From Promicromonospora sp. AC04 (GTDB taxonomy: Bacteria > Actinomycetota > Actinomycetes > Actinomycetales > Cellulomonadaceae), in the NCBI RefSeq assembly GCF_003058225.1, contig NZ_QBUG01000004.1:434001-498000 (forward strand): DNA of 64,000 nt. Reading direction: 5' to 3'. Below are positions 1-64,000 of the stretch, one piece after another. Position numbers and translations under genes: made by a program. The first letter of the stretch is position 1, and every line of letters begins with the position of its first letter. Below the pieces are notes generated by a model. That model was not told the origin of the DNA. It was given only the letters and a program-made list of their open reading frames with translations, and did no database searches.

Positions 1-268
1 CGCCCAGGTTGTTGATCGCCATCGCCAGGAGCGACATGGAGATGCGCTCGCCCGCGGTGAGGAGGATGTCGAGCTCCCGCTGGGGCGGGAGCGGGGTGAT
101 CTGCTGGGCGAGGTCGAGGAGCTCGTCGGTGGTGTCGCCCATGGCGCTCACCACCACTACTACCTCGTTGCCCGCTCGCTTCGCCTCGGCGATCCGCTTC
201 GCGACGCGCTTCACGCTGCGCGCGTCCCCGACCGAGGATCCGCCGTACTTCTGCACGACAAGAGCCAT
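1..268 (-). CDS. Aspartate kinase, N-terminal part (runs off the window)
   Basis: The first 89 codons of aspartate kinase, which phosphorylates L-aspartate as the first step to lysine, threonine, methionine and diaminopimelate. The protein begins [15 protein letters not shown], carrying the KYGGSSV signature of the amino-acid kinase fold at residues 7-13, followed by [16 protein letters not shown] and the TAGER motif typical of the family. The ATG at 268 is preceded by a purine-rich GGAAGG. In many actinobacteria this gene follows recR and DUF5063 on the same strand; here it points away from them. The C-terminal ACT regulatory domains lie outside the window, so the isoform cannot be judged. 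Confidence 0.93.
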
Positions 269-419
269 GCGCCTGCCTTCCGTTGCCGGCCTCCGTCTGT
301 CTCAACGGCCCGCCGGGTGGTTGGGTTTGCGGCTTGATCGTACGACGGCGGGAGTCCGGGGGGGCTGTGACGTTCACCGTGCGGGATGGACGGCGGTCGC
401 GTCCGGCGGCGTCCATGTG

Positions 420-1685
420 TCAGCCGGGCAGTCCCTGTCCACCCCACAGCGCCGAGAGAGGTAGGGCGGCCAGACGATCGCCGAACGGTCGAACGTGTTC
501 GCCGAGATAGACGACGTACCCAGCCTTGAACCGTTCGCCCAGCCTGTCGCGCATCCACGCGAGGTGCGAAAACGCGTCGCTGCGAACCGAGCCGGACGCC
601 TTGACCTCGATCCCGACGACGGCCCCGTCCCGTCGCTCGAGCACGAAGTCGACCTCTCGCCCCTCGCGATCGCGGTAGTAGGACAGGTCGGCGCGCACGG
701 AACTGGTGGCAAGCTGTCGAGTGAGCTCCGTGAAGACGAACGTCTCCATGAGCATGCCGGACAGCTGGTGCCCGGGCCGCGCGACTGCCTCAGGGTGCGC
801 GCCGACCAGCGACGCGGCAAGTCCCGAGTCCGTCACGTAGGCCTTCGGGGTCTTCGTCAACCTGGATGTCAAGTTGTTCGACCAGACCGGTAGACGCGAG
901 GTCAGGTACACGATGTCGAGGTAGCCCAGATAGTCGCGGACTGTGGGCTGGGCAATGCCCAGGCTCTGCGAGATGTCGGTCACGACGAGGCCGGAACCTG
1001 AGCGCGCCGCGACGATCCGTAGGAGTCGCGGAACCGTGCTCACATGACGCACGTCCGCGAAGCTCGCGACGTCCCGCAGCACCACTGTCGAGACATAGCT
1101 GTCGAACCAGTCGTCGCGCAGCTCGGCATCGAGGCGGACCGCTTCCGGGTACCCGCCCCCGCAGATCAGGGAGAAGTACTGCTCTCGCGCCCAGTTGGTG
1201 GATAACGCCCGCCCCGTCAACCGCTCCGGTTCGAACAGGTCGCTCGGCGCGTCGACGTCTGCCCGGGTGAGCTCCGCCGCGCTGAGCGGCCACAGGTCGA
1301 GGAAGACCGCCCGGCCCGCCAACGACTCAGAAAGTGTGGGCACCGTCAGGAACCGCGTTGACCCTGAAAGCACGAACTGCCCAGACGCGTCGCTCTGGTC
1401 AGTGACGGCCTTGACGGCAAGCAGGAGACCGTCACCGCCACGCTGCACCTCGTCGATGATCCGAGGTGTCTCGCCGAAAGCGACGAAGGCCGTCGGGTCA
1501 TCGCGGACCGTATTGAGCGTCGTCGCGTCGTCCAGCGTCGAGAAAGTACCGCCCGATGCCTTGTGCAGCTCGCGCAGCAGAGTCGTCTTCCCTGCCTGTC
1601 GAGGACCGCCCACGACAACGATCCGGAACGCACCGACGCGCCGTTCAAGGCCGGTGAGGGCGCGACGAGGCACATGGTGAGACAT
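420..1685 (-). CDS. AAA-family ATPase with DUF4143 C-terminal domain
   Basis: A 421-residue ATPase of the AAA_14/DUF4143 family. A Walker A motif (GGPRQAGKTT) is at residues 26-35 and a Walker B-like RIIDEVQ near 80. The C-terminal part has REVDFVLE followed by GIEVKAS, the acidic-plus-ExK arrangement of a PD-(D/E)XK-like nuclease fold that is typical of DUF4143. Members are common in bacteria and archaea, often solitary and mobile, and their physiological role is not established. The ATG at 1685 lies just downstream of two tandem 18-nt palindromic motifs that may be its operator. It stands alone between aspartate kinase and a permease. Confidence 0.88.
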   Translation of the reverse strand: MSHHVPRRALTGLERRVGAFRIVVVGGPRQAGKTTLLRELHKASGGTFSTLDDATTLNTVRDDPTAFVAFGETPRIIDEVQRGGDGLLLAVKAVTDQSDASGQFVLSGSTRFLTVPTLSESLAGRAVFLDLWPLSAAELTRADVDAPSDLFEPERLTGRALSTNWAREQYFSLICGGGYPEAVRLDAELRDDWFDSYVSTVVLRDVASFADVRHVSTVPRLLRIVAARSGSGLVVTDISQSLGIAQPTVRDYLGYLDIVYLTSRLPVWSNNLTSRLTKTPKAYVTDSGLAASLVGAHPEAVARPGHQLSGMLMETFVFTELTRQLATSSVRADLSYYRDREGREVDFVLERRDGAVVGIEVKASGSVRSDAFSHLAWMRDRLGERFKAGYVVYLGEHVRPFGDRLAALPLSALWGGQGLPG

Positions 1686-1707
1686 GCGACCATCGTAGCC
1701 CGCGGAT

Positions 1708-1748
1708 TCGAAGCTGTACCTTCGAATTCGCGGAAGTTATACCTTCCA
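1708..1748 (-). promoter_or_regulatory. Two tandem palindromic operator-like sites upstream of the AAA/DUF4143 ATPase
   Basis: Two 18-nt imperfect palindromes, TCGAAGCTGTACCTTCGA at 1708-1725 and CGGAAGTTATACCTTCCA at 1731-1748, lie 23 nt centre to centre, 23-63 nt upstream of the ATPase start. Both fit NNGAAGNTNTACCTTCNA: inverted GAAG/CTTC arms around a 6-nt centre ending in TAC. The spacing is about two helical turns, which suggests cooperative binding of a dimeric repressor or autoregulation. The cognate regulator is unknown. Confidence 0.5.
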
Positions 1749-1776
1749 ATCTGCGGGCGCTCCAGATGCGGATCCG

Positions 1777-2547
1777 TCAGGCGAAGACGTCCCAGGCCAG
1801 GCGGGCGATCAGGGCACCCACCACGATGACGAACACGACGCGGACGAACTTCGAGCCCTTTGCTACGGCCATCCGCGCGCCGATATAGGCGCCGACCAGA
1901 TTCGCCAGGCCCATGCCGAGACCGAGCGCCCAGATGACGGCGCCGCTCGGGACGAAGAAGATCAGCGCGCCCAGGTTGGTCGCGAAGTTCACGATCTTCG
2001 CGATGGCCGACGCCGGGAGGAACGAGTACCCGAGGGCGCTCACCAGGCTGATGACCAGGAAGGTGCCGGTGCCCGGGCCGAGCAGCCCGTCGTACGCGCC
2101 GATGAGCAGGCCGATCAGCGCGGCGATCCGCTTGTGTCCGTTGCCGACCCAGCGCAGGTCGTCGTGCTGGCCGACGTTCGGCTTGAGCAGCGTCCAGGTC
2201 AGCACACCGACGAGCACGACGAGGATGATCGGCTTGAACAGCTCGTCCGGGATGTGTGACGCACCTATCGCGCCGCCGAACGCACCGACGAGGGCCGCGA
2301 GCGCCATCGGTCCGGCGGTGTGCAGGTCCGGCTGGACCCGCCGGTAGTAGGTGATGGCGCTGGTGGAGGTGCCCATGATGCTGCCGAGCTTGTTGGTGGC
2401 CAGGGCCTGCACGGGGCTGATCCCGGGGACGAGCAGCAGTGCGGGAAGCTGGATCAGGCCGCCTCCGCCGACTACGGCGTCGACCCACCCGGCGGCGAGG
2501 CCGGCGACCAGGAGCAGGACGATGGTGAGGAGATCGAGTTCGGGCAC
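1777..2547 (-). CDS. Sulfite exporter TauE/SafE (TSUP) family permease
   Basis: A 256-residue polytopic membrane protein of the TauE/SafE family, with about eight hydrophobic segments arranged as two repeats. The first segment carries the family-typical GWVDAVVGGGGLIQLPALL. The second repeat has the matching GAYDGLLGPGTGTFLV. Family members move small organosulfur or carboxylate anions across the membrane, but the substrate cannot be read from sequence. The start is GTG at 2547. The next gene upstream on the same strand ends 63 nt away and is functionally unrelated, so this is probably a single-gene unit. Confidence 0.88.
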   Translation of the reverse strand: MPELDLLTIVLLLVAGLAAGWVDAVVGGGGLIQLPALLLVPGISPVQALATNKLGSIMGTSTSAITYYRRVQPDLHTAGPMALAALVGAFGGAIGASHIPDELFKPIILVVLVGVLTWTLLKPNVGQHDDLRWVGNGHKRIAALIGLLIGAYDGLLGPGTGTFLVISLVSALGYSFLPASAIAKIVNFATNLGALIFFVPSGAVIWALGLGMGLANLVGAYIGARMAVAKGSKFVRVVFVIVVGALIARLAWDVFA

Positions 2548-2610
2548 GGATGCATTGTGCGTGAACCGCGCAGCTCCCCACGCGGCGTCTCGTTCACGAG
2601 GACGGTGCGC

Positions 2611-3354
2611 TCACATCGTCGTGCCGCGCCGGACGACGACGGCGGAGCCGTCCGCGATGAAGGCCGAGAACGGTTCGGCGGCGAGGCTCTCGACGAACGG
2701 CCGGCCGTACACCTGCTCGACGTCGCACTCGAGGGCGGGGTCGCGAGCCTGCCAGACCTGCCAGCTCGGGTGCTCGACGCGGTACTCGACCGAGCCCCCG
2801 CCGCGCTGAGCGGCGTAGCCCCAGTAGTGCTCGGTGATGAACTCCTCCTGGGAGCCCTCGACGAGCGGCTGCGCGCTGCCCTCGGTGGTTGCCCGGAGGT
2901 GGTGCCAGGACCCGGCGTCGCGCCACGAGTACTCCACGACGCCGTCGGGCGGGTCGCCGTCGGCCGCGAGGTCGATGCGGTGCCGCATCGGCCGCGCCAC
3001 GTACTTCTCGCCGTAGGCGACACGGGCGACGGTGGCCAGGGCCCAGCGGGGCACGATCTCCTTGACGAAGACGACGCCACGCCGCCAGCCGTCGTAGGCC
3101 CGGCGGCGCACATAGAACCGCAGGTTGATCTCGTCGAAGTCGCGGTGGAACGGGACAGGGACGCCGAGCAGCCGCGTGTCGAGGAACTGGAAGCCGACCA
3201 CGCTCACGAAGTGCCGGCCGCCCCACGTGTCGAGCTCGACGCCGCGGGGCACGAGCGGCCGCAGGACCGCCGGGTCGACCTCGTAGTTGAGCATCACCAG
3301 CCGGCGCCACTCGGCCGCGAGGAACTTCCCGGTCTGCGCCTCGGGTCCGGTCAC
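2611..3354 (-). CDS. DUF2071 (YqjF-like) family protein
   Basis: A 247-residue DUF2071 protein. It starts VTGPEAQTGKFLAAEWRRLVMLNYEVD, and the motif in which a Trp-rich N-terminus is followed by LxxLVPxGVELDTWxGxxFVSVVGFxF is typical of the family, whose fold resembles acetoacetate decarboxylase. The catalytic lysine of true decarboxylases is not evident and the function is unknown. The GTG at 3354 was chosen because the reading frame remains open far upstream, but only as antisense of recR. Only 60 nt separate it from the divergent recR start. Confidence 0.82.
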   Translation of the reverse strand: MTGPEAQTGKFLAAEWRRLVMLNYEVDPAVLRPLVPRGVELDTWGGRHFVSVVGFQFLDTRLLGVPVPFHRDFDEINLRFYVRRRAYDGWRRGVVFVKEIVPRWALATVARVAYGEKYVARPMRHRIDLAADGDPPDGVVEYSWRDAGSWHHLRATTEGSAQPLVEGSQEEFITEHYWGYAAQRGGGSVEYRVEHPSWQVWQARDPALECDVEQVYGRPFVESLAAEPFSAFIADGSAVVVRRGTTM

Positions 3355-3414
3355 GCGGGGAACGTACCAGCCCGGCGGTCCGCATGTCAGTGCCGACCCG
3401 TAGGCTGACCTCTT

Positions 3415-4020
3415 GTGTACGAAGGCGCGGTCCAAGACCTGATCGACGAGCTCGGCCGGCTTCCCGGCGTCGGGCCCAAGAGCGCGCAACGCATCGCGTT
3501 CCACCTGCTCGCGACGGACAACCAGGAGGTCAAGCGGCTGGTCGACGCGCTGACCGAGGTGAAGCTGCGCGTCCGGTTCTGCGAGCTCTGCGGCAACGTC
3601 GCGGAGGCGGAGCGCTGCCGCATCTGCCTCGACCCTCGGCGCAGCGACGACGTGATCTGTGTCGTGGAGGAGCCCAAGGACGTGGTCGCGATCGAGCGCA
3701 CCCGGGAGTTCCGCGGGCGCTACCACGTGCTCGGCGGCGCCATCAACCCGATCGAGAACGTCGGCCCGGACGACCTGCGCATCAGCGAGCTCCTGGCCCG
3801 CCTCGCGGACGGGACGGTGCAGGAGGTGATCCTCGCCACCGACCCCAACGTCGAGGGAGAAGCCACGGCGACCTATCTTTCCCGACTGATGGGTCACATG
3901 GGTATCACTGTCTCGCGGCTGGCCTCTGGTCTTCCTGTGGGTGGAGACTTGGAGTACGCGGACGAGGTGACGCTCGGCCGGGCGTTCGAAGGTCGCCGTG
4001 TCATCGGAAACGACAAGTAG
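3415..4020 (+). CDS. recR: Recombination mediator RecR
   Basis: RecR (201 residues) loads RecA at single-strand gaps as part of the RecF(O)R pathway. The domain order is intact: a helix-hairpin-helix at residues 11-28 ([19 protein letters not shown]), a four-cysteine zinc finger at about 56-71 (CELCG...CRICLD), a Toprim domain starting at [10 protein letters not shown] with the conserved glutamates and [19 protein letters not shown], and the C-terminal Walker-B-like [15 protein letters not shown]. The start is GTG. The next gene (DUF5063) begins 11 nt after its stop, a pairing conserved in actinobacteria. Confidence 0.97.
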
Positions 4021-4031
4021 GTGGGACCACG

Positions 4032-4601
4032 ATGAGTGAGATAACCCCCGGTTCGGACCTCCGCGAGGTCGCAGACCAGGTGTCCGCACAGGCACGGACG
4101 TTCCTGTCGACGGTGACCCAGGTCGCGTCGGGCGGGATGCCGGGGGCGGAGCTCTCGCTGCTCGTGCTGGCGTCGTCCGACCTGCTCGCGGCGGGGGCGC
4201 GGCTCGCCGCGATCGTGGACGTGGTGCCCAAGGAGCGCTACGAGCCCGACGCCGGACCCGACACCGACCTCGACCCGCTGCGCGAGGCCCTGTCCAAGAT
4301 GTTCGACGGGTTCGACGACTACACCGAGGTGGTGGACCCCGTGCTGGGCGAGGACGTCGGGTCCGCGTCGCTGTCGGGCGACCTCGCGTGCGTCGCCGAG
4401 GCCCTGGCCAAGGGGCTGCAGCACTTCGACAGCGGCCACGAGGTCGAGGCCCTGTGGTGGTGGCAGTTCTCCTACTTCTCGCTGTGGGGCGAGCGCGCGG
4501 CGTCGGCCCTGCGGGTGCTGCAGGTCCTGCTGGCGCACGTGCGCCTCGATGTGGAGGACGACGTCGCCGCCGAGGCGGAGTACGACGCCCTCCACTCCTG
4601 A
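4032..4601 (+). CDS. DUF5063 domain-containing protein
   Basis: A 189-residue, acidic, soluble protein of the DUF5063 family, starting MSEITPGSDLREVADQVSAQ. It begins 11 nt after recR, so the two are almost certainly co-transcribed. Tryptophan-rich ALWWWQFSYFSLWGERAASALRVL near residue 150 is the most distinctive stretch. The family is found mainly in actinobacteria next to recR, but no biochemical function is established. A link to RecR-dependent repair is an inference from position only. Confidence 0.85.
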   Translation: MSEITPGSDLREVADQVSAQARTFLSTVTQVASGGMPGAELSLLVLASSDLLAAGARLAAIVDVVPKERYEPDAGPDTDLDPLREALSKMFDGFDDYTEVVDPVLGEDVGSASLSGDLACVAEALAKGLQHFDSGHEVEALWWWQFSYFSLWGERAASALRVLQVLLAHVRLDVEDDVAAEAEYDALHS

Positions 4602-4602
4602 G

Positions 4603-4631
4603 CCGGCGCGGGTCGAGCCGACCCGCGCCGG
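4603..4631. terminator. Bidirectional terminator hairpin between convergent genes
   Basis: A perfect 13-bp GC-rich stem (4603-4615 with 4619-4631) and a 3-nt loop fill the gap between the DUF5063 stop at 4601 and the stop of the convergent ABC permease at 4637. There is no T-tract, as is common for actinobacterial terminators. Confidence 0.7.
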
Positions 4632-4636
4632 ATGCG

Positions 4637-5791
4637 TCAGGCGACCCGGGTGCCTTGCGGGAGCTCCGCCGTCGGGACCCGCAGGCGGTTCACCGCGACG
4701 ACGACGCCGGCCGCGCCGAGCAGCAGGTCGAACCCGAGCCCCCACGGCCACACGAGCTGGTCGGAGACCTTGACGGGCTCCACCGGGGAGTCGGGCTGGA
4801 TGGTGTTGCCGTCCATTACGTACCCGCTGCACCAGTCCTGCGGCCCGGTGTCACCGGTCCGCGCGTACCGGACGCCGTACTGCAGCACCGCGAGCATGTT
4901 GCCCTCCTCGGAGAGCTGCTCCGGGTCGCCGTTGAGCGGCTGCGCGTCGGCGACCACCACGAACGGGTTGGGGGCGAGCAGCCACCAGGTGCGCTCGCTG
5001 TGCCAGACGTCGACCTCGTGCGTCTGCCACTCGCACTCGGGTGCCGTGGTCTCCTCCCAGGTGTACCCGGGCTCGACGTCCCACACGCGCACGCTCTCCG
5101 TGGTGGTGGTCGCCGGCACGAGCAGGCCGAACAGGATCGGCAGGACGGCGGTGATCCCGCCGACGGTCAGGTAGGTCAGCACCGCCGACCCCGACGTCTT
5201 GCTCACGATGGCCGAGAAGCCCAGCCCGATGGCGCACACGACGCCGAGCATCAGCGCCAGCATGAGCACGGTGGTGAGCAGCGCGAGCCAGTTCACGCCG
5301 CCGCCGACCAGGGCCCACACGAGGAACGGGATGCTCGCCACGAGGAACGCGAGCGCCGCGATCCAGGACGCGGCGAGCTTGCCGAGCACTATCTCCGCCG
5401 GCGACAGCAGGGTGACCTGCAGCGTCGCGAGGGTGCCCGCGTTCCGGTCTCCGTTGATCGCGCCCGACGACAGGGCCGGTGCTACGAGCAGTCCGAGGAA
5501 CAGCACGAAGCCGACGACGATGCTGTAGACCGTCCCGCCGAACGGCTCGTCGGAGCCCGGCTGGTCGCCCGACAGGATGCTGAACGCGCCCGTCGTGAGC
5601 AGCGTGATCAGGCCGACCATCAGGAACCACACGATCAGGGCGGTCTTCCACCGCGTCGACCGCACGCGCTGCCGCAGCTCCAGCACCGCCACGGTGCGCA
5701 GGCCGTGCCAGGACAGGGACCAGGTGCCGCGCTCGCCGGGCACTACGCCGTCGGGCTGCGCGGACTCGACGACCTCCACGTCAACGCTCAT
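4637..5791 (-). CDS. ABC-2 type transporter permease
   Basis: A 384-residue permease with a cytoplasmic N-terminus, a first membrane segment near residues 45-70, a cluster of five segments between about 100 and 230, and a last one near 355-375. Between them lies a roughly 120-residue extracytoplasmic region rich in Trp and containing three cysteines (PECEWQTHEVD, PQDWCSGYVMDG). This is the ABC-2 arrangement of exporters such as the NatB type. It overlaps the ATPase gene upstream by 4 nt (ATGA), so the two subunits are translationally coupled. The cargo is unknown. Confidence 0.88.
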   Translation of the reverse strand: MSVDVEVVESAQPDGVVPGERGTWSLSWHGLRTVAVLELRQRVRSTRWKTALIVWFLMVGLITLLTTGAFSILSGDQPGSDEPFGGTVYSIVVGFVLFLGLLVAPALSSGAINGDRNAGTLATLQVTLLSPAEIVLGKLAASWIAALAFLVASIPFLVWALVGGGVNWLALLTTVLMLALMLGVVCAIGLGFSAIVSKTSGSAVLTYLTVGGITAVLPILFGLLVPATTTTESVRVWDVEPGYTWEETTAPECEWQTHEVDVWHSERTWWLLAPNPFVVVADAQPLNGDPEQLSEEGNMLAVLQYGVRYARTGDTGPQDWCSGYVMDGNTIQPDSPVEPVKVSDQLVWPWGLGFDLLLGAAGVVVAVNRLRVPTAELPQGTRVA

Positions 5792-6708
5792 CGTCGCTCC
5801 TCCTCAAGGGCCAGGTAGGCCTGCTCCAGCACGCCGCCCGCGGGGGCGAGGCTCGACACGTCGATGCCGGCCTCGATAGCGGACCGCAGCAGTGCCGCGG
5901 CCGCGGCGTCGCCGGTCAGCTCGACGAGCACGCCGGGGCCGTCGGGCTCCTTGCGGTAGGCCGGGCCGTCCTCGTCCAGCCGGGCAGTGAGCGCCTCCGG
6001 GTCCAGCCCGGTCAGGCGCCACTCGCGCGGCCGGTCGCCGTCGGCCACCGACTGGGTGGCGACCGTGCGCCCGCGGGAGATGAACACGGCGTCGTCGGCC
6101 ATCTCGTCGAGCTCGGTGAGCACGTGCGAGGAGACCAGGACCGTCTTGCCCTCGGCCGCGAGCCGGCGCACGAGCACGCGCAGGTCCACGCGGGAGCGCG
6201 GGTCCAGGCCGGAGGCGGGCTCGTCGAGGAGCAGGACGTCGGGGTCGTGCACGAGCGCGCGGGCCAGGCCGAGGCGCTGCTTCTGGCCGCGGGACAGGAC
6301 GTGCGCGGGCTGGTCGGCGAGCTCCGACAGGTGCACGAGCTCGAGCAGCTCGCTCGCGCGGGCCAGGCCGGCGGCCGCGTCAATGCGGTACGCCGCAGCG
6401 ACCGTGGTGAGGACCTCACGCGCCGTGAGGGAGTCCCACGTGCCGAAGACGTCCGGCATCCAGCCGGTCCGCGAGCGCGCGACGTAGTTCTGGGTCACCG
6501 GGTCCGCCCCGGCGATACGGATGGTGCCCGCGTCGGGCTTCAGGAGCCCCGCGAGCATGAGCAGGAGGGTCGTCTTGCCCGACCCGTTGGGACCGATGAG
6601 CGCGGTGACCCGGCCTGGCGCGGCGACCAGGTCGACGTCGGCCACGGCATGGACCGGCCCGAACGAACGCCGCACGCCCTGCGCGCGGATACCACCGTCT
6701 GGTGTCAT
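5788..6708 (-). CDS. ABC transporter ATP-binding protein
   Basis: A 306-residue ABC ATPase. The Walker A GPNGSGKTT is near residues 38-46, the signature LSRGQKQRLGLARAL near 138 and Walker B VLLLDEPASGLDP near 157, followed by the SSHVLTELDEMAD switch histidine region. The C-terminal 100 residues form the extension seen in ABC-2 exporter ATPases. It is the first gene of a two-gene operon with the permease downstream. The best general description is a membrane efflux or NatA-like system of unknown substrate. Confidence 0.92.
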   Translation of the reverse strand: MTPDGGIRAQGVRRSFGPVHAVADVDLVAAPGRVTALIGPNGSGKTTLLLMLAGLLKPDAGTIRIAGADPVTQNYVARSRTGWMPDVFGTWDSLTAREVLTTVAAAYRIDAAAGLARASELLELVHLSELADQPAHVLSRGQKQRLGLARALVHDPDVLLLDEPASGLDPRSRVDLRVLVRRLAAEGKTVLVSSHVLTELDEMADDAVFISRGRTVATQSVADGDRPREWRLTGLDPEALTARLDEDGPAYRKEPDGPGVLVELTGDAAAAALLRSAIEAGIDVSSLAPAGGVLEQAYLALEEERR

Positions 6709-6792
6709 GCGGGGACATTAGCGCGAGTCACGGACACAAACCGTCGGTCCCGGGGATGAAACCCGCGTACGACCAGGGGATGACGTCGCAGG

Positions 6793-8238
6793 TCAGCCTC
6801 GGCGAGCCTTGCCGCGCACGTCCAGCAGGCCGGGCTCCCCGAAGGCCACGTTCTGGTGGATCGCCACCGCCACCTCGTCGCCGGAGAAGCGCAGCTCCAG
6901 GCGCCACTCGAACGGGGTGCCGAGGAACACCATCCGGCCGCGCAGCGTCGAATCAGAGGTCCAGGCCGCCGCCGTCGAGACATCGGCCGGTGCGCCCAGG
7001 AGCGAGCAGCTCCCCGGGGTCCACTCACCGCGCCCGAACCGCACGAAGTGGTCCAGCCCGCCGATCGTGAAGGCCACCTCCGTCCGGCCGTAGGCGTCGC
7101 GGTCCAGGGTGAGGGCGCTGACATCGCGCTCGTTCGGCTCGAGCTCGTAGATCACGCCCCGCAGCGACGCCTCGACCGGGCTCGACGCCGCCCCGGCCGG
7201 CGTCCGCAGCACCGGCTCGAACGGGACGGCGGTGTCCGCCCGGTCGGGTACCGGCGCCTCGGCCACCTGATCGACCCAGGCATCGTCGGGCAGCAGCGCG
7301 TCCCACACCACGTCCAGCACCGACTGCAGGTCCGAGAGGCCCGACGTCATGGTGATCACGAGGTCCTTCTCCGGCCAGACCACTATGTACTGCCCGAATG
7401 CGCCGTCGGCCCGGTAGGCGCCGTGCCGGCACTGCCAGAACTGGTAGCCGTAGCCCTGGTCCCACTCCGGCCAGTCGTGGGGGCCGTTCGGCACCTGCTT
7501 CGCCGTGGCCGCCGCCACCCACTCCGCGGGGACGAGCTGCTCGCCCTCCCGGACGCCGCCCTCCAGGTAGAGCTGGCCGAACGCCGCCATCTCTTCCGTG
7601 GTGATCGACAGCCCGAACCCGCCGACGTCGATGCCGTCCGGGTCCTGCTCCCATGCTGCGTGCGTGATCCCGAGCGGCGCCAGCAGGCGGGGGGTCAGGT
7701 AGTCGAGCAGCCGCTCCCCCGTGAGCCGGTGCAGGATCGCTGACAGCAGGTAGGTCGCGCCCGTGTTGTAGACGAAGTGCGTGCCCGGCTCGTGCTCCAC
7801 GGGGTGAGCCAGGATCGCGCGCGCCCAGCCGGAGCCCGGCAGGGAGATCGTGCGGTCGATGCCCTCCATGGTGGACGCGCTGTGGCCCGTCGTCATGGTC
7901 AGCAGGTCGCGCACGCGCATGGCGCTCAGGTGCTCGCCCGGGTCGGCGGGGGCGTCGTCCGGCAGGAGGTCGACAACCTTGTCGTCCAAGGCCAGGAGCC
8001 CCTCATGGATCGCGATGCCGACCGCCGTCGACGTGAAGCTCTTGCTCACCGAGAACATCGTGTGCGGGCGATCCGCCGTGTGCGGGTGCCACCACGTCTC
8101 GGCGATCACCCGGCCGTGGCGCAGCACCATCACGCTGTGCACGTCCTCGAGCCGGTCCAGGTGGTCGACGAGGCGCCGGACCGCTGCCGGATCGACCCCC
8201 TCGGCCTCAGGGGTGGAGCGGGGCAGGATCCGCGACAT
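6793..8238 (-). CDS. Serine hydrolase of the class C beta-lactamase family
   Basis: A 481-residue hydrolase of the beta-lactamase/penicillin-binding fold. The nucleophile motif SxxK is visible as SVSKSF near residue 79 and the Tyr of the YxN-type motif as VYNTGATYLL near 166. The N-terminal 340 residues make the catalytic domain; the C-terminal 130 residues are a beta-rich extra domain. No signal peptide is seen, so it is probably a cytoplasmic esterase or peptidase rather than a resistance enzyme. The ATG at 8238 has a good AAAGGAC ribosome-binding site; an in-frame upstream ATG at 8283 lacks one. Confidence 0.88.
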   Translation of the reverse strand: MSRILPRSTPEAEGVDPAAVRRLVDHLDRLEDVHSVMVLRHGRVIAETWWHPHTADRPHTMFSVSKSFTSTAVGIAIHEGLLALDDKVVDLLPDDAPADPGEHLSAMRVRDLLTMTTGHSASTMEGIDRTISLPGSGWARAILAHPVEHEPGTHFVYNTGATYLLSAILHRLTGERLLDYLTPRLLAPLGITHAAWEQDPDGIDVGGFGLSITTEEMAAFGQLYLEGGVREGEQLVPAEWVAAATAKQVPNGPHDWPEWDQGYGYQFWQCRHGAYRADGAFGQYIVVWPEKDLVITMTSGLSDLQSVLDVVWDALLPDDAWVDQVAEAPVPDRADTAVPFEPVLRTPAGAASSPVEASLRGVIYELEPNERDVSALTLDRDAYGRTEVAFTIGGLDHFVRFGRGEWTPGSCSLLGAPADVSTAAAWTSDSTLRGRMVFLGTPFEWRLELRFSGDEVAVAIHQNVAFGEPGLLDVRGKARRG

Positions 8239-8318
8239 GCTGGTGCACGTCCTTTCGCTCGGCGACGCGACATTCTTGCCCACCTGGCACGCCGCCGAAA
8301 CCTGGGCCCGTCATGCGG

Positions 8319-9440
8319 TCAGTCCAGCAGCCAGGTCGGGTTGCGGAGGTAGGACTCGGCCACGGCGAGCGTCCCGGGCACCTGCGCCGACCAGAGATCG
8401 GGCGGCAGGGCGTCGGCGCGGTGGGTGGTGGTCCAGCCGAGCATCTGCAGACGGCGCACCATGGACAAGGCACACCCGAGCTCGACGGCGTCCCGCACCA
8501 GCGGCCGCACCGACGTGTACCCGGCCAGCCATTCCAGGGCCATCGTGGGCGCCTGCGGCGTGTGCTCCAGGAAGCTCAGCGCGGACGCGAAGTCGTACTG
8601 GAACCACGTGTGGCCGCAGTCGTCGAAGTCGATGACGGTCAGCTCGCCTTCCGCCTGCCCCGAGCCTGCCGAGATCATGATGTTCGACGGCCGCAGGTCC
8701 GCATGCACCAGCCCCCACGCGGCGGCGTCGCGCGGCGCCTGCCCGACGACCGCGAGCGCCGCCGCCTGGGCCTCCTCCAGCAGGTCGCGCTCCGCGCCGT
8801 CGACCGCGTCCTCCCAGCGCCCCCAGCGCGCCGTCGGCCCGAGCATGTCCGGGACGTCCCACGAGTGGCGGGCGAACCCCGCGGGCGGCGTCCAGCCGAG
8901 CACGTGCTCGTGCAGCCGGGCGTTGATGGCGCCGATCTCGCGGTAGTACGACGTCGGGTCGACGGCGCCGCCCATGCTCGCGTCGGCATCGCCGAAGATG
9001 TCCTCCAGGATGCGGCCCTGGACGTAGCCGTAGGCGACGCACCACCATTCGGTGCCGTCATCGGAGGTCAGGGCCGCGCAGAACGTGCCGTCCCCGGTCC
9101 GCAGTGCGGCGGGCACCTGGCAGACGCCGTCGGCGGCGAGCGCCGCGACCCAGGCGACCTCGGACTCGAACGCGTCCGCCCCGGCCAGGTACCCGGGGCG
9201 AGCGACCCGCACGACGGCGACCGGGGCGGCGTCGGCCGTCACCAGGAACGTCGCGTTCTCCGAGACGGTGATGAGGCGCATCGCGACGGCGCCGTCGAAC
9301 GCCCAGGACGCGGTGACGCCGTCGCGGAGCCAGCCGGGTGCCTGGTCCCCGGGGCCGAGCGCGTCGAACGCGGCGAGCGACGCCGAAGGGGTGGGCGGCT
9401 GCGGACCGGACGCGGACTGCGCTGCGGCAGTGACGGGCAT
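8319..9440 (-). CDS. APH-fold (aminoglycoside/hydroxylysine kinase-like) small-molecule kinase
   Basis: A 373-residue kinase of the aminoglycoside phosphotransferase fold. The catalytic loop reads HADLRPSNIM, matching HxDxxxxN, and the metal-binding motif is VIDFDDCG. The start at 9440 is supported by GAGGAG eight nt upstream. It is divergent from a class III aminotransferase-fold enzyme and an ethanolamine-type permease. In animals and some bacteria, APH-fold hydroxylysine kinase works with a phospho-lyase of exactly that class. The inference is that this enzyme phosphorylates an amino alcohol that the neighbour then deaminates and dephosphorylates. An antibiotic-modifying role is less likely. 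Confidence 0.85.
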   Translation of the reverse strand: MPVTAAAQSASGPQPPTPSASLAAFDALGPGDQAPGWLRDGVTASWAFDGAVAMRLITVSENATFLVTADAAPVAVVRVARPGYLAGADAFESEVAWVAALAADGVCQVPAALRTGDGTFCAALTSDDGTEWWCVAYGYVQGRILEDIFGDADASMGGAVDPTSYYREIGAINARLHEHVLGWTPPAGFARHSWDVPDMLGPTARWGRWEDAVDGAERDLLEEAQAAALAVVGQAPRDAAAWGLVHADLRPSNIMISAGSGQAEGELTVIDFDDCGHTWFQYDFASALSFLEHTPQAPTMALEWLAGYTSVRPLVRDAVELGCALSMVRRLQMLGWTTTHRADALPPDLWSAQVPGTLAVAESYLRNPTWLLD

Positions 9441-9705
9441 GTCGATGCTCCTCAGGGCTGGGAGCGGAGGCGGGCGGCCGCTGCCATGGTGCTCTGCGGA
9501 CCGAGGGCGCACAAGGGGCGCAACGGGAAATTCACGCAAGTCACGGGAGCGAAATATCCCGGGCCCGCAGCGCGCCGAACGGTTACCCGACCGTCATCGC
9601 CAGGCTGTGCCAGGGGTTACACGCCGCCTCCACGATGGGACCGTCCTGCGGACGGCCGGGCGGCCGTGGATCCCTCCCGGGACGCGAGCGTGAGGAGCAC
9701 TGCCC
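9441..9705. promoter_or_regulatory. Divergent promoter region of the kinase / phospho-lyase module
   Basis: 265 nt without a gene separate the divergent starts at 9440 and 9706. No hairpin or clear palindrome stands out. The stretch should hold the promoters of both arms, since both flanking start codons have good ribosome-binding sites (GAGGAG on each side). Confidence 0.45.
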
Positions 9706-11061
9706 ATGGTTACCCGGTCGACGATCATGGACACCAACGCCTTCCGGCCCGGTGACCCCACCGGCGGCCTCGCGCCCCGGACCGCGGAGCTGGTGGACCG
9801 CCGTTCGGGCGTCCTGGGCTCGGCCTACCGGCTCTTCTACCGCGAGCCCGTGCACCTGGTGCGCGGCAGCGGTGCCCACGTCTTCGACGCGGACGGCAAC
9901 GACTACCTCGACGTGTACAACAACGTGGCCTCGGTGGGGCACGCCCATCCGCGCGTGGTGGCGGCGATCGCCGAGCAGGCAGCGGCTCTCAACACGCACA
10001 CGCGCTACCTGCACGAGCGGATCGTCGACTACTCGGAGGCGCTGCTGGCGACCATGCCCGACGAGGTCGACCGGGTCATGTACCTGTGCACCGGGTCGGA
10101 GGCCAACGACCTGGCCGTCCGCGTCGCCCGCGCATACACGGGCGGCACCGGCGTCATCGTCAGCGCCGAGGCCTACCACGGCAACACCGAGCTGACGTCG
10201 GCGCTGTCGCCCGCCCTCGGCTCCGCGCAGGACCTGGCGCTCGACGTGCGGACGGTCCCGGCCCCCGACCCGTACCGGGCGCCCGTGCCCGCCGAGGACC
10301 TGGGCCGGTGGTTCGCCGACCAGGTCGCCCGCCAGGTGGCCGACCTGGAACGCCACGGCGTGCGCATTGCCGCGTTCCTCGCCGACTCGATCTTCTCGTC
10401 CGACGGCGTGTTCCCCGACCCGGCGGGCGCCGCCGGTTTCCTGGCGCCCGCGATCGAGGTGGTGCGGCGGGCCGGCGGAGTGTTCATCGCCGACGAGGTG
10501 CAGCCGGGCTTCGGCCGCACGGGTGACGCGATGTGGGGCTTCGCCCGCCACGGCGTCGTGCCCGAGATCGTCACCCTGGGCAAGCCGATGGCCGCAGGCA
10601 TCCCCGTCAGCGCGGTGGCCGCCCAGGCGGACGTGCTGGCCTCGTTCGGCGACCGCATCCCGTACTTCAACACCTACGGCGGCAACCCGGTGTCGATGGC
10701 GGCCGCGCAGGCCGTGCTCGACATCCTCCAGGAGGACAAGCTCCAGGAGCGGGCCGCCGACGTCGGCGCGCGGATGCTCGCGGCCCTGCGCGAGGCCGCC
10801 GCTGACCACCCGCGCGTGGGTGACGTGCGCGGGGCCGGCCTCTACGTCGGTGTCGACATGGTGGCCGACCCCGAGACCAAGGCGCCCGACGTCGCTGCGG
10901 CCCTCGACGTCGTCGAGGCGCTGCGCGAGCGCCGGATCCTCACCTCCGTCTGCGGACCGGGGAACGTGCTCAAGCTGCGTCCGCCGCTCGTGTTCGACGA
11001 CCAGGACCTCGACCGCCTGGTCGAGGGCTTCACCGAAGCGCTCACGGCGCTCGGCCACTGA
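9706..11061 (+). CDS. Class III PLP enzyme, ethanolamine-phosphate phospho-lyase type
   Basis: A 451-residue fold-type I PLP enzyme. The stretch from YLDVYNNVASVGHAHP through LNTHTRYLHERIVDYSEALL and CTGSEANDLAVRVAR closely follows the pattern of ethanolamine-phosphate and phosphohydroxylysine phospho-lyases (the AGXT2L family) rather than ordinary aminotransferases. The PLP lysine is in TLGKPMAAGIPVSAV and the cofactor Asp in FIADEVQPGFGRTG. The ATG at 9706 has GAGGAG eight nt upstream. The permease gene starts 16 nt after its stop. The predicted reaction is a phosphorylated amino alcohol giving an aldehyde, ammonia and phosphate. An aminotransferase activity cannot be excluded by eye. Confidence 0.85.
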   Translation: MVTRSTIMDTNAFRPGDPTGGLAPRTAELVDRRSGVLGSAYRLFYREPVHLVRGSGAHVFDADGNDYLDVYNNVASVGHAHPRVVAAIAEQAAALNTHTRYLHERIVDYSEALLATMPDEVDRVMYLCTGSEANDLAVRVARAYTGGTGVIVSAEAYHGNTELTSALSPALGSAQDLALDVRTVPAPDPYRAPVPAEDLGRWFADQVARQVADLERHGVRIAAFLADSIFSSDGVFPDPAGAAGFLAPAIEVVRRAGGVFIADEVQPGFGRTGDAMWGFARHGVVPEIVTLGKPMAAGIPVSAVAAQADVLASFGDRIPYFNTYGGNPVSMAAAQAVLDILQEDKLQERAADVGARMLAALREAAADHPRVGDVRGAGLYVGVDMVADPETKAPDVAAALDVVEALRERRILTSVCGPGNVLKLRPPLVFDDQDLDRLVEGFTEALTALGH

Positions 11062-11077
11062 CTCACTGGAGGACGGT

Positions 11078-12661
11078 ATGACAACGACCGGAACGGCGCC
11101 CGGCACCGCGGGCGTCACCTACACACAGGCCGACGGCCAGTACTTCGAGAAGCGGCAGCTCCGACGCAGCGCCGGCTTCTGGGGCCTGTGGGGCATCGGG
11201 ATCGCCGCGGTGATCTCCGGCCAGTTCTCCGGCTGGAACGTCGGCCTGGGCACCACGGGCTGGGTCCCGATGCTGATCGCCATGGTCTTCGTGACGATCA
11301 TGTACTTCACGATGATCTTCTCGATCGGCGAGATGTCCGCGGCCATGCCGCACACCGGCGGCGCGTACTCGTTCGCGCGGGCCTCGATGGGGCCGTGGGG
11401 CGGCTTTGTCACCGGGTTCGCGGAGACCATCGAGTACGTGGTGACCACCGCCGTCGTCGTCTGGTTCTCCGGCGTCTACGCGGACTCCGCGCTGAGCGCC
11501 TTCACCGGACAGTCGCTGCCGCAGTGGGTGTGGTGGATCGTGCTGTACGTGGCCTTCGTGGCGATCAACGCGCTCGGGGCGCACGTGGGCTTCCGGCTGG
11601 CCGTGGTGGTCGCCGTGATCTCGCTCGTGGTGCTGGCGTTCTTCGCGGTGGCCGCCCTCGCATCCGGGGCCGTCGACTTCTCCCGCCTCAACGACATCGC
11701 GCCCGCCGACGGCGGTACGGAGCTGATGCCGTTCGGGACGATCGGCATCCTCTACGCCCTGCCGTTCGCCATCTGGTTCTTCCTCGGGATCGAGGAGCTG
11801 CCGCTCGCTGCCGAGGAGGCGCACGACCCCGCCCGCGACATCCCCCGGGCCGCGGTCTGGGGTGTCGCCACGCTCGCGATCTTCGGGCTGGCCGTGCTGT
11901 TCCTCAACCCGGCGGTGACGGGCACCGCCGCCATCACCGTGTCGCCCGGCGACGGCGACGAGCCGCTGCTGGCCGGGTTCCGCGCGTTCCTCCCCGCGGA
12001 GGCCTCGGGCGTGCTGGCCCTGCTCGCCCTCGTGGCACTGCTCGCCTCGCTCCAGGGCATCCTGTTCGCCGCCGGGCGCAACCTGTACTCGCTCTCTCGA
12101 GCGGGCTACTACCCCACGTTCCTGTCGCTCACCGGAGCCAAGCACAAGACGCCGTGGGTGGCGCTGGTCGCGACCGCGGTGATCGGCTTCGTCATCCTCG
12201 CCCTGGTGCTCCTCGTGGTCCCGGCGGTCAGCCCGGACGCCGCGGGGGCGGCGTCGGGCGTGATCCTCTTCATCGCGGTGTTCGGCGCGGTGATCTCGTA
12301 CGTGATGCAGATGGTGTCGTTCGTGGTGCTGCGCCGGAAGTTCCCCGACGCCGTGCGCCCCTACCGGAGCCCGACCGGCGTCTGGGGCGCGGTGGTCGCC
12401 GGCGTGATCTCCGTGGCGGCCCTGCTGGGGATAGTGCTGAACAGTGCGTTCCAGGTGGCGGTCGTGACGTTCCTGGTCGTCTTCGTGGTGGGGCTGGCGG
12501 CGTTCGCCCTGGTGGGGCGCAAGCGCCTGGTGCTGTCGCCCGAGGAGGAGTACGCGATGTCGGGCGGGCTGTCGGAGGCGGGCGCCGGCCCGTCCGGCGA
12601 TCCCGTCGCAGTCGAGCCGGGGCCGGACGCCGCCGAACCGCTGGAGAAGGCCGAGGCCTGA
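11078..12661 (+). CDS. APC-superfamily permease, ethanolamine permease-like
   Basis: A 527-residue transporter with about twelve hydrophobic segments. The N-terminal YFEKRQLRRSAGFWGLWG, followed by a segment with VISGQFSGWNVGLGTTGW, is the hallmark of ethanolamine/amino-acid permeases of the APC superfamily; IGEMSAAMPHTGGAYSFAR forms the conserved second segment. A hydrophilic tail of 40 residues ends the protein. GGAGG lies just before the ATG. It follows the phospho-lyase gene after 16 nt and is part of its operon, which argues that the imported compound is the precursor of the phospho-lyase substrate. Confidence 0.9.
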   Translation: MTTTGTAPGTAGVTYTQADGQYFEKRQLRRSAGFWGLWGIGIAAVISGQFSGWNVGLGTTGWVPMLIAMVFVTIMYFTMIFSIGEMSAAMPHTGGAYSFARASMGPWGGFVTGFAETIEYVVTTAVVVWFSGVYADSALSAFTGQSLPQWVWWIVLYVAFVAINALGAHVGFRLAVVVAVISLVVLAFFAVAALASGAVDFSRLNDIAPADGGTELMPFGTIGILYALPFAIWFFLGIEELPLAAEEAHDPARDIPRAAVWGVATLAIFGLAVLFLNPAVTGTAAITVSPGDGDEPLLAGFRAFLPAEASGVLALLALVALLASLQGILFAAGRNLYSLSRAGYYPTFLSLTGAKHKTPWVALVATAVIGFVILALVLLVVPAVSPDAAGAASGVILFIAVFGAVISYVMQMVSFVVLRRKFPDAVRPYRSPTGVWGAVVAGVISVAALLGIVLNSAFQVAVVTFLVVFVVGLAAFALVGRKRLVLSPEEEYAMSGGLSEAGAGPSGDPVAVEPGPDAAEPLEKAEA

Positions 12662-12673
12662 CGGTCGAGGTGC

Positions 12674-12708
12674 CGCGGGGCATGCCAGACTCCCTGGCAT
12701 GCCCCGCG
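12674..12708 (+). promoter_or_regulatory. 15-bp perfect hairpin enclosing the start codon of the deaminase gene
   Basis: Arms 12674-12688 and 12694-12708 pair perfectly (15 bp, 5-nt loop). The ATG at 12699 of the deaminase gene lies in the 3' arm. It may terminate the permease transcript or block translation of the next gene when folded. No Shine-Dalgarno sequence is visible outside the stem. Confidence 0.6.
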
Positions 12709-13664
12709 ACCTGCGCGCGCTGCCCAAGGCCAACCTGCACCTGCACCTGACCGGCTCGATGCGGCCGTCGACCGCCGCCGAGCTCGCCGCGCGCTACGGC
12801 CTCCCGCCGCTTCCCGCCGTGCCGATCGTGCCCGGCGTCGTGCACGGCTGGGACGCGTTCCAGGCGCGGTACGACACGGCCCGCGCGGCAGTGCGCTCGG
12901 CCGAGGACATCGCACGAGTGGTCCGCGAGGCGGTGGAGCAGGACGCCGCCGACGGCGTCGGCTGGACCGAGCTCCAGGTGGACCCGACGTCGTACGCGGA
13001 CCGGCTCGGGTCGCTGGAAGCCGTGGTCGAGGCGCTGCTCGACGCCGCACGCGACCTGCCCGTTGGCGTGATTCTCGCGGCGAGCTGGGGTGCGGACCCG
13101 CAGCGCGCGGAGCGGAGCGCCGGGCTCGCGGTGAAGTACGCGCCGTACGGCGTGGTGGGCTTCGGGCTGTCCAATGACGAGCGGCGCGGCCGCGTCGGCG
13201 ACTTCGTCCCGGCGTTCCGCCTGGTGGCCGACGCCGGGCTGGCGCGTGTGCCCCACGCCGGCTTCTACGAGGGGGCCTGGCACGTCCGCGAATGCGTCGA
13301 GCTGCTGGACGCCACGCGGATCGGGCACGGGCTGACGGCGCTCCAGGACCCGTCGGTGGTCGCGCTCCTGGCTGAGCGCCAGGTCACGCTCGAGGTGTGC
13401 CCGACGTCGTACCCGCCGTTCGGCGTCGCGCCCGCCCAGGGCGCGGTGCCGGCCCTGCTGGCCGACAGCGTCCCGGTCGCCCTCGCGACCGACGACCCGC
13501 TGCTGTTCGGGGTCGGGATGGTGGGGCAGTACGAGGTCGCGCGGCAGGCCTGCTCCGATGCCGAGCTCGCCGCGATCGCGGCGACGTCCGTCGGGGCGTC
13601 ACACGCGCCGGCCGGCCTGCGGCGGCAGCTGCTCGCCGGGATCCGGGACTGGCTGGCCGGGTAG
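12699..13664 (+). CDS. Adenosine deaminase-family amidohydrolase
   Basis: A 321-residue metal-dependent deaminase of the adenosine deaminase family. It shows the N-terminal zinc motif NLHLHLTGS at 11-19, the RIGHG motif near 208, CPTSYPPFG near 231 and the DDPLLFG metal motif near 268. The catalytic proton donor of adenosine deaminases sits in HAGE; here the sequence is PHAGFYEG, so the glutamate is replaced by Phe with a Glu two residues on. The true substrate may therefore differ. It starts 37 nt after the permease and could be part of the amino-alcohol operon, but its start codon is buried in a strong hairpin. Confidence 0.82.
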   Translation: MPRDLRALPKANLHLHLTGSMRPSTAAELAARYGLPPLPAVPIVPGVVHGWDAFQARYDTARAAVRSAEDIARVVREAVEQDAADGVGWTELQVDPTSYADRLGSLEAVVEALLDAARDLPVGVILAASWGADPQRAERSAGLAVKYAPYGVVGFGLSNDERRGRVGDFVPAFRLVADAGLARVPHAGFYEGAWHVRECVELLDATRIGHGLTALQDPSVVALLAERQVTLEVCPTSYPPFGVAPAQGAVPALLADSVPVALATDDPLLFGVGMVGQYEVARQACSDAELAAIAATSVGASHAPAGLRRQLLAGIRDWLAG

Positions 13665-13691
13665 CTCGCTCGCCTGTCGACCGGCCTCGCG

Positions 13692-14141
13692 TCACAGCAG
13701 TAGCTCTCCGACCACCTCGCCGAAGAGGAGGTCCCCCGTCTTGCGGAAGCCACAGCGCAGGTAGAACTCTTCCGGCCCGTCGGGGCCCGGGACCCATAGG
13801 ACGGTGATGCGGTCGAGCCCACGGCGCCGGGCCTCCTCGGCCACCTGTTCCACGGCAAACCGGCCCACCCCGCGCTTACGCGCTTCGCGCGCCACGTTGA
13901 GGCGCCAGATCCCAGCCCGGAACTCGGGGATCTCCTCCTCCGGGTTCCAGTTCGCCATGACGAAGCCGACCACGTCGTCGCCATCGAGGACCACGCGAGG
14001 CCACGCGGTCGGATTGACGTACGCCTCGGCAACCGACCAGGCGACCGGTGACACAGGTTCCTTGTCGGCTGCCTGAGGTGGCAGCTGGAGGGTCGCAAAG
14101 AGGTTGTCCGTCGTGAGCTCTGCCAGATGGAAGTTGGCCAT
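13692..14141 (-). CDS. GNAT family N-acetyltransferase
   Basis: A 149-residue acetyltransferase. The segment NVAREARKRGVGRFAVEQVAEEARRRG is the acetyl-CoA-binding motif A (R-x-x-G-x-G/A), followed by LWVPGPDGPEEFYLRCGFRKTGD, the typical motif B with the late beta strand. The start MANFHLAELTTDN at 14141 was chosen because the longer frame would overlap the NADAR gene upstream. The substrate is unknown; the N-terminal layout resembles spermidine/diamine acetyltransferases, but this is weak evidence. Confidence 0.85.
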   Translation of the reverse strand: MANFHLAELTTDNLFATLQLPPQAADKEPVSPVAWSVAEAYVNPTAWPRVVLDGDDVVGFVMANWNPEEEIPEFRAGIWRLNVAREARKRGVGRFAVEQVAEEARRRGLDRITVLWVPGPDGPEEFYLRCGFRKTGDLLFGEVVGELLL

Positions 14142-14185
14142 GGTCCCGACTCTTCCACGAGGCACTGACATCCGCCGTCGAGCGC

Positions 14186-14764
14186 TCAGCCCCGAAGCCG
14201 CTCGCGGGCCTCCATCAGAGCGAAGCCCAGGAGATTGAGGCCACGCCAAGCAGCGGGATTCTCTGCGTTCTCGTTCTGGGCGCTCATTCCAATACCCCAG
14301 ACGCGGTCTCGCGGGCTCGCCTCCACCAGCACACGCGAACCAGTGCGCAGCAGGAACTCACGCATGTCCAGATGCGCCGCAAACTTGTGCGTGTTGCCGC
14401 GCACCACGATCTCGAACCGTTCTCGCTCCCAGACGGAGTCGTCGAAGTCGCGGACGGTCCGGCCGGCAGCCTTGGCGAGCGCGGGGTTCGGCGCTTCGAT
14501 CGCTGCGCGCTCCGCCTCCAGGTCGCCGAAGAGGCGCGCTTTCTCCGCCATCATCCAGTGCTCGGCAGTGAGGTATCGGACGTCGTCCACGACGAACGGC
14601 GCCTCGAACCACTGACTCAGGCCACCCTTGCCGGCAGTTCCGCCAGGCTCGGGCTGATGCCCCCAGAAGTGCAGGTACTTGGGGGTTGCTCCAGCCTCGA
14701 CGAGCATGCGCAGCTCATCCACAGAACGAGCGAGAGCAGGCCGCAGGGTGACGTGATCGGGCAT
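14186..14764 (-). CDS. NADAR family protein (YbiA-like N-glycosidase)
   Basis: A 192-residue NADAR-domain protein. The family's conserved motifs are visible: YLHFWGHQP, SQWFEAPFVVDD, LTAEHWMMAEKARLFGD, and the C-terminal GSRVLVEASPRDRVWGIGM...WRGLNLLGFALM. Members are N-glycosidases. The Escherichia coli YbiA protein acts on riboflavin-pathway intermediates, and others remove ADP-ribose from guanine in DNA. No DarT-like toxin gene is nearby, so a housekeeping metabolite-repair role is more likely. The ATG at 14764 is preferred over 14794. It lies between a GNAT and a VOC gene, all on the minus strand. Confidence 0.9.
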   Translation of the reverse strand: MPDHVTLRPALARSVDELRMLVEAGATPKYLHFWGHQPEPGGTAGKGGLSQWFEAPFVVDDVRYLTAEHWMMAEKARLFGDLEAERAAIEAPNPALAKAAGRTVRDFDDSVWERERFEIVVRGNTHKFAAHLDMREFLLRTGSRVLVEASPRDRVWGIGMSAQNENAENPAAWRGLNLLGFALMEARERLRG

Positions 14765-14803
14765 GCGTGGAAGTGTGCCAGGAGCCACTGACACAAATAC
14801 CGG

Positions 14804-15196
14804 TCAGCCCGCGACGATCTCGACCTCGTAGCCGTCCTCGTTCTCCAGGTAGGCCGCGTAGTGGTCGGGGCCGCCGGCGTGCGGGTGCTTGTCGGGGAAG
14901 AGGAGTGCCCAGCCGTGCTCGGCCGCCGCCTCGACGAGCCGGTCCACGTCGTCGCGTGTGCCGCCGTGGAACGCGAGGTGGTTGAGCCCGGGCGCGAGGC
15001 GGTCGTGGACGTCGGAGGCGATGGCGGGGCTCTGTTCGACGACGACATAGGTGCCGTCGAGGATCCAGCTCACCCCGGCGTCCCAGCGCTGGTGCTCGGA
15101 GTAGCCGAGCGTGGTGAGGAGCCAGCCCCACGATCGTTCGGCGCGATCGAGCGACGGAACCCACAGCTCTACGTGGTGCAGGCGTCCGCGGGTCAC
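14804..15196 (-). CDS. VOC (glyoxalase/bleomycin resistance) family protein
   Basis: A 130-residue single-domain VOC protein. It has the two beta-alpha-beta-beta-beta modules, starting RLHHVELWVPSLDRAERSWGWLL and ending HYAAYLENEDGYEVEIVAG, with metal-ligand-type His near residue 7, His near 73 and Glu near 126. Such proteins are dioxygenases, isomerases or binding proteins; the specific activity is not predictable. Its GTG start overlaps the stop of the OhrR-type regulator upstream by 4 nt, so it is translated from the regulator's transcript and may share its redox response. Confidence 0.83.
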   Translation of the reverse strand: MTRGRLHHVELWVPSLDRAERSWGWLLTTLGYSEHQRWDAGVSWILDGTYVVVEQSPAIASDVHDRLAPGLNHLAFHGGTRDDVDRLVEAAAEHGWALLFPDKHPHAGGPDHYAAYLENEDGYEVEIVAG

Positions 15197-15699
15197 GGAG
15201 CGGCCGCCGCGATGACGCGGGTGAGGCTGCGATGGAGCGCCCCGAGCTCGTCGGCCGTCATGTCCAGGCGCTCCATGATCGCGGGCGGCACTCGTAGTGC
15301 CTGCTCGCGCAGCGCCAGCCCCTCCTTCGTGAGCTCCACGGCGAGCGCCCGCTCGTCGCGCGGGTCACGGCGGCGCGTCACGTAGCCGCTCGCCTCGAGC
15401 CGCTTGAGCAGCGGGGACAGGGTGCCGGGGTCGAGCTGCAGCAGCCCGCTGAGCTGCTTGACCGAGAGCGGTGACTGCTCCCACAGGGCAAGCATGACCA
15501 GGTACTGGGGATGCGTGATGCCCATCGGTTCGAGCAGCGGCCGGTACAGCGCGATGACGCTGCGCGAGGCGACGGCAAGGGCGAAGCACACCTGACGATC
15601 GAGGGCCAGGAGGTCCTCGGGTTCGGTTGCGGCGGGTTCGGCCGCGGCTTCCTTCGGGGCGGACGACATAGCGGCGCCGGTCCGGGGTGTGACGGTCAT
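15193..15699 (-). CDS. MarR-family regulator, OhrR-type peroxide sensor
   Basis: A 168-residue MarR repressor. After a 30-residue tail, the sequence DRQVCFALAVASRSVIALYRPLLEPMGITHPQYLVMLALWE matches OhrR proteins, including the reactive cysteine of the (L/V)CFAL motif near residue 38 and the Tyr residues (YRPLL, PQYLV) that bond to the oxidised cysteine. The winged helix follows with LSVKQLSGLL and DPRDERALAVELT. A good AGGAG precedes the ATG at 15699. An extended inverted repeat at 15733-15759 lies between this gene and a divergent 58-codon gene. No ohr gene is adjacent, which is unusual. Confidence 0.88.
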   Translation of the reverse strand: MTVTPRTGAAMSSAPKEAAAEPAATEPEDLLALDRQVCFALAVASRSVIALYRPLLEPMGITHPQYLVMLALWEQSPLSVKQLSGLLQLDPGTLSPLLKRLEASGYVTRRRDPRDERALAVELTKEGLALREQALRVPPAIMERLDMTADELGALHRSLTRVIAAAAP

Positions 15700-15732
15700 G
15701 TGGCTCCTCTCGGCTGTTGACCAGGCTATCAG

Positions 15733-15759
15733 TTTGTGTGCAAACTATTTGCACACCAA
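15733..15759. promoter_or_regulatory. Palindromic operator between the OhrR-type gene and a divergent small gene
   Basis: GTGTGCAAA (15736-15744) and its perfect complement TTTGCACAC (15748-15756) flank CTA. The symmetry extends to TTTGTGTGCAAA with one mismatch. It sits 34 nt from the regulator start and 18 nt from the small gene start, the expected place for a shared MarR/OhrR operator. Confidence 0.78.
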
Positions 15760-15776
15760 GTAAATGGAGGAACGAT

Positions 15777-15953
15777 ATGCGCGACCGCGACGGTCTCACC
15801 CTGGGCTACCGATTCAAGTGGCGGCTCAACTGGCTGCTGCTCCATGTGGCCGGGCCGGCCGAGCAGGCCGACGACACCGATCCTCGGCGTCGGATGGAGC
15901 GTGAGCGCGCCGCGCGAGTGGCGCGATACCGGGCGGAGCACGCCGAGCACTGA
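15777..15953 (+). CDS. Small basic protein of unknown function (58 aa), probably OhrR-regulated
   Basis: A 58-residue protein starting MRDRDGLTLGYRFKWRLNWLLLHV. One short amphipathic or membrane-touching helix (RLNWLLLHVAGPA) is followed by a highly charged Arg/Glu-rich helix. A strong TGGAGG ribosome-binding site precedes the ATG and the palindromic operator of the divergent OhrR-type gene lies directly upstream, so it is very likely expressed. I do not recognise a family. By position it would be induced by organic peroxides, where an Ohr peroxidase is normally encoded. Confidence 0.7.
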   Translation: MRDRDGLTLGYRFKWRLNWLLLHVAGPAEQADDTDPRRRMERERAARVARYRAEHAEH

Positions 15954-15958
15954 AGCGC

Positions 15959-16384
15959 TCAGTGCCCGGCCGCGGCCAGCAGGTCCCGCGACAGCGGCGC
16001 GAGGGGGTAGCTCGCTACCGGGTCCGCGGGGTCGATCCACACGAGCTCCTCGAGCTCCGCCCGGACGGCGATCTCCGCACCGGGTCGCAGGCGCACCCGG
16101 TACGCGTGCGCGTCGACGATGTGGTCGGGCTCGTTCGCGGCGGGCGCTCCGAACCGACCGAGGCTCTCGATGTCGGCGGGGTCGAGCCGCAGCCCGACCT
16201 CCTCCTCGAACTCCCGCAACAGCGCCGCCAGGGGTTCCTCGCCGGGCTCGATCTTGCCGCCCACCTGCATGAACGCCTGCGTTCCCCGCTTGCGGACGAG
16301 CAGATGCCGCCCGTCGGAGCGCTCCACGACGGCCGCGACGATCCGCAGCGTCGTGATCGGACCGATAGCGCTGCTCTCGCTCAT
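15959..16384 (-). CDS. NUDIX hydrolase
   Basis: A 141-residue Nudix protein. The Nudix box is complete: GKIEPGEEPLAALLREFEEEVGL at about 43-65 fits G-x5-E-x7-R-E-U-x-E-E-x-G-U. The domain begins ITTLRIVAAVVERSDGRHLLVRKRG, the MutT/NUDIX arrangement for nucleotide or sugar-nucleotide pyrophosphatases. It overlaps the dnaX stop by 4 nt and is thus translationally coupled to the clamp-loader gene, which hints at nucleotide-pool sanitation, though that is only positional evidence. Confidence 0.9.
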   Translation of the reverse strand: MSESSAIGPITTLRIVAAVVERSDGRHLLVRKRGTQAFMQVGGKIEPGEEPLAALLREFEEEVGLRLDPADIESLGRFGAPAANEPDHIVDAHAYRVRLRPGAEIAVRAELEELVWIDPADPVASYPLAPLSRDLLAAAGH

Positions 16385-19020
16385 GGCTGCTCCACGATCT
16401 CGTCGATCACCGTGCCGCCCAGCACCTGCACCACGAGCGATACGCCGACCAGCCCGGCCGACGTGATGTCCGGGTCGTCGGCGGACGGCTCGTCGTAGAA
16501 GTCCGGCCCCTCGTCCCGCGACGCCGCTCCGGACGTGCTCGCCGAGGCGCCCTTCCGCTGCTCGGTGGAGGCACCGTTCGCCGCCCGAGCCCGGCGTTCG
16601 TTCGCCTGCCGGAGCGCCTCCCGGGCGCTGCCCGCACCCGACACCGGAGCTCCGCCGGGGGGCGGGGCCTGGTCCTCGTAGACCGGCTCGGGCTCCGGCA
16701 TGTCGTAGTCCGAGGGAGGCTCGGTAGTGCTGGCACCCGAGAGCCAGGCCTCGTCGGCCGCGCTCGACGCCGACGGCGGGCTGGCAGCAGGCCGAGACGG
16801 CGCAGGGCGGCCGGCCTCGGGGCCGGACGGCTCGGGCCGGGACGGTTCAGGGCGCTCGGCGACCGCAACGCTCCCCTGGGCCGACGCTCTGGCCAGCCCT
16901 GGCCGTTCGCCTGAGGCCGAGCCGTTCGCCGCACTCATCCCGGTGTTGCTCGCCACGGAGGCCGCGCCGCCGCCCGGTGCGGGCACGTCGGGCCAGTCCG
17001 GCTCCGGAGCGGCAGCGGGTGCAGGGGCCTCGCGTCGCGGCTCACCCGACGACGGCGTCGGACCGGAACCGCCGCCCGACGGGCCGCCGCCCGACGCGCC
17101 CCCACCACCTGCGGGTCCGCCGTCGGAGACGCCGCCGGACGTGCCGCCCCCGCCGGGCGGGCCCTCGTCAAGCGTCGCCTCGACCCGGATACGGATGCCG
17201 AGCGTCTGATAGACCGCTTCCTCCACAGCGCTCGTGTGCCGCGTGTTCGAGAACGCGCGGGCCAGGCCGGGGGCCGCGAAGCCGAGCTTCAGCGTGCCGC
17301 CATCAAGGGCCACGACCTGCGCGTTCGGACCGACGAGCGACCACGTCACGCGAGCAGCGGCGAGAGCGCCGAGCACCTCTGGCCAGCGTCGCCGGACGGT
17401 CTCCGTCGTGATGCCGGGCTCGGCACCCTCGCTCGCGGCCGGAGCGGCCGCCGACGCGGGTGCCGGCTCGGGAGCGGTCGGCGCTGGGGCCGGCTCGGGA
17501 GCGGTCAGTGTTGGTGCCGGCGTCGCGGGAGCGGACTGCACGGGAGCGGCCGGCGTGGATGCCCGCTCGAACTCCGGAGCAGCGGGCTCCGCCTCGGCAG
17601 GCGCCACGGGCGCCGACGCGGCCTCCGCGATCGGCTCCGGTGCCGGTGCCGGTGCCGGTGCCGGTGCCGGAGCGGGCTGCGGGGTCGGCGTCGGCTGCCC
17701 GGGCTCGCTCCTCTTCTTGCGCGCGTCGAGCACCGCCCGCGCGGCCGCAGATCCGGCGAGCCCGCCCGTCGTCGGTTCCTGAGCCGGCCCACGATCCGGT
17801 GCGGCGGCTGCGCCGCCCCCGCCCGACACCGCAGGCGCGCCCGAGGCAACGATGCCGCCCCGTTCGAGCCTGTCGATGCGTGCGGCGAGGCCCGCGGCGC
17901 CGTCGTCCGCCCCGGGCAGGAGCAGGCGGGCGCACAGGAGCTCCAAGTGAAGGCGCGGCGACGTCGCGCCGGTCATCTCGGTGAGGGCGACGTTCACGAG
18001 GTCCGCCGCCCGGGAGAGTTCCGCCACCCCGAGCCGACCGGCCTGGGTGCGCATGCGCTCGAGCTGGTCGGTGGGGATGCCTCGCAGCACGGCCTCGGCG
18101 GCGTCGCCAGAGACCCCGATGACGATGAGGTCGCGCAGGCGTTCGAGGACGTCCTCGACGAACCGGCGCGGCTCGTGACCCGTCGCGATGATCTGGTCCA
18201 CGACCCGGAAGATCGAGCCGCCGTCGCGCGCGGCGAGCGCGTCCACGACGTCGTCCAGGAGGGTCGCGTGCGTGAAGCCGAGCAGGCCGACCGCGAGGTC
18301 GTAGTCCACCGTGCCGCCGGTGGCGCCGGCGATGAGCTGGTCCAGCACCGAGAGGGAGTCACGCACCGAGCCGCCGCCAGCCCGCGTGACCAGCGGGAGC
18401 ACACCGCCGCCCACCTCGATCCCCTCGGCGCTGCTGAGCTGCTCGAGGTACGGGGACAGCACGTCCGGCGGCACGAGCCGGAACGGGTAGTGGTGCGTAC
18501 GCGACCGGATGGTGCCGATCACCTTGTCCGGCTCCGTTGTCGCGAAGATGAACTTGATGTGCGGCGGTGGCTCCTCGACGATCTTCAGCAGCGCGTTGAA
18601 GCCCTGCGGCGTCACCATGTGCGCCTCGTCGAGGATGAAGATCTTGTACCGGTCGCGGGCCGGGGCAAACGTCGCCCGTTCGCGCAGGTCACGCGCGTCG
18701 TCGACACCGTTGTGCGACGCCGCGTCGATCTCCACCACGTCGAGCGACCCGCTACCGCCGCGCGCCAGCTCGACGCACGACGGGCACTCGCCGCACGGCG
18801 TGTCGACCGGGGACTCGGGCGTGTTCTTTGCGCAGTTCAACGTGCGCGCGAGGATCCGGGCCGACGTCGTCTTGCCACAGCCCCGGGGACCGCTGAAGAG
18901 ATAGGCGTGATTCACCCGCCCGCTGCGCAGGGCCTGCATGAGGGGGCCCGTGACGTGGTCTTGGCCGATCACCTCGGCAAACGTCTCGGGCCGGTAGCGG
19001 CGATACAGGGCGGTGGTCAC
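16381..19020 (-). CDS. dnaX: DNA polymerase III subunits gamma and tau
   Basis: An 879-residue clamp-loader ATPase. From the GTG at 19020 the protein starts VTTALYRRYRPETFAEVIGQ. It then carries Walker A GPRGCGKTTSARI near 41, a zinc module CGECPSC near 72, the DEAH-like ILDEAHMVTPQGF and the sensor segment GGSVRDSLSVLDQL. Past residue 380 a roughly 170-residue Ala/Pro/Gly-rich linker contains GGTGCC hexamer repeats. A structured domain near 545-640 follows, then a second low-complexity segment and a conserved tail. No slippery A-run for gamma production is seen. recR, its usual neighbour, lies 12 kb away in opposite orientation. Confidence 0.96.
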   Translation of the reverse strand: MTTALYRRYRPETFAEVIGQDHVTGPLMQALRSGRVNHAYLFSGPRGCGKTTSARILARTLNCAKNTPESPVDTPCGECPSCVELARGGSGSLDVVEIDAASHNGVDDARDLRERATFAPARDRYKIFILDEAHMVTPQGFNALLKIVEEPPPHIKFIFATTEPDKVIGTIRSRTHHYPFRLVPPDVLSPYLEQLSSAEGIEVGGGVLPLVTRAGGGSVRDSLSVLDQLIAGATGGTVDYDLAVGLLGFTHATLLDDVVDALAARDGGSIFRVVDQIIATGHEPRRFVEDVLERLRDLIVIGVSGDAAEAVLRGIPTDQLERMRTQAGRLGVAELSRAADLVNVALTEMTGATSPRLHLELLCARLLLPGADDGAAGLAARIDRLERGGIVASGAPAVSGGGGAAAAPDRGPAQEPTTGGLAGSAAARAVLDARKKRSEPGQPTPTPQPAPAPAPAPAPAPEPIAEAASAPVAPAEAEPAAPEFERASTPAAPVQSAPATPAPTLTAPEPAPAPTAPEPAPASAAAPAASEGAEPGITTETVRRRWPEVLGALAAARVTWSLVGPNAQVVALDGGTLKLGFAAPGLARAFSNTRHTSAVEEAVYQTLGIRIRVEATLDEGPPGGGGTSGGVSDGGPAGGGGASGGGPSGGGSGPTPSSGEPRREAPAPAAAPEPDWPDVPAPGGGAASVASNTGMSAANGSASGERPGLARASAQGSVAVAERPEPSRPEPSGPEAGRPAPSRPAASPPSASSAADEAWLSGASTTEPPSDYDMPEPEPVYEDQAPPPGGAPVSGAGSAREALRQANERRARAANGASTEQRKGASASTSGAASRDEGPDFYDEPSADDPDITSAGLVGVSLVVQVLGGTVIDEIVEQP
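17639..17669 (-). repeat. Hexanucleotide tandem repeat inside dnaX
   Basis: Five head-to-tail copies of GGTGCC, flanked by near copies, encode an Ala-Pro dipeptide run in the tau linker. Slippage by whole units would keep the frame, so length polymorphism between strains is plausible. Confidence 0.7.
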
Positions 19021-19100
19021 GCCAGCAACGATAGACGCCGCCACCGACACTGACGACGTGGCCGTCCACAGGACGTCGTCCTCGCCGCAGAGGCCGACCG

Positions 19101-19463
19101 CTACGGCCTGGCCCCGGCGCCGCCGTCGAACGCCTGAGCCTGCCGCCGCACGCGCAGCTTCATCACCAGACCGGGGATGCCGACGGCGAGCAGGACCGGG
19201 ATCGCCGCGACGATCCCGAACCAGATGAAGATGGCGAGGTAGCCGAGGGCACCGCTACCTCCGCCCGCGTCCGCCTGCGCAAGGAGGACAAAGCTCGCCA
19301 CGAACCCGACCACCACAAGGGCGGCGATGACTGCCGCGACCCAGACGAGGATGTTGGCCCATCGCCGGTATCCGGCGCTGACCGCAGGGGCTTGCGGTGC
19401 CACGTACGCCTGCGGCGCACCGGGCGTCCGGGCGGGGTAAGGGGCTGGTTGCTGGTCCGACAT
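19101..19463 (-). CDS. Small two-helix membrane protein, function unknown
   Basis: A 120-residue protein starting MSDQQPAPYPARTPGAPQ. A Pro/Ala-rich cytoplasmic N-terminus of about 35 residues is followed by two hydrophobic segments (about 42-64 and 75-100) and a short basic tail. It resembles the many actinobacterial proline-rich two-helix proteins that carry no assigned function. It lies between dnaX and metI on the same strand, with clear gaps on both sides, so it is probably its own unit. Confidence 0.7.
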   Translation of the reverse strand: MSDQQPAPYPARTPGAPQAYVAPQAPAVSAGYRRWANILVWVAAVIAALVVVGFVASFVLLAQADAGGGSGALGYLAIFIWFGIVAAIPVLLAVGIPGLVMKLRVRRQAQAFDGGAGARP

Positions 19464-19481
19464 GGGCCTCACTCTCGCACG

Positions 19482-20144
19482 TCAGCGCCGCAGCGCCCGC
19501 CGCGCCAGGCCGTTCCCGAGCCACTGCACTGCCTGGACGATCAGCACGATGATCACCACCACGACGGCGGTCACAGCCCAGTCGTACTGCCGGTAGCCGT
19601 AGACGATCGCGAAGTCACCCAGCCCGCCGGCACCCAGGTACCCGCCGATCGCGGACATGTCGAGCACGCCCACGAACAGGAAGGTGTACCCGAGGATCAG
19701 GGGCGCGAGCGCCTCGGGGACCAGCACGGTGCGCACGATCCGCAGGGGCGACGCCCCCATGGCCCGTGCCGCCTCGACCACACCGGGGTCGATCGAGACG
19801 AGGTTCTGCTCCACCAGCCGGGCGAAGACGAACGTCGCCATGATGCACATCGCGAACGTGAACGCCTCGATCCCGATCGTCGAACCGATGACGGCGCGGG
19901 TCAGCGGCCCGAGTGCCACCAGGAAGATGATGAACGGGATGGGCCGCACGATGTTCACCGCGAGGTTCAGCACGGCAAACACGAACCGGTGCTGCAGCAG
20001 GTTGCCCGGCCGCGTCAGGTACAGCCCGAGCCCGAGCGCCAGGCCCAGGAAGCCGCCCACCAGCAGGGCGATCAGCACCATGTAGGCCGTCTGGCCCGCC
20101 GCCTCCCAGAGCAGCGGCGTCAGCCGCTCCCAGTCCCCGCTCAT
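19482..20144 (-). CDS. metI: Methionine ABC transporter permease MetI
   Basis: A 220-residue permease with five hydrophobic segments. The EAA loop is visible as VEAARAMGASPLRIVRTVLVPEALAPLILG at about 127-156, which docks on MetN. The segment NIVRPIPFIIFLVALGPLTR is characteristic of MetI. It overlaps metN by 4 nt (ATGA) and forms the classic metQ-metN-metI operon, transcribed from high to low coordinates. It imports D- and L-methionine together with its partners at the cytoplasmic membrane. Confidence 0.95.
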   Translation of the reverse strand: MSGDWERLTPLLWEAAGQTAYMVLIALLVGGFLGLALGLGLYLTRPGNLLQHRFVFAVLNLAVNIVRPIPFIIFLVALGPLTRAVIGSTIGIEAFTFAMCIMATFVFARLVEQNLVSIDPGVVEAARAMGASPLRIVRTVLVPEALAPLILGYTFLFVGVLDMSAIGGYLGAGGLGDFAIVYGYRQYDWAVTAVVVVIIVLIVQAVQWLGNGLARRALRR

Positions 20145-21193
20145 GCGTCCGCCCTCCCGTGATCGTCCACCCAGGTCACGGCGCGCAGCGCCGCCACTGC
20201 GGCCTCCACCGCGGCCCCGTCGCCGACGAGCTCCACGGTCAGCGACCCGTACGGCCGCTCCGCGACCTCAGTGATTCCGCCGAACACGACCGTGCCGTCC
20301 ACACCGTGCTCGCGCAGCGTGCGCGTGAGCACGGCCGACGAGCCGGCCACCTCGTCCACGCCGACGGTCACGATGTGTCCGGCGTGCCGCGTGCGCAGGC
20401 GTGCCAGCACCTCCGGCGAGGGCCGGTCCCGCAGCGCGGTGGCGACGAAGCGCCTGGTCACGTCGTGCCCGGGCGCACTGAACACCTGGTAGGCCTCGCC
20501 CACCTCGACGACGTGACCCCGGTCCATCACCGCCACGCGGTGACAGATGGAGCGCACCACGTCCATCTCGTGCGTGATCACGACCACGGTGATCCCGAGC
20601 TCGCGGTTGACCCGCTGGAGCAGGTCCAGCACGTCGCGCGTGGTCTCGGGGTCCAGGGCCGACGTCGCCTCGTCCGCCAGCAGGATGCGCGGGTTCGTGG
20701 CGAGCGCCCGGGCGATGCCGACGCGCTGCTTCTGCCCGCCCGACAGCGTGGACGGATACACGCCCGCCTTGTCCGCCAGGCCGACGAAGTCCAGCAGCTC
20801 CGCGACCCGCGCGTCGCGCTTGGCCCGAGGCCAGCCCGCCACTTCTAGCGGGTAGGCGACGTTCCCCGAGACCGTCCGGGAGGAGAGCAGGTTGAACTGC
20901 TGGAACACCATCCCGATCCCGGCCCGGACCGGCCGCAGCCGCGCCTCGCTCAGCGAGCCGAGCGAGACGCCGTCGACCACGACGTCACCGCCGGTAGTGC
21001 GCTCGAGCGCGTTGATGAGCCGGACGAGGGTGGACTTGCCGGCACCCGACTGCCCGATGACGCCGAAGATCTCGCCCTCGCGGATGTCGAGGGTGACGTC
21101 GTCAACGGCGCGCACCTCGGCGCCTTTCCCCCGGCCCGGGAACACCTTGGTGGCACCCTCGAACCGGATGATGCCGCTGGTCGCCGCAGGCAT
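20141..21193 (-). CDS. metN: Methionine ABC transporter ATP-binding protein MetN
   Basis: A 350-residue ABC ATPase. Walker A is GQSGAGKST near 48, the signature LSGGQKQRVGIARAL near 148 and Walker B ILLADEATSALDPE near 168. The C-terminal 90 residues (from about HAGHIVTVGVDE) form the NIL domain that binds methionine for trans-inhibition in MetN. The start at 21193 overlaps the metQ stop by one base (TGATG), so translation is coupled. The presence of the NIL domain makes the methionine assignment firmer than for a generic ATPase. Confidence 0.95.
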   Translation of the reverse strand: MPAATSGIIRFEGATKVFPGRGKGAEVRAVDDVTLDIREGEIFGVIGQSGAGKSTLVRLINALERTTGGDVVVDGVSLGSLSEARLRPVRAGIGMVFQQFNLLSSRTVSGNVAYPLEVAGWPRAKRDARVAELLDFVGLADKAGVYPSTLSGGQKQRVGIARALATNPRILLADEATSALDPETTRDVLDLLQRVNRELGITVVVITHEMDVVRSICHRVAVMDRGHVVEVGEAYQVFSAPGHDVTRRFVATALRDRPSPEVLARLRTRHAGHIVTVGVDEVAGSSAVLTRTLREHGVDGTVVFGGITEVAERPYGSLTVELVGDGAAVEAAVAALRAVTWVDDHGRADA

Positions 21194-22080
21194 CAGGAGG
21201 CGTCCTCCTGGATGCCGGCCAGGATCTCCTGCAGCTCGGCGGCCGAGTTGTCCTTGATGACGCCGGTGCCGCCCGAGGCCTCGATCACGCCCTCCTCGAC
21301 CTCCGGGGAGTGGTAGATCTCGACGAGCTGCTGGAACACCTCGTTGTCGGCGTCGGCCCCGCGGGCCACCCACACGTTGATGTACGGCTCGGCGGCCGAG
21401 GCGTCCGGGTCGTCCGAGAAGATGGCGTCCTCGGAGGTCAGGTCGGCGTCGCCCACGAAGTCGTTGTTGATGATCGAGGCGTCGACGTCCTGCAGCGCGA
21501 GCGCCGTCTGGGCAGCGTCGACCGGGGTCACGGTGACCTTCGACTCGTCCTCCAGCACGTCGGCCGGCGTGGAGAACGCGCTGCCGCCGTCACGCAGGGC
21601 GATCAGGCCGGCCTCCTGCAGCACGAGCAGCGCGCGGGCCTGGTTCGTGTCGTCGTTGGGGATGGCGATCTCGCCGCCGTCGGGGATGTCCTCGACGCTG
21701 TCGTGCTTCAGCGAGTAGAGACCCAGCGGGTAGACGGCGGTCGCCGCGATCGGCGTGAGGTCGGACCCCGTGGCGGTGTTGTAGTTGGCGAGGAACTGCA
21801 GGTGCTGGAACTGGTTCAGGTCCAGGTCGCCGTCGGTCAGGCCCTGGTTGGGGAGCTGGTAGTCGCTGAAGTTCACCAGCTCGACGCTGATGCCCTCCTC
21901 CTCGGCCAGGTCGGTGAACGTGGTCCAGTAGTCGTCACCGGAGTTGACGACGCCGATGCGGACCGGGTCGTCGGCCGAGCCCGTGGCGGGCGTGATCTCG
22001 TCGGTGCCGCCGCAGGCGCTCAGCGCGAGGACGGCGGTGACGGCGAGGCCGGTGGTCAGGACGGAGGTGAAACGAGACAT
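21193..22080 (-). CDS. metQ: Methionine-binding lipoprotein MetQ (NlpA family)
   Basis: A 295-residue lipoprotein. The signal peptide MSRFTSVLTTGLAVTAVLALSACGG ends in an LSAC lipobox with the lipidated Cys near residue 23. The mature part has the NlpA pattern: VRIGVVNSGDDYWTTFTDLAEEEGI, LVNFSDYQLPNQGL, LDLNQFQHLQFL, LYSLKHDSVEDIPDG and AIPNDDTNQARAL. It is the substrate receptor of the metNI importer and the first gene of the operon. The 385-nt leader upstream shows no recognisable S-adenosylmethionine riboswitch, unlike many actinobacterial methionine genes. Confidence 0.95.
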   Translation of the reverse strand: MSRFTSVLTTGLAVTAVLALSACGGTDEITPATGSADDPVRIGVVNSGDDYWTTFTDLAEEEGISVELVNFSDYQLPNQGLTDGDLDLNQFQHLQFLANYNTATGSDLTPIAATAVYPLGLYSLKHDSVEDIPDGGEIAIPNDDTNQARALLVLQEAGLIALRDGGSAFSTPADVLEDESKVTVTPVDAAQTALALQDVDASIINNDFVGDADLTSEDAIFSDDPDASAAEPYINVWVARGADADNEVFQQLVEIYHSPEVEEGVIEASGGTGVIKDNSAAELQEILAGIQEDAS

Positions 22081-22465
22081 GGGTGGTCCTCTCGGGCGCA
22101 CGGGCGTGGGTCTGCCTGTGCTCAGGATGCGTGGGGCCGGCGTCTTGCGCAGGCCGGGGTGAAACGGCGGCGGGCCACGGCCATCAGCAACGTGGCGAGC
22201 TCGGGACTGGTGCGGTGCGGCCCTCAGCGGACCGCGGGAACGTGCGGCGCTCTCAGCGCTCGCGCATTCGCCCGCCACGCACGCGGCCGCTACACATGGC
22301 GTCGCGACAGATGCGCGACGTCGTGGCGGCGGTCCAGGTGCGGGTCATACGGACATCGTGCGTCACTGCACAACGTCGGGGCGAATCCCCTCGGGGTAAA
22401 TCCCACGATGCGGACGAAAACCTGTCCACATCGTGGCGCACCCGCGGAAACGCGGGAAAAATAAA
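22081..22465 (-). other. Long leader/intergenic region between the SRP RNA and metQ
   Basis: 385 nt without a convincing gene. The only clear structure is a 13-bp hairpin with one G-U pair at 22403-22436 (8-nt loop GAAAACCT), closer to the SRP RNA than to metQ. I looked for SAM-I, SAM-II and SAM-IV motifs and did not see their conserved cores. A 20-codon frame at 22122-22184 has no ribosome-binding site. Confidence 0.5.
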
Positions 22466-22560
22466 GGACCCCCCGCACACCCACCAGAGCTCACTTACCC
22501 TTGCTGCCTTCCGGCCCTGGGGGAGTTCGGCGAGGTGGTGCCGCACGAGGGGTCTGACCT
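22466..22560 (-). ncRNA. ffs: Signal recognition particle RNA, small bacterial (4.5S) type
   Basis: On the minus strand the core GGCCGGAAGGCAGCAAGGGTAA matches domain IV of SRP RNA, which binds Ffh: the symmetric loop (GGAAGG/CAGCAAGG) is complete. The ends pair as GACCCC with GGGGTC, giving a 95-nt hairpin. A T-rich run (TTTATTTTT) follows the 3' end and serves as terminator. With Ffh it targets nascent membrane and secreted proteins. End positions are approximate by a few nucleotides. Confidence 0.94.
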
Positions 22561-22646
22561 CAGCCTAACCGATCCCGGCGGCCCGGCCGAACCGCATCGA
22601 GCCCGCTGTACGCGACCTCACAGCCCCGGCCTCGGATTCCGATTCG

Positions 22647-22673
22647 TTGTCCGAGCACGCCGTCCGGTATCCT
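22647..22673 (+). promoter_or_regulatory. Possible promoter of tRNA-Ser(GGA)
   Basis: TTGTCC at 22647-22652 and TATCCT at 22668-22673 resemble -35 and -10 boxes, although the 15-nt spacer is short. They lie about 60 nt upstream of the tRNA. The assignment is weak. Confidence 0.3.
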
Positions 22674-22731
22674 CGTCAGGCCGCGCCAGACTTCGGTCCA
22701 GTGGCCGCGCGCCCGCCGTGGCGGAGCGCGA

Positions 22732-22816
22732 GGAGGATTCGCCTAGTGGCCTATGGCGCACGCTTGGAAAGCGTGTTGGGTTAACGCCCTCGGGGGTTCG
22801 AATCCCCCATCCTCCG
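22732..22816 (+). tRNA. tRNA-Ser, anticodon GGA
   Basis: An 85-nt tRNA with acceptor stem GGAGGAT/ATCCTCC, discriminator G, a long variable arm typical of serine tRNA and the T-arm GGGGGTTCGAATCCCCC. The anticodon loop TTGGAAA places GGA at 22766-22768, reading UCC/UCU serine codons. The terminal CCA is not encoded. Confidence 0.97.
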
Positions 22817-22824
22817 CAGCCTGC

Positions 22825-22866
22825 GAAGGCCCGGAACCGTTGGAATTACAACGGTTCCGGGCCTTC
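22825..22866. terminator. Strong bidirectional hairpin after tRNA-Ser
   Basis: A perfect 18-bp stem (22825-22842 with 22849-22866) around the 6-nt loop GAATTA lies between the tRNA and the convergent MarR gene ending at 22891. It very likely ends both transcripts. Confidence 0.8.
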
Positions 22867-22890
22867 GGTCGTTGACCAGCAGATGCCTGC

Positions 22891-23406
22891 TCAGGACTCT
22901 TTCGCGTCGCCCGGCTCGTCGTAGCGCCGGTAGCCCGCCGCCATCGGCCCGGGCAGGTCGACGCTCGCCAGGATGGCGTCGCTGATCGCGGCGAGCTGCT
23001 CGATCTGCTCCGGGGTGAGCACGTCGATGACGTGTCGCCGAACCGTCGCCACGTGACCCGGCGCCGCGGCCTCCATCTTCGCCCAGCCGCTCTCCGTGAG
23101 CCGCGCGTTGATCGCCCTGCCGTCCCCTGGGCAGGGGAGCCGCTCGACGAGCCCCCGGTCCTCCAGGCGCTGCACGACGTGCGAGAGCCGCGACAGCGTC
23201 GCGTTCGTCGCCCCGGCCAGCTCGGCCATCCGCAGGGTCCGGCCGGGCGTCTCGGACAGCACCGCCATGACGAAGTACTCGAAGTGCGTGACGCCGGAGT
23301 CGCGGCGCAGCTGGCCGTCGAACACCCCGGGGAGCAGTTCGAGCACCGCGACGAAGCGGACCCACGCCGCCATCTGGCGACGGTCGAGCCACGGGGTGTC
23401 ATTCAC
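22891..23406 (-). CDS. MarR-family transcriptional regulator
   Basis: A 171-residue MarR protein with the winged-helix core at about 45-115: HFEYFVMAVLSETPGRTLRMAELAGATNATLSRLSHVVQRLEDRGLVERLPCPGDGRAINARLTESG. It is divergent from a doxX gene, and a 13-bp inverted repeat lies between them, so it probably represses doxX and itself. The start is GTG at 23406; no strong ribosome-binding site is visible, so it may be leaderless. No redox cysteine pair is evident, so the signal is unknown. Confidence 0.87.
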   Translation of the reverse strand: MNDTPWLDRRQMAAWVRFVAVLELLPGVFDGQLRRDSGVTHFEYFVMAVLSETPGRTLRMAELAGATNATLSRLSHVVQRLEDRGLVERLPCPGDGRAINARLTESGWAKMEAAAPGHVATVRRHVIDVLTPEQIEQLAAISDAILASVDLPGPMAAGYRRYDEPGDAKES

Positions 23407-23428
23407 CGGAGCAGGTTCTCACGCGATG

Positions 23429-23482
23429 GTTGTCGCTTCAATTCACCCCGTGCTAGCGTGCCGCGAAAGTTGAAGCGACAAC
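23429..23482. promoter_or_regulatory. Operator-like inverted repeat between marR and doxX
   Basis: GTTGTCGCTTCAA at 23429-23441 and its exact complement TTGAAGCGACAAC at 23470-23482 are 28 nt apart. Each is followed by a copy of (A/G)ATTCACCCC. The arrangement fits two binding sites of the MarR dimer flanking the divergent promoters. Confidence 0.65.
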
Positions 23483-23538
23483 TTGATTCACCCCCTCAGC
23501 CCACCCGACCTGCCAGAACAAGCACAGGGAGTTCTCCC

Positions 23539-23985
23539 ATGAAGTTTCCGTGGACCAGGGACCTTGCAGTACTCATCGCCCGCGTCGCGATCGGAGTCGT
23601 GCTCATCGCGCACGGCGCCCAGAAGTTCTTCACCTTCGGGATCGCCGGGACCATCGACTCCTTCGCCGGGATGGGCGTCCCCGTCCCGCAGGCCGCCGCG
23701 CTGTTCGCGGCGGTGGTCGAGCTGGTCGGCGGCGCCGCGCTGATCCTCGGCGCCGCGACCCCCGTCGTCGGCCTCCTGGTGGTGCTGAACATGCTCGGGG
23801 CGTTCGCGCTCGTGCACCTCGGCAACGGCGTGTTCGTCGACCAGGGCGGCTTCGAGCTGGTGGCCGCGCTCGGCGCCGGCGCCCTCGTCCTGGCGGCCAC
23901 CGGTCCCGGCGCGTGGAGCGTCGACCACCTGGTGGGCCGCGCGGTGGCGTCGCGTCGCGAGGTCGCCGCGCCGTCGGCGATCTGA
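23539..23985 (+). CDS. DoxX family membrane protein
   Basis: A 148-residue DoxX protein with four hydrophobic segments. The first, LIARVAIGVVLIAHGAQKFF, carries the family signature (A-R-x2-x-G-x4-x-H-G-x-x-K-F), followed by GMGVPVPQAAALFAAVVELVGGAALILG. In mycobacteria a DoxX protein works with superoxide dismutase and a rhodanese in thiol stress; whether that holds here is unknown. It is controlled, by position, by the divergent MarR gene. Its 3' end faces a symmetric palindromic repeat element. Confidence 0.88.
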   Translation: MKFPWTRDLAVLIARVAIGVVLIAHGAQKFFTFGIAGTIDSFAGMGVPVPQAAALFAAVVELVGGAALILGAATPVVGLLVVLNMLGAFALVHLGNGVFVDQGGFELVAALGAGALVLAATGPGAWSVDHLVGRAVASRREVAAPSAI

Positions 23986-24080
23986 GCCGTCCCGGCAGCC
24001 AACACAGCACCATCGCGGGCCTCTCGTCGTTGTCGGACGGCGAGGGGCCTGCGGTCCAGGCGCTGCTCAAGCTCTGACCT

Positions 24081-24207
24081 CGGCGAGTGCAGACCTAGCC
24101 GCACCCCGCGTCGGCGAGTGCAGACTTCGTTGCGGCTAGAGGGCGGTCAGCCGCAACGAGGTCTGCACTCGCCGACGCAGAGCACAACTAGGTCTGCACT
24201 CAGCGGG
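24081..24207. repeat. Symmetric palindromic repeat element (four units, two in each orientation)
   Basis: Four units of GAGTGCAGAC-type sequence lie at 24085, 24116 (forward), 24161 and 24192 (inverted). The spacing is 31 nt on both sides and the whole is symmetric about 24143. Units 2 and 3 form a hairpin of about 29 bp with one G-U pair. Unit consensus is YGAGTGCAGACCTCGTTGC. It fills the gap between the convergent doxX and ycnI-like genes and could act as a bidirectional terminator, but its internal direct repetition is more than a terminator needs. Confidence 0.85.
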
Positions 24208-24209
24208 GC

Positions 24210-24935
24210 TCAGGCACGGCGGCGGGTGACGAAGGCCGCGCCGATGCCCACGGCACCGACCACGATCCCGACACCGCCGAGCCAGCGGCCCACGGGGTCG
24301 ACGGCGGGAGCGGACTCAGCCGATCCGGCGGCGCTCCCGTCCGAGGCGGCCTCCGCGGTCCCGCCGCCGTGGTGACCGTCCTCGGCCTCCGCGGCGGTCG
24401 TAGTGAACACTGGCGCGGGAGCCTCCGGCTCCTTGCCGTCGTCGGTGGCGAGGTCGTCCCAGTCGACGACGTTGCCGTCGGTGTACGTCTGGTGGGCCGG
24501 GAGCACCACCTCGGTGCCCTCCTCGGGCAGCGCCCCGACCCGGACGGCGAACTCCTGGTACTCGTTCGGCGGGACCTCGTAACCCTTCTCCGCCGTCCAG
24601 GTCACCCGCACGGGCGCTTCGTCGACGGTCGCGCCCTCGACCTCGAACGGCTCGTCGAGCTTCTCGACCTCCACCTCCACGTCCCAGCCGGGCAGGGAGC
24701 GCGGCCTGACGCTGAGGAACGGGGTGTCGGTGGGCAGGTCCACGACGAGCTTCTCGGTCGACTCGGTGTCCGACTCGGTCGGCACGCGGAAGGTGAGGCT
24801 CGCGTAGCTCTCGGCAGCGGTCGTGTCGGGGGTCACCCCGACGTGCGCGAACGCGGTGGTGGGCAGCAGCACCAGGACGGCGGTTGCGGGGACGGCCGCG
24901 AGGGCGCGGCGGGTGGGCAGGCTGAAGCGAGTCAT
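24210..24935 (-). CDS. YcnI-family (DUF1775) copper-binding membrane-anchored protein
   Basis: A 241-residue exported protein. The signal peptide ends in ALPTTAFA-type sequence, and predicted cleavage exposes an N-terminal histidine (HVGVTPDTTAAESYASLTFRVP). In Bacillus YcnI this histidine and a conserved Glu bind Cu(II) in a monohistidine brace. A conserved Trp-containing GWDVEVEVEKL stretch follows. A His/Gly-rich linker (EDGHHGGGTAEA) and a C-terminal membrane helix with a basic end (VTRRRA) anchor it. It heads or shares a unit with a downstream-coded membrane protein; the pair probably handles copper. Confidence 0.9.
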   Translation of the reverse strand: MTRFSLPTRRALAAVPATAVLVLLPTTAFAHVGVTPDTTAAESYASLTFRVPTESDTESTEKLVVDLPTDTPFLSVRPRSLPGWDVEVEVEKLDEPFEVEGATVDEAPVRVTWTAEKGYEVPPNEYQEFAVRVGALPEEGTEVVLPAHQTYTDGNVVDWDDLATDDGKEPEAPAPVFTTTAAEAEDGHHGGGTAEAASDGSAAGSAESAPAVDPVGRWLGGVGIVVGAVGIGAAFVTRRRA

Positions 24936-25001
24936 GTGCTCGGTCCTTTGTACGGAGATAGGTGGGAGGGCGTACGGCAACGCACCTCCCGCCCGACACC
25001 G

Positions 25002-25634
25002 TCAGGCCGCGAGGCGCATCACCCAGGCCGACGACGGCGGCCCGCGCACCGGCGCGACGTGCACGTCCACGGAGCCCGACGGCGTCTCGACCGCCACCGG
25101 CACCGGGACCCGCCGGACCACGGGCAGCCACAACGGCTCCAGGGAGAGGGGCCGGACCAGCCACGACGCGAGCAACCAGACGCCGCGCTCGACACCGACG
25201 AGCAGCCCGACGGTCACCGCCGTCGCGAGGGCGTGCCACGCGAGCATCCGGAGATCCATCGCGGCGGGCTCGGCCCCGGCGACGCACGCCCCGTACACAC
25301 CGGCGACGGGAGCGGCCTGGTGCGCGTGCGCCCCGGCGGAGGCTCCGCCGTCGGGCAGCAGGGCGGGCGCGCAGGCGCCCGCCAGGAATCCGAAGGCCTG
25401 GTGCAGGGCGTACTGGCCGAGGCCCGCGAGGGCGAGGCCGCCCGGCCAGCGGATCTGCCTGCGCACGGCGAGCGCCGTCACCGCGAGCAGCAGCGTGCCG
25501 AGCAGCGCTATCGCCTCGACCGGCGGGACATGGCCGCCCGCCTCGAAGTGCGCCGTCAGAGCGAGCCCGAGCACGACCGCCGCCCACAGGAGCGCGCGGC
25601 CGAAGCCCACAGCTCCCGAGGACGGCGTCAGCAC
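25002..25634 (-). CDS. Polytopic membrane protein, putative copper-associated
   Basis: A 210-residue protein with about five hydrophobic segments. A histidine-containing loop (GAHAHQAAPVAGVYG) lies near residues 105-120, and there is a basic C-terminal tail. I do not recognise a named family. It lies 67 nt upstream of the YcnI-type gene on the same strand, an arrangement seen with copper-handling genes, so a role in copper import or delivery is a guess from context. The start is GTG at 25634. Confidence 0.7.
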   Translation of the reverse strand: MLTPSSGAVGFGRALLWAAVVLGLALTAHFEAGGHVPPVEAIALLGTLLLAVTALAVRRQIRWPGGLALAGLGQYALHQAFGFLAGACAPALLPDGGASAGAHAHQAAPVAGVYGACVAGAEPAAMDLRMLAWHALATAVTVGLLVGVERGVWLLASWLVRPLSLEPLWLPVVRRVPVPVAVETPSGSVDVHVAPVRGPPSSAWVMRLAA

Positions 25635-25684
25635 AGCACAGACATTAGCCCGCTAGGTGCCCGGAATGCGCAGGTCGCCGGGCG

Positions 25685-26353
25685 TCACTTCGCCGGCTGT
25701 GCCTCGTCGCCCGAGTCGGTGCTGCTCGGCATGATCCGCTTCTCCGGATCGATCGACTTCGCCGCGACGCAGCCCGTTACGTTCTTCAGCGGCTGGTCGG
25801 CGGCCACGTCGACGTCGTCGACGGGGAGCGGCGCCTCGAAGTCCTCGCCGATGAGCAGGTCGATCCTGCGCTCGGTCCGGTCGTCGAGGACCAGCCGGAT
25901 CTCCGGGAACTGCGCGGCGAGCGTGTACGCCTGGACGATCCCGTTCCGGCCGAAGCGGATCTCCGACTCCTTGAGCAGCACCGGCACGTCGCCCGTCGCC
26001 ACGATGTCGAACCCGCGGTCCGCCAGGACCGTCCGGTGCGCCTTGGCCAGACCCGACTCGCCCGAGGCGTTGAGCAGGCGGACCTTGGTGTCCGAGTACG
26101 CGGACGGGAGGGCGCCGTCGGGCTGCCCCTCCACCGGCGGGACGCACGGCACCGGATAGGTCTTCTGCTCCATCACGCCCACCGTGGTGAACGGACGGTT
26201 GAAGGGCGAGCTGATGGCGCCCGAGTAGACCGCGAGAGCGAAGATGCCGCAGACGGCGAGGAACGCGATGAGCACGCCGAAGACCACGGCCTGGCGCTCG
26301 TGCTCTCGGCGCCGGCGCTCCACACGCGCCTGGTCGTACCCGGGGGATGTCAC
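25685..26353 (-). CDS. LytR C-terminal domain (LytR_C) membrane protein
   Basis: A 222-residue protein with a charged cytoplasmic N-terminus, one membrane helix at about 23-46 and an extracytoplasmic LytR_C domain. The domain contains KVRLLNASGESGLAKAHRTVLADRGFDIVATGD and later RTERRIDLLIGEDFE. LytR_C stand-alone proteins are common in actinobacteria and probably act at the cell wall beside LCP phosphotransferases. A small conserved gene starts upstream on the same strand, ending 19 nt away, so the two are probably one operon. Confidence 0.87.
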   Translation of the reverse strand: MTSPGYDQARVERRRREHERQAVVFGVLIAFLAVCGIFALAVYSGAISSPFNRPFTTVGVMEQKTYPVPCVPPVEGQPDGALPSAYSDTKVRLLNASGESGLAKAHRTVLADRGFDIVATGDVPVLLKESEIRFGRNGIVQAYTLAAQFPEIRLVLDDRTERRIDLLIGEDFEAPLPVDDVDVAADQPLKNVTGCVAAKSIDPEKRIMPSSTDSGDEAQPAK

Positions 26354-26372
26354 GCGACGAACCTACCTGAGG

Positions 26373-26669
26373 TCAGCGGATGGTGAGCACGCGAGCGTGC
26401 AGCACAGGACGTTGCTGGAGGGCGGCCCGCACCGCCCGGTGCAGGCCGTCCTCGAGGTACAGGGTGCCCTCGTACTCGACGACGTGGGCGAACAGGTCGC
26501 CGTAGAACGTGGAGTCCTCCGCCAGGAGGGTGTCGAGATCGAGCGTGCGCTTGGTCGTCACGAGCTCGTCGAGCCGCACCTGGCGTGGTGGCACGTCGAC
26601 CCAGTCGCGGGTGCGCGACCGCCCGTGCTCGGGGTACGGGCGGCCGTCTCCTACGGCCTTGAAGATCAT
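26373..26669 (-). CDS. Conserved small actinobacterial protein (often labelled VapB-like)
   Basis: A 98-residue protein starting MIFKAVGDGRPYPEHGRS, with VRLDELVTTKRTLDLDTLLAEDSTFYGDLFAHVVEYEGTLYLEDGLHRAVRAAL. It is widely conserved next to LytR_C genes in actinobacteria. Databases sometimes call it a VapB-type antitoxin, but no toxin gene is adjacent and the DGLHRAVRAAL motif resembles ParB/sulfiredoxin-like folds more. The ATG at 26669 has a GAGGATG ribosome-binding site. Real and expressed, function unknown. Confidence 0.78.
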   Translation of the reverse strand: MIFKAVGDGRPYPEHGRSRTRDWVDVPPRQVRLDELVTTKRTLDLDTLLAEDSTFYGDLFAHVVEYEGTLYLEDGLHRAVRAALQQRPVLHARVLTIR

Positions 26670-26816
26670 CCGTCCATCCTCACTGGACTCGGCGGGGCAC
26701 GATCCGGGTGCGGCGTTGACCACCTGCCTGCTGACACCGAATGGCGTCCCGAACCCTACCGGAACGCGAGTGTCAACAACAGTTGGACTGACGCAGGATC
26801 AGCACCGCGACGACGG

Positions 26817-28475
26817 TCAGGCGCTCGGCACGTCCCGCCGCCGGAACCCGATGAACGCCAGCACCAGCAGCACGACGGCGACACCGGCCAGACCCCACAT
26901 ATGGGACGCCTCGACACCCTCCACCATCGGGCTGCCCACCCACCAGAACGGCGAGATCCCGCGGGCCCAGTCCGGCAGGTCGAACAGGTCCGCGAACATG
27001 CCCACCAGGAAGATGTAGCCGAACAGCACCCAGGCGATCCCGGTCGCCTTCGGCAGCCACGCGTACAGCGCGGCCGCGAGGCCGACGACGACGGCGAGCG
27101 CCGGCAGGTACACGAGGCCCAGCTCCAGGTACTCCCTGAAGCCGATCTCGTCGTACCCGGTCGACGCCGCGCCGAGCCACAGCGCGAGCGCGCCGCTGAC
27201 CTGGACCAGCACGGTCCCCAGGAGCGCGATGGCCAGGGAGGACCCGAGCCAGCGCCCGCGGGACACGCGGGCGGCCAGCGCGAGCTCGGTCAGCCCGGCC
27301 TCCTCCTCGCCCTTGACCCGGAGCGTCATCGCGATCGCAAAGGCCGCGGCGCCCGCCCCGATGTACAGGCCGAAGATCCCGAGGAACGTCCGCACCATGT
27401 CCTCGCCGCTGCCGAGGAGAGCCGCGTACATGGGGTTGCTCTCGACGGCCTCCAGCATGTTCGGCACCTCCCTGATGATGGTGCCGGACCCGAGCCACAT
27501 CACGCCGAGGCCGAGCCCGGTCCAGATCAGGGCGCCGCGCTGCTGCACCCAGGCGAGCGAGAGGGGACCGGTGAGCGTGGGCCGGGCGTCCGCGCGGCCC
27601 TTGCGCACCGCGACCAGGCCGGACGCGAAGTCGCGTCGCGACCCCAGGAACGCCGCCAGGAGGATGAGCAGGACCACCGCCGCCACGCACAGGCCGAGCG
27701 GCCACCACCGCAGGTCGACGAAGACCCGCGTCTGCTGGACCCACGCGATCGGCGAGAGCCACGACAGCGCGCTGCCGTGCTTCTCCTGGATGTCGCCCAG
27801 CGCGCGCAGCAGGAACGCGGCCCCGAGCACGGCGAGCGAGATGCCGATGGCGCCCCGCCCGTGCTCGTAGGCCTGCGCGGCGACGAGCGCGACGGCCCCG
27901 AAGACGAGCGCCCCGAGCGCTGTCGCGAACGTCATCGCGAACGACTGCGTGACGTCGAAGTCCTGCGCGGCGAGCGTCGCCCCGCTCGCGAGCGCGATGA
28001 CCACGTTCATGATCAGCACGAGGAGCAGCGCAGCCACCGACGGCGCGTGGCGGCCCACGATGCCCGCGCGCACGAGCTCGGACCGGCTGCTCTCCTCCTC
28101 GGACCGCGTGTGGCGCACGATCTGCAGGATGCTCATCACGGCCAGCGTGAGCACGATCCAGAGGGTGAACTCGTTGGCCACCGCCGCACCGGGCTGGTAG
28201 TTGTCGAGGCCGTAGCCCGGTCCCGACATCGAGATCATGGCGGGCGACGAGATGAGGACGGACCGCGCCTCGCGCGCCTGGGCGTCGTCTGCGAGCAGGA
28301 GGTACTCACCGAGCCCGCCCGCGTAGAGGAACGTGATGCCCAGGGTCCACCAGAGGATCCGCATCCGGTCCCGGCGGAGCATGAAGCGCAGCAGCTTCCC
28401 GGTCCCGGCGAGGGTGGAGCCGAACGCCGGACGCGCCAGGACCGGGGCCGACGGCGTCGCGACGGCCGCGCTCAT
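26817..28475 (-). CDS. ABC transporter permease, twelve-helix exporter type
   Basis: A 552-residue permease with about twelve hydrophobic segments in two halves, starting [16 protein letters not shown]. The [21 protein letters not shown] stretch near 110 and the matching [27 protein letters not shown] near 390 are the paired cytoplasmic coupling loops of the antibiotic-exporter permease family. It overlaps the ATPase gene by 4 nt, giving a coupled exporter. A TetR gene precedes both on the same strand, so it is most likely an inducible drug or metabolite efflux pump. Confidence 0.9.
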
Positions 28476-29476
28476 CGCGCACCAGCCTTCTTCGCCGGCG
28501 CGCCGTTCGCCGACGCCGCGGCCTCGGCGGCCGCCTCGTCGGCGTCGAGCACGTCGCCGTAGTGGCGCATGAACAGCTCCTCCAGCGACGGCGGGGTAGC
28601 GGTGAAGCTGCGCACGTCGAGCGTGGTGATCGCGGACAGCACCGCGCCGATCCGCGCGTTGTCGGCGTCGAACGTGATCCGCGTGCCGCCGTCGGCCGCT
28701 GTTGTCACCAGGTCGTGGACGCCGGGGAGCGCCGCGACCGGCGTCGGGTCGCCGCCCACCAGTGCCGTCACGTTCGTGCGGGTCAGGTGCCGCAGCTCGT
28801 CGAGCGTGCCCGACTCGACGTCGATGCCGTTGCGGATGATCGTGACGGTGTCGCACACCTTCTCGACCTCGGACAGGATGTGGCTGCTCAGGAGCACCGA
28901 CCCGCCTGCGGCCTTGGCCTCACGGATGTACTCGGTGAACACGGCCTCCATGAGGGGGTCCAGGCCGGAGGTGGGCTCGTCGAGGATGTACAGCTCGGCG
29001 TCGGACAGGAACGCCGCGACCAGGGCGACCTTCTGTCGGTTGCCCTTGGAGTAGGTGCGGGCCTTCTTGCGCGGGTCCAGCTCGAAGCGCTCGAGGAGCT
29101 CGGCCTTGCGGGCCCTGAGCCGCGCCTTGTCCCCGCCGCCGTTCAGCCGGATCAGGTAGTCGATGCACTCGCCGCCGGTCAGGTTGGGCCACAGGCTCAC
29201 GTCGCCGGGGACGTAGGTGATCCGCCCGTGCAGCGCGACTGCGTCGCGCCACACGTCGCCGCCGAACAGCCGTGCGGAGCCCGAGCTCGCGCGCAGCAGC
29301 CCCAGCAGCACACGGATGGTGGTGGACTTGCCGGCTCCGTTCGGGCCCAGGAAACCGCGGACCTCGCCGGGCCGGACGGTCAGGTTCAGGCCGTCGAGCG
29401 CCTTCACGGTGCCGAACGACTTGTGCAGGTCGTGGATCTCGATCGCGGGTATGGCGGTCGATGTGGTGCTGGTCAT
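28472..29476 (-). CDS. ABC exporter ATP-binding protein
   Basis: A 334-residue ABC ATPase of the DrrA-like class. Walker [10 protein letters not shown] is near 43, the signature [18 protein letters not shown] near 138 (SKGN in place of the usual SGGQ) and Walker [14 protein letters not shown] near 157. A C-terminal regulatory extension follows. It pairs with the twelve-helix permease downstream (4-nt overlap). The start [22 protein letters not shown] at 29476 was chosen over an upstream in-frame ATG because it places beta strand 1 normally. Confidence 0.92.
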
Positions 29477-29546
29477 CGCTTGTTCGCTCTCTGACGTCGG
29501 AATGGGGACGTGGCTGGGCAGCACTGGTGCCGCCGGCGAGTGCCGG

Positions 29547-30284
29547 TCAGCCTTGGGCGGGTGCTACCCCGTCCTGCGACGGCGGGTCCGGCACGTACAG
29601 GAGGTACTCGTCGAGCATGCGCCTGGACGTGAGGAAACCCTCGGTGAACAGCTCCAGCATCGGCAGGTAGCTGTTCGTGAGGTAGCTGCGGACGATGGCC
29701 GCGAGGTCGGCCGGGTCCGACGGCGGGCTGAGCGTCACCTCGAGCAGCAGCGCACCGAGCGAGGAGAGCGTGAGGTAGCGGGCCCGCGCGGCCTCGTCCC
29801 GGCTGGGCACGATCACGCCCGCGGCGACACCCTCGCGGGTGTAGCTCACCGAGTCGGTGACCATGTGGTCGATGAACTCGCGGGCCAGCGGACTGCCGTC
29901 CTGCATGGACCGCAGGATGTACCCGACGAGGGCCGCGTTCTCCTCCGCGGCCGCGAACCTCTGGAAGAAGCTCTGGCCCGCCGCGGCGACGGCCACGTTC
30001 TCGCGCTTGAGCCGGCGGATCGTGGCCAGCACGTCCGCGTCACACTCGGCGCGGAGCTTGTCCTTCGAGCCGAAGTGGTGCATCACCAGGCCCGCGCTCA
30101 CCCCGGCGTCGGCCGCGATGGTACGGACGGACGCCCCGAAACCCTCCACCGCGAACCGGCGGACCGCGGCATCGCGGATCCGGGCGCGCGCGGTCAGGTC
30201 GGTAGCGGCGCGCACGCCGTCGCCCGACGGCGGGGTGGCCTCCGCTTGCTCCTGAGCATCCTCGGCTGAACGCATGTTCAACAT
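29547..30284 (-). CDS. TetR-family regulator of the ABC exporter operon
   Basis: A 245-residue TetR protein. The helix-turn-helix is [42 protein letters not shown] at about 35-76. The C-terminal domain resembles TetR_C for drug-responsive regulators. It is the first gene of a three-gene unit with the ABC exporter. Start choice is uncertain: ATG at 30284 or 30275. Neither has a ribosome-binding site and both lie within a palindromic operator-like site, pointing to a leaderless, autoregulated transcript. Confidence 0.86.
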
Positions 30285-30300
30285 GCTAACCACGCGTTCA
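30267..30300. promoter_or_regulatory. Palindromic operator over the start of the TetR gene
   Basis: TGAACGC (30267-30273) and GCGTTCA (30294-30300) form the outer arms, and GCATGTTCAACATGC (30272-30286) is a perfect inner palindrome. It overlaps both candidate start codons of the TetR gene, as expected for autorepression of a leaderless promoter. Confidence 0.65.
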
Positions 30301-30352
30301 GCCGGGTGTCCAGACCTCGGTGTCGGACGTCGGCCGGGGGGCGGCCCGTTCG

Positions 30353-31282
30353 TCAGCCGAGCTGCGGGCGCACCTCGCGCGCGATCACGTCGAGGTGGTC
30401 GAGGTCCGCCAGGTCGAGCACCTGCAGGTAGACCCGCTGGACACCCTCGGCCTCGAGGGCCTTGAGCCGGTCCACCACCTCGGTGACCGTTCCGGCGATG
30501 CCGTGCTCGCGCAGCTCGGCGGGCTCGCGGCCGATCGCCGCGGCGCGCCTGGTGAACTCCGCCTCGTCCTGCCCGACGGCGGCGACGAGCGCCACCGACT
30601 GGACTATCGACTCGGGCGCGCGCCCGGCGTCGGCCAGCGCCTTGTTGATCACCCCGATGCGCGGGCCGATCGAGTCGAGAGCAGGGAAGGACTGGTTGTA
30701 CTCGTCGCCGTACTGCGCCGCCAGGGCCGGCGTGCGGCGCGGGCCGCCACCCCCGACGAGCACGGGGATCTTGGGCTGCGCGGGCTTGGGCAGGGCCGGG
30801 GAGTCGATGATCTCGTAGTGCTCGCCGGAGAAGGAGAACTTCTCCCCGACCGGGGTGCCCCACAGGCCCGTGACGATCGCGAGCTGCTCCTCGAGGATGC
30901 TGAACCGCTTGTCGGGGAACGGGATGCCGTAGGCGCTGTGCTCCGCGGCGAACCAGCCGGTGCCGAGGCCGAGCTCCACCCGGCCGCCGGACATCTGGTC
31001 CACCTGCGCCACCTGGATGGCGAGGACGCCGGGGTGCCGGAACGTCGCCGAGGACACGAGCGTGCCGAGCCGTACGGTCGAGGTCTCGCGGGCGAGGCCG
31101 GCGAGCGTGATCCAGGAGTCGGTGGGGCCGGGCAGGCCGTCGCGGCCGCCCATGGCGAGGTAGTGGTCGGAGCGGAAGAACGCGCTGAACCCGAGCTTCT
31201 CGGTCGCCTGGGCGACCGCGAGCTGGTCGTCGTACGTCGCGCCCTGCTGGGGCTCGGTGAAGATACGCAGGTCGAGAGTCAT
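30353..31282 (-). CDS. LLM-class F420-dependent oxidoreductase
   Basis: A 309-residue luciferase-like TIM-barrel enzyme. It starts MTLDLRIFTEPQQGATYDDQLAVAQATEKLGFSAFFRSDHYLAMGG and has LGTLVSSATFRHPGVLAIQVAQVDQMSGGRVELGLGTGWFAAEH, the segment typical of F420-binding LLM proteins of actinobacteria. It would use reduced F420 for a hydride transfer to an unidentified substrate. It stands 13 nt upstream of nothing on its own strand but follows the DsbA-like oxidoreductase gene by only 13 nt (31282/31296), so both are probably one transcript. Confidence 0.9.
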   Translation of the reverse strand: MTLDLRIFTEPQQGATYDDQLAVAQATEKLGFSAFFRSDHYLAMGGRDGLPGPTDSWITLAGLARETSTVRLGTLVSSATFRHPGVLAIQVAQVDQMSGGRVELGLGTGWFAAEHSAYGIPFPDKRFSILEEQLAIVTGLWGTPVGEKFSFSGEHYEIIDSPALPKPAQPKIPVLVGGGGPRRTPALAAQYGDEYNQSFPALDSIGPRIGVINKALADAGRAPESIVQSVALVAAVGQDEAEFTRRAAAIGREPAELREHGIAGTVTEVVDRLKALEAEGVQRVYLQVLDLADLDHLDVIAREVRPQLG

Positions 31283-31295
31283 GATTCCTTCGGTG

Positions 31296-31913
31296 CTAGT
31301 CGAACTGGGGGTCGGTCGTGCGCGACCGCTTGATCTCGTAGAAGTACGGGTACCGCGCCAGCGCCACGGAGGCGTCGAACAGTGCGCCCGCCTCCTCGCC
31401 GCGCGGGATGCGCGTGAGCACGGGGCCGAAGAACGCGACGCCGTCGACGTGGAGGGTGGGCGTGCCGACGTCGTCCCCGACGGGCTTCATGCCGGCCTCG
31501 TGGGAGGCCGCCAGCTCCTCGTCGTAGTTCTCGGAGGTCGCCGCAGCGGCGAGGGCGGCGGGCAGGCCGGCCTCGGCGAGCGCAGCGACCGCAACGGCGT
31601 CGAAGGCCTTGTCGCGCTGGTTGTGGATGCGGGTGCCGGCCGCGGTGTAGAAGGCGGAGAACGCCTCCGGGCCGTGGTCCGTCTGGACCGCCGCCGCCAC
31701 GCGGCCGATGCCGCGGGAACGCTCGATGCGGGCGCGGTAGTCGGCGTCGATGTCCCTGCCCTTGTTCAGCAGGTACAGGCTCATGAGCTTGAAGGTGAGC
31801 TCGACGTCGCGGACCTGGGCCACCTCGAGGGCCCAGCGCGACGTGATCCAGGCGAAGGGGCACATGGGGTCGACATAGACGTCGACGACGGGTTTGGTGG
31901 CAGTCTCGGTCAC
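31296..31913 (-). CDS. DsbA-family mycothiol-dependent nitroreductase-like protein (Rv2466c type)
   Basis: A 205-residue thioredoxin-fold protein. VDVYVDPMCPFAWITSRWALEVAQVRDVELTFKLMSLYLLNKGRD and the C-terminal VGDDVGTPTLHVDGVAFFGPVLTRIPRGEEAG follow the mycobacterial mycothiol-dependent nitroreductase Rv2466c closely. That protein has a CPWC active site; here it is CPFA, so the resolving cysteine is missing and a monothiol mechanism is implied. The GTG start at 31913 is chosen because the open frame upstream is antisense to the divergent small gene. Confidence 0.87.
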   Translation of the reverse strand: MTETATKPVVDVYVDPMCPFAWITSRWALEVAQVRDVELTFKLMSLYLLNKGRDIDADYRARIERSRGIGRVAAAVQTDHGPEAFSAFYTAAGTRIHNQRDKAFDAVAVAALAEAGLPAALAAAATSENYDEELAASHEAGMKPVGDDVGTPTLHVDGVAFFGPVLTRIPRGEEAGALFDASVALARYPYFYEIKRSRTTDPQFD

Positions 31914-31937
31914 GCGCAGCAGACTACGCTCGCTTGC

Positions 31938-32195
31938 GTGACCGGGATCCGTTGGGGAAGTCTCGCCACCGTCGTCGGTGGCGGGGTGATCTTTCTGGTG
32001 TGTCTCGTGGGCGTCGTGCTCGGTCATCCGTGGTCCGCGGTGCCCGGTGTTCTCGGCCTCCTGACGGCCGCGCGCGAGGTGCGCTACCTGCGCAGACTGC
32101 ACTCGGGGAAGATCTCTGCCAAACGGGAAAATTCGCATCATGAACGTCATTCGTCGCTCAAAGACTCTTCACGTGGCCCGGGGAGCACGCGGTAG
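31938..32195 (+). CDS. Small membrane protein, function unknown
   Basis: An 85-residue protein starting with GTG (VTGIRWGSLATVVGGG). It has two hydrophobic segments at about 6-29 and 33-46, then a basic, hydrophilic tail (YLRRLHSGKISAKRENSHHERH). The start is 24 nt from the divergent DsbA-like start. I do not recognise a family. The coding character is plausible but the tail region has unusual A/T-richer codons, so the 3' half is less certain. Confidence 0.5.
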   Translation: MTGIRWGSLATVVGGGVIFLVCLVGVVLGHPWSAVPGVLGLLTAAREVRYLRRLHSGKISAKRENSHHERHSSLKDSSRGPGSTR

Positions 32196-32205
32196 CCTGC
32201 CAGGC

Positions 32206-32955
32206 ATGACCGCCGTCCGTACCCACACGCACGCGCAGGCAGTCGACGCTGCGGTGGACCTGTTCACTCGGCAGGGGTACGAGGGAACCACCGTCGAGGA
32301 GATCGCCGACGCCGCCAAGGTCAGCCGCGCGACCTTCTTCCGCCGGTTCCGCTCGAAGGAGGACGTGGTCTTCGCCGACCACGAGCTGCTGCTCGAGGAG
32401 GTGGTGGTCATGCTGGCCGCCACCCGCCCCGACGCCCGCGCCAGCGAGGAGTCCGGGCACGACCTCGGCCGCGGCTGGGACCCCGACGTCGACCCGTACC
32501 TCGAGGTGTGCCGCGCGGCACGCATGGTGTTCGACCACCACGTGGGCCAGCGCGAGACCTCGCTCGCCCGGTACGCCCTGCTGCAGCAGGTACCGGCGCT
32601 GCGCGACCGCGAGCTCATCACCACGCACCGCTACGAGCGGGCGTTCACGCACTACCTGCGCGACACGCTCCCGGCCGAGCGGTCGGCGTCGACCGCGTCG
32701 ATCGCGTTCGCGGCCTCCGTGGTCGCCGTGCACAACGCGATCCTGCGGCGCTGGCTGCGCACCCCGTCCCTCGAGCTGCGGCCCGAGCTCGAGGAGGCGT
32801 TCGCTGACCTGCGGCGGGCCGCCGTCCTCGGCGCCACGGCCAACCCCCTGTCCGACGACGGCACCCCGGTCACCCGCCGCGTGGTCGTCGCCGTCGTCGA
32901 GGGCCTGGCCGGGCCCGACGAGGTGGCCCGCGCCGTCCGGGACGCGCTCGTCTAG
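32206..32955 (+). CDS. TetR-family transcriptional regulator
   Basis: A 249-residue TetR protein. The N-terminal helix-turn-helix spans AVDAAVDLFTRQGYEGTTVEEIADAAKVSRATFFRRFRSKEDVVFADHELL at about 10-60, a very typical TetR_N. The C-terminal ligand domain is family-general. No obvious target lies next to it; the nearest genes are a small membrane protein upstream and a riboswitch-controlled transporter downstream. A 9-bp hairpin follows its stop. Confidence 0.88.
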   Translation: MTAVRTHTHAQAVDAAVDLFTRQGYEGTTVEEIADAAKVSRATFFRRFRSKEDVVFADHELLLEEVVVMLAATRPDARASEESGHDLGRGWDPDVDPYLEVCRAARMVFDHHVGQRETSLARYALLQQVPALRDRELITTHRYERAFTHYLRDTLPAERSASTASIAFAASVVAVHNAILRRWLRTPSLELRPELEEAFADLRRAAVLGATANPLSDDGTPVTRRVVVAVVEGLAGPDEVARAVRDALV

Positions 32956-32970
32956 CGCTCGTGTCGAACG

Positions 32971-32995
32971 CACAGGTCAACTCGTGTGACCTGTG
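32971..32995 (+). terminator. Hairpin after the TetR gene
   Basis: CACAGGTCA (32971-32979) pairs with TGACCTGTG (32987-32995) around a 7-nt loop, 15 nt past the TetR stop and before the FMN riboswitch. A terminator is likely; there is no T-tract. Confidence 0.55.
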
Positions 32996-33090
32996 GGTCC
33001 GACTTGTGGCCGGTCAGACATCCCCGGGGCGTTCCCGTGGGAATGAGGCCGTGGCATCCTGTGTTCCGCTAGACAATGTGCAGCAGATGC

Positions 33091-33228
33091 ACACGTGCTC
33101 CGGGGTCGGTGAAATTCCGAGCCGGCGGTCATAGTCCGCGACCCGGGTCGCTCCTTCGGGAGGGGCTCGGTTGACCTGGTGAGATTCCAGGACCGACGGT
33201 TAAAGTCCGGATGGGAGGAAGCACGTGC
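33091..33228 (+). promoter_or_regulatory. FMN riboswitch (RFN element)
   Basis: The conserved RFN blocks are present in order: GGTGAAATTCCG, GCCGGCGGT, ATAGTCCGCGACCC, GGTTGACC, GGTGAGATTCCAGGACCGACG, AAAGTCCGGATGGGAG and AGCACG. The closing stem P1 is CACGTGC (33092-33098) with GCACGTG (33221-33227). It lies 116 nt upstream of a PnuC-family transporter gene. FMN binding is expected to shut off expression. The expression platform (translation or termination) is not clear. Confidence 0.95.
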
Positions 33229-33343
33229 GGCGCGTGCCGTCGACCCTTCGGGGCCACGGCTCCGCGCCGTCGTCGGCGCCCCTGTGGCGTGCCGGCCCTC
33301 ACCCCGGAGTCCCCGTGTGCGGACTTCGGAAGAGGGAAGAGAC

Positions 33344-34030
33344 ATGGACTGGTTCCGCGCCGCCTACGACGCGACGTTCCTGGTCGGCGACCAGCAGATC
33401 TACTGGCGTGAGGTCGTCGGCAACCTGTTCGGGCTGGCTTCCGCCCTGGGTGGGCTGCGCCGCAAGGTCTGGGCATGGCCGGTCGGCATCGTCGGCAACA
33501 TCGTGCTCTTCACCGTCTTCATGGGCTCGTGGTTCGGCGAGACCGGGCGGGCCGACATGCTGGGCCAGGCAGGCCGTCAGATCATGTTCATCGCCGTCTC
33601 GATCTACGGCTGGTACCGCTGGCGCCAGACCCAGCGGCTGGGTGGCGCCGGCACGGTGGCCGTGCACCCGACCTGGGCATCGTGGCGGGCCCGCGTGGGC
33701 CTCGTGACCGGGATGCTCGCCGGCACGCTGCTCCTCACCCCGCTCTTCCGCGCCCTCGGCTCCTTCGAGCCGGTCTGGGCCGACGCCTGGATCTTCACGG
33801 GGTCGGTGCTCGCCACCTACGGCATGGCCAAGGGCTGGGTCGAGTTCTGGCTGATCTGGGTGGCCGTCGACCTGGTGGGTGTGCCGCTGCTGTTCTCCGC
33901 CGGGTACTGGGCGACCGCCATGATGTACGTGATCTACGGCGCGTTCACGCTGTTCGGGTTCTTCACGTGGTGGCGCATCAGCCGCCGCGAGGGCGCAGGC
34001 CCCGGCCAGGTGGCGGTCGCCACCGCCTGA
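33344..34030 (+). CDS. ribM: Riboflavin transporter of the PnuC family (RibM/PnuX type)
   Basis: A 228-residue PnuC-fold transporter with about seven hydrophobic segments. Family signatures include WAWPVGIVGNIVLFTVFMGSWFGE, MFIAVSIYGWYRWRQTQ and the late WLIWVAVDLVGVPLLFSAGYWATAMMYVIYG. PnuC proteins move vitamins by facilitated diffusion. The FMN riboswitch in the leader identifies riboflavin as the cargo, as for RibM/PnuX of Corynebacterium and Streptomyces. Nicotinamide riboside is the alternative but would not fit the riboswitch. Confidence 0.92.
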   Translation: MDWFRAAYDATFLVGDQQIYWREVVGNLFGLASALGGLRRKVWAWPVGIVGNIVLFTVFMGSWFGETGRADMLGQAGRQIMFIAVSIYGWYRWRQTQRLGGAGTVAVHPTWASWRARVGLVTGMLAGTLLLTPLFRALGSFEPVWADAWIFTGSVLATYGMAKGWVEFWLIWVAVDLVGVPLLFSAGYWATAMMYVIYGAFTLFGFFTWWRISRREGAGPGQVAVATA

Positions 34031-34049
34031 TCGCGTACCGTCGGCCCTC

Positions 34050-35207
34050 GTGACCGCACAGGAGCGCACGGCCAGGATCGGGATCGTCGGCTCGGGCTTC
34101 CGCGCCCGCACGATGCTGCGCGTGCTGCACGCGCTGCCGGACCGGTTCGAGGTGGTCGGCGTGGCCACCCGCAACGCGGCGGACCGCGCGGAGCTCGCCG
34201 CCCGCGGCCTGCCGGCGGCGGGCCTGCCCGGGCTCCCGGCGCCCGCCTACGCCACGGTGCCCGAGCTGCTCGCCGCGGGCCGGCCGGACCTCGTCCTGCT
34301 GACGCTGCCCGCGGGCGCGGCCCAGCCGGTGATCCGCGACCTCGCCGCCGCGGGCGTCCCCGTGCTCACGGAGACGCCCGCGGCGGGCACCGTCGAGGAG
34401 CTCGCGGCCCTGCAGCGGCTCGTGGACGACGGCGCCTGCGTGCACGTGGCCGAGCAGTACCACCTGGAGCCGCTGGTCGGCGCGCAGCTCGCGGTCGCGG
34501 CGTCCGGCCTGCTGGGCACCGTGACGGACGCGCACGTCGCGATCGCGCACGACTACCACGGCCTCAGCGTGCTGCGCCGCGCCCTGGGCGCCGGCTTCGA
34601 GGACGCCGAGATCACCGCCCGGCGCGACGCGCGCCGCGTGCTGCCGAGCCCCAGCCGGGCCGACGACCCCGACGACCTCACCCCCGTCGACACGGTGCAC
34701 GCGACCGCGTGGCTGGACTTCGGCGACCGGCTCGGCACCTACGAGTTCGACGACGTCCAGTACCGCTCCTGGGTGCGCTCCCCCGCGCTGCTGGTCCGCG
34801 GCGAGCGCGGCGAGCTGCGCGACGACGTCGTGCGCCACGTCGGCGCCGACGGGCTCCCCCGGCGCTCCACGCTGGAGCGCGTGGCCGCGGGCGGGGCCGG
34901 CAGCCACGAGGGCCTGTTCCTGCGCGGCTACACGCTCGACGGCGAGTGGGTGTACCGCAACGCGTTCCGCCCGGCCCGCCTGCCCGACGACGAGCTGTCG
35001 ATCGCCCGCATCGTGGCCGACATGGCCGACCACGTGCTGCACGGGGCGCCGCCCCCGTACTCGGTGGCCGAGGCGGCGCAGGACCAGTACCTCCAGCTCG
35101 AGGTGCGGCGCGCAGCGGCGTCGGGCGAACGGGTGCGGACCCGGCCGCAGGCCTGGGCGACCGGGCGAGTCTGCCGCCACGCCGAGCCGAACCCGAGTGA
35201 GACGTAG
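34050..35207 (+). CDS. Gfo/Idh/MocA family oxidoreductase
   Basis: A 385-residue NAD(P)-dependent oxidoreductase. The N-terminal Rossmann motif is RIGIVGSGFRARTMLRVL at about 8-25. The usual EKP dinucleotide/catalytic-lysine motif near residue 110 reads TETPAAG, so the conserved lysine is absent. Such lysine-less members are common among sugar- or inositol-like oxidoreductases of uncertain activity. The start is GTG, 19 nt after ribM. The second half contains conserved HDYHGLSVLRRALG. The substrate is unknown. Confidence 0.83.
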   Translation: MTAQERTARIGIVGSGFRARTMLRVLHALPDRFEVVGVATRNAADRAELAARGLPAAGLPGLPAPAYATVPELLAAGRPDLVLLTLPAGAAQPVIRDLAAAGVPVLTETPAAGTVEELAALQRLVDDGACVHVAEQYHLEPLVGAQLAVAASGLLGTVTDAHVAIAHDYHGLSVLRRALGAGFEDAEITARRDARRVLPSPSRADDPDDLTPVDTVHATAWLDFGDRLGTYEFDDVQYRSWVRSPALLVRGERGELRDDVVRHVGADGLPRRSTLERVAAGGAGSHEGLFLRGYTLDGEWVYRNAFRPARLPDDELSIARIVADMADHVLHGAPPPYSVAEAAQDQYLQLEVRRAAASGERVRTRPQAWATGRVCRHAEPNPSET

Positions 35208-35249
35208 TCTCGCTTGACCTGATATCCGGTACCGGCGCACCATGGACGC

Positions 35250-36470
35250 ATGACTCAGACTCCCGGGGTGACGGCGCCCACCTATGACGTCACGCAGCCG
35301 CTCGACATCGACTTCGCCGGCGCGTTCGCCGACATCACCGAGGAGGAGCGGGCGCAGCAGCTCGCCGTCCGCCAGTTCGTGCAGGACGAGGTCCTCCCCG
35401 TCATCGACGGCTACTGGGAGCGGTACGAGGTCCCGATGGACCTGGTCAAGCGCATGGCCGAGCTGGACTTCCTGCGCGACGGCGTGGACGTGCCCGGCTT
35501 CCCGAAGATCTCCAAGATGGCCGAGGGCCTGGCTGCGATGGAGATGTCGCGCGGCGACGGCTCCGTGACCACCATCTGCGGCGTGCAGGGCGGCCTCGCG
35601 CTGCGCTCGATAGTGATGCTCGGCTCCGACGAGCAGATCGAGAAGTACGCCGGCCCGATGGCCCGCGGCGAGATCCTCGGCGCGTTCGCGCTCACCGAGC
35701 CCACGCACGGCTCGGACTCGGTGGCGCTGGAGACGTCCGCCGTGAAGGAGACGCGCGACGGCGTCGAGGGGTACGTCATCAACGGCGAGAAGAAGTGGAT
35801 CGGCTTCGGCTCGATCGGCGACATCTCGGTGGTGTGGGCCCGCGGCGAGGACGGCCAGGTCCACGGCTACATCGTGCCGCAGGACACCCCGGGCTACGAG
35901 GCCACGACCATCCAGGGCAAGCTCTCCCTGCGCGCCATCCACCAGGCGCACATCGTGCTGAACGACGTATTCGTCCCGGCCGACAGCCTCCTGCCGAAGT
36001 CCCGGTCCTTCAAGGACACCGGCCGCGTCCTGTTCGCGACCCGGCTCGGCGTCGCGTGGGGCGCCGTCGGACAGGCCATCGCCTGCTACGAGGCCGCCGT
36101 CGCCTACTCCAAGCAGCGCGTGCAGTTCGGCCGGCCGCTCGCGGCGAGCCAGATGGTGCAGGAGCGCCTGACCAAGATGCTGTCGATCCTCACGCAGATG
36201 CAGCTCCTCGTGAAGCAGATGACGCGACTCGACGAGGCGGAGCAGCTCACCGGCCCGCAGGCGTCGCTCGCCAAGTACACCTGCACGCGCGGCGCGCGGG
36301 AGATCGCGGCGATCGCCCGCGACCTGCTCGGCGGCAACGGCATCCTGCTGGAGAACCGCGTGGCCCGGCACTTCGCCGACATCGAGGCGCTGCACACCTA
36401 CGAGGGCACCGAGAGCATGCAGGCCCTCATCATCGGCCGCGAGATCACGGGTACCAGCGCCTTCGCCTGA
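35250..36470 (+). CDS. Acyl-CoA dehydrogenase (glutaryl-CoA dehydrogenase-like)
   Basis: A 406-residue flavoprotein dehydrogenase. The FAD/substrate segment reads FALTEPTHGSDSVALETSA near 145. A KWIGFGSIGDISVVWAR segment follows, and the C-terminal catalytic region contains HTYEGTESMQALIIGREITG with the catalytic glutamate (YEGTE). Among acyl-CoA dehydrogenases the combination resembles the glutaryl-CoA dehydrogenase subgroup, so lysine/tryptophan catabolism is possible. No CoA ligase or hydratase genes are nearby. Confidence 0.9.
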   Translation: MTQTPGVTAPTYDVTQPLDIDFAGAFADITEEERAQQLAVRQFVQDEVLPVIDGYWERYEVPMDLVKRMAELDFLRDGVDVPGFPKISKMAEGLAAMEMSRGDGSVTTICGVQGGLALRSIVMLGSDEQIEKYAGPMARGEILGAFALTEPTHGSDSVALETSAVKETRDGVEGYVINGEKKWIGFGSIGDISVVWARGEDGQVHGYIVPQDTPGYEATTIQGKLSLRAIHQAHIVLNDVFVPADSLLPKSRSFKDTGRVLFATRLGVAWGAVGQAIACYEAAVAYSKQRVQFGRPLAASQMVQERLTKMLSILTQMQLLVKQMTRLDEAEQLTGPQASLAKYTCTRGAREIAAIARDLLGGNGILLENRVARHFADIEALHTYEGTESMQALIIGREITGTSAFA

Positions 36471-36491
36471 GCCGTGCCGAGGTAGGGAAAA

Positions 36492-36514
36492 CCCCACCCA
36501 CACCCGGTGGGGTC
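36492..36514. terminator. Hairpin after the acyl-CoA dehydrogenase gene
   Basis: ACCCCACC (36492-36499) pairs with GGTGGGGT (36507-36514) around a 7-nt loop in the gap before the sensor kinase gene. A preceding AAAA means T's follow on the minus strand; it may act in either direction. Confidence 0.5.
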
Positions 36515-36556
36515 ACTCAATGTGCCGGGGGCGCCGGTCCGCCTAGTGTCGTGTCC

Positions 36557-37981
36557 ATGACCAGCGATGACGGCCCGACGCCGGCGCCCCCGCCCCGCAC
36601 CCTCGCGGACCAGGTGGCGCCCGCGCTCGTCTCGGGCCCGGCGTTCTTCCGCGCCCCGTACGACGCCGCCACCGGACGCGCCTTCGCCGCCCTCGCGGTC
36701 GGCTGGATCTGGCACCTCACGGGCGGCCTGATCCTGTGGATCCTCGTGGTGGTCTCGGCCGGGATCGTCCCGGCGCTCGGCATCGGGCTCCCGCTCCTCG
36801 CGTTCTCCCTGGTCGCGGCGCGCTGGTTCGGCGCGGCCGAGCGCGCCCGCATCGCCGCCCAGACCGGGGTCGCCATCCCCGCCCCACTGCCCCTGGGCCG
36901 CCCACCGCGCGGCTTCTGGTCGAGGCTGTGGGCGCCGATCCGCGACGGCCGCGCCTGGGCAGCCACGCTCTACGCGTTCCTCGCGATGCTCCTGACCTCC
37001 GTGTTCTTCGCGGTCTCCACCGGCCTGGCTGCGGGAGCGGCCGCCGCAGTGGTCTTCGTGGCACTGGGCCGGGGCAGCTCCCTCGCCGAATGGTCCAGCG
37101 ACCGGGTGGCGGTCTCGATCGCACTGTCCTGGCCGGCCACCGTGGTCGGCGCGCTCGTCGGGGCCATCGTGCTCGGGTGGGCGGCCGCCGCCCTCGCGCA
37201 GTACGGGTCGTACCTCATGGTGCGCCTCGCGACGGTCCTGCTCGGCCCGTCCGCGGCCGAGGTAGCCCATGCCCGCGCCGCCGCCGCCGAGCGGGAGATG
37301 CGCCTGGCCGAGGCCGCCGCGCACACCGCCCGCGAGCGCGCCGTGGTGCTCACCGAGTCGCGCACGGCGGCGGTCTCCGCCGCCGACACCGAGCGCCGCC
37401 GCATCGAACGCGACCTGCACGACGGCGCCCAGCAGCGCCTGGTCGCCCTCGGCGTCGAGCTCGGGGTCGCGCGCCGGCTGGCCGACAAGGACCCCGAGCA
37501 CGCCGTCGCCGCCCTGGAGCTCGCGCACCGCGAGATCAAGGAGACCCTCGCCGAGCTGCGCGACCTGGTGCGCGGCATCCACCCCGCCGTCCTCTCCGAC
37601 CGCGGGCTCGACGCGGCCCTGTCCGCGCTCGCGGGCCGCAGCCCGGTCCCGGTGCGCGTGGAGGTGACGGGCGACCTCTCGCCCGCCAGCGCTGCCGCGC
37701 AGGCCGCCGCGTACTTCGTGGTCGCGGAGGCCCTGACCAACGTGGCCAAGCACGCCGCGGCGGACACGGTCCTGGTGCATGCGAGCCTCGTGCCGGACGA
37801 CCACCCGGCGCGCCTGCGCGTCGCGGTGTCCGACGACGGCCGCGGCGGCGCCGAGCTGTCGCCCGGCAGCGGCCTCGCCGGCCTGCGCGGCCGGGTCGCG
37901 GCCCTGGACGGCACCTTCGAGCTCGACAGCCCGCCCGGCGCGGGAACCCGCCTGACCGTGGAGGTCCCGTGCGCATCGTGA
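36557..37981 (+). CDS. Sensor histidine kinase, NarL/DesK type
   Basis: A 474-residue kinase with four hydrophobic segments in the first 230 residues, including a DUF1707-like sensor region, then a HisKA_3 dimerisation domain. The phospho-acceptor motif is ERRRIERDLHDGAQQRLVALG near 280 and the ATPase N-box is VVAEALTNVAKHA, followed by SDDGRGGAELSPGSGLAGLRGRV. Its stop overlaps the response regulator gene by 13 nt. The pair likely senses a membrane or cell-envelope condition; a DUF4097 protein follows in the operon. Confidence 0.93.
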   Translation: MTSDDGPTPAPPPRTLADQVAPALVSGPAFFRAPYDAATGRAFAALAVGWIWHLTGGLILWILVVVSAGIVPALGIGLPLLAFSLVAARWFGAAERARIAAQTGVAIPAPLPLGRPPRGFWSRLWAPIRDGRAWAATLYAFLAMLLTSVFFAVSTGLAAGAAAAVVFVALGRGSSLAEWSSDRVAVSIALSWPATVVGALVGAIVLGWAAAALAQYGSYLMVRLATVLLGPSAAEVAHARAAAAEREMRLAEAAAHTARERAVVLTESRTAAVSAADTERRRIERDLHDGAQQRLVALGVELGVARRLADKDPEHAVAALELAHREIKETLAELRDLVRGIHPAVLSDRGLDAALSALAGRSPVPVRVEVTGDLSPASAAAQAAAYFVVAEALTNVAKHAAADTVLVHASLVPDDHPARLRVAVSDDGRGGAELSPGSGLAGLRGRVAALDGTFELDSPPGAGTRLTVEVPCAS

Positions 37982-38628
37982 TCGCGGAGGACTCAGTGCT
38001 CCTCCTGGACGGCCTCACCCGCCTGCTCGTGGCAGAGGGCCACGAGGTGACCGGGTACGGCACGGCGGACCGTCTCGTCCTCGCGCTGTCGACCCCGGGG
38101 GCCCAGCTGCCCGACCTGCTCGTCACCGACGTCCGCATGCCGCCGTCGCACACCGACGAGGGACTGCGCGCCGCCGTGCACCTGCGCAGCCTGCACCCGG
38201 ACCTGCCCGTGCTCGTGCTGTCGCAGTACGTGGAGCAGAGCTACGCGAGCGAGCTGTTCGCACGCGGCGCGCGCGGCCTGGGCTACGTGCTCAAGGACCG
38301 CGTGGCCGACGTCGACGAGTTCCTCGACGCCGTCGCCCGGGTGTCCGGGGGCGGCACCGTCGTTGACCCCGAGGTGGTCACGCAGATCATCGCCCGCCAT
38401 CCCGGCTCCGACCTCGACGTCCTGACCCGCCGCGAGCGCGAGGTGCTCGCGCTCATGGCCGAGGGACGTTCCAACGCCGCCATCGCGGACCGCCTCGTCG
38501 TGGGGCTGGCCGCCGTGGAGAAGCACGTCACCAACATCCTGACCAAGCTCGGCCTCCCGCCGGCCGCCGACGACCACCGCCGGGTGCTCGCCGTGCTGCG
38601 CTGGCTCGACCAGAACGGAGCACGCTGA
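37969..38628 (+). CDS. Response regulator, NarL/LuxR type
   Basis: A 219-residue regulator starting with GTG (VRIVIAEDSVLLLDGLTRLL). The receiver domain has the acidic pair IAEDS, the phospho-acceptor Asp in LLVTDVRMPPSHTDEG near 52 and the Lys in YVLKDRVADV near 105. The C-terminal LuxR helix-turn-helix reads LTRREREVLALMAEGRSNAAIADRLVVGLAAVEKHVTNILTKLGL. It overlaps the kinase gene and its stop overlaps the ATG of the DUF4097 gene by one base, so all three are coupled. Confidence 0.93.
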   Translation: MRIVIAEDSVLLLDGLTRLLVAEGHEVTGYGTADRLVLALSTPGAQLPDLLVTDVRMPPSHTDEGLRAAVHLRSLHPDLPVLVLSQYVEQSYASELFARGARGLGYVLKDRVADVDEFLDAVARVSGGGTVVDPEVVTQIIARHPGSDLDVLTRREREVLALMAEGRSNAAIADRLVVGLAAVEKHVTNILTKLGLPPAADDHRRVLAVLRWLDQNGAR

Positions 38629-39542
38629 TGACTCAGCCTCCCCCGGACGACTACGTGCAGGACGCCGGATACCCGCCGGTGCCGCCTCAGCGCGGGGCGA
38701 CTGCCCGCGTGCTGACCACGCTCGGCGTGGTGCTCGGAGTCGTCGTCGTCGGCTTCGGGGCGCTGTTCCTCGTGGACCTGATGGTGTCCGAGACCACCAC
38801 GACCCGGCACACGTACGCGGCCGCGGAGACCGTCGAGCTCGTGGCGGACGGCGACGTCACGGTCAACGCGGCCGAGGGCGACGTCGTGGTGGACGCCATC
38901 GCCCACAGCGGCATGCGGGAGCCGCGGTACGCGGCGGACGAGTCCGCGAACCGGCTGGAGATCACGCACCGCTGCGGGTGGTCCGTCATCCTCTCCCGCT
39001 GCTCCGGCGAGCTCGACGTGACGCTGCCCGCCGGCACCGAGGTGGTGGTGCGCACCGAGAACGGCGACGTCGTCGCGAGCGGCGTGGCCGGCGACGTGTC
39101 CGTGCACACGAGCAACGGCCGGGTCGAGGCCACCGACATCGCCGGCCCGCTGTCGGCCCGCTCCAGCAACGGCGACATCACGGTCGCGAACGCGGGCGCC
39201 GACGTGGAGGCCTCCACCTCCAACGGCGAGATCTCCGTGGGCGACGTGGACGGCACGGTCACCGGCGACACCAGCAACGGCCGGATCACCGTCGACTCGG
39301 TGACAGGCGACGCCTCGGCGACGACCAGCAACGGGTCGGTGGAGATCTCGGCCGTGGCCGGGAACGTCTACGCCGAGACCAGCAACGGCCGGATCACGGT
39401 GCACGGCGACGGCGAACCGGTGGCCCTGACGATGCAGACGTCGAACGGCGACGAGATCGTCGAGGGCCCGATCGACCCGGACGCCGCCCGCACCGTCGAG
39501 ATGCGCAGCTCGAACGGGGACGTCGCCTACCTCGACGAGTAG
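38628..39542 (+). CDS. DUF4097-family beta-helix membrane-anchored protein
   Basis: A 304-residue protein with one membrane helix at about 25-47 and an extracytoplasmic repetitive beta domain. At least eight repeats of about 17-20 residues carry an SNG turn (TSNGRVEATD, SSNGDITVAN, TSNGEISVGD, TSNGRITVDS, TSNGSVEISA and so on), which predicts a short beta-solenoid. A Cys pair precedes the repeats (HRCGWSVILSRCSGELD). It is coupled to the two-component genes and may be the sensed or sensing envelope factor. Confidence 0.87.
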   Translation: MTQPPPDDYVQDAGYPPVPPQRGATARVLTTLGVVLGVVVVGFGALFLVDLMVSETTTTRHTYAAAETVELVADGDVTVNAAEGDVVVDAIAHSGMREPRYAADESANRLEITHRCGWSVILSRCSGELDVTLPAGTEVVVRTENGDVVASGVAGDVSVHTSNGRVEATDIAGPLSARSSNGDITVANAGADVEASTSNGEISVGDVDGTVTGDTSNGRITVDSVTGDASATTSNGSVEISAVAGNVYAETSNGRITVHGDGEPVALTMQTSNGDEIVEGPIDPDAARTVEMRSSNGDVAYLDE

Positions 39543-39572
39543 GCGACGTCGCCGCCCCGCCCCGCGCGACGT

Positions 39573-40802
39573 TCAGCCGGTGAACGTGAGCCAGAGCAGG
39601 GTGACGTTCAGCGCCACGATCACGCCCGCGACCACCCAGGCCAGCACCTGGGTGGTCACGGCGTTCCGGTGCTCGCCCAGGAGCTCACGGTCCCGGGTGA
39701 GCCGCACGAGCGGGATCATCGCGAACGGGATGCCGAAGCTCAGCACCACCTGGCTCACTACCAGCAGCCAGGTGGGCGAGATCCCGGTCATGAGCAGCAC
39801 GATCGCGGGCAGCAGCGTGACCAGGCGGCGGGTCAGCAGCGACACGCGGATCCGCAGCAGGCCGGACATGATCTCCGCCCCGGCATACGCCCCGACGGAC
39901 GTGGACGCGAGCCCCGACGCCAGCAGCCCGATCGCGAACAGCACGCCCACCACGGGCCCGAGCGTGCCGGTGATCGCGGCGTGCGCGCCCTCGATGGTGT
40001 CGGTCCCCTCCCGGCCGGCCAGGTTCGCGGCCGCGAGCAGGAGCATCGCGATGTTCACGCTCCCGGCCAGGACCAGCGCCAGCACGACGTCGATCCGCGT
40101 GGCACGCAGGATGCGCGGCACTGACGTCGACGGCGCGTGCAGGTGGTCCCGGGCCAGCGAGGAGTGCAGGTAGATCGCGTGCGGCATCACCGTGGCGCCG
40201 AGCATGGAGGCCGCCAGGAGCACGGAGTCCGTGCCGGCCAGGCGGGGCACCAGACCGGCCAGCATGCCCGCCGGGTCCGGCGGGGAGAAGAAGAGCCCGG
40301 CGCAGAAGCCGACGGCGAGCACCGCGAGCATCGAGGTGACGACCCCCTCGAAGGCCCGCTGGCCCCGCCGCTGCTGCACCGCGAGGACCAGCAGCGACAC
40401 GACCCCGGTGACGATCCCGCCCAGCACGAGCGGCACGCCGAACAGCAGGTTCAGCGCGATCGCCCCGCCGATCACCTCGGCGAGGTCCGTCGCCGCGGCG
40501 ACAACCTCGGCCTGGACCCAGTAGGCGAGGCGCGCCGGGCGGGGCAGCCGCTCCCCCAGCACCTCGGGCAGCGACCGGCCCGTGACCACGCCGAGCTTGG
40601 CCGACAGGTACTGCACCAGTACGGCCATCGCGTTGGCCGCCACGAGCACCCAGACGAGCAGGTAGCCGAACCGCGCGCCGGCGGTGAGGTTCGCGGCGAC
40701 ATTGCCGGGGTCCACGTAGGCGATGGCCGCCACGAAGGCGGGCCCGAGCAGCACAAGCAGACGCGCGCGGCCGGTACGTGGCGCCGTGGCGGTGCGAGTC
40801 AT
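39573..40802 (-). CDS. mntH: Nramp-family divalent metal (Mn2+/H+) transporter
   Basis: A 409-residue Nramp protein with eleven hydrophobic segments. The metal-binding motif DPGNVAANLTAG lies in the first helix (residues 31-42), and the sixth-helix motif MPHAIYLHSSLARDH is present, with the metal-ligand Met preceding the proline as in bacterial MntH. It imports Mn(II), and possibly Fe(II), driven by protons. The start ATG at 40802 lies 15 nt from a perfect 18-bp palindrome that is a good candidate operator for an MntR/DtxR-type repressor. Confidence 0.95.
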   Translation of the reverse strand: MTRTATAPRTGRARLLVLLGPAFVAAIAYVDPGNVAANLTAGARFGYLLVWVLVAANAMAVLVQYLSAKLGVVTGRSLPEVLGERLPRPARLAYWVQAEVVAAATDLAEVIGGAIALNLLFGVPLVLGGIVTGVVSLLVLAVQQRRGQRAFEGVVTSMLAVLAVGFCAGLFFSPPDPAGMLAGLVPRLAGTDSVLLAASMLGATVMPHAIYLHSSLARDHLHAPSTSVPRILRATRIDVVLALVLAGSVNIAMLLLAAANLAGREGTDTIEGAHAAITGTLGPVVGVLFAIGLLASGLASTSVGAYAGAEIMSGLLRIRVSLLTRRLVTLLPAIVLLMTGISPTWLLVVSQVVLSFGIPFAMIPLVRLTRDRELLGEHRNAVTTQVLAWVVAGVIVALNVTLLWLTFTG

Positions 40803-40816
40803 CTGCTCTCCCTAGA

Positions 40817-40834
40817 AGTTCGGGTACCCGAACT
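40817..40834. promoter_or_regulatory. 18-bp palindrome upstream of mntH
   Basis: AGTTCGGGTACCCGAACT is a perfect palindrome, 15 nt upstream of mntH and 70 nt upstream of the divergent GT87 gene. Size and place fit a DtxR/MntR-family metalloregulator operator; no such regulator gene is in the window. Confidence 0.7.
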
Positions 40835-40904
40835 CTAACTCGCGATCTATCGAACTTGTACCCATATCGACCGATCACCGACACAGTCCTCGATCAGTGC
40901 AAGG

Positions 40905-42221
40905 ATGTGGCCCGTGCCGAGCCCGTCAGACCAGTCGACAACCCCCAACGCCGTGGGCCAGGACATCCTGCGGTCCGCCACCCGTGTGCTCTCGTCCTGG
41001 CCGGCCCTCTGGGTCGCGTTCGCGCTGGCGCACGGCTGGATCATCCTGCAGACCTGGGTGTTCGAGGCGCAGATCCTCGGCGACGTGAACCTGTACGAGT
41101 GGTGGGTCCGCAACGGCATGGACGTCGGGTGGTGGCCAGTCTTCAACTACGACTGGGTGTACCCGCTCGGCGCCCTCGGGCCCATGCTCATCCCCGCACT
41201 GCTCACCGAGTCCACACCCGCCTACGACTGGGTGTGGATGGGCCTGGTCACGGCCGCCAACGCCGTCGCCGTCGCGGTGCTCGGCCGGGCCCGCCCCCGC
41301 GGCCGCGCCGCCGTCTGGTTCTGGCTCTTCTTCCTCGTGATGCTCGGGCCCATCTGGATCGGCCGGCTCGACGGCCTGCTCGCGCCGATCATCCTCGTCG
41401 CGCTCGTCATCGCGGCCCGGCGCCCTGCGCTCGCTATGACGCTGGCCACCGTCGGCGCCTGGATCAAGATCGCCCCGGGCGCGGTGGCCCTCGCGCTGGC
41501 CGCGACGGCGTCGAACGCCAGGGCGTTCGTGCGGAACGTGGTGCTGCCGGGTGCGGCGGTCTGCGCCGTCGTCATCGGCATCGCCTTCGCGGGCGGCGGG
41601 CAGGACAACGTGCTCGACGTCTTCGGCGAGCAGGGTGACCGCCAGCTGCAGGTCGAGGCCGTCGGCGCCACGCCGTTCACCGTGGCCCGGCTCTGGGACC
41701 CCTCGATCCAGGTCGAGTACGACGACGTCATCTACACCTACGAGGTGCTCGGCGACGGCGCCGACGCCGTCGCGCAGGCGCTCGACGTCGCGCTCCCGGT
41801 CGCCGCGCTCCTGATCGCGGCGCTCATCTGGTTGGCGGCCCGACGTCGGCCCGACCGTGTCGGAGACATCCTGCTGATCGGCGCCGCCGCCGAGCTGCTG
41901 GCCCTCATCGTCTTCAACAAGGTGGGCTCGCCGCAGTTCATCGCGTGGATCGGGCCGCCCATCGCCGCGGCGATCGCGCTCGGCACCCGCAGCCAGGGCA
42001 CGCGCCGCACGTGGTTCGTGCCCGCTCTGGGCACCCTGGTCGTCGCACGGCTGACCATGGAGATCTACCCGCTCAAGTACGGCGAGTTCCTCGGCGGCTG
42101 GCCGCTGGCCACGAGCATCGGCGCCCTGCGCAACGCGCTCCTCGTCGCGCTGCTGGTCGGCGCGGTGGTCCGGCTGGTCCAGGTCGCCCTGTCCCGCCAG
42201 GTGGCTTCCAGGGCAGGTTGA
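40905..42221 (+). CDS. GT87/DUF2029-like polyprenol-linked glycosyltransferase
   Basis: A 438-residue integral membrane protein with about ten hydrophobic segments. The loop after the first helix (LGDVNLYEWWVRNGMDVGWWPVFNYDWVYPLGALGPML) holds the acidic and aromatic residues typical of GT-C mannosyltransferases such as the GT87 family. FNKVGSPQFIAWIGPP near 340 is another family-type stretch. Such enzymes use polyprenyl-phosphate mannose outside the membrane. The gene leads a set with two GT4 enzymes and an SGNH hydrolase. Confidence 0.8.
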   Translation: MWPVPSPSDQSTTPNAVGQDILRSATRVLSSWPALWVAFALAHGWIILQTWVFEAQILGDVNLYEWWVRNGMDVGWWPVFNYDWVYPLGALGPMLIPALLTESTPAYDWVWMGLVTAANAVAVAVLGRARPRGRAAVWFWLFFLVMLGPIWIGRLDGLLAPIILVALVIAARRPALAMTLATVGAWIKIAPGAVALALAATASNARAFVRNVVLPGAAVCAVVIGIAFAGGGQDNVLDVFGEQGDRQLQVEAVGATPFTVARLWDPSIQVEYDDVIYTYEVLGDGADAVAQALDVALPVAALLIAALIWLAARRRPDRVGDILLIGAAAELLALIVFNKVGSPQFIAWIGPPIAAAIALGTRSQGTRRTWFVPALGTLVVARLTMEIYPLKYGEFLGGWPLATSIGALRNALLVALLVGAVVRLVQVALSRQVASRAG

Positions 42222-42381
42222 GGGCCTGTTCAGCGGTGTTCCTCATGCCAGGTGCATGGTGGCTCCGCTACGGTCGGGATCGTGACATCGTGTGTTGCGG
42301 TTACCGTCTCGACGCCACCCGTTCCCCGACTCGCCGCACGGAAGACTCTGTCCGGACATCGACGACCGGCAGGTTCGTAGG

Positions 42382-43527
42382 GTGCGAGTAGCCATCGTTG
42401 CGGAGAGTTTCCTCCCGCAGGTCAACGGAGTCACCAACTCCGTCCTGCGGGTCCTTGAGCACCTGCAGGAGCGGGGAGACCAGGCGATGGTCCTCGCGCC
42501 CGACGCCGACGCCGCCATCGGCCACGTCCCGCCCTTCGTCAGCGGCGCCCCGGTGGTCGAGCTCGGCTCGATCGGCTTCCCGGGGTACCCGGACGTGCGG
42601 CTGGTCGTCGGCAAGAAGTGGCGTACCGAGCGCACGCTCGCGACGTTCGCGCCCGACGTCGTCCACCTTGCCTCGCCGTTCATCCTCGGCTGGCGCGGCA
42701 TCCTGGCCGCCGAGCGGCTGCGCCTGCCGAGCGTCGCCGTCTACCAGACCGAGGTGCCCGGCTACGCGGCGCGCTACGGCCTGGGCCACTTCGAACCGCT
42801 GCTCTGGAAGCGGGTCAAGGACATCCACGAGCGCGCGACGATGACGCTCGCGCCGTCGACCGCGACCATGCGGCAGCTCGAGAACCACGGCATCCCCAAC
42901 CTGCGCCTGTGGGGGCGGGGCGTCGACACGCAGGCGTTCCACCCGCAGTTCCGGGACGAGGCGTGGCGCCGCCGGATCGGCGCAGGCCGGGACATCCTCG
43001 TGGGCTACGTGGGCCGCCTGGCGGCCGAGAAGCAGGTCGAGGCGCTGCGTGTGCTGCAGGGCCTGCCGAACGTGCGCCTCGTGATCGTCGGCGACGGGCC
43101 CGAGCGGGACGAGCTGCGGCAGGTCCTGCCCGGCGCCCACTTCACGGGGCTGCTGCGCGGCGCCGAGCTGTCGCGGGCCATGGCGAGCCTCGACGTGTTC
43201 GTGCACCCGGGCGAGCTGGAGACCTTCGGCCAGACGCTGCAGGAGGCGCACGCCAGCGGCGTCCCCGTCGTCGCGCCCGCCGCGGGCGGCCCCCTGGACA
43301 TCGTCCGGCACTCCCACGACGGCTGGCTGTACCCTCCTGGTGACCACGAGGCGCTCCGCGCCCGCGTCGTCGACCTGGTGGGCGACGAGCGCAAGCGGCG
43401 GGCCTTCGGGACCGCGGCGCGCGAGCGCGCCGAGGGCCGCACGTGGCACGACATCTGCGCCGAGCTCATGGGGCACTACGACGACGCGATCCGGGTGCAC
43501 GCGAGAGCCGGCTCAGCGGAGGTATGA
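42382..43527 (+). CDS. GT4 glycosyltransferase, MgtA-like GDP-mannose-dependent mannosyltransferase
   Basis: A 381-residue GT-B enzyme. From the GTG at 42382 it begins VRVAIVAESFLPQVNGVTNSVLRVLEHLQERGDQAMVLAPD, almost the same opening as mycobacterial/corynebacterial MgtA. The donor-site motif is VHPGELETFGQTLQEAHASGVPVVAPAAGGPLDIV near 275-310, with the E-x7-E spacing of GT4. MgtA makes mannosyl-glucuronyl or mannosyl-diacylglycerol glycolipids. The gene downstream starts only two nt after its stop. Confidence 0.9.
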   Translation: MRVAIVAESFLPQVNGVTNSVLRVLEHLQERGDQAMVLAPDADAAIGHVPPFVSGAPVVELGSIGFPGYPDVRLVVGKKWRTERTLATFAPDVVHLASPFILGWRGILAAERLRLPSVAVYQTEVPGYAARYGLGHFEPLLWKRVKDIHERATMTLAPSTATMRQLENHGIPNLRLWGRGVDTQAFHPQFRDEAWRRRIGAGRDILVGYVGRLAAEKQVEALRVLQGLPNVRLVIVGDGPERDELRQVLPGAHFTGLLRGAELSRAMASLDVFVHPGELETFGQTLQEAHASGVPVVAPAAGGPLDIVRHSHDGWLYPPGDHEALRARVVDLVGDERKRRAFGTAARERAEGRTWHDICAELMGHYDDAIRVHARAGSAEV

Positions 43528-43528
43528 C

Positions 43529-44839
43529 TTGCGAATCGTCCACGTAGCGAACTTCTACAGCCCCCGCTCCGGGGGCATCCGAACCGCAATGCACGCCATG
43601 GCCGGGCAGTACCTGGCCCGGGGGCACGAACCAGTGCTCGTCGTGCCGGGCAAGCGGGACGGGGTAACGCTCGTGGACGGCGTCCGCGTCGTCAGCCTGG
43701 CGGCGCCGCGCGTGCCGTTCTCCGGCGGATACCGCGCCGTCGTGCAGACCGGCAAGATGCGCGGCCTGCTCGAGACGATCGCGCCCGACCGCCTCGAGGT
43801 GAGCGACCGCACCACCCTCGCCGGCCTGGGCGACTGGGCCCGCGAGGCCGGCGTCCCGTCGCTGATGATGCTGCACGAGCGGGTCGACGGCGTGCTGCGG
43901 TCCTGGCTCCCCGGCGGCGCCGAGGGCGGCCACGCGGCGGCCTTCGGCGCAGCGGCGACGCCGGCGCTGGCCGACCGGTACAACCTCGCCACGCTCACCC
44001 GGTTCGACCGGCTCGTGGCCACCACCCAGTTCGCGGCGGGCGAGGTGGAGCGCCTGGCCGCCCGCGTGCGGGGCGCCGCGCTCCCGCCGCTGTACCGGGT
44101 GCCGCTGGGCGTGGACCTGGAGCGGTTCCGGCCCGATCGGTACTCGGACGAGGCCCGCGCCCAGTACGCGCCGCCCGGGACCACGCTCATCGTGCTCGCG
44201 AGCCGCCAGTCCACGGAGAAGCGGCCCGACCTCGCGATCGACGCCGCGGCCCAGCTCATGCGGGACGGCCGCCCCGTGCGGCTCGTCGTCGCGGGCTCCG
44301 GGCCGCTCCTGCCGAAGATGCGGCGCCGGGCGGAGGCCGCCGGGCTGCCGCACCGGTTCCTCTCGTTCATCCCCGATCGCGACCGGCTCGCAACCCTGCT
44401 GACCTGCGCCGACGTCGTCGTCGCACCCGGACCGATCGAGACGTTCGGGCTCGCTGCGCTGGAGGCGCTGGCGTCCGGGACGCCGGTGGTCTGCAGCTCG
44501 TCGAGCGCGCTTCCCGAGGTGGTCGGTACTGCCGGCGCGTCCGCCCCGCCGGACGCGGCGGCGCTCGCCCTCGCGCTGCACGACGTGCTGGACCGCGACG
44601 TGGACCAGCGGCGCAAGGCGGCCCGCGCCCGCGCCGAGCTCTTCCCGTGGAGCGCCACCGGCGACGCGATGCTCGAGCTGCACTCTCGTAAGGCCTTCGA
44701 CCTGGCGCCGGATCCCGTGGTCCACGAGCCGGCCCGGCTCGAGCACGCCGAGCCGGCGGTCCCTGCTCCGGTGGTCCCCGACCCGGTCGCCCCCGATACG
44801 ACCGGCCCGATCCACGTGGGCACTGTGGGGCGACGGTGA
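43529..44839 (+). CDS. GT4-family glycosyltransferase
   Basis: A 436-residue GT-B enzyme beginning LRIVHVANFYSPRSGGIRTAMHAMAGQYLARGHEPVLVVPGKRDG at an unusual TTG start at 43529, supported by GGAGG six nt upstream and by the close fit to the family opening. The donor motif is VAPGPIETFGLAALEALASGTPVV near 305-330. It follows MgtA after one nt and is followed by an SGNH hydrolase, so this set may build and trim a mannosylated glycolipid. A Pro/Val-rich 40-residue tail ends it. Confidence 0.87.
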   Translation: MRIVHVANFYSPRSGGIRTAMHAMAGQYLARGHEPVLVVPGKRDGVTLVDGVRVVSLAAPRVPFSGGYRAVVQTGKMRGLLETIAPDRLEVSDRTTLAGLGDWAREAGVPSLMMLHERVDGVLRSWLPGGAEGGHAAAFGAAATPALADRYNLATLTRFDRLVATTQFAAGEVERLAARVRGAALPPLYRVPLGVDLERFRPDRYSDEARAQYAPPGTTLIVLASRQSTEKRPDLAIDAAAQLMRDGRPVRLVVAGSGPLLPKMRRRAEAAGLPHRFLSFIPDRDRLATLLTCADVVVAPGPIETFGLAALEALASGTPVVCSSSSALPEVVGTAGASAPPDAAALALALHDVLDRDVDQRRKAARARAELFPWSATGDAMLELHSRKAFDLAPDPVVHEPARLEHAEPAVPAPVVPDPVAPDTTGPIHVGTVGRR

Positions 44840-44840
44840 G

Positions 44841-45962
44841 ATGACCTCGCCGGCGGGACGCGAGCGCTGCTTCCGACTGGTCGCCCTCGGTGACTCGATC
44901 ACCGTGGGCGTCGGCGACACCGTCGGTCCCGACGCCGTGCACGGCCCCGGCTGGGCCGCGCATCTCGCGGCCGTGCTCGGCGTGGGGCAGTTCACCAACC
45001 TCGCCACCAACGGCGCCCGCTCCCGCGACGTCGCGGACACCCAGCTCGACGCCGCGCTCGCGCTGCGGCCCCGGCTCGCGACCGTGCTCGTGGGTGGCAA
45101 CGACGTGCTCCGCAGCGACTTCGACGCGCGGCTCATGCTCGCCGACCTGCACCGGTGCGTCAGCGAGCTGTGCGGCGCCGGTACCGACGTCGTGCTCGTG
45201 CGGCTGCCGGTGATCGGCCTCTTCGAGCTCAGCCCGCGGCTCGTGCGCCGCGTCATGCGACGCCGGGTCGCGTCGATCAACGCGGCGGTGGAGGAGGTGG
45301 CGGCGGCCGCTCGGGCGAGCGATCCGGATGCCGGTGGACCGGCTGCGAGTTCGGTCCCTTGCAGTGAGGCGACACCGAGATCGGTCGGTTGCCTCGAGAT
45401 CGGTCAACCGATGGACCGATCTCGAGGCAAGGAACCGATCTCGGATCAAGGACTGAGCAAGAGACCGATCTCGGCGCGCGGACGGGTCGTCGTCGTGGAC
45501 GCCGTGCACGCAATCGCACCCGCCGGGGCCAGGGCCTGGCACGTCGACCGGGTGCACCCGTCGCCGGCCGGGCACCGTCGGCTGGCGCTGGGCGTCGCGA
45601 TCGCGCTGGCGAACCTGGACCCGGTGTACGAGATCGCTCCGGGCGAGGCGCCCGCCGTCGGACAGACGGCACTTGCCGGGCAGGCGACCCCGGCCGGGCA
45701 TACGTCGTGCGGGGCGCGGGCGACAGCCCTCGCCGCCCGGCTCCCCGAGGCGCCCGACCCGCCGTCGGCGTGGCGACGACTGGTCTGGCTCCTCGGGGCC
45801 GGGCTGCCGTGGTGCGTGCGCAGGGGCCGGGACTTCCTGCCCGGCCTGCTCCGCGCCGTCGTGCACGACCTGCGCTCGGAGCGGGCGTTCACGCCCGGCG
45901 GCATGGTGACGAGCTTCGCCGACTCGGGCCTGGACCCCCGCCGTCGCATCGGCCGGAGCTGA
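44841..45962 (+). CDS. SGNH/GDSL hydrolase with an in-frame palindromic repeat insertion
   Basis: A 373-residue SGNH hydrolase. Block I is LVALGDSITVGVGD near 11-23, block III VLVGGNDVLRSD near 85, and block V is DRVHPSPAGHRR near 235, so all catalytic residues are present. Between the helix AAVEEVAAAARAS (about 150) and VVVVDAVHAIAP (about 215) lies a stretch of about 45 residues encoded by a symmetric palindromic element (45346-45473) that stays in frame and is not typical of the family. The C-terminal 110 residues are an unusual basic extension. It is the last gene of the glycosyltransferase operon and could deacylate or trim its product. Confidence 0.87.
   Translation: MTSPAGRERCFRLVALGDSITVGVGDTVGPDAVHGPGWAAHLAAVLGVGQFTNLATNGARSRDVADTQLDAALALRPRLATVLVGGNDVLRSDFDARLMLADLHRCVSELCGAGTDVVLVRLPVIGLFELSPRLVRRVMRRRVASINAAVEEVAAAARASDPDAGGPAASSVPCSEATPRSVGCLEIGQPMDRSRGKEPISDQGLSKRPISARGRVVVVDAVHAIAPAGARAWHVDRVHPSPAGHRRLALGVAIALANLDPVYEIAPGEAPAVGQTALAGQATPAGHTSCGARATALAARLPEAPDPPSAWRRLVWLLGAGLPWCVRRGRDFLPGLLRAVVHDLRSERAFTPGGMVTSFADSGLDPRRRIGRS
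45346..45473. repeat. 128-nt symmetric palindromic element inside the SGNH hydrolase gene
   Basis: Six copies of CGAGATCGGTC or its complement lie at 45346, 45376 and 45395 (one strand) and 45414, 45433 and 45463 (other strand). Two of the six differ by one base. The spacings 30-19-19-19-30 are mirror-symmetric about 45409.5. The inner 17-bp arms (45389-45405 and 45414-45430) are perfect with an 8-nt loop, and the 60-nt arms align with scattered mismatches. Units read CGAG-N9-TTGC. Confidence 0.88.
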
Positions 45963-45971
45963 CCCGGCGGC

Positions 45972-46301
45972 TCAGGCCGCGGGAACGACGTCCACGGCCT
46001 GCGGACGCATGGCGTCGATGATCCGGGTCCAGTTGTCGCCCCCGTGACCGTGCTCGCGGGCCCAGGTGTAGTACGCCTGGACCGCCGCGGGCAGGCCGTC
46101 GGCGAGGCTCAGGATCAGGAGCTCGCTCGCCGCGAGGGCGTCCGCGGGTGTGGCCGCGAGCTTGGCGCCGGCCGCGACGACGTCGGCGGCGCGGCTGGGC
46201 GTCCGGTTCCAGACCGTTACCTGGTGACCCTCGGCGAGCAAGGTCCGGACCATGGCCTGGCCCATCGGGCCGAGGCCGATCAGGGTGACGGGGGTGCTCA
46301 T
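45972..46301 (-). pseudogene. Internally deleted beta-hydroxyacid dehydrogenase/IRED paralogue
   Basis: A 109-residue frame starting MSTPVTLIGLGPMGQAMVRTLLAEGHQVTVWNRTPSRA, the complete dinucleotide-binding start of the family. After about 70 residues it jumps to AYYTWAREHGHGGDNWTRIIDAMRP, which resembles the C-terminal end of full-length members. Some 190 residues, including the catalytic lysine domain, are missing without a frameshift. Its ATG overlaps the upstream paralogue's stop by 4 nt, so it may still be translated. It is either a remnant of a tandem duplication or a NAD-binding minidomain. Confidence 0.7.
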
Positions 46302-47260
46302 CGGAGGGCCTCCGTCCGGTCGGCGCGGTCGGCGCTGGCGGCGCTAGCGGCGCGGCCGGCCTGGTCGGCAGTGTCGGCGCGGTCGGCGCGGTCGGCCCGC
46401 AGGCTCTCGTAGAGCCTGGCGAACCCCTCCGCACCGTGGCCCTCGGCGATCTGCTTGCTGATCAGCTCTTGTACGGCGGCGATGGGCACAGGATCGACGC
46501 CCTGTTCCTCGCTCGCGCGCACGATGTGGCTGAGGTCGGAGAAGTCGAGGCTCTGCTGGCCCGGGGCGGTGTAGTCGCCGCCGTCGATCACGCCGGCGTG
46601 GTGGGCGAAGCCGGCAGTCATGGCGCTGAGGAACGGTGTGGCGCGCGCCGCGTACTCGGTGGCGCTCACGCCGACCGAGCCGACCATCGCGGCCCCATGG
46701 AGGAAGCCGGCGAACATGGTGTACATCCCCGAGAGCATCGCCAGGTCGAACAGCGAGGCCAGGCCGCTGTCCGCGCCGTCGTGGGTGCTCGTGGCCCAGC
46801 GGTCGAGCACCGGCCGGACGGCGTCGAACACCTCTTCGGAGCCGCTGTACAGGATTGACGCCTCCGGGGTGCCGATCATCGGCGGGGTCGCCATGATCGC
46901 GCCGTCGAGGTAGCCGACGCCGTGCCCCGCCGCCCAGGTGGCGAGCTCGCGGGCCTCGTTCGGCGTCGTGGTGGTGAGGTTCACCAGCACGCTCCCCCGC
47001 ATCCGGTCGACGACGGGATCGAGGGTCTCGTGCACGGAGGCGTGGTCGAGGAGGCAGGCGATCACCAGAGGGTGATCCGTCACGGCCTCGCCGATCGCCG
47101 ACGCCGCCGTGGCGCCCCGCGCGCTCAGGCCGGCCGCGCGGTCAGGGGTGCGGTTCCAGACGGTCGTGACGTGGCCGGCGTCGAGCAGCGCCGTGGCAAG
47201 GGCGCTGCCCATAGCGCCCAGTCCGAGCACCGTGACGCCGGTGTCGTCGGGGTTGGTCAT
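46298..47260 (-). CDS. NAD(P)-dependent beta-hydroxyacid dehydrogenase/imine reductase-like protein
   Basis: A 320-residue oxidoreductase with Rossmann motif VTVLGLGAMGSALATALLDAGHVTTVWNRTPDRA at about 9-42, followed by VNLTTTTPNEARELATWAAGHGVGYLDGAIMATPPMIG, a stretch typical of imine-reductase-like members, in which the catalytic lysine of hydroxyacid dehydrogenases is replaced. The tail is an imperfect Ala-Asp-Arg repeat (ADRADRADTADQAGRAASAASADRADR) encoded by GTCGGCGCG-type tandem units. It is divergent from an HxlR regulator, whose operator lies between them. Confidence 0.87.
   Translation of the reverse strand: MTNPDDTGVTVLGLGAMGSALATALLDAGHVTTVWNRTPDRAAGLSARGATAASAIGEAVTDHPLVIACLLDHASVHETLDPVVDRMRGSVLVNLTTTTPNEARELATWAAGHGVGYLDGAIMATPPMIGTPEASILYSGSEEVFDAVRPVLDRWATSTHDGADSGLASLFDLAMLSGMYTMFAGFLHGAAMVGSVGVSATEYAARATPFLSAMTAGFAHHAGVIDGGDYTAPGQQSLDFSDLSHIVRASEEQGVDPVPIAAVQELISKQIAEGHGAEGFARLYESLRADRADRADTADQAGRAASAASADRADRTEALR
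46317..46400 (-). repeat. Tandem GTCGGCGCG-type repeat at the 3' end of the IRED-like gene
   Basis: About nine imperfect 9-nt units (GTCGGCGCG/CTGGCGGCG variants) encode the Ala-Asp-Arg tail of the dehydrogenase. Unit length is a multiple of three, so expansion would not break the frame. Confidence 0.6.
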
Positions 47261-47321
47261 GGAGGATCTCCTCGTGTCGATGCGAACCTCGTCATCGTCA
47301 GCGGGCGACGTACCATCACGG

Positions 47322-47362
47322 AAGTACCCACTAATTACTGGGGTACTTACCTCTTGGTAAGT
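47322..47362. promoter_or_regulatory. Two palindromic sites between the IRED-like and HxlR genes
   Basis: AAGTACCC (47322-47329) and GGGTACTT (47341-47348) flank an A/T-rich 11-nt centre; overlapping it, ACTTACC (47345-47351) and GGTAAGT (47356-47362) form a second perfect inverted repeat. They lie in the divergent promoter region 24 nt before the HxlR start and are probable HxlR operators. Confidence 0.65.
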
Positions 47363-47385
47363 CACCCAGCCAGGAGGAGCGCACG

Positions 47386-47766
47386 ATGGCGAAGGCACCC
47401 CGCAACGGCCCCTACATCTGCGGCATCGACGCCGCGCTCGACGTCGTCAGCGGCAAGTGGAAGGGCCTGATCCTCTGGGAGCTCGACGAGCACGGCATGC
47501 GGCGGTTCGCGGAGCTGCGGCGCGGGCTGCCGGGCGTCAGCGAGAAGATGCTGACCCAGCACCTCCGCGAGCTGGAGGCGGACGGGCTCGTGCACCGGCA
47601 GGTGCACGCCGAGGTGCCGCCGCGCGTGGAGTACTCGCTGACGGCGCACGGCCGGACCCTCAACGCGGCCCTCGCGCCCCTCGGGGCGTGGGGTGTGGCA
47701 CGGATCCGGCGCGAGCGGTCCGAGCTGGTCGAGCACCGCGATGCGGCTGCGCTCCCGCGGCCCTGA
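47386..47766 (+). CDS. HxlR-family transcriptional regulator
   Basis: A 126-residue winged-helix regulator. PYICGIDAALDVVSGKWKGLILWELDEHGMRRFAELRRGLPGVSEKMLTQHLRELEADGLVHRQVHAEVPPRVEYSLTAHGRTL is a complete HxlR domain. The cysteine in YICGIDAAL is at the position used for redox or quinone sensing in YodB/HypR relatives. A GGAGGAG ribosome-binding site precedes the ATG. It probably controls the divergent IRED-like genes and itself through palindromes at 47322-47362. Confidence 0.92.
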   Translation: MAKAPRNGPYICGIDAALDVVSGKWKGLILWELDEHGMRRFAELRRGLPGVSEKMLTQHLRELEADGLVHRQVHAEVPPRVEYSLTAHGRTLNAALAPLGAWGVARIRRERSELVEHRDAAALPRP

Positions 47767-47767
47767 T

Positions 47768-47804
47768 CCTCGGGGCGACCTTGAGGAGCAGAGCCGCCCC
47801 GAGG
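47768..47804. terminator. Bidirectional terminator between HxlR and CMD genes
   Basis: CCTCGGGGCG (47768-47777) pairs with CGCCCCGAGG (47795-47804), filling the gap between two convergent stops at 47766 and 47806. Confidence 0.7.
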
Positions 47805-47805
47805 T

Positions 47806-48213
47806 TCAGGCCAGCGGCATCAGCCCGCGCTCGGTGAAGACCTTCCGCGCGACGCCGACGGCGTTCAAGGCGCGCGGGAACCCGCAGTAGACGGAGCTGT
47901 GCAGAAAGACCTCGATGATCTGCTGCGGGGTCAGACCGACGTTGAGCGACGCACCGACGTGCACCTCGAGCTGCGCCTCGCTACCGCCGAGCGCGGTCAG
48001 TATCCCGAGGGTCACGAGCTGACGCTGCTGGGGCTCCAGCTCGGGCCGGGCGTAGATGTCGCCGTAGCCCCACGCGACGATCTGGTGCCCGAGCTCGGGA
48101 GCGATGTCGGCCAGGGAGTCGATGACATTGTGGCCGGGGTCGTCGTGAACGGAGTCGAGGATCACCTTGCCGGATGCGAATCGCTCTGCGCGCAACGCCT
48201 CGTTCTCGGACAT
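47806..48213 (-). CDS. Carboxymuconolactone decarboxylase (CMD) family protein
   Basis: A 135-residue all-helical CMD protein. RQLVTLGILTALGGSEAQLEVHVGASLNVGLTPQQIIEVFLHSSVYCGFPRALNAVGVARKVF is the gamma-carboxymuconolactone decarboxylase pattern. The CxxC of AhpD peroxidases is absent, so a decarboxylase or a non-redox role is more likely. The start MSENEALRAERF is at 48213. A TTGACC element at 48352-48357 on the minus strand may be its -35 box. Confidence 0.85.
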   Translation of the reverse strand: MSENEALRAERFASGKVILDSVHDDPGHNVIDSLADIAPELGHQIVAWGYGDIYARPELEPQQRQLVTLGILTALGGSEAQLEVHVGASLNVGLTPQQIIEVFLHSSVYCGFPRALNAVGVARKVFTERGLMPLA

Positions 48214-48493
48214 CGTTTTTCTCCTTCTGAGCTGCCGGCATGGGTGACGTGGGGCTCGATTGACTGCCACAAGGGCGTGCGCCGGTGGGCGCGCACCCAG
48301 TTCAACCGATGACCGGCCGGTGGCGCAAGACAATCCATAGACATACATGCAGGTCAAATTGGATTTTGGTGCCCGCAGGCCCGGATTCTGTGGCGGCGAC
48401 GCCACGACACACCCGCTGACACCTCGAACGAGGGCAAAGTATGGCAGGTTGGTACATCTCGACAGCGGGCACGCGGCGCTGAAGAATCACCCC
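48214..48493. promoter_or_regulatory. Divergent promoter region between CMD and esterase genes
   Basis: 280 nt with a short A/T-richer segment at 48320-48370, unusual in this genome and the probable promoter location. TTGACC (minus strand, 48352-48357) is a candidate -35 for the CMD gene. No palindrome of note. Confidence 0.4.
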
Positions 48494-49366
48494 ATGGATG
48501 AGGGGTTTCGGTCGACGGCAGAGCGGGCGCTGGAGCCGTACATCCCGCTGCCGCTGGACCAGGACGACGTCCGGTATGAGCACGGCCCCGACTCGTCCCG
48601 CCGGCCCGGCGTCCCAACCGGCACCACCGTCGAGCTGCCCTGGGACAACAGCACGGCATATCCCGGCACGTCGCGGAAGGTCTGGATCCACGTTCCCGCC
48701 GCGTACGACCCCGCGCAGCCCGCAGGGCTCGTCGTCTTCCAGGACGGGTGGTGGTATCTCGACCCTGACGGCGACGTCCGCGGCGCGATCGTCCTGGACA
48801 ACCTCGTCCACCACGGCGACATCCCGGTCACGATCGGCGTCTTCGTCGACCCTGGCGTATTCGAGGACGTCGAGGACCCCGATCAGCGCAAGAACCGCAA
48901 CGCCGAGTACGACGCGTTCGACGCCCGGTACGGCGAATTCCTCGTCGAGGAGATCCTCCCCGAGGTCAGACGGCGCTTCGCGGTCAGCGACGACCCGGAA
49001 CGCTGGGCCGTCGTCGGAGGAAGCAGCGGAGGCAACTGCGCCTTCACCGTGGCCTGGCACCACCCAGACCGCTTCCGCCGGGCGGTGTGCTTCCTGTCGA
49101 GCTTCGCGCAGATGCCGGGCGGTAACCCGTACCCCGCCCTCATCCCCGAGGCGCCGCGCAAACCCCTGCGGATCCTGATGCAGGCAGGCCATCGCGACCT
49201 GCGCTGGAACGAGCCCGATCGCAACTGGCTCGCGGAGAACCTGCGAGTCGCCGCCGCGTTGGCCGAAGCCGGCTACGACTTCCGCCTCGTCCTCGGCGAC
49301 GGAGGACACAACCCCAACCACGCCGGCGTCCTGCTGCCGGATGCCCTGCGCTGGCTCTGGCGGTAG
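48494..49366 (+). CDS. Putative esterase (alpha/beta hydrolase, Fes/esterase D-like)
   Basis: A 290-residue alpha/beta hydrolase of the putative-esterase family related to enterochelin esterase. The nucleophile elbow is VVGGSSGGNCAF near 174-185 and the catalytic histidine is in GDGGHNPNHAG near the end. The N-terminal half carries VWIHVPAAYDPAQPAGLVVFQDGWWYLD, typical of Fes-like enzymes. There is no signal peptide, so it is cytoplasmic. Siderophore or xylan-ester cleavage are both possible; no siderophore genes are nearby. Confidence 0.88.
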   Translation: MDEGFRSTAERALEPYIPLPLDQDDVRYEHGPDSSRRPGVPTGTTVELPWDNSTAYPGTSRKVWIHVPAAYDPAQPAGLVVFQDGWWYLDPDGDVRGAIVLDNLVHHGDIPVTIGVFVDPGVFEDVEDPDQRKNRNAEYDAFDARYGEFLVEEILPEVRRRFAVSDDPERWAVVGGSSGGNCAFTVAWHHPDRFRRAVCFLSSFAQMPGGNPYPALIPEAPRKPLRILMQAGHRDLRWNEPDRNWLAENLRVAAALAEAGYDFRLVLGDGGHNPNHAGVLLPDALRWLWR

Positions 49367-49417
49367 CCCGTCCAGCTGAGGCGTCGTGACCGGTCTCGCG
49401 AACGCCAACCCGCGTTT

Positions 49418-50341
49418 CTACGCGGCCAACGGGGCGACGCTCAACGTCCCCGCGTCCGCGTCGAGCTCGCACTCGACCCCGAGCGGGATCGATACCGGGT
49501 TCTCCATGTGCCCGAGCGGCAGCCCGGCCAGGATCGGCACGCCTAGCGGGCCCAGCCTGTCGCGGAGGACGTCCAGCACGGTCCACCCACGATCCTCGTA
49601 GCCCTCGAACCCTTCGAGCGTGCCCATCGCCACACCCGTGATCCCCGCGAGCGCACCGGACAGGATGAGCTGGGTCAGCGCGCGGTCGACCATGCCCAGG
49701 CCGACCGTCCGGTTGATCTCCAGCAGGAGGACGTGGCCGTCGAGGTCGTTGTCGACGACGCCGACGCTGCGGGCCAGCATCTCGAGGTTTCCGCCGAACA
49801 GGGTCCCGGTGGCGGTTCCGCCGGTGGTGAGCTCGGCGCCGTACTGACCGATGTCGCTCCGCACCGGCTCGCCGTGCCCGCCGACCAGGAGATGTCGGAC
49901 GGTGCCGGCGCGCGTTCCGGCGGCCGCGCCGTGGACCGACGGGACGCCGACCAGGTGCCACACCTGGTGCAGGGCCGTGATGTCGCTGAACCCGATGATC
50001 GGCTTCGGGTCGGCCCGGAGGGCGTCGGTGTCGACGTCGGCGAGCAGCCGCAGGCTTCCGCACCCGCCTTGCAACGTCAGGATCGCTCTGACCTCCGGGT
50101 CGCGGATCGCGGCGTTGAGATCTGCGGCGCGCTCACGATCGCCGCCTGCCATGTACCCGAGCCGATCCGTGGCGTGCCGCCCGACGCGGGCTGTGAACCC
50201 CCACGACTCGACGGTCGCGATGCTTTCCGCGCGCCAGGAGTCCTCACTCCAGCTGGCCGGGGACACGAGCGCGATCACGTCGTCGGGCTCGAGCCTTCGT
50301 GGCCGAGCCGTATTGGACCGAGACCGAGCGAGTCGCGACAT
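49418..50341 (-). CDS. LD-carboxypeptidase (S66 family)
   Basis: A 307-residue muramoyl-tetrapeptide carboxypeptidase homologue. The catalytic serine lies in IIGFSDITALHQVW near 118, the glutamate in VLLLEINRTVG near 205 and the histidine in LPLGHMENPVSIPLG near 280, in the S66 order Ser-Glu-His. LTLQGGCGSLRLL near 90 is also family-typical. Such enzymes trim the terminal D-Ala from cytoplasmic peptidoglycan tetrapeptides during recycling, or cleave microcin-type compounds. It sits at the edge of the accessory stretch. Confidence 0.9.
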   Translation of the reverse strand: MSRLARSRSNTARPRRLEPDDVIALVSPASWSEDSWRAESIATVESWGFTARVGRHATDRLGYMAGGDRERAADLNAAIRDPEVRAILTLQGGCGSLRLLADVDTDALRADPKPIIGFSDITALHQVWHLVGVPSVHGAAAGTRAGTVRHLLVGGHGEPVRSDIGQYGAELTTGGTATGTLFGGNLEMLARSVGVVDNDLDGHVLLLEINRTVGLGMVDRALTQLILSGALAGITGVAMGTLEGFEGYEDRGWTVLDVLRDRLGPLGVPILAGLPLGHMENPVSIPLGVECELDADAGTLSVAPLAA

Positions 50342-50577
50342 GTGCGTGGACGCTACCCGGTCACCGGCAGCGCGGAGTCCGCCTCCACCAGGTCGTTCGC
50401 GGAAACTTCCATGCCAAATCACATACGCGGTCGCCCGGCGGAAGCGGACAGCGCAAGAATGCAAGAACCCCGGCCGGGCGCAAGTGGCCGACGCCGCAGG
50501 CAAGGTCGCGCTCTTGGTGTCCACGCCAAGCAGAACGAGACTGCGGGCCGCGGGCAGGGAAGGAAGAAGGCTCAACG

Positions 50578-50982
50578 ATGAGGAACGTGCCGCGTCATGC
50601 CCGGACCGGTCCAGCCAGGTCCGGGCGGCCCGCACGCTCAGCGGGTCACAGGGGTGTGAGTGCCCCGCTGCGGCGTGCTGCCCGGGCCGCGTATACCCGC
50701 CGGGACCGCACCCTCGCGTTCGAGCGGCGCAAGCCAGCCCGGCAGACGTACTGGATCCACGCCGCGCGTCGTGCCCTGCAGGCAGCACTCGACCCGGGCG
50801 AGCTGTCCCAGGTGATCGCGGCGCACAGCCAGTACCACTACGACTCCGCCACCGGCCTGTACCGGTGCATGTGCGGCTGGTACCTGACCCGCGACTGGCA
50901 GGACCACACGGCCGCCGTGATCCGCACTCACGTCCTGGGCGGCGGTCGGCCGAGAGCGGTGCTTCGGTCACGACGCTGGTAG
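50578..50982 (+). CDS. Small protein with a CxCG-x-W-x-H zinc-ribbon-like C-terminus
   Basis: A 134-residue, strongly basic protein. Its C-terminal part reads AAHSQYHYDSATGLYRCMCGWYLTRDWQDHTAAVIRTHV; the Cys-x-Cys-Gly plus His spacing suggests a half zinc-ribbon such as occurs in actinophage and mobile-element proteins. A purine-rich ribosome-binding site (GGAAGGAAGAAGG) precedes the ATG at 50578. No named family is recognised. It opens the accessory region between the LD-carboxypeptidase and the decayed integrase. Confidence 0.62.
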   Translation: MRNVPRHARTGPARSGRPARSAGHRGVSAPLRRAARAAYTRRDRTLAFERRKPARQTYWIHAARRALQAALDPGELSQVIAAHSQYHYDSATGLYRCMCGWYLTRDWQDHTAAVIRTHVLGGGRPRAVLRSRRW

Positions 50983-51009
50983 GTCGGGCACTGGTTCGAA
51001 CCGAGCTGC

Positions 51010-51477
51010 TCAGGACCTTGCTGGTGGTTCGAGGTACTCCAGCTCGGCGCCCTCGAACAAGCGACCCTCGAGCATCTTGGCGATGTTGCCCAGCCATCCC
51101 GCGTGCGCGTAGTCGCTGCGCGAGTCGACAATCCCCTCCACAAGCCTCATCGTCACCCAGCCGGTCCATTCGGCGAACTCGGTGTCACCATGCCTGGCGA
51201 ACTGGGCACTCTTCAGCGCAATGTGCTGGTCCTGGGAAAAGCGGTTGATCATGTCGTTGTCCAGCTGCGCACCTCCGGCTGTCGCTGACGTGTACGTCGC
51301 GACGAACTCGCGGAACCTGAGCGCGGCGGCCAGCGCCCGGTCCCGATCTTGCGCCGCCGCGTTGGCATTGAGTGCCTGCTTGGCGGTGTGCAGGGCGATC
51401 CAAGCGGCGATCAGGCCGCCGAAGATCGCGCCGAAAAAGCCGTCGAACAGGCTCAGAACGACTGTCCCAAAAGTCAT
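51010..51477 (-). CDS. Single-pass membrane protein, function unknown
   Basis: A 155-residue protein starting MTFGTVVLSLFDGFFGAIFGGLIAAWIALHTAKQALNANAAAQDRDRALAAALRF. An N-terminal membrane helix is followed by an Ala-rich helical stretch, likely a coiled coil, and a globular domain with EFAEWTGWVTMRLVEGIVDSR. This layout is common among uncharacterised proteins of mobile regions. The ATG is at 51477. No homologue is named with confidence. Confidence 0.6.
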   Translation of the reverse strand: MTFGTVVLSLFDGFFGAIFGGLIAAWIALHTAKQALNANAAAQDRDRALAAALRFREFVATYTSATAGGAQLDNDMINRFSQDQHIALKSAQFARHGDTEFAEWTGWVTMRLVEGIVDSRSDYAHAGWLGNIAKMLEGRLFEGAELEYLEPPARS

Positions 51478-51519
51478 GGCCCAGACCGTAGCGGTGAATG
51501 TGCCCCGACAGCGCCAGGA

Positions 51520-51744
51520 CTACTGCAGCGTCACTGTCAGATAGTCCTGGACGATGGGTGCGAAGCCGTAAAGAATGTAGTCGGTGAGCTGATCCGGCGC
51601 GGCCCAGACGAGGTCGGCGAGCTCTTCGGCATCTGCAACGTATGCCGTGCCGCTCCTCACCTCGCAGGCGACGTAGCCCATGAGCCGCCCGGTGTTGGGG
51701 TGTACGCGCTCGCCGAGCATCTTCACGGCCTCGACCGTGAGCCC
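51520..51744 (-). pseudogene. Nudix hydrolase remnant (C-terminal half only)
   Basis: About 74 codons encode GLTVEAVKMLGERVHPNTGRLMGYVACEVRSGTAYVADAEELADLVWAAPDQL and a short end, which is the part that follows the Nudix box in actinobacterial Nudix proteins (REVxEETGLTV...). The box itself and the N-terminal beta strands are absent, and the upstream frame is unrelated. The break falls exactly at the end of the box. The gene is therefore inactive. Confidence 0.65.
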
Positions 51745-51794
51745 AGCCCTTCGACGACGTCGCGATTGGCGAAGCGTCACACCAAGGCACGTGC

Positions 51795-52007
51795 TCAGCG
51801 CGTGTGGCACGCGGGAACACACCAGCGACACCCGTCGACGTTGTCGTAGCGCCTCCCCGCTGCCGCGACCGCACCAGCACACGACGCGAAGTAGCCAAGC
51901 AGGAATCTGTTTCTCTCGTCCGGCAGACAACCCTGGTTGGACGCAAGGTCGTGCACTTCGTGCTCACCCGTGGACTGCTCGTCCCTGTTCACGCAGTAGG
52001 TCGGCAT
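51795..52007 (-). CDS. Small Cys-rich YxVN...HEVH family protein (70 aa)
   Basis: A 70-residue protein starting MPTYCVNRDEQSTGEHEVHD, with CLPDERNRFLLGYFASCAGAVAAAGRRYDNVDGCRWC. The order YxVN-x2-Q-x2-G-x-HEVH, then Cys-LP, LGxFxxCxxAVxxA and the final DGCxxC is shared by many short bacterial proteins of unknown role, often in mobile or defence regions; the two Cys pairs and the His may bind a metal. The ATG at 52007 follows a TTGGAGG ribosome-binding site and an A/T-richer promoter region. Confidence 0.68.
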   Translation of the reverse strand: MPTYCVNRDEQSTGEHEVHDLASNQGCLPDERNRFLLGYFASCAGAVAAAGRRYDNVDGCRWCVPACHTR

Positions 52008-52609
52008 AGCGGACCTCCAAGATCCGATTACACGTCATCATGTGATCTAGATCGTATTTCCGTCGCATCACCCCAAGAAGAAAAGTCGGCATGTAGCGGG
52101 GGTGACTCGCGGGTGACCTTGGATTGCGCGAGTTCCGCCACGTCGGAAGCCACGGCGTCCGCTCCGGCTTCCCGCAGCTCGTCGCCCCGATGTCCCTGTC
52201 CTCTTGACTCCAGCAGGTGCCCGCCGGAGGCAGACAACTGAGGCGGAGACCAGATCTCTACTGCTGGTCGGGTGGCCACGTGACGACCACGTCTGGGCCG
52301 GAGAGAAAACCCGTAAGGACGAGCAAAGGGCTTGCGACGCCGTGAACGCTTTCCGGCCCGGTGTCCAACGTCGGATGGTCTGGCTCGCCGGCGTCGTGCG
52401 GACGTTTGTTAGGCGGGTGCTCGACGTGGCCGGTTACGGGTGCCGGCCGCCGTGACCGTCCGCGATCTGCAGTCCGCCACCAAGGTCTGACTCGCCTGGT
52501 GTTCACGCGCTCCTGGACAACCTCGCGGGAACGGCGGGGGGCCGCGGCGTGCGAGCCGGGGCGCGGGGATACTGGAATGGGCCCAGACCGCCCCTGACCT
52601 CCAGGACGC
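52008..52609. other. Stretch without a recognisable gene
   Basis: About 600 nt. The first 90 nt are A/T-richer than the rest of the window and contain an imperfect palindrome (GATTACACG...CATGTGATC), probably the promoter of the small Cys-rich gene. The remaining frames of 60-166 codons have no start signals, no recognisable protein pattern and run in conflicting directions. I read them as non-coding remnants of the accessory region. Confidence 0.45.
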
Positions 52610-53242
52610 CTAGTCCCGAAGCACCGAGGAAACCGCGTGCAACAGTCGGTCCTCCAGGACTCCGTGCACCTGGTCGACCCTGAGGTCAACCGCCAGGGCC
52701 TCGAACGTTTCGTCATGGAACATGAAGAAGTAGTGCTTGAGCCTCTGCGACCACCCACCTTGGTGGAGAGGGTGGACGGAGTTGATGCGTTCCTCTTCGG
52801 CGATCCAGGGCGAGTTGTGGACGATGTGAGGTTCGTATGGTTCGAGTCCTCGGCTGAACAGAGGGTGGCCGCTGATCACTTCGTCGTTCGGGCCGCCGAA
52901 CTTGGTCGCGTGGCAGTGCCCGAAAGTGAACTCGAGCAGCTGCGCGGGCATTGGATCGGTCGGCGACACAACCGTGGCGTAAGTGCCGTCCCAGTTCGGG
53001 TCGACCGTAGATGCGTAGCAGATCAGCACGGCGGCGGACCCGTTCGAGACGAGGTGCGGCAGCGGTGCTCCTGTGTCCCACTGCGCAGCCAGGTCCATCG
53101 GTTCGGCCCAGGGTTCGCCTCGTGCTGCCGCGAGCTGCCTCTCGGCTTTGGTTAACTCTCTGTGGGCGTCACGGTCGGCGTAACCCGAGGCCACCAGCCG
53201 ATCTCGTGCCGTCGTCACGGCCCGTTTGAGCTCTCGTGTCAC
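52610..53242 (-). CDS. Hypothetical protein of the accessory region
   Basis: A 210-residue protein from a GTG at 53242 (VTRELKRAVTTARDRLVASGYADRDAHRELTKAERQLAAARGEPWAEP). After a helical N-terminus it has a mixed domain with AAVLICYASTVDPNWDGTYATVVSP and HYFFMFHDETFEALAVDL. The frame, codon bias and lack of overlap support a real gene, but I do not recognise a family. A 24-bp perfect inverted repeat lies just upstream. It sits between the Cys-rich gene and the truncated integrase. Confidence 0.58.
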   Translation of the reverse strand: MTRELKRAVTTARDRLVASGYADRDAHRELTKAERQLAAARGEPWAEPMDLAAQWDTGAPLPHLVSNGSAAVLICYASTVDPNWDGTYATVVSPTDPMPAQLLEFTFGHCHATKFGGPNDEVISGHPLFSRGLEPYEPHIVHNSPWIAEEERINSVHPLHQGGWSQRLKHYFFMFHDETFEALAVDLRVDQVHGVLEDRLLHAVSSVLRD

Positions 53243-53260
53243 CTGCGCATCCTCGCACGC

Positions 53261-53350
53261 AGCGCCAGGCGGGGTGCGGTGGGGGTGCGGCCGGGGGCAC
53301 CCCCGGGCGCCGGAGGTCGCGGGGGTCCCCACCGCACCCCGCCTGGCGCT
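53261..53350. repeat. 24-bp perfect inverted repeat with structured 42-nt loop
   Basis: 53261-53284 and 53327-53350 are exact complements. The loop can form its own GGGTGC/GCACCC stem. It lies between the start of the hypothetical gene at 53242 and the point (about 53390) where integrase homology begins. Its size suits a mobile-element terminus, a miniature transposable element or an origin-type structure; a terminator alone would be smaller. Confidence 0.82.
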
Positions 53351-53387
53351 GCCGGCGCGGCGTAGCCGCGCCCTTGATCGCGAGCCG

Positions 53388-54293
53388 CGGCCGGCGCTGG
53401 GTGCCTTGCGGGTGCGGGAGGTAACTCCGGTGGCTGTGAATCGAGTCCTGATGGCGTTGAGTGCTGCCGGCAAGCACGACACCGCACGGCAGACGCGCAA
53501 CGTGCTCTCGCAGATCATGATGATGTGCGTTAGCTACGCGGCACCGTTCAATCCAGTTCGTGACGCGGTGACGGTGCGCAAGCCAAGGCGGGGTTCGGTG
53601 CACACCCTCAACCTGGACGAAATCGTGAGGCTTCGGGCCGCTGTTCGTCGCTGGGAAACTCGACCGCCTGCTACTCGGGGCACGCGGAGCATCACGCTCC
53701 TGCCCCAGATCGTGGACACGATGATCGGCACGGGGCTGCGCATCGGTGAGTGCCTGGCGCTGCGGCAGTCGGACCTTGACCTGGACGCCGAGGTGCCCAC
53801 GCTCACTGTGACAGGCACGGTCGTACGCGTCGAAGAGACGACATTGGAAGGGACGGTCAAGGGCCGGCTGGCACGACAGCCCAAGCCGAAGTCGGACACG
53901 TCACGACGCACGATCACGCTGCCGGACTTCGTCGTCACGGCGCTTCGCGAGGCGATCGGGCTCGGCCTCGACGGCGGGACGGACAAGCTCGTGTTCCCGT
54001 CGACGGAGGCAACGCCCCGCTCCCCTGGTCGAGTTCGGGAGCAACTGCGCCAGGCGCGCGAGGGAACGGGTATCACCGTGACGCCGCACGACTTCCGCCG
54101 CACGATCGCGACGCAGGTAGCGAATCAGACCACGATCGGGAATGCGACGGCACTGCTCGGTCACGCTGATGAGGGCACGACCGTGCGGCACTATGTGGAC
54201 CGAACGCACATCGCGCCCGACCTGCGGATCGTCATTGATCAGCTCGTCCAGCAGGCAGAGGCTGACGATGCCCCGGAAGCCAATTCGGACTGA
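53388..54293 (+). pseudogene. 5'-truncated tyrosine recombinase (phage-type integrase)
   Basis: About 300 codons of integrase. The homology starts inside the core-binding domain (ALGALRVREVTPVAVNRVLMALSAAGKHDTARQTRNVLSQ). The catalytic domain is complete: Arg in GTGLRIGECLALR, HxxR in TPHDFRRTIATQ, His in LLGHADEGTT and the nucleophile Tyr in VRHYVDRT. The N-terminal arm-binding region is missing and upstream frame is unrelated; no start signal is seen. It ends 69 nt from tRNA-Ser(CGA), the usual integrase-to-attachment arrangement. Confidence 0.8.
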
Positions 54294-54314
54294 AAATGGA
54301 CCGCCCGGCATGAC

Positions 54315-54356
54315 GAAGGCCCCCAGATCCGCATAGTTCTGCGGTTGGGGGCCTTC
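54315..54356. terminator. Terminator hairpin between integrase and tRNA-Ser(CGA)
   Basis: GAAGGCCCCCA (54315-54325) pairs with TGGGGGCCTTC (54346-54356), and an inner CCGCA/TGCGG stem lies in the loop. It follows the minus-strand tRNA directly and faces the integrase end. Confidence 0.75.
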
Positions 54357-54362
54357 AGTGTG

Positions 54363-54449
54363 CGGTAGCGGTGGGATTTGAACCCACGGTGGACTTTCAC
54401 CCACACACGCTTTCGAGGCGTGCTCCTTAGGCCGCTCGGACACGCTACC
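54363..54449 (-). tRNA. tRNA-Ser, anticodon CGA
   Basis: An 87-nt serine tRNA on the minus strand with acceptor stem GGTAGCG/CGCTACC, discriminator G, a long variable arm and T-arm GTGGGTTCAAATCCCAC. The anticodon loop reads CTCGAAA, giving CGA for UCG codons. CCA is not encoded. Its 3' end faces the decayed integrase and is the likely attachment site of the lost element. Confidence 0.96.
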
Positions 54450-54598
54450 TTCGCCCGCCGCATCAGCAGCGGGCCGTAGCAGGATACCTGGTCGAAGCCC
54501 GGTTCCACGAATCGATTGCCGCACACCCGCCGCACCGTGGTGAGCGTCTCACCCAACCGACAGTTGTCCGACGATACGGCCGGCCACGTCCGGCGACC

Positions 54599-54621
54599 CA
54601 CACACGACCGTAGAGTGTGTG
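54599..54621. promoter_or_regulatory. Inverted repeat just upstream of the GntR gene
   Basis: CACACAC (54599-54605) and GTGTGTG (54615-54621) flank a 9-nt centre and abut the GntR start at 54623. Position and size suggest an autoregulatory operator. Confidence 0.55.
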
Positions 54622-54622
54622 C

Positions 54623-55336
54623 ATGGCGACGACCGCTGACGCAGAGCCCCTTCCCGAGGTAGCGGCCGGCCTGTCGGAGGCCAAGGCCGGCGACCTTGTC
54701 GAGCGCACCGCGGCCTCGATCCGCTCGTGGATCATCACGGGCACGGCGCAGCCGGGCGAACGGCTCTCGGAGAAGACGGTGGCCGAGACCCTCGCAGTGT
54801 CCCGCAACACCCTCCGCGAGGCGTTCCGCGTGCTCACCCACGAGAACCTGCTCGTCCGACGCCCACACGCCGGCGTCATGGTGGCCGTGCCCACGCTCGC
54901 GTCGATCCTCGACATCTACCGCGTGCGCCGCATGATCGAGGGTCAGGCCCTGCGGGACGCGCTGCCCGGCCACCCGGCGACGAACATCATGCGCGAAGCC
55001 GTCGAGACGGCGGAACGGGCGCGCGACGAGAAGGACTGGCGCACGGCCGGAACGGCCAACATGGAGTTCCACCGGGGGATCGTCGCGCTGTCCGACAGCG
55101 AGCACCTGGACCGGCTCTACGCCACTATCTCGGCCGAGCTTCGCCTCGCGTTCGGCCTGCTCGCGAACCCGGAGTACCTGCACGCCCCCTACGTCGTGCG
55201 CAATGCCCGGATCCTGGAGATGACGCTCGCCGGGGACAGCGCGGCCGCCGCCGCGGAGCTCGACGACTACCTCGTCCAGTCGGAGCGAACCGTCGCGGCC
55301 GCATACTCCCGCCGCACTCCGCACGAATCCGCCTGA
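54623..55336 (+). CDS. GntR-family regulator, FadR/FCD subfamily
   Basis: A 237-residue regulator. The N-terminal GntR helix-turn-helix reads IRSWIITGTAQPGERLSEKTVAETLAVSRNTLREAFRVLTHENLLVRRPHAGVMVAVP at about 35-92. The C-terminal FCD domain has LEMTLAGD-type ends and the metal-ligand His in NMEFHRGIVALSDSEHLDRLY near 150. FCD proteins sense small carboxylates. The target is not adjacent, but a short inverted repeat directly upstream suggests autoregulation. Confidence 0.9.
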   Translation: MATTADAEPLPEVAAGLSEAKAGDLVERTAASIRSWIITGTAQPGERLSEKTVAETLAVSRNTLREAFRVLTHENLLVRRPHAGVMVAVPTLASILDIYRVRRMIEGQALRDALPGHPATNIMREAVETAERARDEKDWRTAGTANMEFHRGIVALSDSEHLDRLYATISAELRLAFGLLANPEYLHAPYVVRNARILEMTLAGDSAAAAAELDDYLVQSERTVAAAYSRRTPHESA

Positions 55337-55487
55337 CGCCCGCCGACCTGGATCACGCGCTCGGGCCGTGTCACTGACAGTGCACATTGTCTACGCAGCG
55401 CAACACAGCCCCAGGAGTACCTGTTTCCCCGAGGGCCGGAGCGATCCCCGCACACCGCCGCATTGCGGCACCACACACGCACAGTCC

Positions 55488-56096
55488 TCACCGCGGCGGC
55501 AGCACCGCCAGCAGCTCCTCGAGCTGCTCTCGCGTAGTAGCCACGTACCCGCCCCGCAGCCGCATCGCCGCATCCCAGACCTCGCGCTCCTCCGACGTCT
55601 GCCGCTCCAGCACGCTCATGTTCTCCGTGAGGTCGAGGCGCCGATTGAATCCCTGGACGGTGTCGCGCCACCGGTGCAGGCCGGAGACGAGAACGGCGTC
55701 CCGACGTCGGTCGAGCGCACCCGAGACGAGCGCCGCGTCGACCGCGGAGACCGCGAGCCGCGCGAAGACGGCCCGCGGACGGTCGTCCGCCGCCCGCGCG
55801 AACCCGTTGTCCGCGAGGATCGCCTGGTTCCGCTCCAGCTCCCGCCGGATCACGGTCAGCACCTGGGCCCGCCGTTCCGCCTCGGCGCTGAGCCGCTCGA
55901 CGATCAGCCCGGTCATCCCGGCCACCAGCGTCAGCGAGTTGACCGCCGGCTCCCAGCGCGGCTCCCCGGGGAGCGCGAACCACAGGACGCCCAGGACGAA
56001 TGCGGTGGCCAGCAGCAAGTAGGTGACAGTGGCCACAGTGGTGCGCGCGACAGTCACGTGGCGCTCCACCAGCCACCACAGCCCGGCCACGCTCAC
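55488..56096 (-). CDS. Two-helix membrane protein with coiled-coil tail, function unknown
   Basis: A 202-residue protein with two hydrophobic segments at about 18-42 and 52-68, then a long helical region (LIVERLSAEAERRAQVLTVIRRELERNQAILADNGFARA) likely forming a coiled coil, and a charged C-terminus. The start is GTG at 56096, overlapping the stop of the gene upstream by 4 nt, so the two are coupled. I recognise no family. The layout suggests a membrane-anchored scaffold or an effector of the upstream gene product. Confidence 0.65.
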   Translation of the reverse strand: MSVAGLWWLVERHVTVARTTVATVTYLLLATAFVLGVLWFALPGEPRWEPAVNSLTLVAGMTGLIVERLSAEAERRAQVLTVIRRELERNQAILADNGFARAADDRPRAVFARLAVSAVDAALVSGALDRRRDAVLVSGLHRWRDTVQGFNRRLDLTENMSVLERQTSEEREVWDAAMRLRGGYVATTREQLEELLAVLPPR

Positions 56097-56404
56097 GCCC
56101 AGATCGTGAACGGCCGGTCGTCCACCCGGGGCTCGGCGCCCGGCGGCTGCACCACGAGGTAGACCCGATCGCCCGGCCCGAGGACACCAGCGATGCGGTC
56201 GAGGGCGGCCGCGGTGTCGTCGGGATCCGTGATCGCGAGGTCCAGGTGCACGGAGAGAACCCCGGGCTGAACGGGCTCTCGCGCCTGGTCAGGCCCTTGC
56301 GGGCCGACGCCGGACCGCGCCTTCCGCAGGAGCAGGGGTACCGCTCGGACCAGCACGCCGAGCCGATGTCCCACGGGCTGCTGCTGCACTGTCGGTTCGG
56401 CCAT
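56093..56404 (-). CDS. Small soluble protein, function unknown
   Basis: A 103-residue protein starting MAEPTVQQQPVGHRLGVLVRAVP. The second half has a compact alpha/beta pattern (VHLDLAITDPDDTAAALDRIAGVLGPGDRVYLVVQPPGAEPRVDDRPFTIWA). It is coupled by a 4-nt overlap to the two-helix membrane protein gene. No family is recognised. Together they form a two-gene operon between the GntR regulator and the VTC module. Confidence 0.62.
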   Translation of the reverse strand: MAEPTVQQQPVGHRLGVLVRAVPLLLRKARSGVGPQGPDQAREPVQPGVLSVHLDLAITDPDDTAAALDRIAGVLGPGDRVYLVVQPPGAEPRVDDRPFTIWA

Positions 56405-56645
56405 GTCGGTTCATCCTCCGGCGCGGGCGGGCAGATCTCGCTGCACAACCAGGCTAGCGGTGTCCGACATAAGTATCTAGGTTGTTCAACAATTTGTCCG
56501 GGGCGCAGCACCCACGCAACAGCCGCGGCCAGGCGCGTCCAGGGCTCTCCCAGCAGGTTCCAGGCTCAGCCCAGCCGCACCACAGGGCATCACCGGGTCC
56601 ATGCGTTTACCTCGTGTTCATCACCAAGCAAACCTCGGAGAACCG
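56405..56645. promoter_or_regulatory. Divergent promoter region between the two-gene operon and the VTC module
   Basis: 241 nt with no gene. A short A/T-richer segment (CATAAGTATCTAGGTTGTTCAACAATTTG at roughly 56465-56500) stands out and holds a GTTGTTCAAC-like inverted motif, the likely promoter. The ATG of the DUF4956 gene at 56646 follows a CGGAGAA ribosome-binding site. Confidence 0.45.
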
Positions 56646-57287
56646 ATGAACCAGCTCATGCTCTACGCGGTCGACCTCGTCGCCGTCACCATCCTGACCT
56701 TCGCCCTGTACTTCCCGCGGCACCGCCGGCGCGACCTCGTGGTCGCGTACCTCGGCGTCAACGTGGGGGTGCTCGCGGTGTCCGCGACGCTCTCCGCGAG
56801 CGCCGTCGCCGCCGGCCTGGGGCTCGGGCTGTTCGGCGTGCTGTCGATCATCCGGCTGCGTTCCTCGGAGCTGTCGCAGCACGAGGTCGCCTACTACTTC
56901 GCGTCGCTCGCGCTCGGCCTGCTGGGCGGGCTCGGGACGAGCGCCGGCTGGCTCGGGCTCGCGGGCAGCGGCCTGATCCTGCTGGTCATGGCACTCGCCG
57001 ACCACCCGCGCCTCTTCTCCCGGCATCACAGCCAGCTGGTTGTCCTGGACCGCGCGATCGCCGACCAGCAGGAGCTGGTGGTGCACCTGGAGCAGCTGCT
57101 GGGGGCGCGCGTCCACACCCTCTCCGTGCAGCGCCTGGACCTCGTGAACGACGCCACCTGGGTGGACGTCCGCTACTCGGAGGCGCGCCGTCTGCCCATC
57201 GTCACCGACGACGGCACCGGCGCCCCGACGACCCTGCACCAGGGGACCACGGGCAGCGCGCGGCCGGAGCTGGCGGCGGCCCGATGA
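56646..57287 (+). CDS. DUF4956 membrane protein
   Basis: A 213-residue protein with four hydrophobic segments in the first 115 residues, then a cytoplasmic domain of about 95 residues (HHSQLVVLDRAIADQQELVVHLEQLLGARVHTLSVQRLDLVNDATWVDVRYS), the DUF4956 pattern. It overlaps the VTC gene by 4 nt. In many bacteria DUF4956, VTC and a secreted carbohydrate-binding or CotH-type protein are neighbours, which suggests one membrane machine. Its own activity is not established. Confidence 0.87.
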   Translation: MNQLMLYAVDLVAVTILTFALYFPRHRRRDLVVAYLGVNVGVLAVSATLSASAVAAGLGLGLFGVLSIIRLRSSELSQHEVAYYFASLALGLLGGLGTSAGWLGLAGSGLILLVMALADHPRLFSRHHSQLVVLDRAIADQQELVVHLEQLLGARVHTLSVQRLDLVNDATWVDVRYSEARRLPIVTDDGTGAPTTLHQGTTGSARPELAAAR

Positions 57288-58099
57288 TCGACACCCTCGC
57301 CCCCGTCACCCTCGACGAGCTGAACGACACCGCCGCGCTGCAGACGCGCCGCGACCGCAAGTACGTGCTGACCCCGGACGAGCTCGACGACCTGCTCGCC
57401 GCGCTCCCGCCGGCCCGCGTGCTGGAGATCGACGGGTCCCGCTCGTTCGCCTACGACTCCACCTATTTCGACACCCCTGACCTCCACGCCTATCGCCTCT
57501 CCGCGACGCGTCGGCGCCGCCGGTTCAAGGTCCGCACGCGGACCTACGTCGACTCCGGGTCCTGCTTCGTAGAGGTGAAGACCCGCGCGGGGCGCGGCAC
57601 CACGGTCAAGGAGCGGCAGCCGCACGACGACGCCGACCACCTCGGCGTCTCGCGCACCTTCGTCTCGGCCCGCCTGGCCGACGCCGGGGCGCCGCCCGTG
57701 CCCGTGCTCACCCCGACCCTGCGGTCGCGGTACCACCGCACGACCCTGCTGCTCGACGACGCCCGCGTCACCCTCGACACCGGCCTCGTCTGGGACCTGC
57801 TCACGCCGGACGGCGCCGACCCGGAGGCCGGGCCGACCGTGCGCCGCAGCGCCACGATCGGCGACCGCGTGGTCGTCGAGACCAAGACCGCGGCCGGCTC
57901 CGGGCCCTCGTCGGTCGACCGCCTGCTCTGGCGGGCCGGGCATCGGCCCGACCGCATCTCCAAGTACGCCACCGGGCTGGCCGTGCTGCTGCCCGGCCTG
58001 CCGGACGCGCCCTGGCGGCGCCTCGTCCGACGCCGGCTCGCAATGAGCCTGCCCAACCCCACGACCACTGATCTGACCAGCGAGAGGACCCCCTCATGA
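57284..58099 (+). CDS. VTC-domain protein, putative polyphosphate polymerase
   Basis: A 271-residue VTC domain starting MIDTLAPVTLDELNDTAALQTRRDRKYVL. The tunnel residues of the triphosphate-tunnel-metalloenzyme fold are visible: DRKYV near 23, YDSTYFDTPDLHAYR near 61, RRRRRFKVRTRTYVDSG, EVKTRAGRGTTVKERQP and ETKTAAGSG, with a final SKYATGLAVLLPGL. In yeast the Vtc4 domain makes polyphosphate from ATP. Here the N-terminal SPX domain is absent. Coupling to DUF4956 upstream and a lipoprotein downstream suggests a membrane-bound polymerase. Confidence 0.9.
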   Translation: MIDTLAPVTLDELNDTAALQTRRDRKYVLTPDELDDLLAALPPARVLEIDGSRSFAYDSTYFDTPDLHAYRLSATRRRRRFKVRTRTYVDSGSCFVEVKTRAGRGTTVKERQPHDDADHLGVSRTFVSARLADAGAPPVPVLTPTLRSRYHRTTLLLDDARVTLDTGLVWDLLTPDGADPEAGPTVRRSATIGDRVVVETKTAAGSGPSSVDRLLWRAGHRPDRISKYATGLAVLLPGLPDAPWRRLVRRRLAMSLPNPTTTDLTSERTPS

Positions 58100-59832
58100 A
58101 GATTCGCCGACCCCGCCCCTTCCTGACCGCCACGATCTCCGGCGCTCTCGTGCTCGGCGCCCTCGCCGGGTGCAGCACTGCCGCCGCGGAGTCCACGAGC
58201 GGCACGGACACGACCACCACGACGACCATCTCCGACGTCGCGACCACCGTCGACGACGCCCTGGCCGACAACGAGGACTACACCGACCTCGCCGCACTGG
58301 CCGACGAGACCTGGGACACCTCGAGCGAGACCACCGTCTCGCTCGACGGCGACAGCGCGACCGTCTCGGGGGACGGCGCCACCGCCGACGGATCCACCGT
58401 CACCATCACGGCCCCCGGTACGTACCGGATCAGCGGCACCCTGGACGACGGCCAGGTAGTGGTGAGCTCCGAGGCCGACGGCGTCGTGCGGCTCGTGCTC
58501 GACGACGCCGACATCACCAGCTCGACCGGCTCCGCGATCGCCGTCACCCAGGCCGACGACGTGTCGGTGGTGCTCGCGGACGGCTCGTCCAACAGCCTGA
58601 CCGACGCCTCGACGTACGAGGACACCAGCGAGGACGCCCCGAACGCCGCGCTGTTCTCGTCCGACGCCATGGTGATCTCCGGCACGGGCTCGCTGAACGT
58701 CACCGGCCGCTCCAACGACGGCATCGCCTCCAAGGACGGCCTCGTGATCGCGAGCGGCAACATCACGGTCACGGCCGTGGACGACGGCGTGCGCGGCAAG
58801 GACTTCCTGGTCGTGACGGGTGGCACCGTCGACGTCGACGCAGAAGGCGACGCCCTGAAGGCGGACAACGAGGACGGCACCAACGAGGACGGCGAGACGG
58901 TCGGCTACGCGGCGCTCCTCGGCGGCACGGTCACCGTGACCTCGGGCGACGACGGCGTGCACGCCGAGAGCGACCTCGTGATCGACGAGGCAACGGTCAC
59001 CGTCTCCGAGTCCGTCGAGGGCCTGGAGGCCGCGCACATCCTCGTCGCGGGCGGCACGGTCGACGTCACCTCGTCCGACGACGGCTTCAACGCCGCGGGC
59101 GCCACGAGCACGACGACCGACGACACCGCCGCTGCGGACGACACGGCCGCGGACGACACCACGACGGACGACACGGCCGCGGACGACACGACGACGGACG
59201 CCGGCACGACGTCGGAGTCGGGCACGACCGGCGAGGCTCCCGCCGGAGCCCCTGCCGATGGCGAGATGCCCGCGGGCGGCGAGCCGCCGGCGTCGGGCAC
59301 GATGCCGGAGGGTGGGGCGCCGCAGGGCGGCGGGGGCGGCGGGGGCGGTATGCCCGGCGAGGCCGCTGGCGACTACTCGCTCGTCGTGACAGGCGGCGAC
59401 GTCACGGTCGACGCCGGAGGCGACGGCCTGGACTCGAACGGGACGCTGACCGTCTCGGGCGGCAACGTGACGGTGTTCGGCCCGACGAACGCGGGCAACG
59501 GCACCCTCGACAGCGCCGGCACGTTCACGGTGGACGGCGGCACGCTGCTCGCCGTCGGGACCTCGGGCATGCTGCAGACGCCCGCCGACGGGTCGGAGGG
59601 CTGGGTCGCGGCGACCTTCGACACGCTGAGCGCGGGCACTGAGCTGACCGTGGTCGACGCGTCCGGCACCGTTGTAGCCGAGGTGACGCTGTCGAAGGAC
59701 ACGCAGTCGGTGGTCCTGGCCTCGTCGGACGTGACCAGCGGCGAGGAGTACACGGTGCAGGCGGACGGCTCGGAGGTCGCCACGGTGACCGCGGGCGAGG
59801 CCCCGGAAAGCACGGGTATGGGCCAGCGGTGA
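58096..59832 (+). CDS. Carbohydrate-binding (Cthe_2159-like) beta-helix lipoprotein
   Basis: A 578-residue lipoprotein. The signal peptide ends LVLGALAGCS, with the lipidated Cys near 26. Repeats such as VTVTSGDDGVHAESDLVIDEATVTVSESVEGLEAAHILVAGGTVDVTSSDDGFNAAG form a right-handed beta-helix of the DUF4353 carbohydrate-binding type, known for calcium and pectin binding. An acidic Asp/Thr-rich linker near 340-370 and a Gly-rich patch split it. It overlaps the VTC stop by 4 nt. Acidic loops suggest Ca2+ or polyphosphate-metal binding at the cell surface. Confidence 0.88.
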   Translation: MKIRRPRPFLTATISGALVLGALAGCSTAAAESTSGTDTTTTTTISDVATTVDDALADNEDYTDLAALADETWDTSSETTVSLDGDSATVSGDGATADGSTVTITAPGTYRISGTLDDGQVVVSSEADGVVRLVLDDADITSSTGSAIAVTQADDVSVVLADGSSNSLTDASTYEDTSEDAPNAALFSSDAMVISGTGSLNVTGRSNDGIASKDGLVIASGNITVTAVDDGVRGKDFLVVTGGTVDVDAEGDALKADNEDGTNEDGETVGYAALLGGTVTVTSGDDGVHAESDLVIDEATVTVSESVEGLEAAHILVAGGTVDVTSSDDGFNAAGATSTTTDDTAAADDTAADDTTTDDTAADDTTTDAGTTSESGTTGEAPAGAPADGEMPAGGEPPASGTMPEGGAPQGGGGGGGGMPGEAAGDYSLVVTGGDVTVDAGGDGLDSNGTLTVSGGNVTVFGPTNAGNGTLDSAGTFTVDGGTLLAVGTSGMLQTPADGSEGWVAATFDTLSAGTELTVVDASGTVVAEVTLSKDTQSVVLASSDVTSGEEYTVQADGSEVATVTAGEAPESTGMGQR

Positions 59833-59839
59833 CCTGCCG

Positions 59840-59901
59840 GTTGAGTGCTGGGTACTTGTCGGGTCGGATGGTTACGACGCAACAAGTACCCAGCACTCAA
59901 C
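59840..59901. repeat. Palindromic repeat element, single 20-bp pair
   Basis: 59840-59859 and 59882-59901 are a perfect 20-bp inverted repeat with a 22-nt loop, lying 8 nt past the lipoprotein stop and 14 nt from the arabinanase stop. The unit is TGAG-N10-TTGT, the same skeleton as the elements at 24.1 and 45.4 kb. It probably ends both convergent transcripts. Confidence 0.85.
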
Positions 59902-59914
59902 GACCAGGGTCGGG

Positions 59915-60970
59915 TCAGTAGACGTACGGCCAGCCCGCGGAGTCGTAGCCGAGCAGGTTGATGCCCAGCCGCGACGCACCGCTGTCGGTGTAGTAGTGAT
60001 AGAAGAGCGCGTCGGCGTCGCTGTCGGCGAACACCGCCTGATGGCCCGGGCCGTGGATGCTCCCGTGGCCGGCCAGGATCTCGGTGCCGCCGCCCGACGT
60101 CAGAGCCGTCCCGGCACGGTCGACGTAGGGACCGGTGACCGACGTCGACCGGCCCACCATCACGCGGTACGTGCTGCTCGCGCCCTGGCAGCAGTTGTCG
60201 AACGAGACGAACAGGTAGTAGTAGCCGTTGCGGTAGTGGATGGTCGGCGCCTCGATGGCGCCGCCGCCCCGGCCGGCGATGCTGGCGAACGCGGACCCGG
60301 ACCGCTTGCCCGTCGAGGAGTCGAGATCGATCATCTTGATGCCCGACCAGAACGAGCCGAAGCTCAGTCGCCAGCGGCCGGACTGGTCGATGACGAGGTT
60401 CGGGTCGATGGCGTTCCAGTTGTCCGACGTGTTCGACGCGATGACGAGGCCCTGGTTGGTCCACGACCCCTGAGCGCCCGTGGTGCTCGTGGCGAGGAAG
60501 ATGCCCGAGTGGTTCGAGCCGAACGTCGAGGCCGAGTAGTACATGTAGTAGCGGCCGTTGACGTAGGTGATGTCCGGCGCCCAGAGGTGGTTGCTGCCGT
60601 TCGTGTAGGCGTGCGTCCACGAGGCGCCGTTCGGGAACGCGGCTCCGGCGTCGTTCCACCGGGTCCGGTCCGACGACGTCTTCAGGGTGATCCCGTCGCC
60701 GGTGTGTGCGAGCAGGTAGGTGCCGCTGGGCGACTTGGCGACCTCCGGGTCGTGCACGCCGACGCTGCCGGTGACGACGCCCGGGTTGGGGTAGGCCGCG
60801 ACGGCGGCGGGCGCCGCCGTCGTGCCGGCCGTGACGCCCGCTGAACCGTCTGCCGCTGCGGGGCGGCCCGAGGCCGCCGGGGTGACCGCGAGCCCTGCGG
60901 CGACGAGCAGCGCGACGGCCGCCTGTCGGCGTCGGTTGCTGCGGGTGGATCGTGCTCGGAACTCGTGCAT
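59915..60970 (-). CDS. Secreted GH43 arabinan endo-1,5-alpha-L-arabinosidase-like enzyme
   Basis: A 351-residue GH43 five-bladed propeller. The signal peptide ends near residue 42 (AVALLVAAGLAVTPAASG). Catalytic base VHDPEVAKSPSGTYLLAHTGDGI is near 73, the pKa modulator in AIDPNLVIDQSGRWRLSFGSF near 195, and the general acid in GGAIEAPTIHYRNGYYYLF near 235. The C-terminal HGSIHGPGHQAVF carries the calcium/His region. It hydrolyses arabinan outside the cell. Two palindromes upstream, one matching the LacI-family consensus, indicate sugar-responsive control. Confidence 0.92.
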   Translation of the reverse strand: MHEFRARSTRSNRRRQAAVALLVAAGLAVTPAASGRPAAADGSAGVTAGTTAAPAAVAAYPNPGVVTGSVGVHDPEVAKSPSGTYLLAHTGDGITLKTSSDRTRWNDAGAAFPNGASWTHAYTNGSNHLWAPDITYVNGRYYMYYSASTFGSNHSGIFLATSTTGAQGSWTNQGLVIASNTSDNWNAIDPNLVIDQSGRWRLSFGSFWSGIKMIDLDSSTGKRSGSAFASIAGRGGGAIEAPTIHYRNGYYYLFVSFDNCCQGASSTYRVMVGRSTSVTGPYVDRAGTALTSGGGTEILAGHGSIHGPGHQAVFADSDADALFYHYYTDSGASRLGINLLGYDSAGWPYVY

Positions 60971-61010
60971 CGTTGCCTCCGTCCGGTACGCGCCGGCAGC
61001 GAACAGGCCC

Positions 61011-61072
61011 AATGTGAGCGCTCACATTCCGGGCCGGACCATCGTCGCTCCGGCTTCTACAAGGTTGTAGAA
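61011..61072 (-). promoter_or_regulatory. Two palindromic operators upstream of the arabinanase gene
   Basis: AATGTGAGCGCTCACATT (61011-61028) is a perfect 18-bp palindrome of LacI-family type. TTCTACAAGGTTGTAGAA (61055-61072) is a second, unrelated inverted repeat (8 bp arms, 2-nt centre). They lie 41 and 85 nt upstream of the start, so two different regulators may act. Neither regulator gene is in the window. Confidence 0.75.
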
Positions 61073-61225
61073 CAGTGTGAGGTGGGTGAATTGGCACGTC
61101 AAGGGGCAAGCTGGATCGGGTGTCGCTGCGGCCCGCGACCGGCCTCGGACCGCGGCTCGAACCCGGGCTGTTCGACGGCGCCAGATGCGAGGTAGTGTTC
61201 CGGACACCGCTGAGGGAGGACATCG

Positions 61226-62194
61226 ATGCCCGCGCCCACACTCTTCGACTACTCGGACCACAGTCCGTACTCGAACCCCGGAACCCACGCAGGATTCTTC
61301 ACCGAGCTGAGCACCGACCCGGAGGACCTGCACCGGTTCGTCTGCTCCGCCGTCGTGCACTACCGGGCCGACGGCCCGCAGCCGACCGAAGCGCAGAAGG
61401 CCGACCCGGACCGGCGATGGCTGACCTCGATCCTGGACGCCGCCGAGATGCGTGCGCCGCTCGACGGGCCGCGCACGCGCGCGCAACAGGTGGCCGGCTG
61501 CTGCCGCGACCACACCCTCCTGGCGCTCGGCGTGCTGCGCACGCACGGCATCCCCGCGCGCTCCAGGATCGGGTTCGCCACGTACTTCACGCCGGGCTGG
61601 CACGGCGACCACGTGGTGGGCGAGCGCTGGGACGGCAGCCGCTGGGTGCGGTTCGACCCGGAGCTGGACGGACAGGACTTCGACTTCGACGTGCACGACA
61701 TGCCGACCGGGCCCGAGTCGCCGTTCCGTACGGCGGCCGAGGCGTGGCTCGCGATCCGCACCGGGACGGCCGACCCGGCGACGTTCGGCGTGGGGCCGGA
61801 CCTCCCGGACCTGAGCGGCAAGGACTTCGTCCGCTACTACGTGCTGTACGAGGTGGCGCACCGGCATCGCGACGAGCTGCTGCTCTGGGACCTGTGGGGG
61901 CCGGAGCTGGGCACGCGGTACGTCCGCGAGGCCGGCGGCGGGGTGGCGGCGACCTGGGTCCAGGAGGCGGGGCTGCCGGGCGCCGACATGTCCGACGCCG
62001 AGTTCGACGCCGTCGCCGACGAGCTCGCCTACCTGCTCGTCGCCGCCGACGCCGGGGACCACGAGGCGGCCGACCAGCTCGCCGAGCTCTACCGCGGGGA
62101 CGTGCGGCTGCACCCGGGCGAACGCGTGCTGACGCTCTCCCCCACGGGCCACGGCGCCATCACGGACCTGACGGCCCACAACAAAGGGCGTTAG
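61226..62194 (+). CDS. Transglutaminase-like superfamily protein
   Basis: A 322-residue cytoplasmic protein. The Cys-His-Asp triad is visible: GCCRDHTLLALGVLRTHGIPARSRIGFATYF (nucleophile Cys near 92), HGDHVVGERWDG (His near 130) and RWVRFDPEL (Asp near 145). The C-terminal half is helical with conserved Trp (LWDLWGPELG). GGGAGG precedes the ATG. Such single-domain transglutaminase-fold proteins are usually peptidases or amidases; the substrate here is unknown. Confidence 0.85.
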   Translation: MPAPTLFDYSDHSPYSNPGTHAGFFTELSTDPEDLHRFVCSAVVHYRADGPQPTEAQKADPDRRWLTSILDAAEMRAPLDGPRTRAQQVAGCCRDHTLLALGVLRTHGIPARSRIGFATYFTPGWHGDHVVGERWDGSRWVRFDPELDGQDFDFDVHDMPTGPESPFRTAAEAWLAIRTGTADPATFGVGPDLPDLSGKDFVRYYVLYEVAHRHRDELLLWDLWGPELGTRYVREAGGGVAATWVQEAGLPGADMSDAEFDAVADELAYLLVAADAGDHEAADQLAELYRGDVRLHPGERVLTLSPTGHGAITDLTAHNKGR

Positions 62195-63063
62195 AGGCGG
62201 TTGGACAGGGCTTGCAGGACGTCGCTCGTGCCCGAGTCGATCTTTACCGTCGCGTACTTGTCGCCGCGGGTGATGCCGCGGTTCACGATGACGACGGGCT
62301 TGCCCTCCTCCGCCGCGTGCCGCACGAACCGCAGCCCGCTCATCACCGTCAGCGACGAGCCGGCGACGAGCAGCGCGTCGGCCGAGTCCACCAGCGCGAA
62401 CGCCCGCTGCACCCGCTCGCGGGGCACGTTCTCGCCGAAGTAGACGATCTCCGGCTTGAGCACGCCCCCGCAGAACTCGCAGGGCGCCGGCCGGAAGTGC
62501 GCGGTGGACTCGATGACGGCGTCGGCGTCGGGCGCGATCTCGATGTCCGCGACGTCGCCGACGGACTCCAGGAAACCCGGGTTGAGGGCGGTGAGCCGCT
62601 CGGCGAGGTGCGCTCGGGAGATGACCCGGCCGCAGGACAGGCAGATCACGCGGTCGTAGCGTCCGTGCAGGTCGATGACGTTGCGGGAGCCCGCGTCCTC
62701 GTGCAGCAGGTCCACGTTCTGGGTGATGATCCCGGCGAGGATGTCGCGCTCCTCGAGCCGGACGAGCGCCCGGTGCCCGGCGTTCGGCGCGGTGCGGTCC
62801 ACGTGCTGCCAGCCCACGTGGTTGCGTGCCCAGTAGTGCCGGCGGAACTCCTCGTCGCCCACGAACTGCTGGTACGTCATCGGGCTGCGCGGCGGGGAGT
62901 CGGGGCCGCGGTAGTCGGGAATGCCGGAGTCGGTCGAGATCCCGGCGCCCGTGAGTGCGGTGATCCGCAGGCCGGTGAGCACGGCGACGGCGTCGTCCAC
63001 GGTGGTGCGGTCTACCTCGACGGGCTCGGGCTGCCAGGTGGTCGGGCGGGCTTCAGGAAACAC
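62191..63063 (-). CDS. NAD-dependent protein deacetylase of the Sir2 family
   Basis: A 290-residue sirtuin. The NAD motif is LTGAGISTDSGIPDYRG near 28-44, the catalytic region TQNVDLLHEDAGSRNVIDLHG near 110, and the zinc pairs CLSC near 141 and CEFC near 196, with GGVLKPEIVYFGENVP following. The C-terminal SSLTVMSGLRFVRHAAEEG and VNRGITRGDKYA complete the fold. The start GTG at 63063 is a choice; the frame is open further up. It would remove acetyl or other acyl groups from protein lysines. It is divergent from an EgtD-like methyltransferase gene. Confidence 0.92.
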   Translation of the reverse strand: MFPEARPTTWQPEPVEVDRTTVDDAVAVLTGLRITALTGAGISTDSGIPDYRGPDSPPRSPMTYQQFVGDEEFRRHYWARNHVGWQHVDRTAPNAGHRALVRLEERDILAGIITQNVDLLHEDAGSRNVIDLHGRYDRVICLSCGRVISRAHLAERLTALNPGFLESVGDVADIEIAPDADAVIESTAHFRPAPCEFCGGVLKPEIVYFGENVPRERVQRAFALVDSADALLVAGSSLTVMSGLRFVRHAAEEGKPVVIVNRGITRGDKYATVKIDSGTSDVLQALSNRL

Positions 63064-63175
63064 CCTACGAGGGTATGCCGAGAGCGGCCCGCCGTCCCCG
63101 TCGTGTGTTCCATTTCGCACCACGTCGCATCCCGCTAACCTGGGATTTCTTTGCATCGGAGCACGAGGGGACCGC

Positions 63176-64000
63176 GTGGGCGACTCAGCGATATCCAGGA
63201 TCGACAACACCCTGGCCGGCGACGAGTTCGCGTGGTCCGTGACGCTGGTCGGTGAGGATCAGTCCGACAAGCTCGCCACCCTGGCCCAGTACCTCGACGA
63301 CGGCCACTCGACCTCCGGGGACGGCAAGCGCGTCCCCTCGGGGTACGCCTATTGGGGTATCGGTCCCACCATCGCCTGGTTCAACGCCTCGAACGACCCG
63401 ACCTACATGGTGATCAAGGTCGGCACCGAGATGTTCCGCAGGCAGTGGCGCAGCATCTCCCCGCTCGTCACGGACGAGGCCGTGCACCTGGTCAGCCTCG
63501 GCGTCGGGACCGGCGCCAAGGACGGGATGTTCCTGGAGACGATGCACCAGGCCAACCCGTCGATGCTCTACGTCCCCATCGACATGAGTGCCGAGATGCT
63601 CCGGACCGGTTCCCGCACCGCGGTCCGGGAGGCGCACTTTCCCCTGGACCGCGTGCTGGGCCTGCAGATCGACCTCTCCCTGGACGGCAACCTCGAGGAG
63701 CTGAAGCAGTTCCTCGACCGCCTGGTCGGCGACGAGTCGATCCTCTACTCGCTCGTCGGCAACACCGTCGCCAACTTCGACGACGACGCGGAGTTCCTGG
63801 GCGGCATCGCGCGGGTGCTCCGCCCTCAGGACCGGATACTCGTCGAGTTCGCCACCACGGAGAACCTGACCCAGGACGCCGTGCGCGCCGCCGAGGCCGA
63901 GTACCGCCAGACCCGTGGGTTCGTGGAGTTCGTCGCGAGCGCCGTCCGCTACAACACCGACCTCAAGATCGACCTCGACCAGGTCAGGTTCGCCGGATCG
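63176..64000 (+). CDS. EgtD-like SAM-dependent methyltransferase (runs off the window)
   Basis: 275 codons of an open frame starting GTG (VGDSAISRIDNTLAGDEFAWSVTLVGEDQ). The SAM-binding motif is VHLVSLGVGTGAKDGMFLETM near 101, followed by LYVPIDMSAEMLRTGSRTAV, the layout of the histidine-specific methyltransferase domain (Methyltransf_33) of EgtD. The N-terminal third differs from true EgtD, and no ergothioneine partner (EgtB, EgtC) is visible, so histidine methylation is not assured. The start and end beyond 64000 are unseen. It is divergent from the sirtuin gene. Confidence 0.75.
   Translation, partial: MGDSAISRIDNTLAGDEFAWSVTLVGEDQSDKLATLAQYLDDGHSTSGDGKRVPSGYAYWGIGPTIAWFNASNDPTYMVIKVGTEMFRRQWRSISPLVTDEAVHLVSLGVGTGAKDGMFLETMHQANPSMLYVPIDMSAEMLRTGSRTAVREAHFPLDRVLGLQIDLSLDGNLEELKQFLDRLVGDESILYSLVGNTVANFDDDAEFLGGIARVLRPQDRILVEFATTENLTQDAVRAAEAEYRQTRGFVEFVASAVRYNTDLKIDLDQVRFAGS

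Follow-up and report, generated by a model that had tools for sequence, protein, structure and literature searches.

Palindromic DNA that is translated within proteins has been reported from Rickettsia, Wolbachia and Methanocaldococcus (PMC2996958), and REPs, which lie near gene 3' ends, also occur inside genes in several other genera (PMC3733652). In the passages of PMC10969869, PMC3733652 and PMC2996958 on which the comparisons below draw, coding palindromes are attributed to bacteria living inside cells, an archaeon and genomes rich in REPs. Among the literature matches listed, titles and opening lines of abstracts mention neither protein-coding palindromes in actinobacteria nor the repeat described here, and a Frankia genome paper carries the term "palindromic repeat" (PMC4447401).

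As far as the passages go, the palindromes of Rickettsia, Wolbachia and Methanocaldococcus are dispersed, lie in frame in unrelated genes, code for unstructured segments with a conserved peptide and have some copies outside genes. The element described here, found in a gene of Promicromonospora, is alike in all these respects. It differs from the Rickettsia palindromic elements (RPEs), as described there, in belonging to another phylum with another GC content, in its 17-bp units, arrayed inward with a period of 30 or 31 nt, and in having most copies outside genes, behind stop codons; the likeness is one of description. The resemblance to RPEs proposed in the earlier note is supported, as a similar way of working rather than as proven membership, with copies in frame in eight distinct proteins, the segment missing in some homologues (of the SGNH hydrolase, Ada-AlkA, the DUF2264 protein and the helicase) and one preferred frame. 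The notion of a new class was too strong, given the coding palindromes already described in the three genera above and the intragenic REPs of several others. On balance, we favor with fair confidence the reading in which the segment belongs, as a single copy, to a nearly genus-limited, dispersed, non-autonomous palindromic family, together with the scheme of binding arrays and in-frame survival set out in the last section.

The palindrome in the SGNH hydrolase gene

The window, which is the whole stretch of 64,000 nucleotides analysed, contains the following features.

44841..45962, + strand: SGNH/GDSL hydrolase host gene, 373 aa (open reading frame; PF13472, E 7e-24; PF00657, E 2e-14; Promicromonospora orthologues)
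45346..45473, no strand: palindromic element of six sites (the first three on +, the last three on −) at spacings of 30-19-19-19-30; it codes for residues 169-211 (arithmetic from the coordinates)
45346..45362, + strand: outer left 17-bp unit (CGAGTTCGGTCCCTTGC), from the unit consensus
45376..45392, + strand: middle left unit (CGAGATCGGTCGGTTGC)
45389..45430, no strand: central hairpin with an 8-nt loop (45406-45413) between 17-bp arms that match perfectly (45389-45405 and 45414-45430)
45395..45405, + strand: inner left site
45414..45424, − strand: inner right site
45427..45443, − strand: middle right unit, one base off consensus
45457..45473, − strand: outer right unit

The earlier note had described six opposed sites, two of them with one mismatch, spaced 30-19-19-19-30. 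The coordinates bear this out, with CGAGATCGGTC at 45346 (+, one mismatch), 45376 (+), 45395 (+), 45414 (−), 45433 (−, one mismatch) and 45463 (−), and the inner 17-bp arms are perfect as claimed, since 45389-45405 pairs fully with 45414-45430. The alignment of the 60-nt arms "end to end" was true of sites and spacing only. The arms are identical at 44 of 60 positions, and because the outer linkers agree at just 7 of 19, compared with 31 of 33 in the sites and 6 of 8 in the spacer, the match does not extend to the linkers.

Allowing one mismatch, CGAGATCGGTC has 11 matches in the window, a number reached in none of 100 shuffles, and the arm score of 44/60 was unique among the 63,870 positions tested with equal arm length and gap. 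Folding of the element gave z-scores of −6.57 as DNA and −7.36 as RNA, equalled in 0 of 200 shuffles each. All seven Rfam matches in 44800-46000 were under the gathering score. Five of them overlap the element and are microRNA models, which a long hairpin may match by chance, and a known RNA family was rejected.

The host gene, whose best relatives among named genomes are from Promicromonospora, is uninterrupted across the element: 44841-45962 is open and conserved sequence picks up in frame downstream. The placement between catalytic motifs was also correct, with conserved GGND (residues 85-88) and DRVH (236-239) flanking the element; these motifs are presumably catalytic blocks III and V. 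In the AlphaFold model (run on 13 sequences, mean pLDDT 69.6), residues 165-210 of the hydrolase have a pLDDT below 50 and lie between a helix (133-159) and a strand (216-220). In this gene the element would be a passenger, making a disordered loop between the catalytic motifs longer, and a catalytic role is not expected.

A dispersed family outside and inside genes

Searching the own genome (6.85 Mb) revealed many further copies of the palindrome. Forward-strand matches to the exact core numbered 25, with none for the reversed control; a looser core gave 45, compared with 1 for its control, and BLAST with a 141-nt query gave 89 matches, many of which are both strands of a single copy. Exact cores, on which these range counts rest so that diverged relatives elsewhere would escape, were present in 12 of 13 genomes of the genus, the own genome included (2 to 37 each), and in one of 137 other genomes drawn from the taxonomic family, which has 2. 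In an order-level draw of 396 genomes, with the genus represented by the own genome only, no other genome had an exact core. Genome G111 is the sole one of the 13 genus genomes with no exact core, and its helicase linker retains a decayed copy; perhaps it holds a family gone silent.

A catalogue of 112 copies from six genomes was compiled at up to 4 mismatches over both inner sites (own genome 43, G117 29, G048 13, G087 12, G097 8, G128 7). It is a partial sample skewed to well-conserved cores: the exact forward places used were 13 of 13 in G048, 7 of 8 in G128, 12 of 17 in G087 and 8 of 21 in G097, while those of G117 were taken from 41 places found with the looser core. At L131, four calls that overlapped within one array were merged, and L253, a poor match inside a gene (score 5, 7-nt loop), was left out, giving 112 and not 113. 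A sequencing-adapter artefact was discarded, since the family also occurs in the one-contig genome G117 and among differing flanks. The observation itself is confirmed, and both checks proposed in the earlier note, the genome search and the comparison of homologues, favor a dispersed, inserted element. The alternative of an ordinary protein loop, with DNA palindromic by chance or codon bias, draws on the open frame and on a helicase peptide that persists in several species (see below), and on nothing else. Yet this DNA is found again between genes and within unrelated ones, and the window holds no equally symmetric place; the copies elsewhere rule this explanation out, leaving it a practically negligible probability.

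The repeat unit of the family is a 17-bp motif, YGANNTCGGTCNNTTGC, in which NN is variable, as are the linkers. Units form arrays that face inward to a central hairpin. A 19-19-19 four-site core, whose inner part is the hairpin, was present in 93 of the 112 copies, with further units on one or both sides at steps of mostly 30 or 31 nt (over all copies, 101 steps of 30 nt, 74 of 31, 7 of 29 and 7 of 32). Copy length ranges from 30 to 305 nt with a median of 128 (n = 112). Unit number is often unequal between the two sides, the commonest arrangements being 3+3 (26 copies) and 2+2 (15), and the maximum is 12 in total. A second subfamily, with centre CAGGCCTG and often with outer sites like TGCCGACCTCG, exists alongside the main one in the own genome (L077, L078, L080, L085, L090, L128 and L129).

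Genes were called with a purpose-made codon-usage caller, not taken from annotation, and their 5' ends are uncertain. On this basis, 102 of the 112 copies lie outside called genes, usually directly behind a stop codon, in convergent (35), codirectional (55) and divergent (12) contexts. For codirectional copies the median distance is 28 nt to the upstream stop codon and 131 nt to the following start, with the stop closer than the start in 51 of 55; five overlap a called gene end. At L068 (C2 of the own genome) and L251 (C1 of G117), paired copies 1.3 and 1.4 kb apart, respectively, stand around the same small gene, with conserved neighbours, syntenic surroundings and every copy behind a gene. 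A composite transposon was rejected there, as the enclosed protein matches no transposase family in Pfam; all that appears is an AbiEi_1 match below threshold, in one species of the two (20.5 bits, cut-off 22.2).

The location at 3' gene ends, together with the long stable RNA hairpin, is what an RNA element would show, that is, a family of transcription terminators or 3'-end stabilisers. In favor of the palindromic family preferred here, the stem covaries, with Watson-Crick cells at 90% (78% in shuffles) and 355 double-change cells versus at most 171 across 300 shuffles, which ignore relatedness. Against an RNA element, mismatched stem pairs on the transcribed strand of codirectional copies were G-U in 44 cases and A-C in 42. 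Since G-U does not exceed A-C, there is no RNA-level bias, and the palindrome symmetry is probably kept at the DNA level. Furthermore, outer units are often unpartnered on the opposite side, called genes contain ten copies, with the frame continuing far past the element in nine cases, and no intrinsic terminator (a GC stem followed by a T-run) was detected in 45200-45700, around the window copy, the one copy scanned. An RNA element is thus considered unlikely.

Nine orthologous pairs of copies gave 270 stem positions for comparison. Seven were changed on both arms and complementary in both species, two were changed on both arms and non-complementary, and 26 were changed on one arm; 1.7 double changes are expected if arms change independently, in numbers that are small and with one-sided changes outnumbering matched ones. 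In the orthologous copies L269 and L302 of close relatives, two bases have changed, with each arm mirroring the other (GGTC/GACC to GGCT/AGCC), which is what hairpin-templated correction or conversion would give.

Nine orthologous pairs also bear on a host-functional, BIME-like element, by which the array would bind a nucleoid protein or topoisomerase behind genes under selection and the intragenic copies would be by-products. Conservation is higher at inner (191/198) and outer sites (181/198) than in the spacer (124/144) and loop (58/72). This agrees with such a role, as do the helical-turn-like spacing with free linkers and the stop-codon-side placement in 51 of 55 codirectional copies. On the other hand, no binding protein is known, exact cores are entirely missing from G111, and the element is missing at junctions of close relatives that retain both flanking genes. 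We would give a BIME-like function a real but minority chance.

These junctions were compared using G077 as the close relative of G128 and G006 as that of G097, where the distance filter dropped two of the 15 loci of G128 and G097. Of the 13 intergenic junctions obtained, nine have a core between the same flanks and three have none (L267, L287 and L291), while at L273 the element stands beside the left flank in the relative and the right flank is relocated. With nine of 13 copies common to the close relative, recent movement does not appear frequent. Compared with the more distant of two genomes, the element was in one of six junctions (L293) and not in the other five. The L287 site in G006 retains a lone unit. 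Other local repeats have expanded beside the element at L293/L320 in G006, not in G097.

In-frame copies and their orthologous sites

Ten of the 112 copies lie in frame inside genes, in eight distinct proteins. The hosts in the own genome are the SGNH hydrolase, a DUF2264 protein, an MrfA/HRQ1-type helicase and Ada-AlkA; those in G117 are an MFS transporter (at its C-terminal end), a 1130-aa protein with no Pfam match, an amine oxidase and an MPAB/Lcp-type protein; and Ada-AlkA and amine oxidase appear again in G048. There was no in-gene copy among the 27 from G087, G097 and G128. In nine of the ten gene-resident copies the reading frame runs on well beyond the element. The L237 copy forms the extreme C-terminus, and the L241 and L244 copies are in the N-terminal third, where uncertain 5' ends matter most. 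In-frame copies would be translated, giving the protein a flexible linker or loop.

Outer spacings inside genes were 30 nt in 15 of 16 cases and never 31 nt; the remaining one, of 32 nt, belongs to a weak extra (fourth) site of the window copy with 4 mismatches. Outside genes there were 86 spacings of 30 nt, 74 of 31, 7 of 29 and 6 of 32. Comparing 30 with 31 nt in and out of genes, the Fisher test gave 1.9e-4 per spacing, where spacings are not independent, and 0.037 per element (7/7 versus 36/66).

Phase 0 is used by 8 of the 10 in-frame copies and 6 of the 8 proteins, with the SGNH hydrolase in phase 1 and the DUF2264 protein in phase 2. Read in phase 0, the element gives similar peptides in non-homologous proteins, such as AEVGSSHRDRSSDEPNSMQRADL in the helicase and AEVGSWHRDRSRPGPISMPSADL in Ada-AlkA. 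For the copies outside genes, phase 1 was open in 140 of 204 cases, phase 0 in 69 of 204 and the remaining phase in 70. Since phase 1, and not phase 0, is most often open there, the preference for phase 0 in genes may reflect the peptide.

Orthologues of the SGNH hydrolase were found at E 1e-40 in nine of the 12 other genus genomes (G064, G048 and G123 gave none). G077, G105 and G128 have a shortened version with four sites and an unchanged frame, in which GAGACC/GGTCTC replaces GAGATC/GATCTC at the inner sites of both arms, bar a few mismatches. A single perfect 17-bp unit is left in G117, and G111, G087, G006, G097 and G031 have no unit (up to 2 changes) and no core, with a shorter site-like string seen by eye in G097. 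Hence the segment is missing or reduced in relatives, as the earlier note had supposed of an inserted element. The insertion itself may be surmised from this distribution, presence and absence being compatible with gain and loss alike. The lone units in G117 (SGNH) and in G006 (L295 or L287) make loss likely at those sites. The pattern of an ordinary conserved loop, with the segment everywhere and synonymous changes only, is absent from these orthologues.

The other hosts show further states. The Ada-AlkA peptide occurs in six of 11 aligned relatives (G077, G087, G031, G048, G105 and G123), an alignment that omits G128, where the gene is split over two contigs. The DNA palindrome is strong in five of the six carriers (16-19 of 20 pairs), with arm letters partly different yet matched, while G077 scores 13 of 20 and relatives without the peptide 12-14, which is background. 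By eye, the helicase peptide is kept in seven of 12 relatives, eroded in three and missing in G087 and G123. The best palindromes there were in G048 (16), G117 (15) and G111 (14 of 20), the other four being at the background level of 12-13. Since this peptide persists while DNA symmetry has fallen to background in several species, the helicase copy now seems to act as an ordinary linker. For the DUF2264 protein, the peptide was found in none of ten aligned relatives, and neither unit nor core in the seven scanned as DNA.

Mobility, proposed mechanism and meaning

A transposon-driven origin, as a REP/RAYT system or an IS-derived MITE, would account for a dispersed palindrome that is mainly at gene 3' ends and sometimes intragenic, as REPs are in the passages seen (PMC3733652). 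According to these passages, the element resembles REP/BIMEs in being limited to a lineage, in standing near gene 3' ends with convergent and codirectional gaps preferred, and in having some intragenic copies, DNA-repair genes included (here Ada-AlkA and the MrfA/HRQ1-type helicase). In contrast to REPs as described there, neither end tags nor G-T stem pairs are in excess and the own genome lacks a Y1 transposase, and the element measures 30-305 nt (median 128), where a REP has 20-40. Y1_Tnp had 0 matches in the own genome, with the positive control found in five of 14 genomes. In the 112 copies, the end tags GTAG and CGTC occurred 10 and 41 times, and 14 and 65 times in stretches 200 nt away, a control given without its total. 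Target-site duplications of k = 4-8, in a test that takes the outermost called site to lie close to the real end of the element, numbered 60, 20, 3, 0 and 0 of 112, compared with means of 61.2, 20.0, 5.3, 1.2 and 0.3 for re-paired flanks. Therefore, a RAYT-driven REP is not supported, in terms of Y1 transposase, end-tag excess and target-site duplication, and a known transposon-driven family is regarded as very unlikely.

With MITEs the element shares its short, gene-less, inverted-repeat form, but no target-site duplication was seen, its symmetry is central and its ends are variable. A parent IS with matching ends was looked for in the loci retrieved and among phages, plasmids and viral contigs, and none was seen there; the phages, plasmids and viral contigs contained neither a match to the element nor a carrier. 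PARCEL, as the passage describes it, is also palindromic DNA in tandem coding units, but it is a 25-residue repeat with membrane proteins, whereas here units of 10 residues lie in loops and linkers (PMC2996958).

The evidence supports a gene-less, dispersed palindrome built of phased units, which is the reading preferred here. In the accompanying scheme, a DNA-binding protein would recognise the 17-bp units, given that these are conserved whereas the linkers are not, and that the spacing is about three helical turns. The putative protein would act on the DNA palindrome, as a cruciform or hairpin, and would copy, move or correct the element. Copies in coding DNA would survive only if the frame is kept and a tolerant loop is struck; one 30-nt unit gained or lost there would amount to ten codons. 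A bolder proposal, which we put forward tentatively and regard as doubtful, is that this is a new class of coding palindrome: a phased protein-binding array whose 30-nt period equals ten codons, which grows and shrinks behind genes and in proteins, and whose arms are kept symmetric, even in coding DNA, by correction at the DNA level (hairpin templating or conversion among copies).

The phased-unit design offers a handle on the trans-acting factor; to our knowledge, that of RPEs is not known either. The family is present through its host genus, whose members are free-living soil actinobacteria with high GC content, and a single site can be full, short, eroded or empty. Since several states of one site are found in related species, how palindromes turn into protein sequence becomes directly testable; mobile-looking DNA would thereby become protein sequence, as an extra loop.
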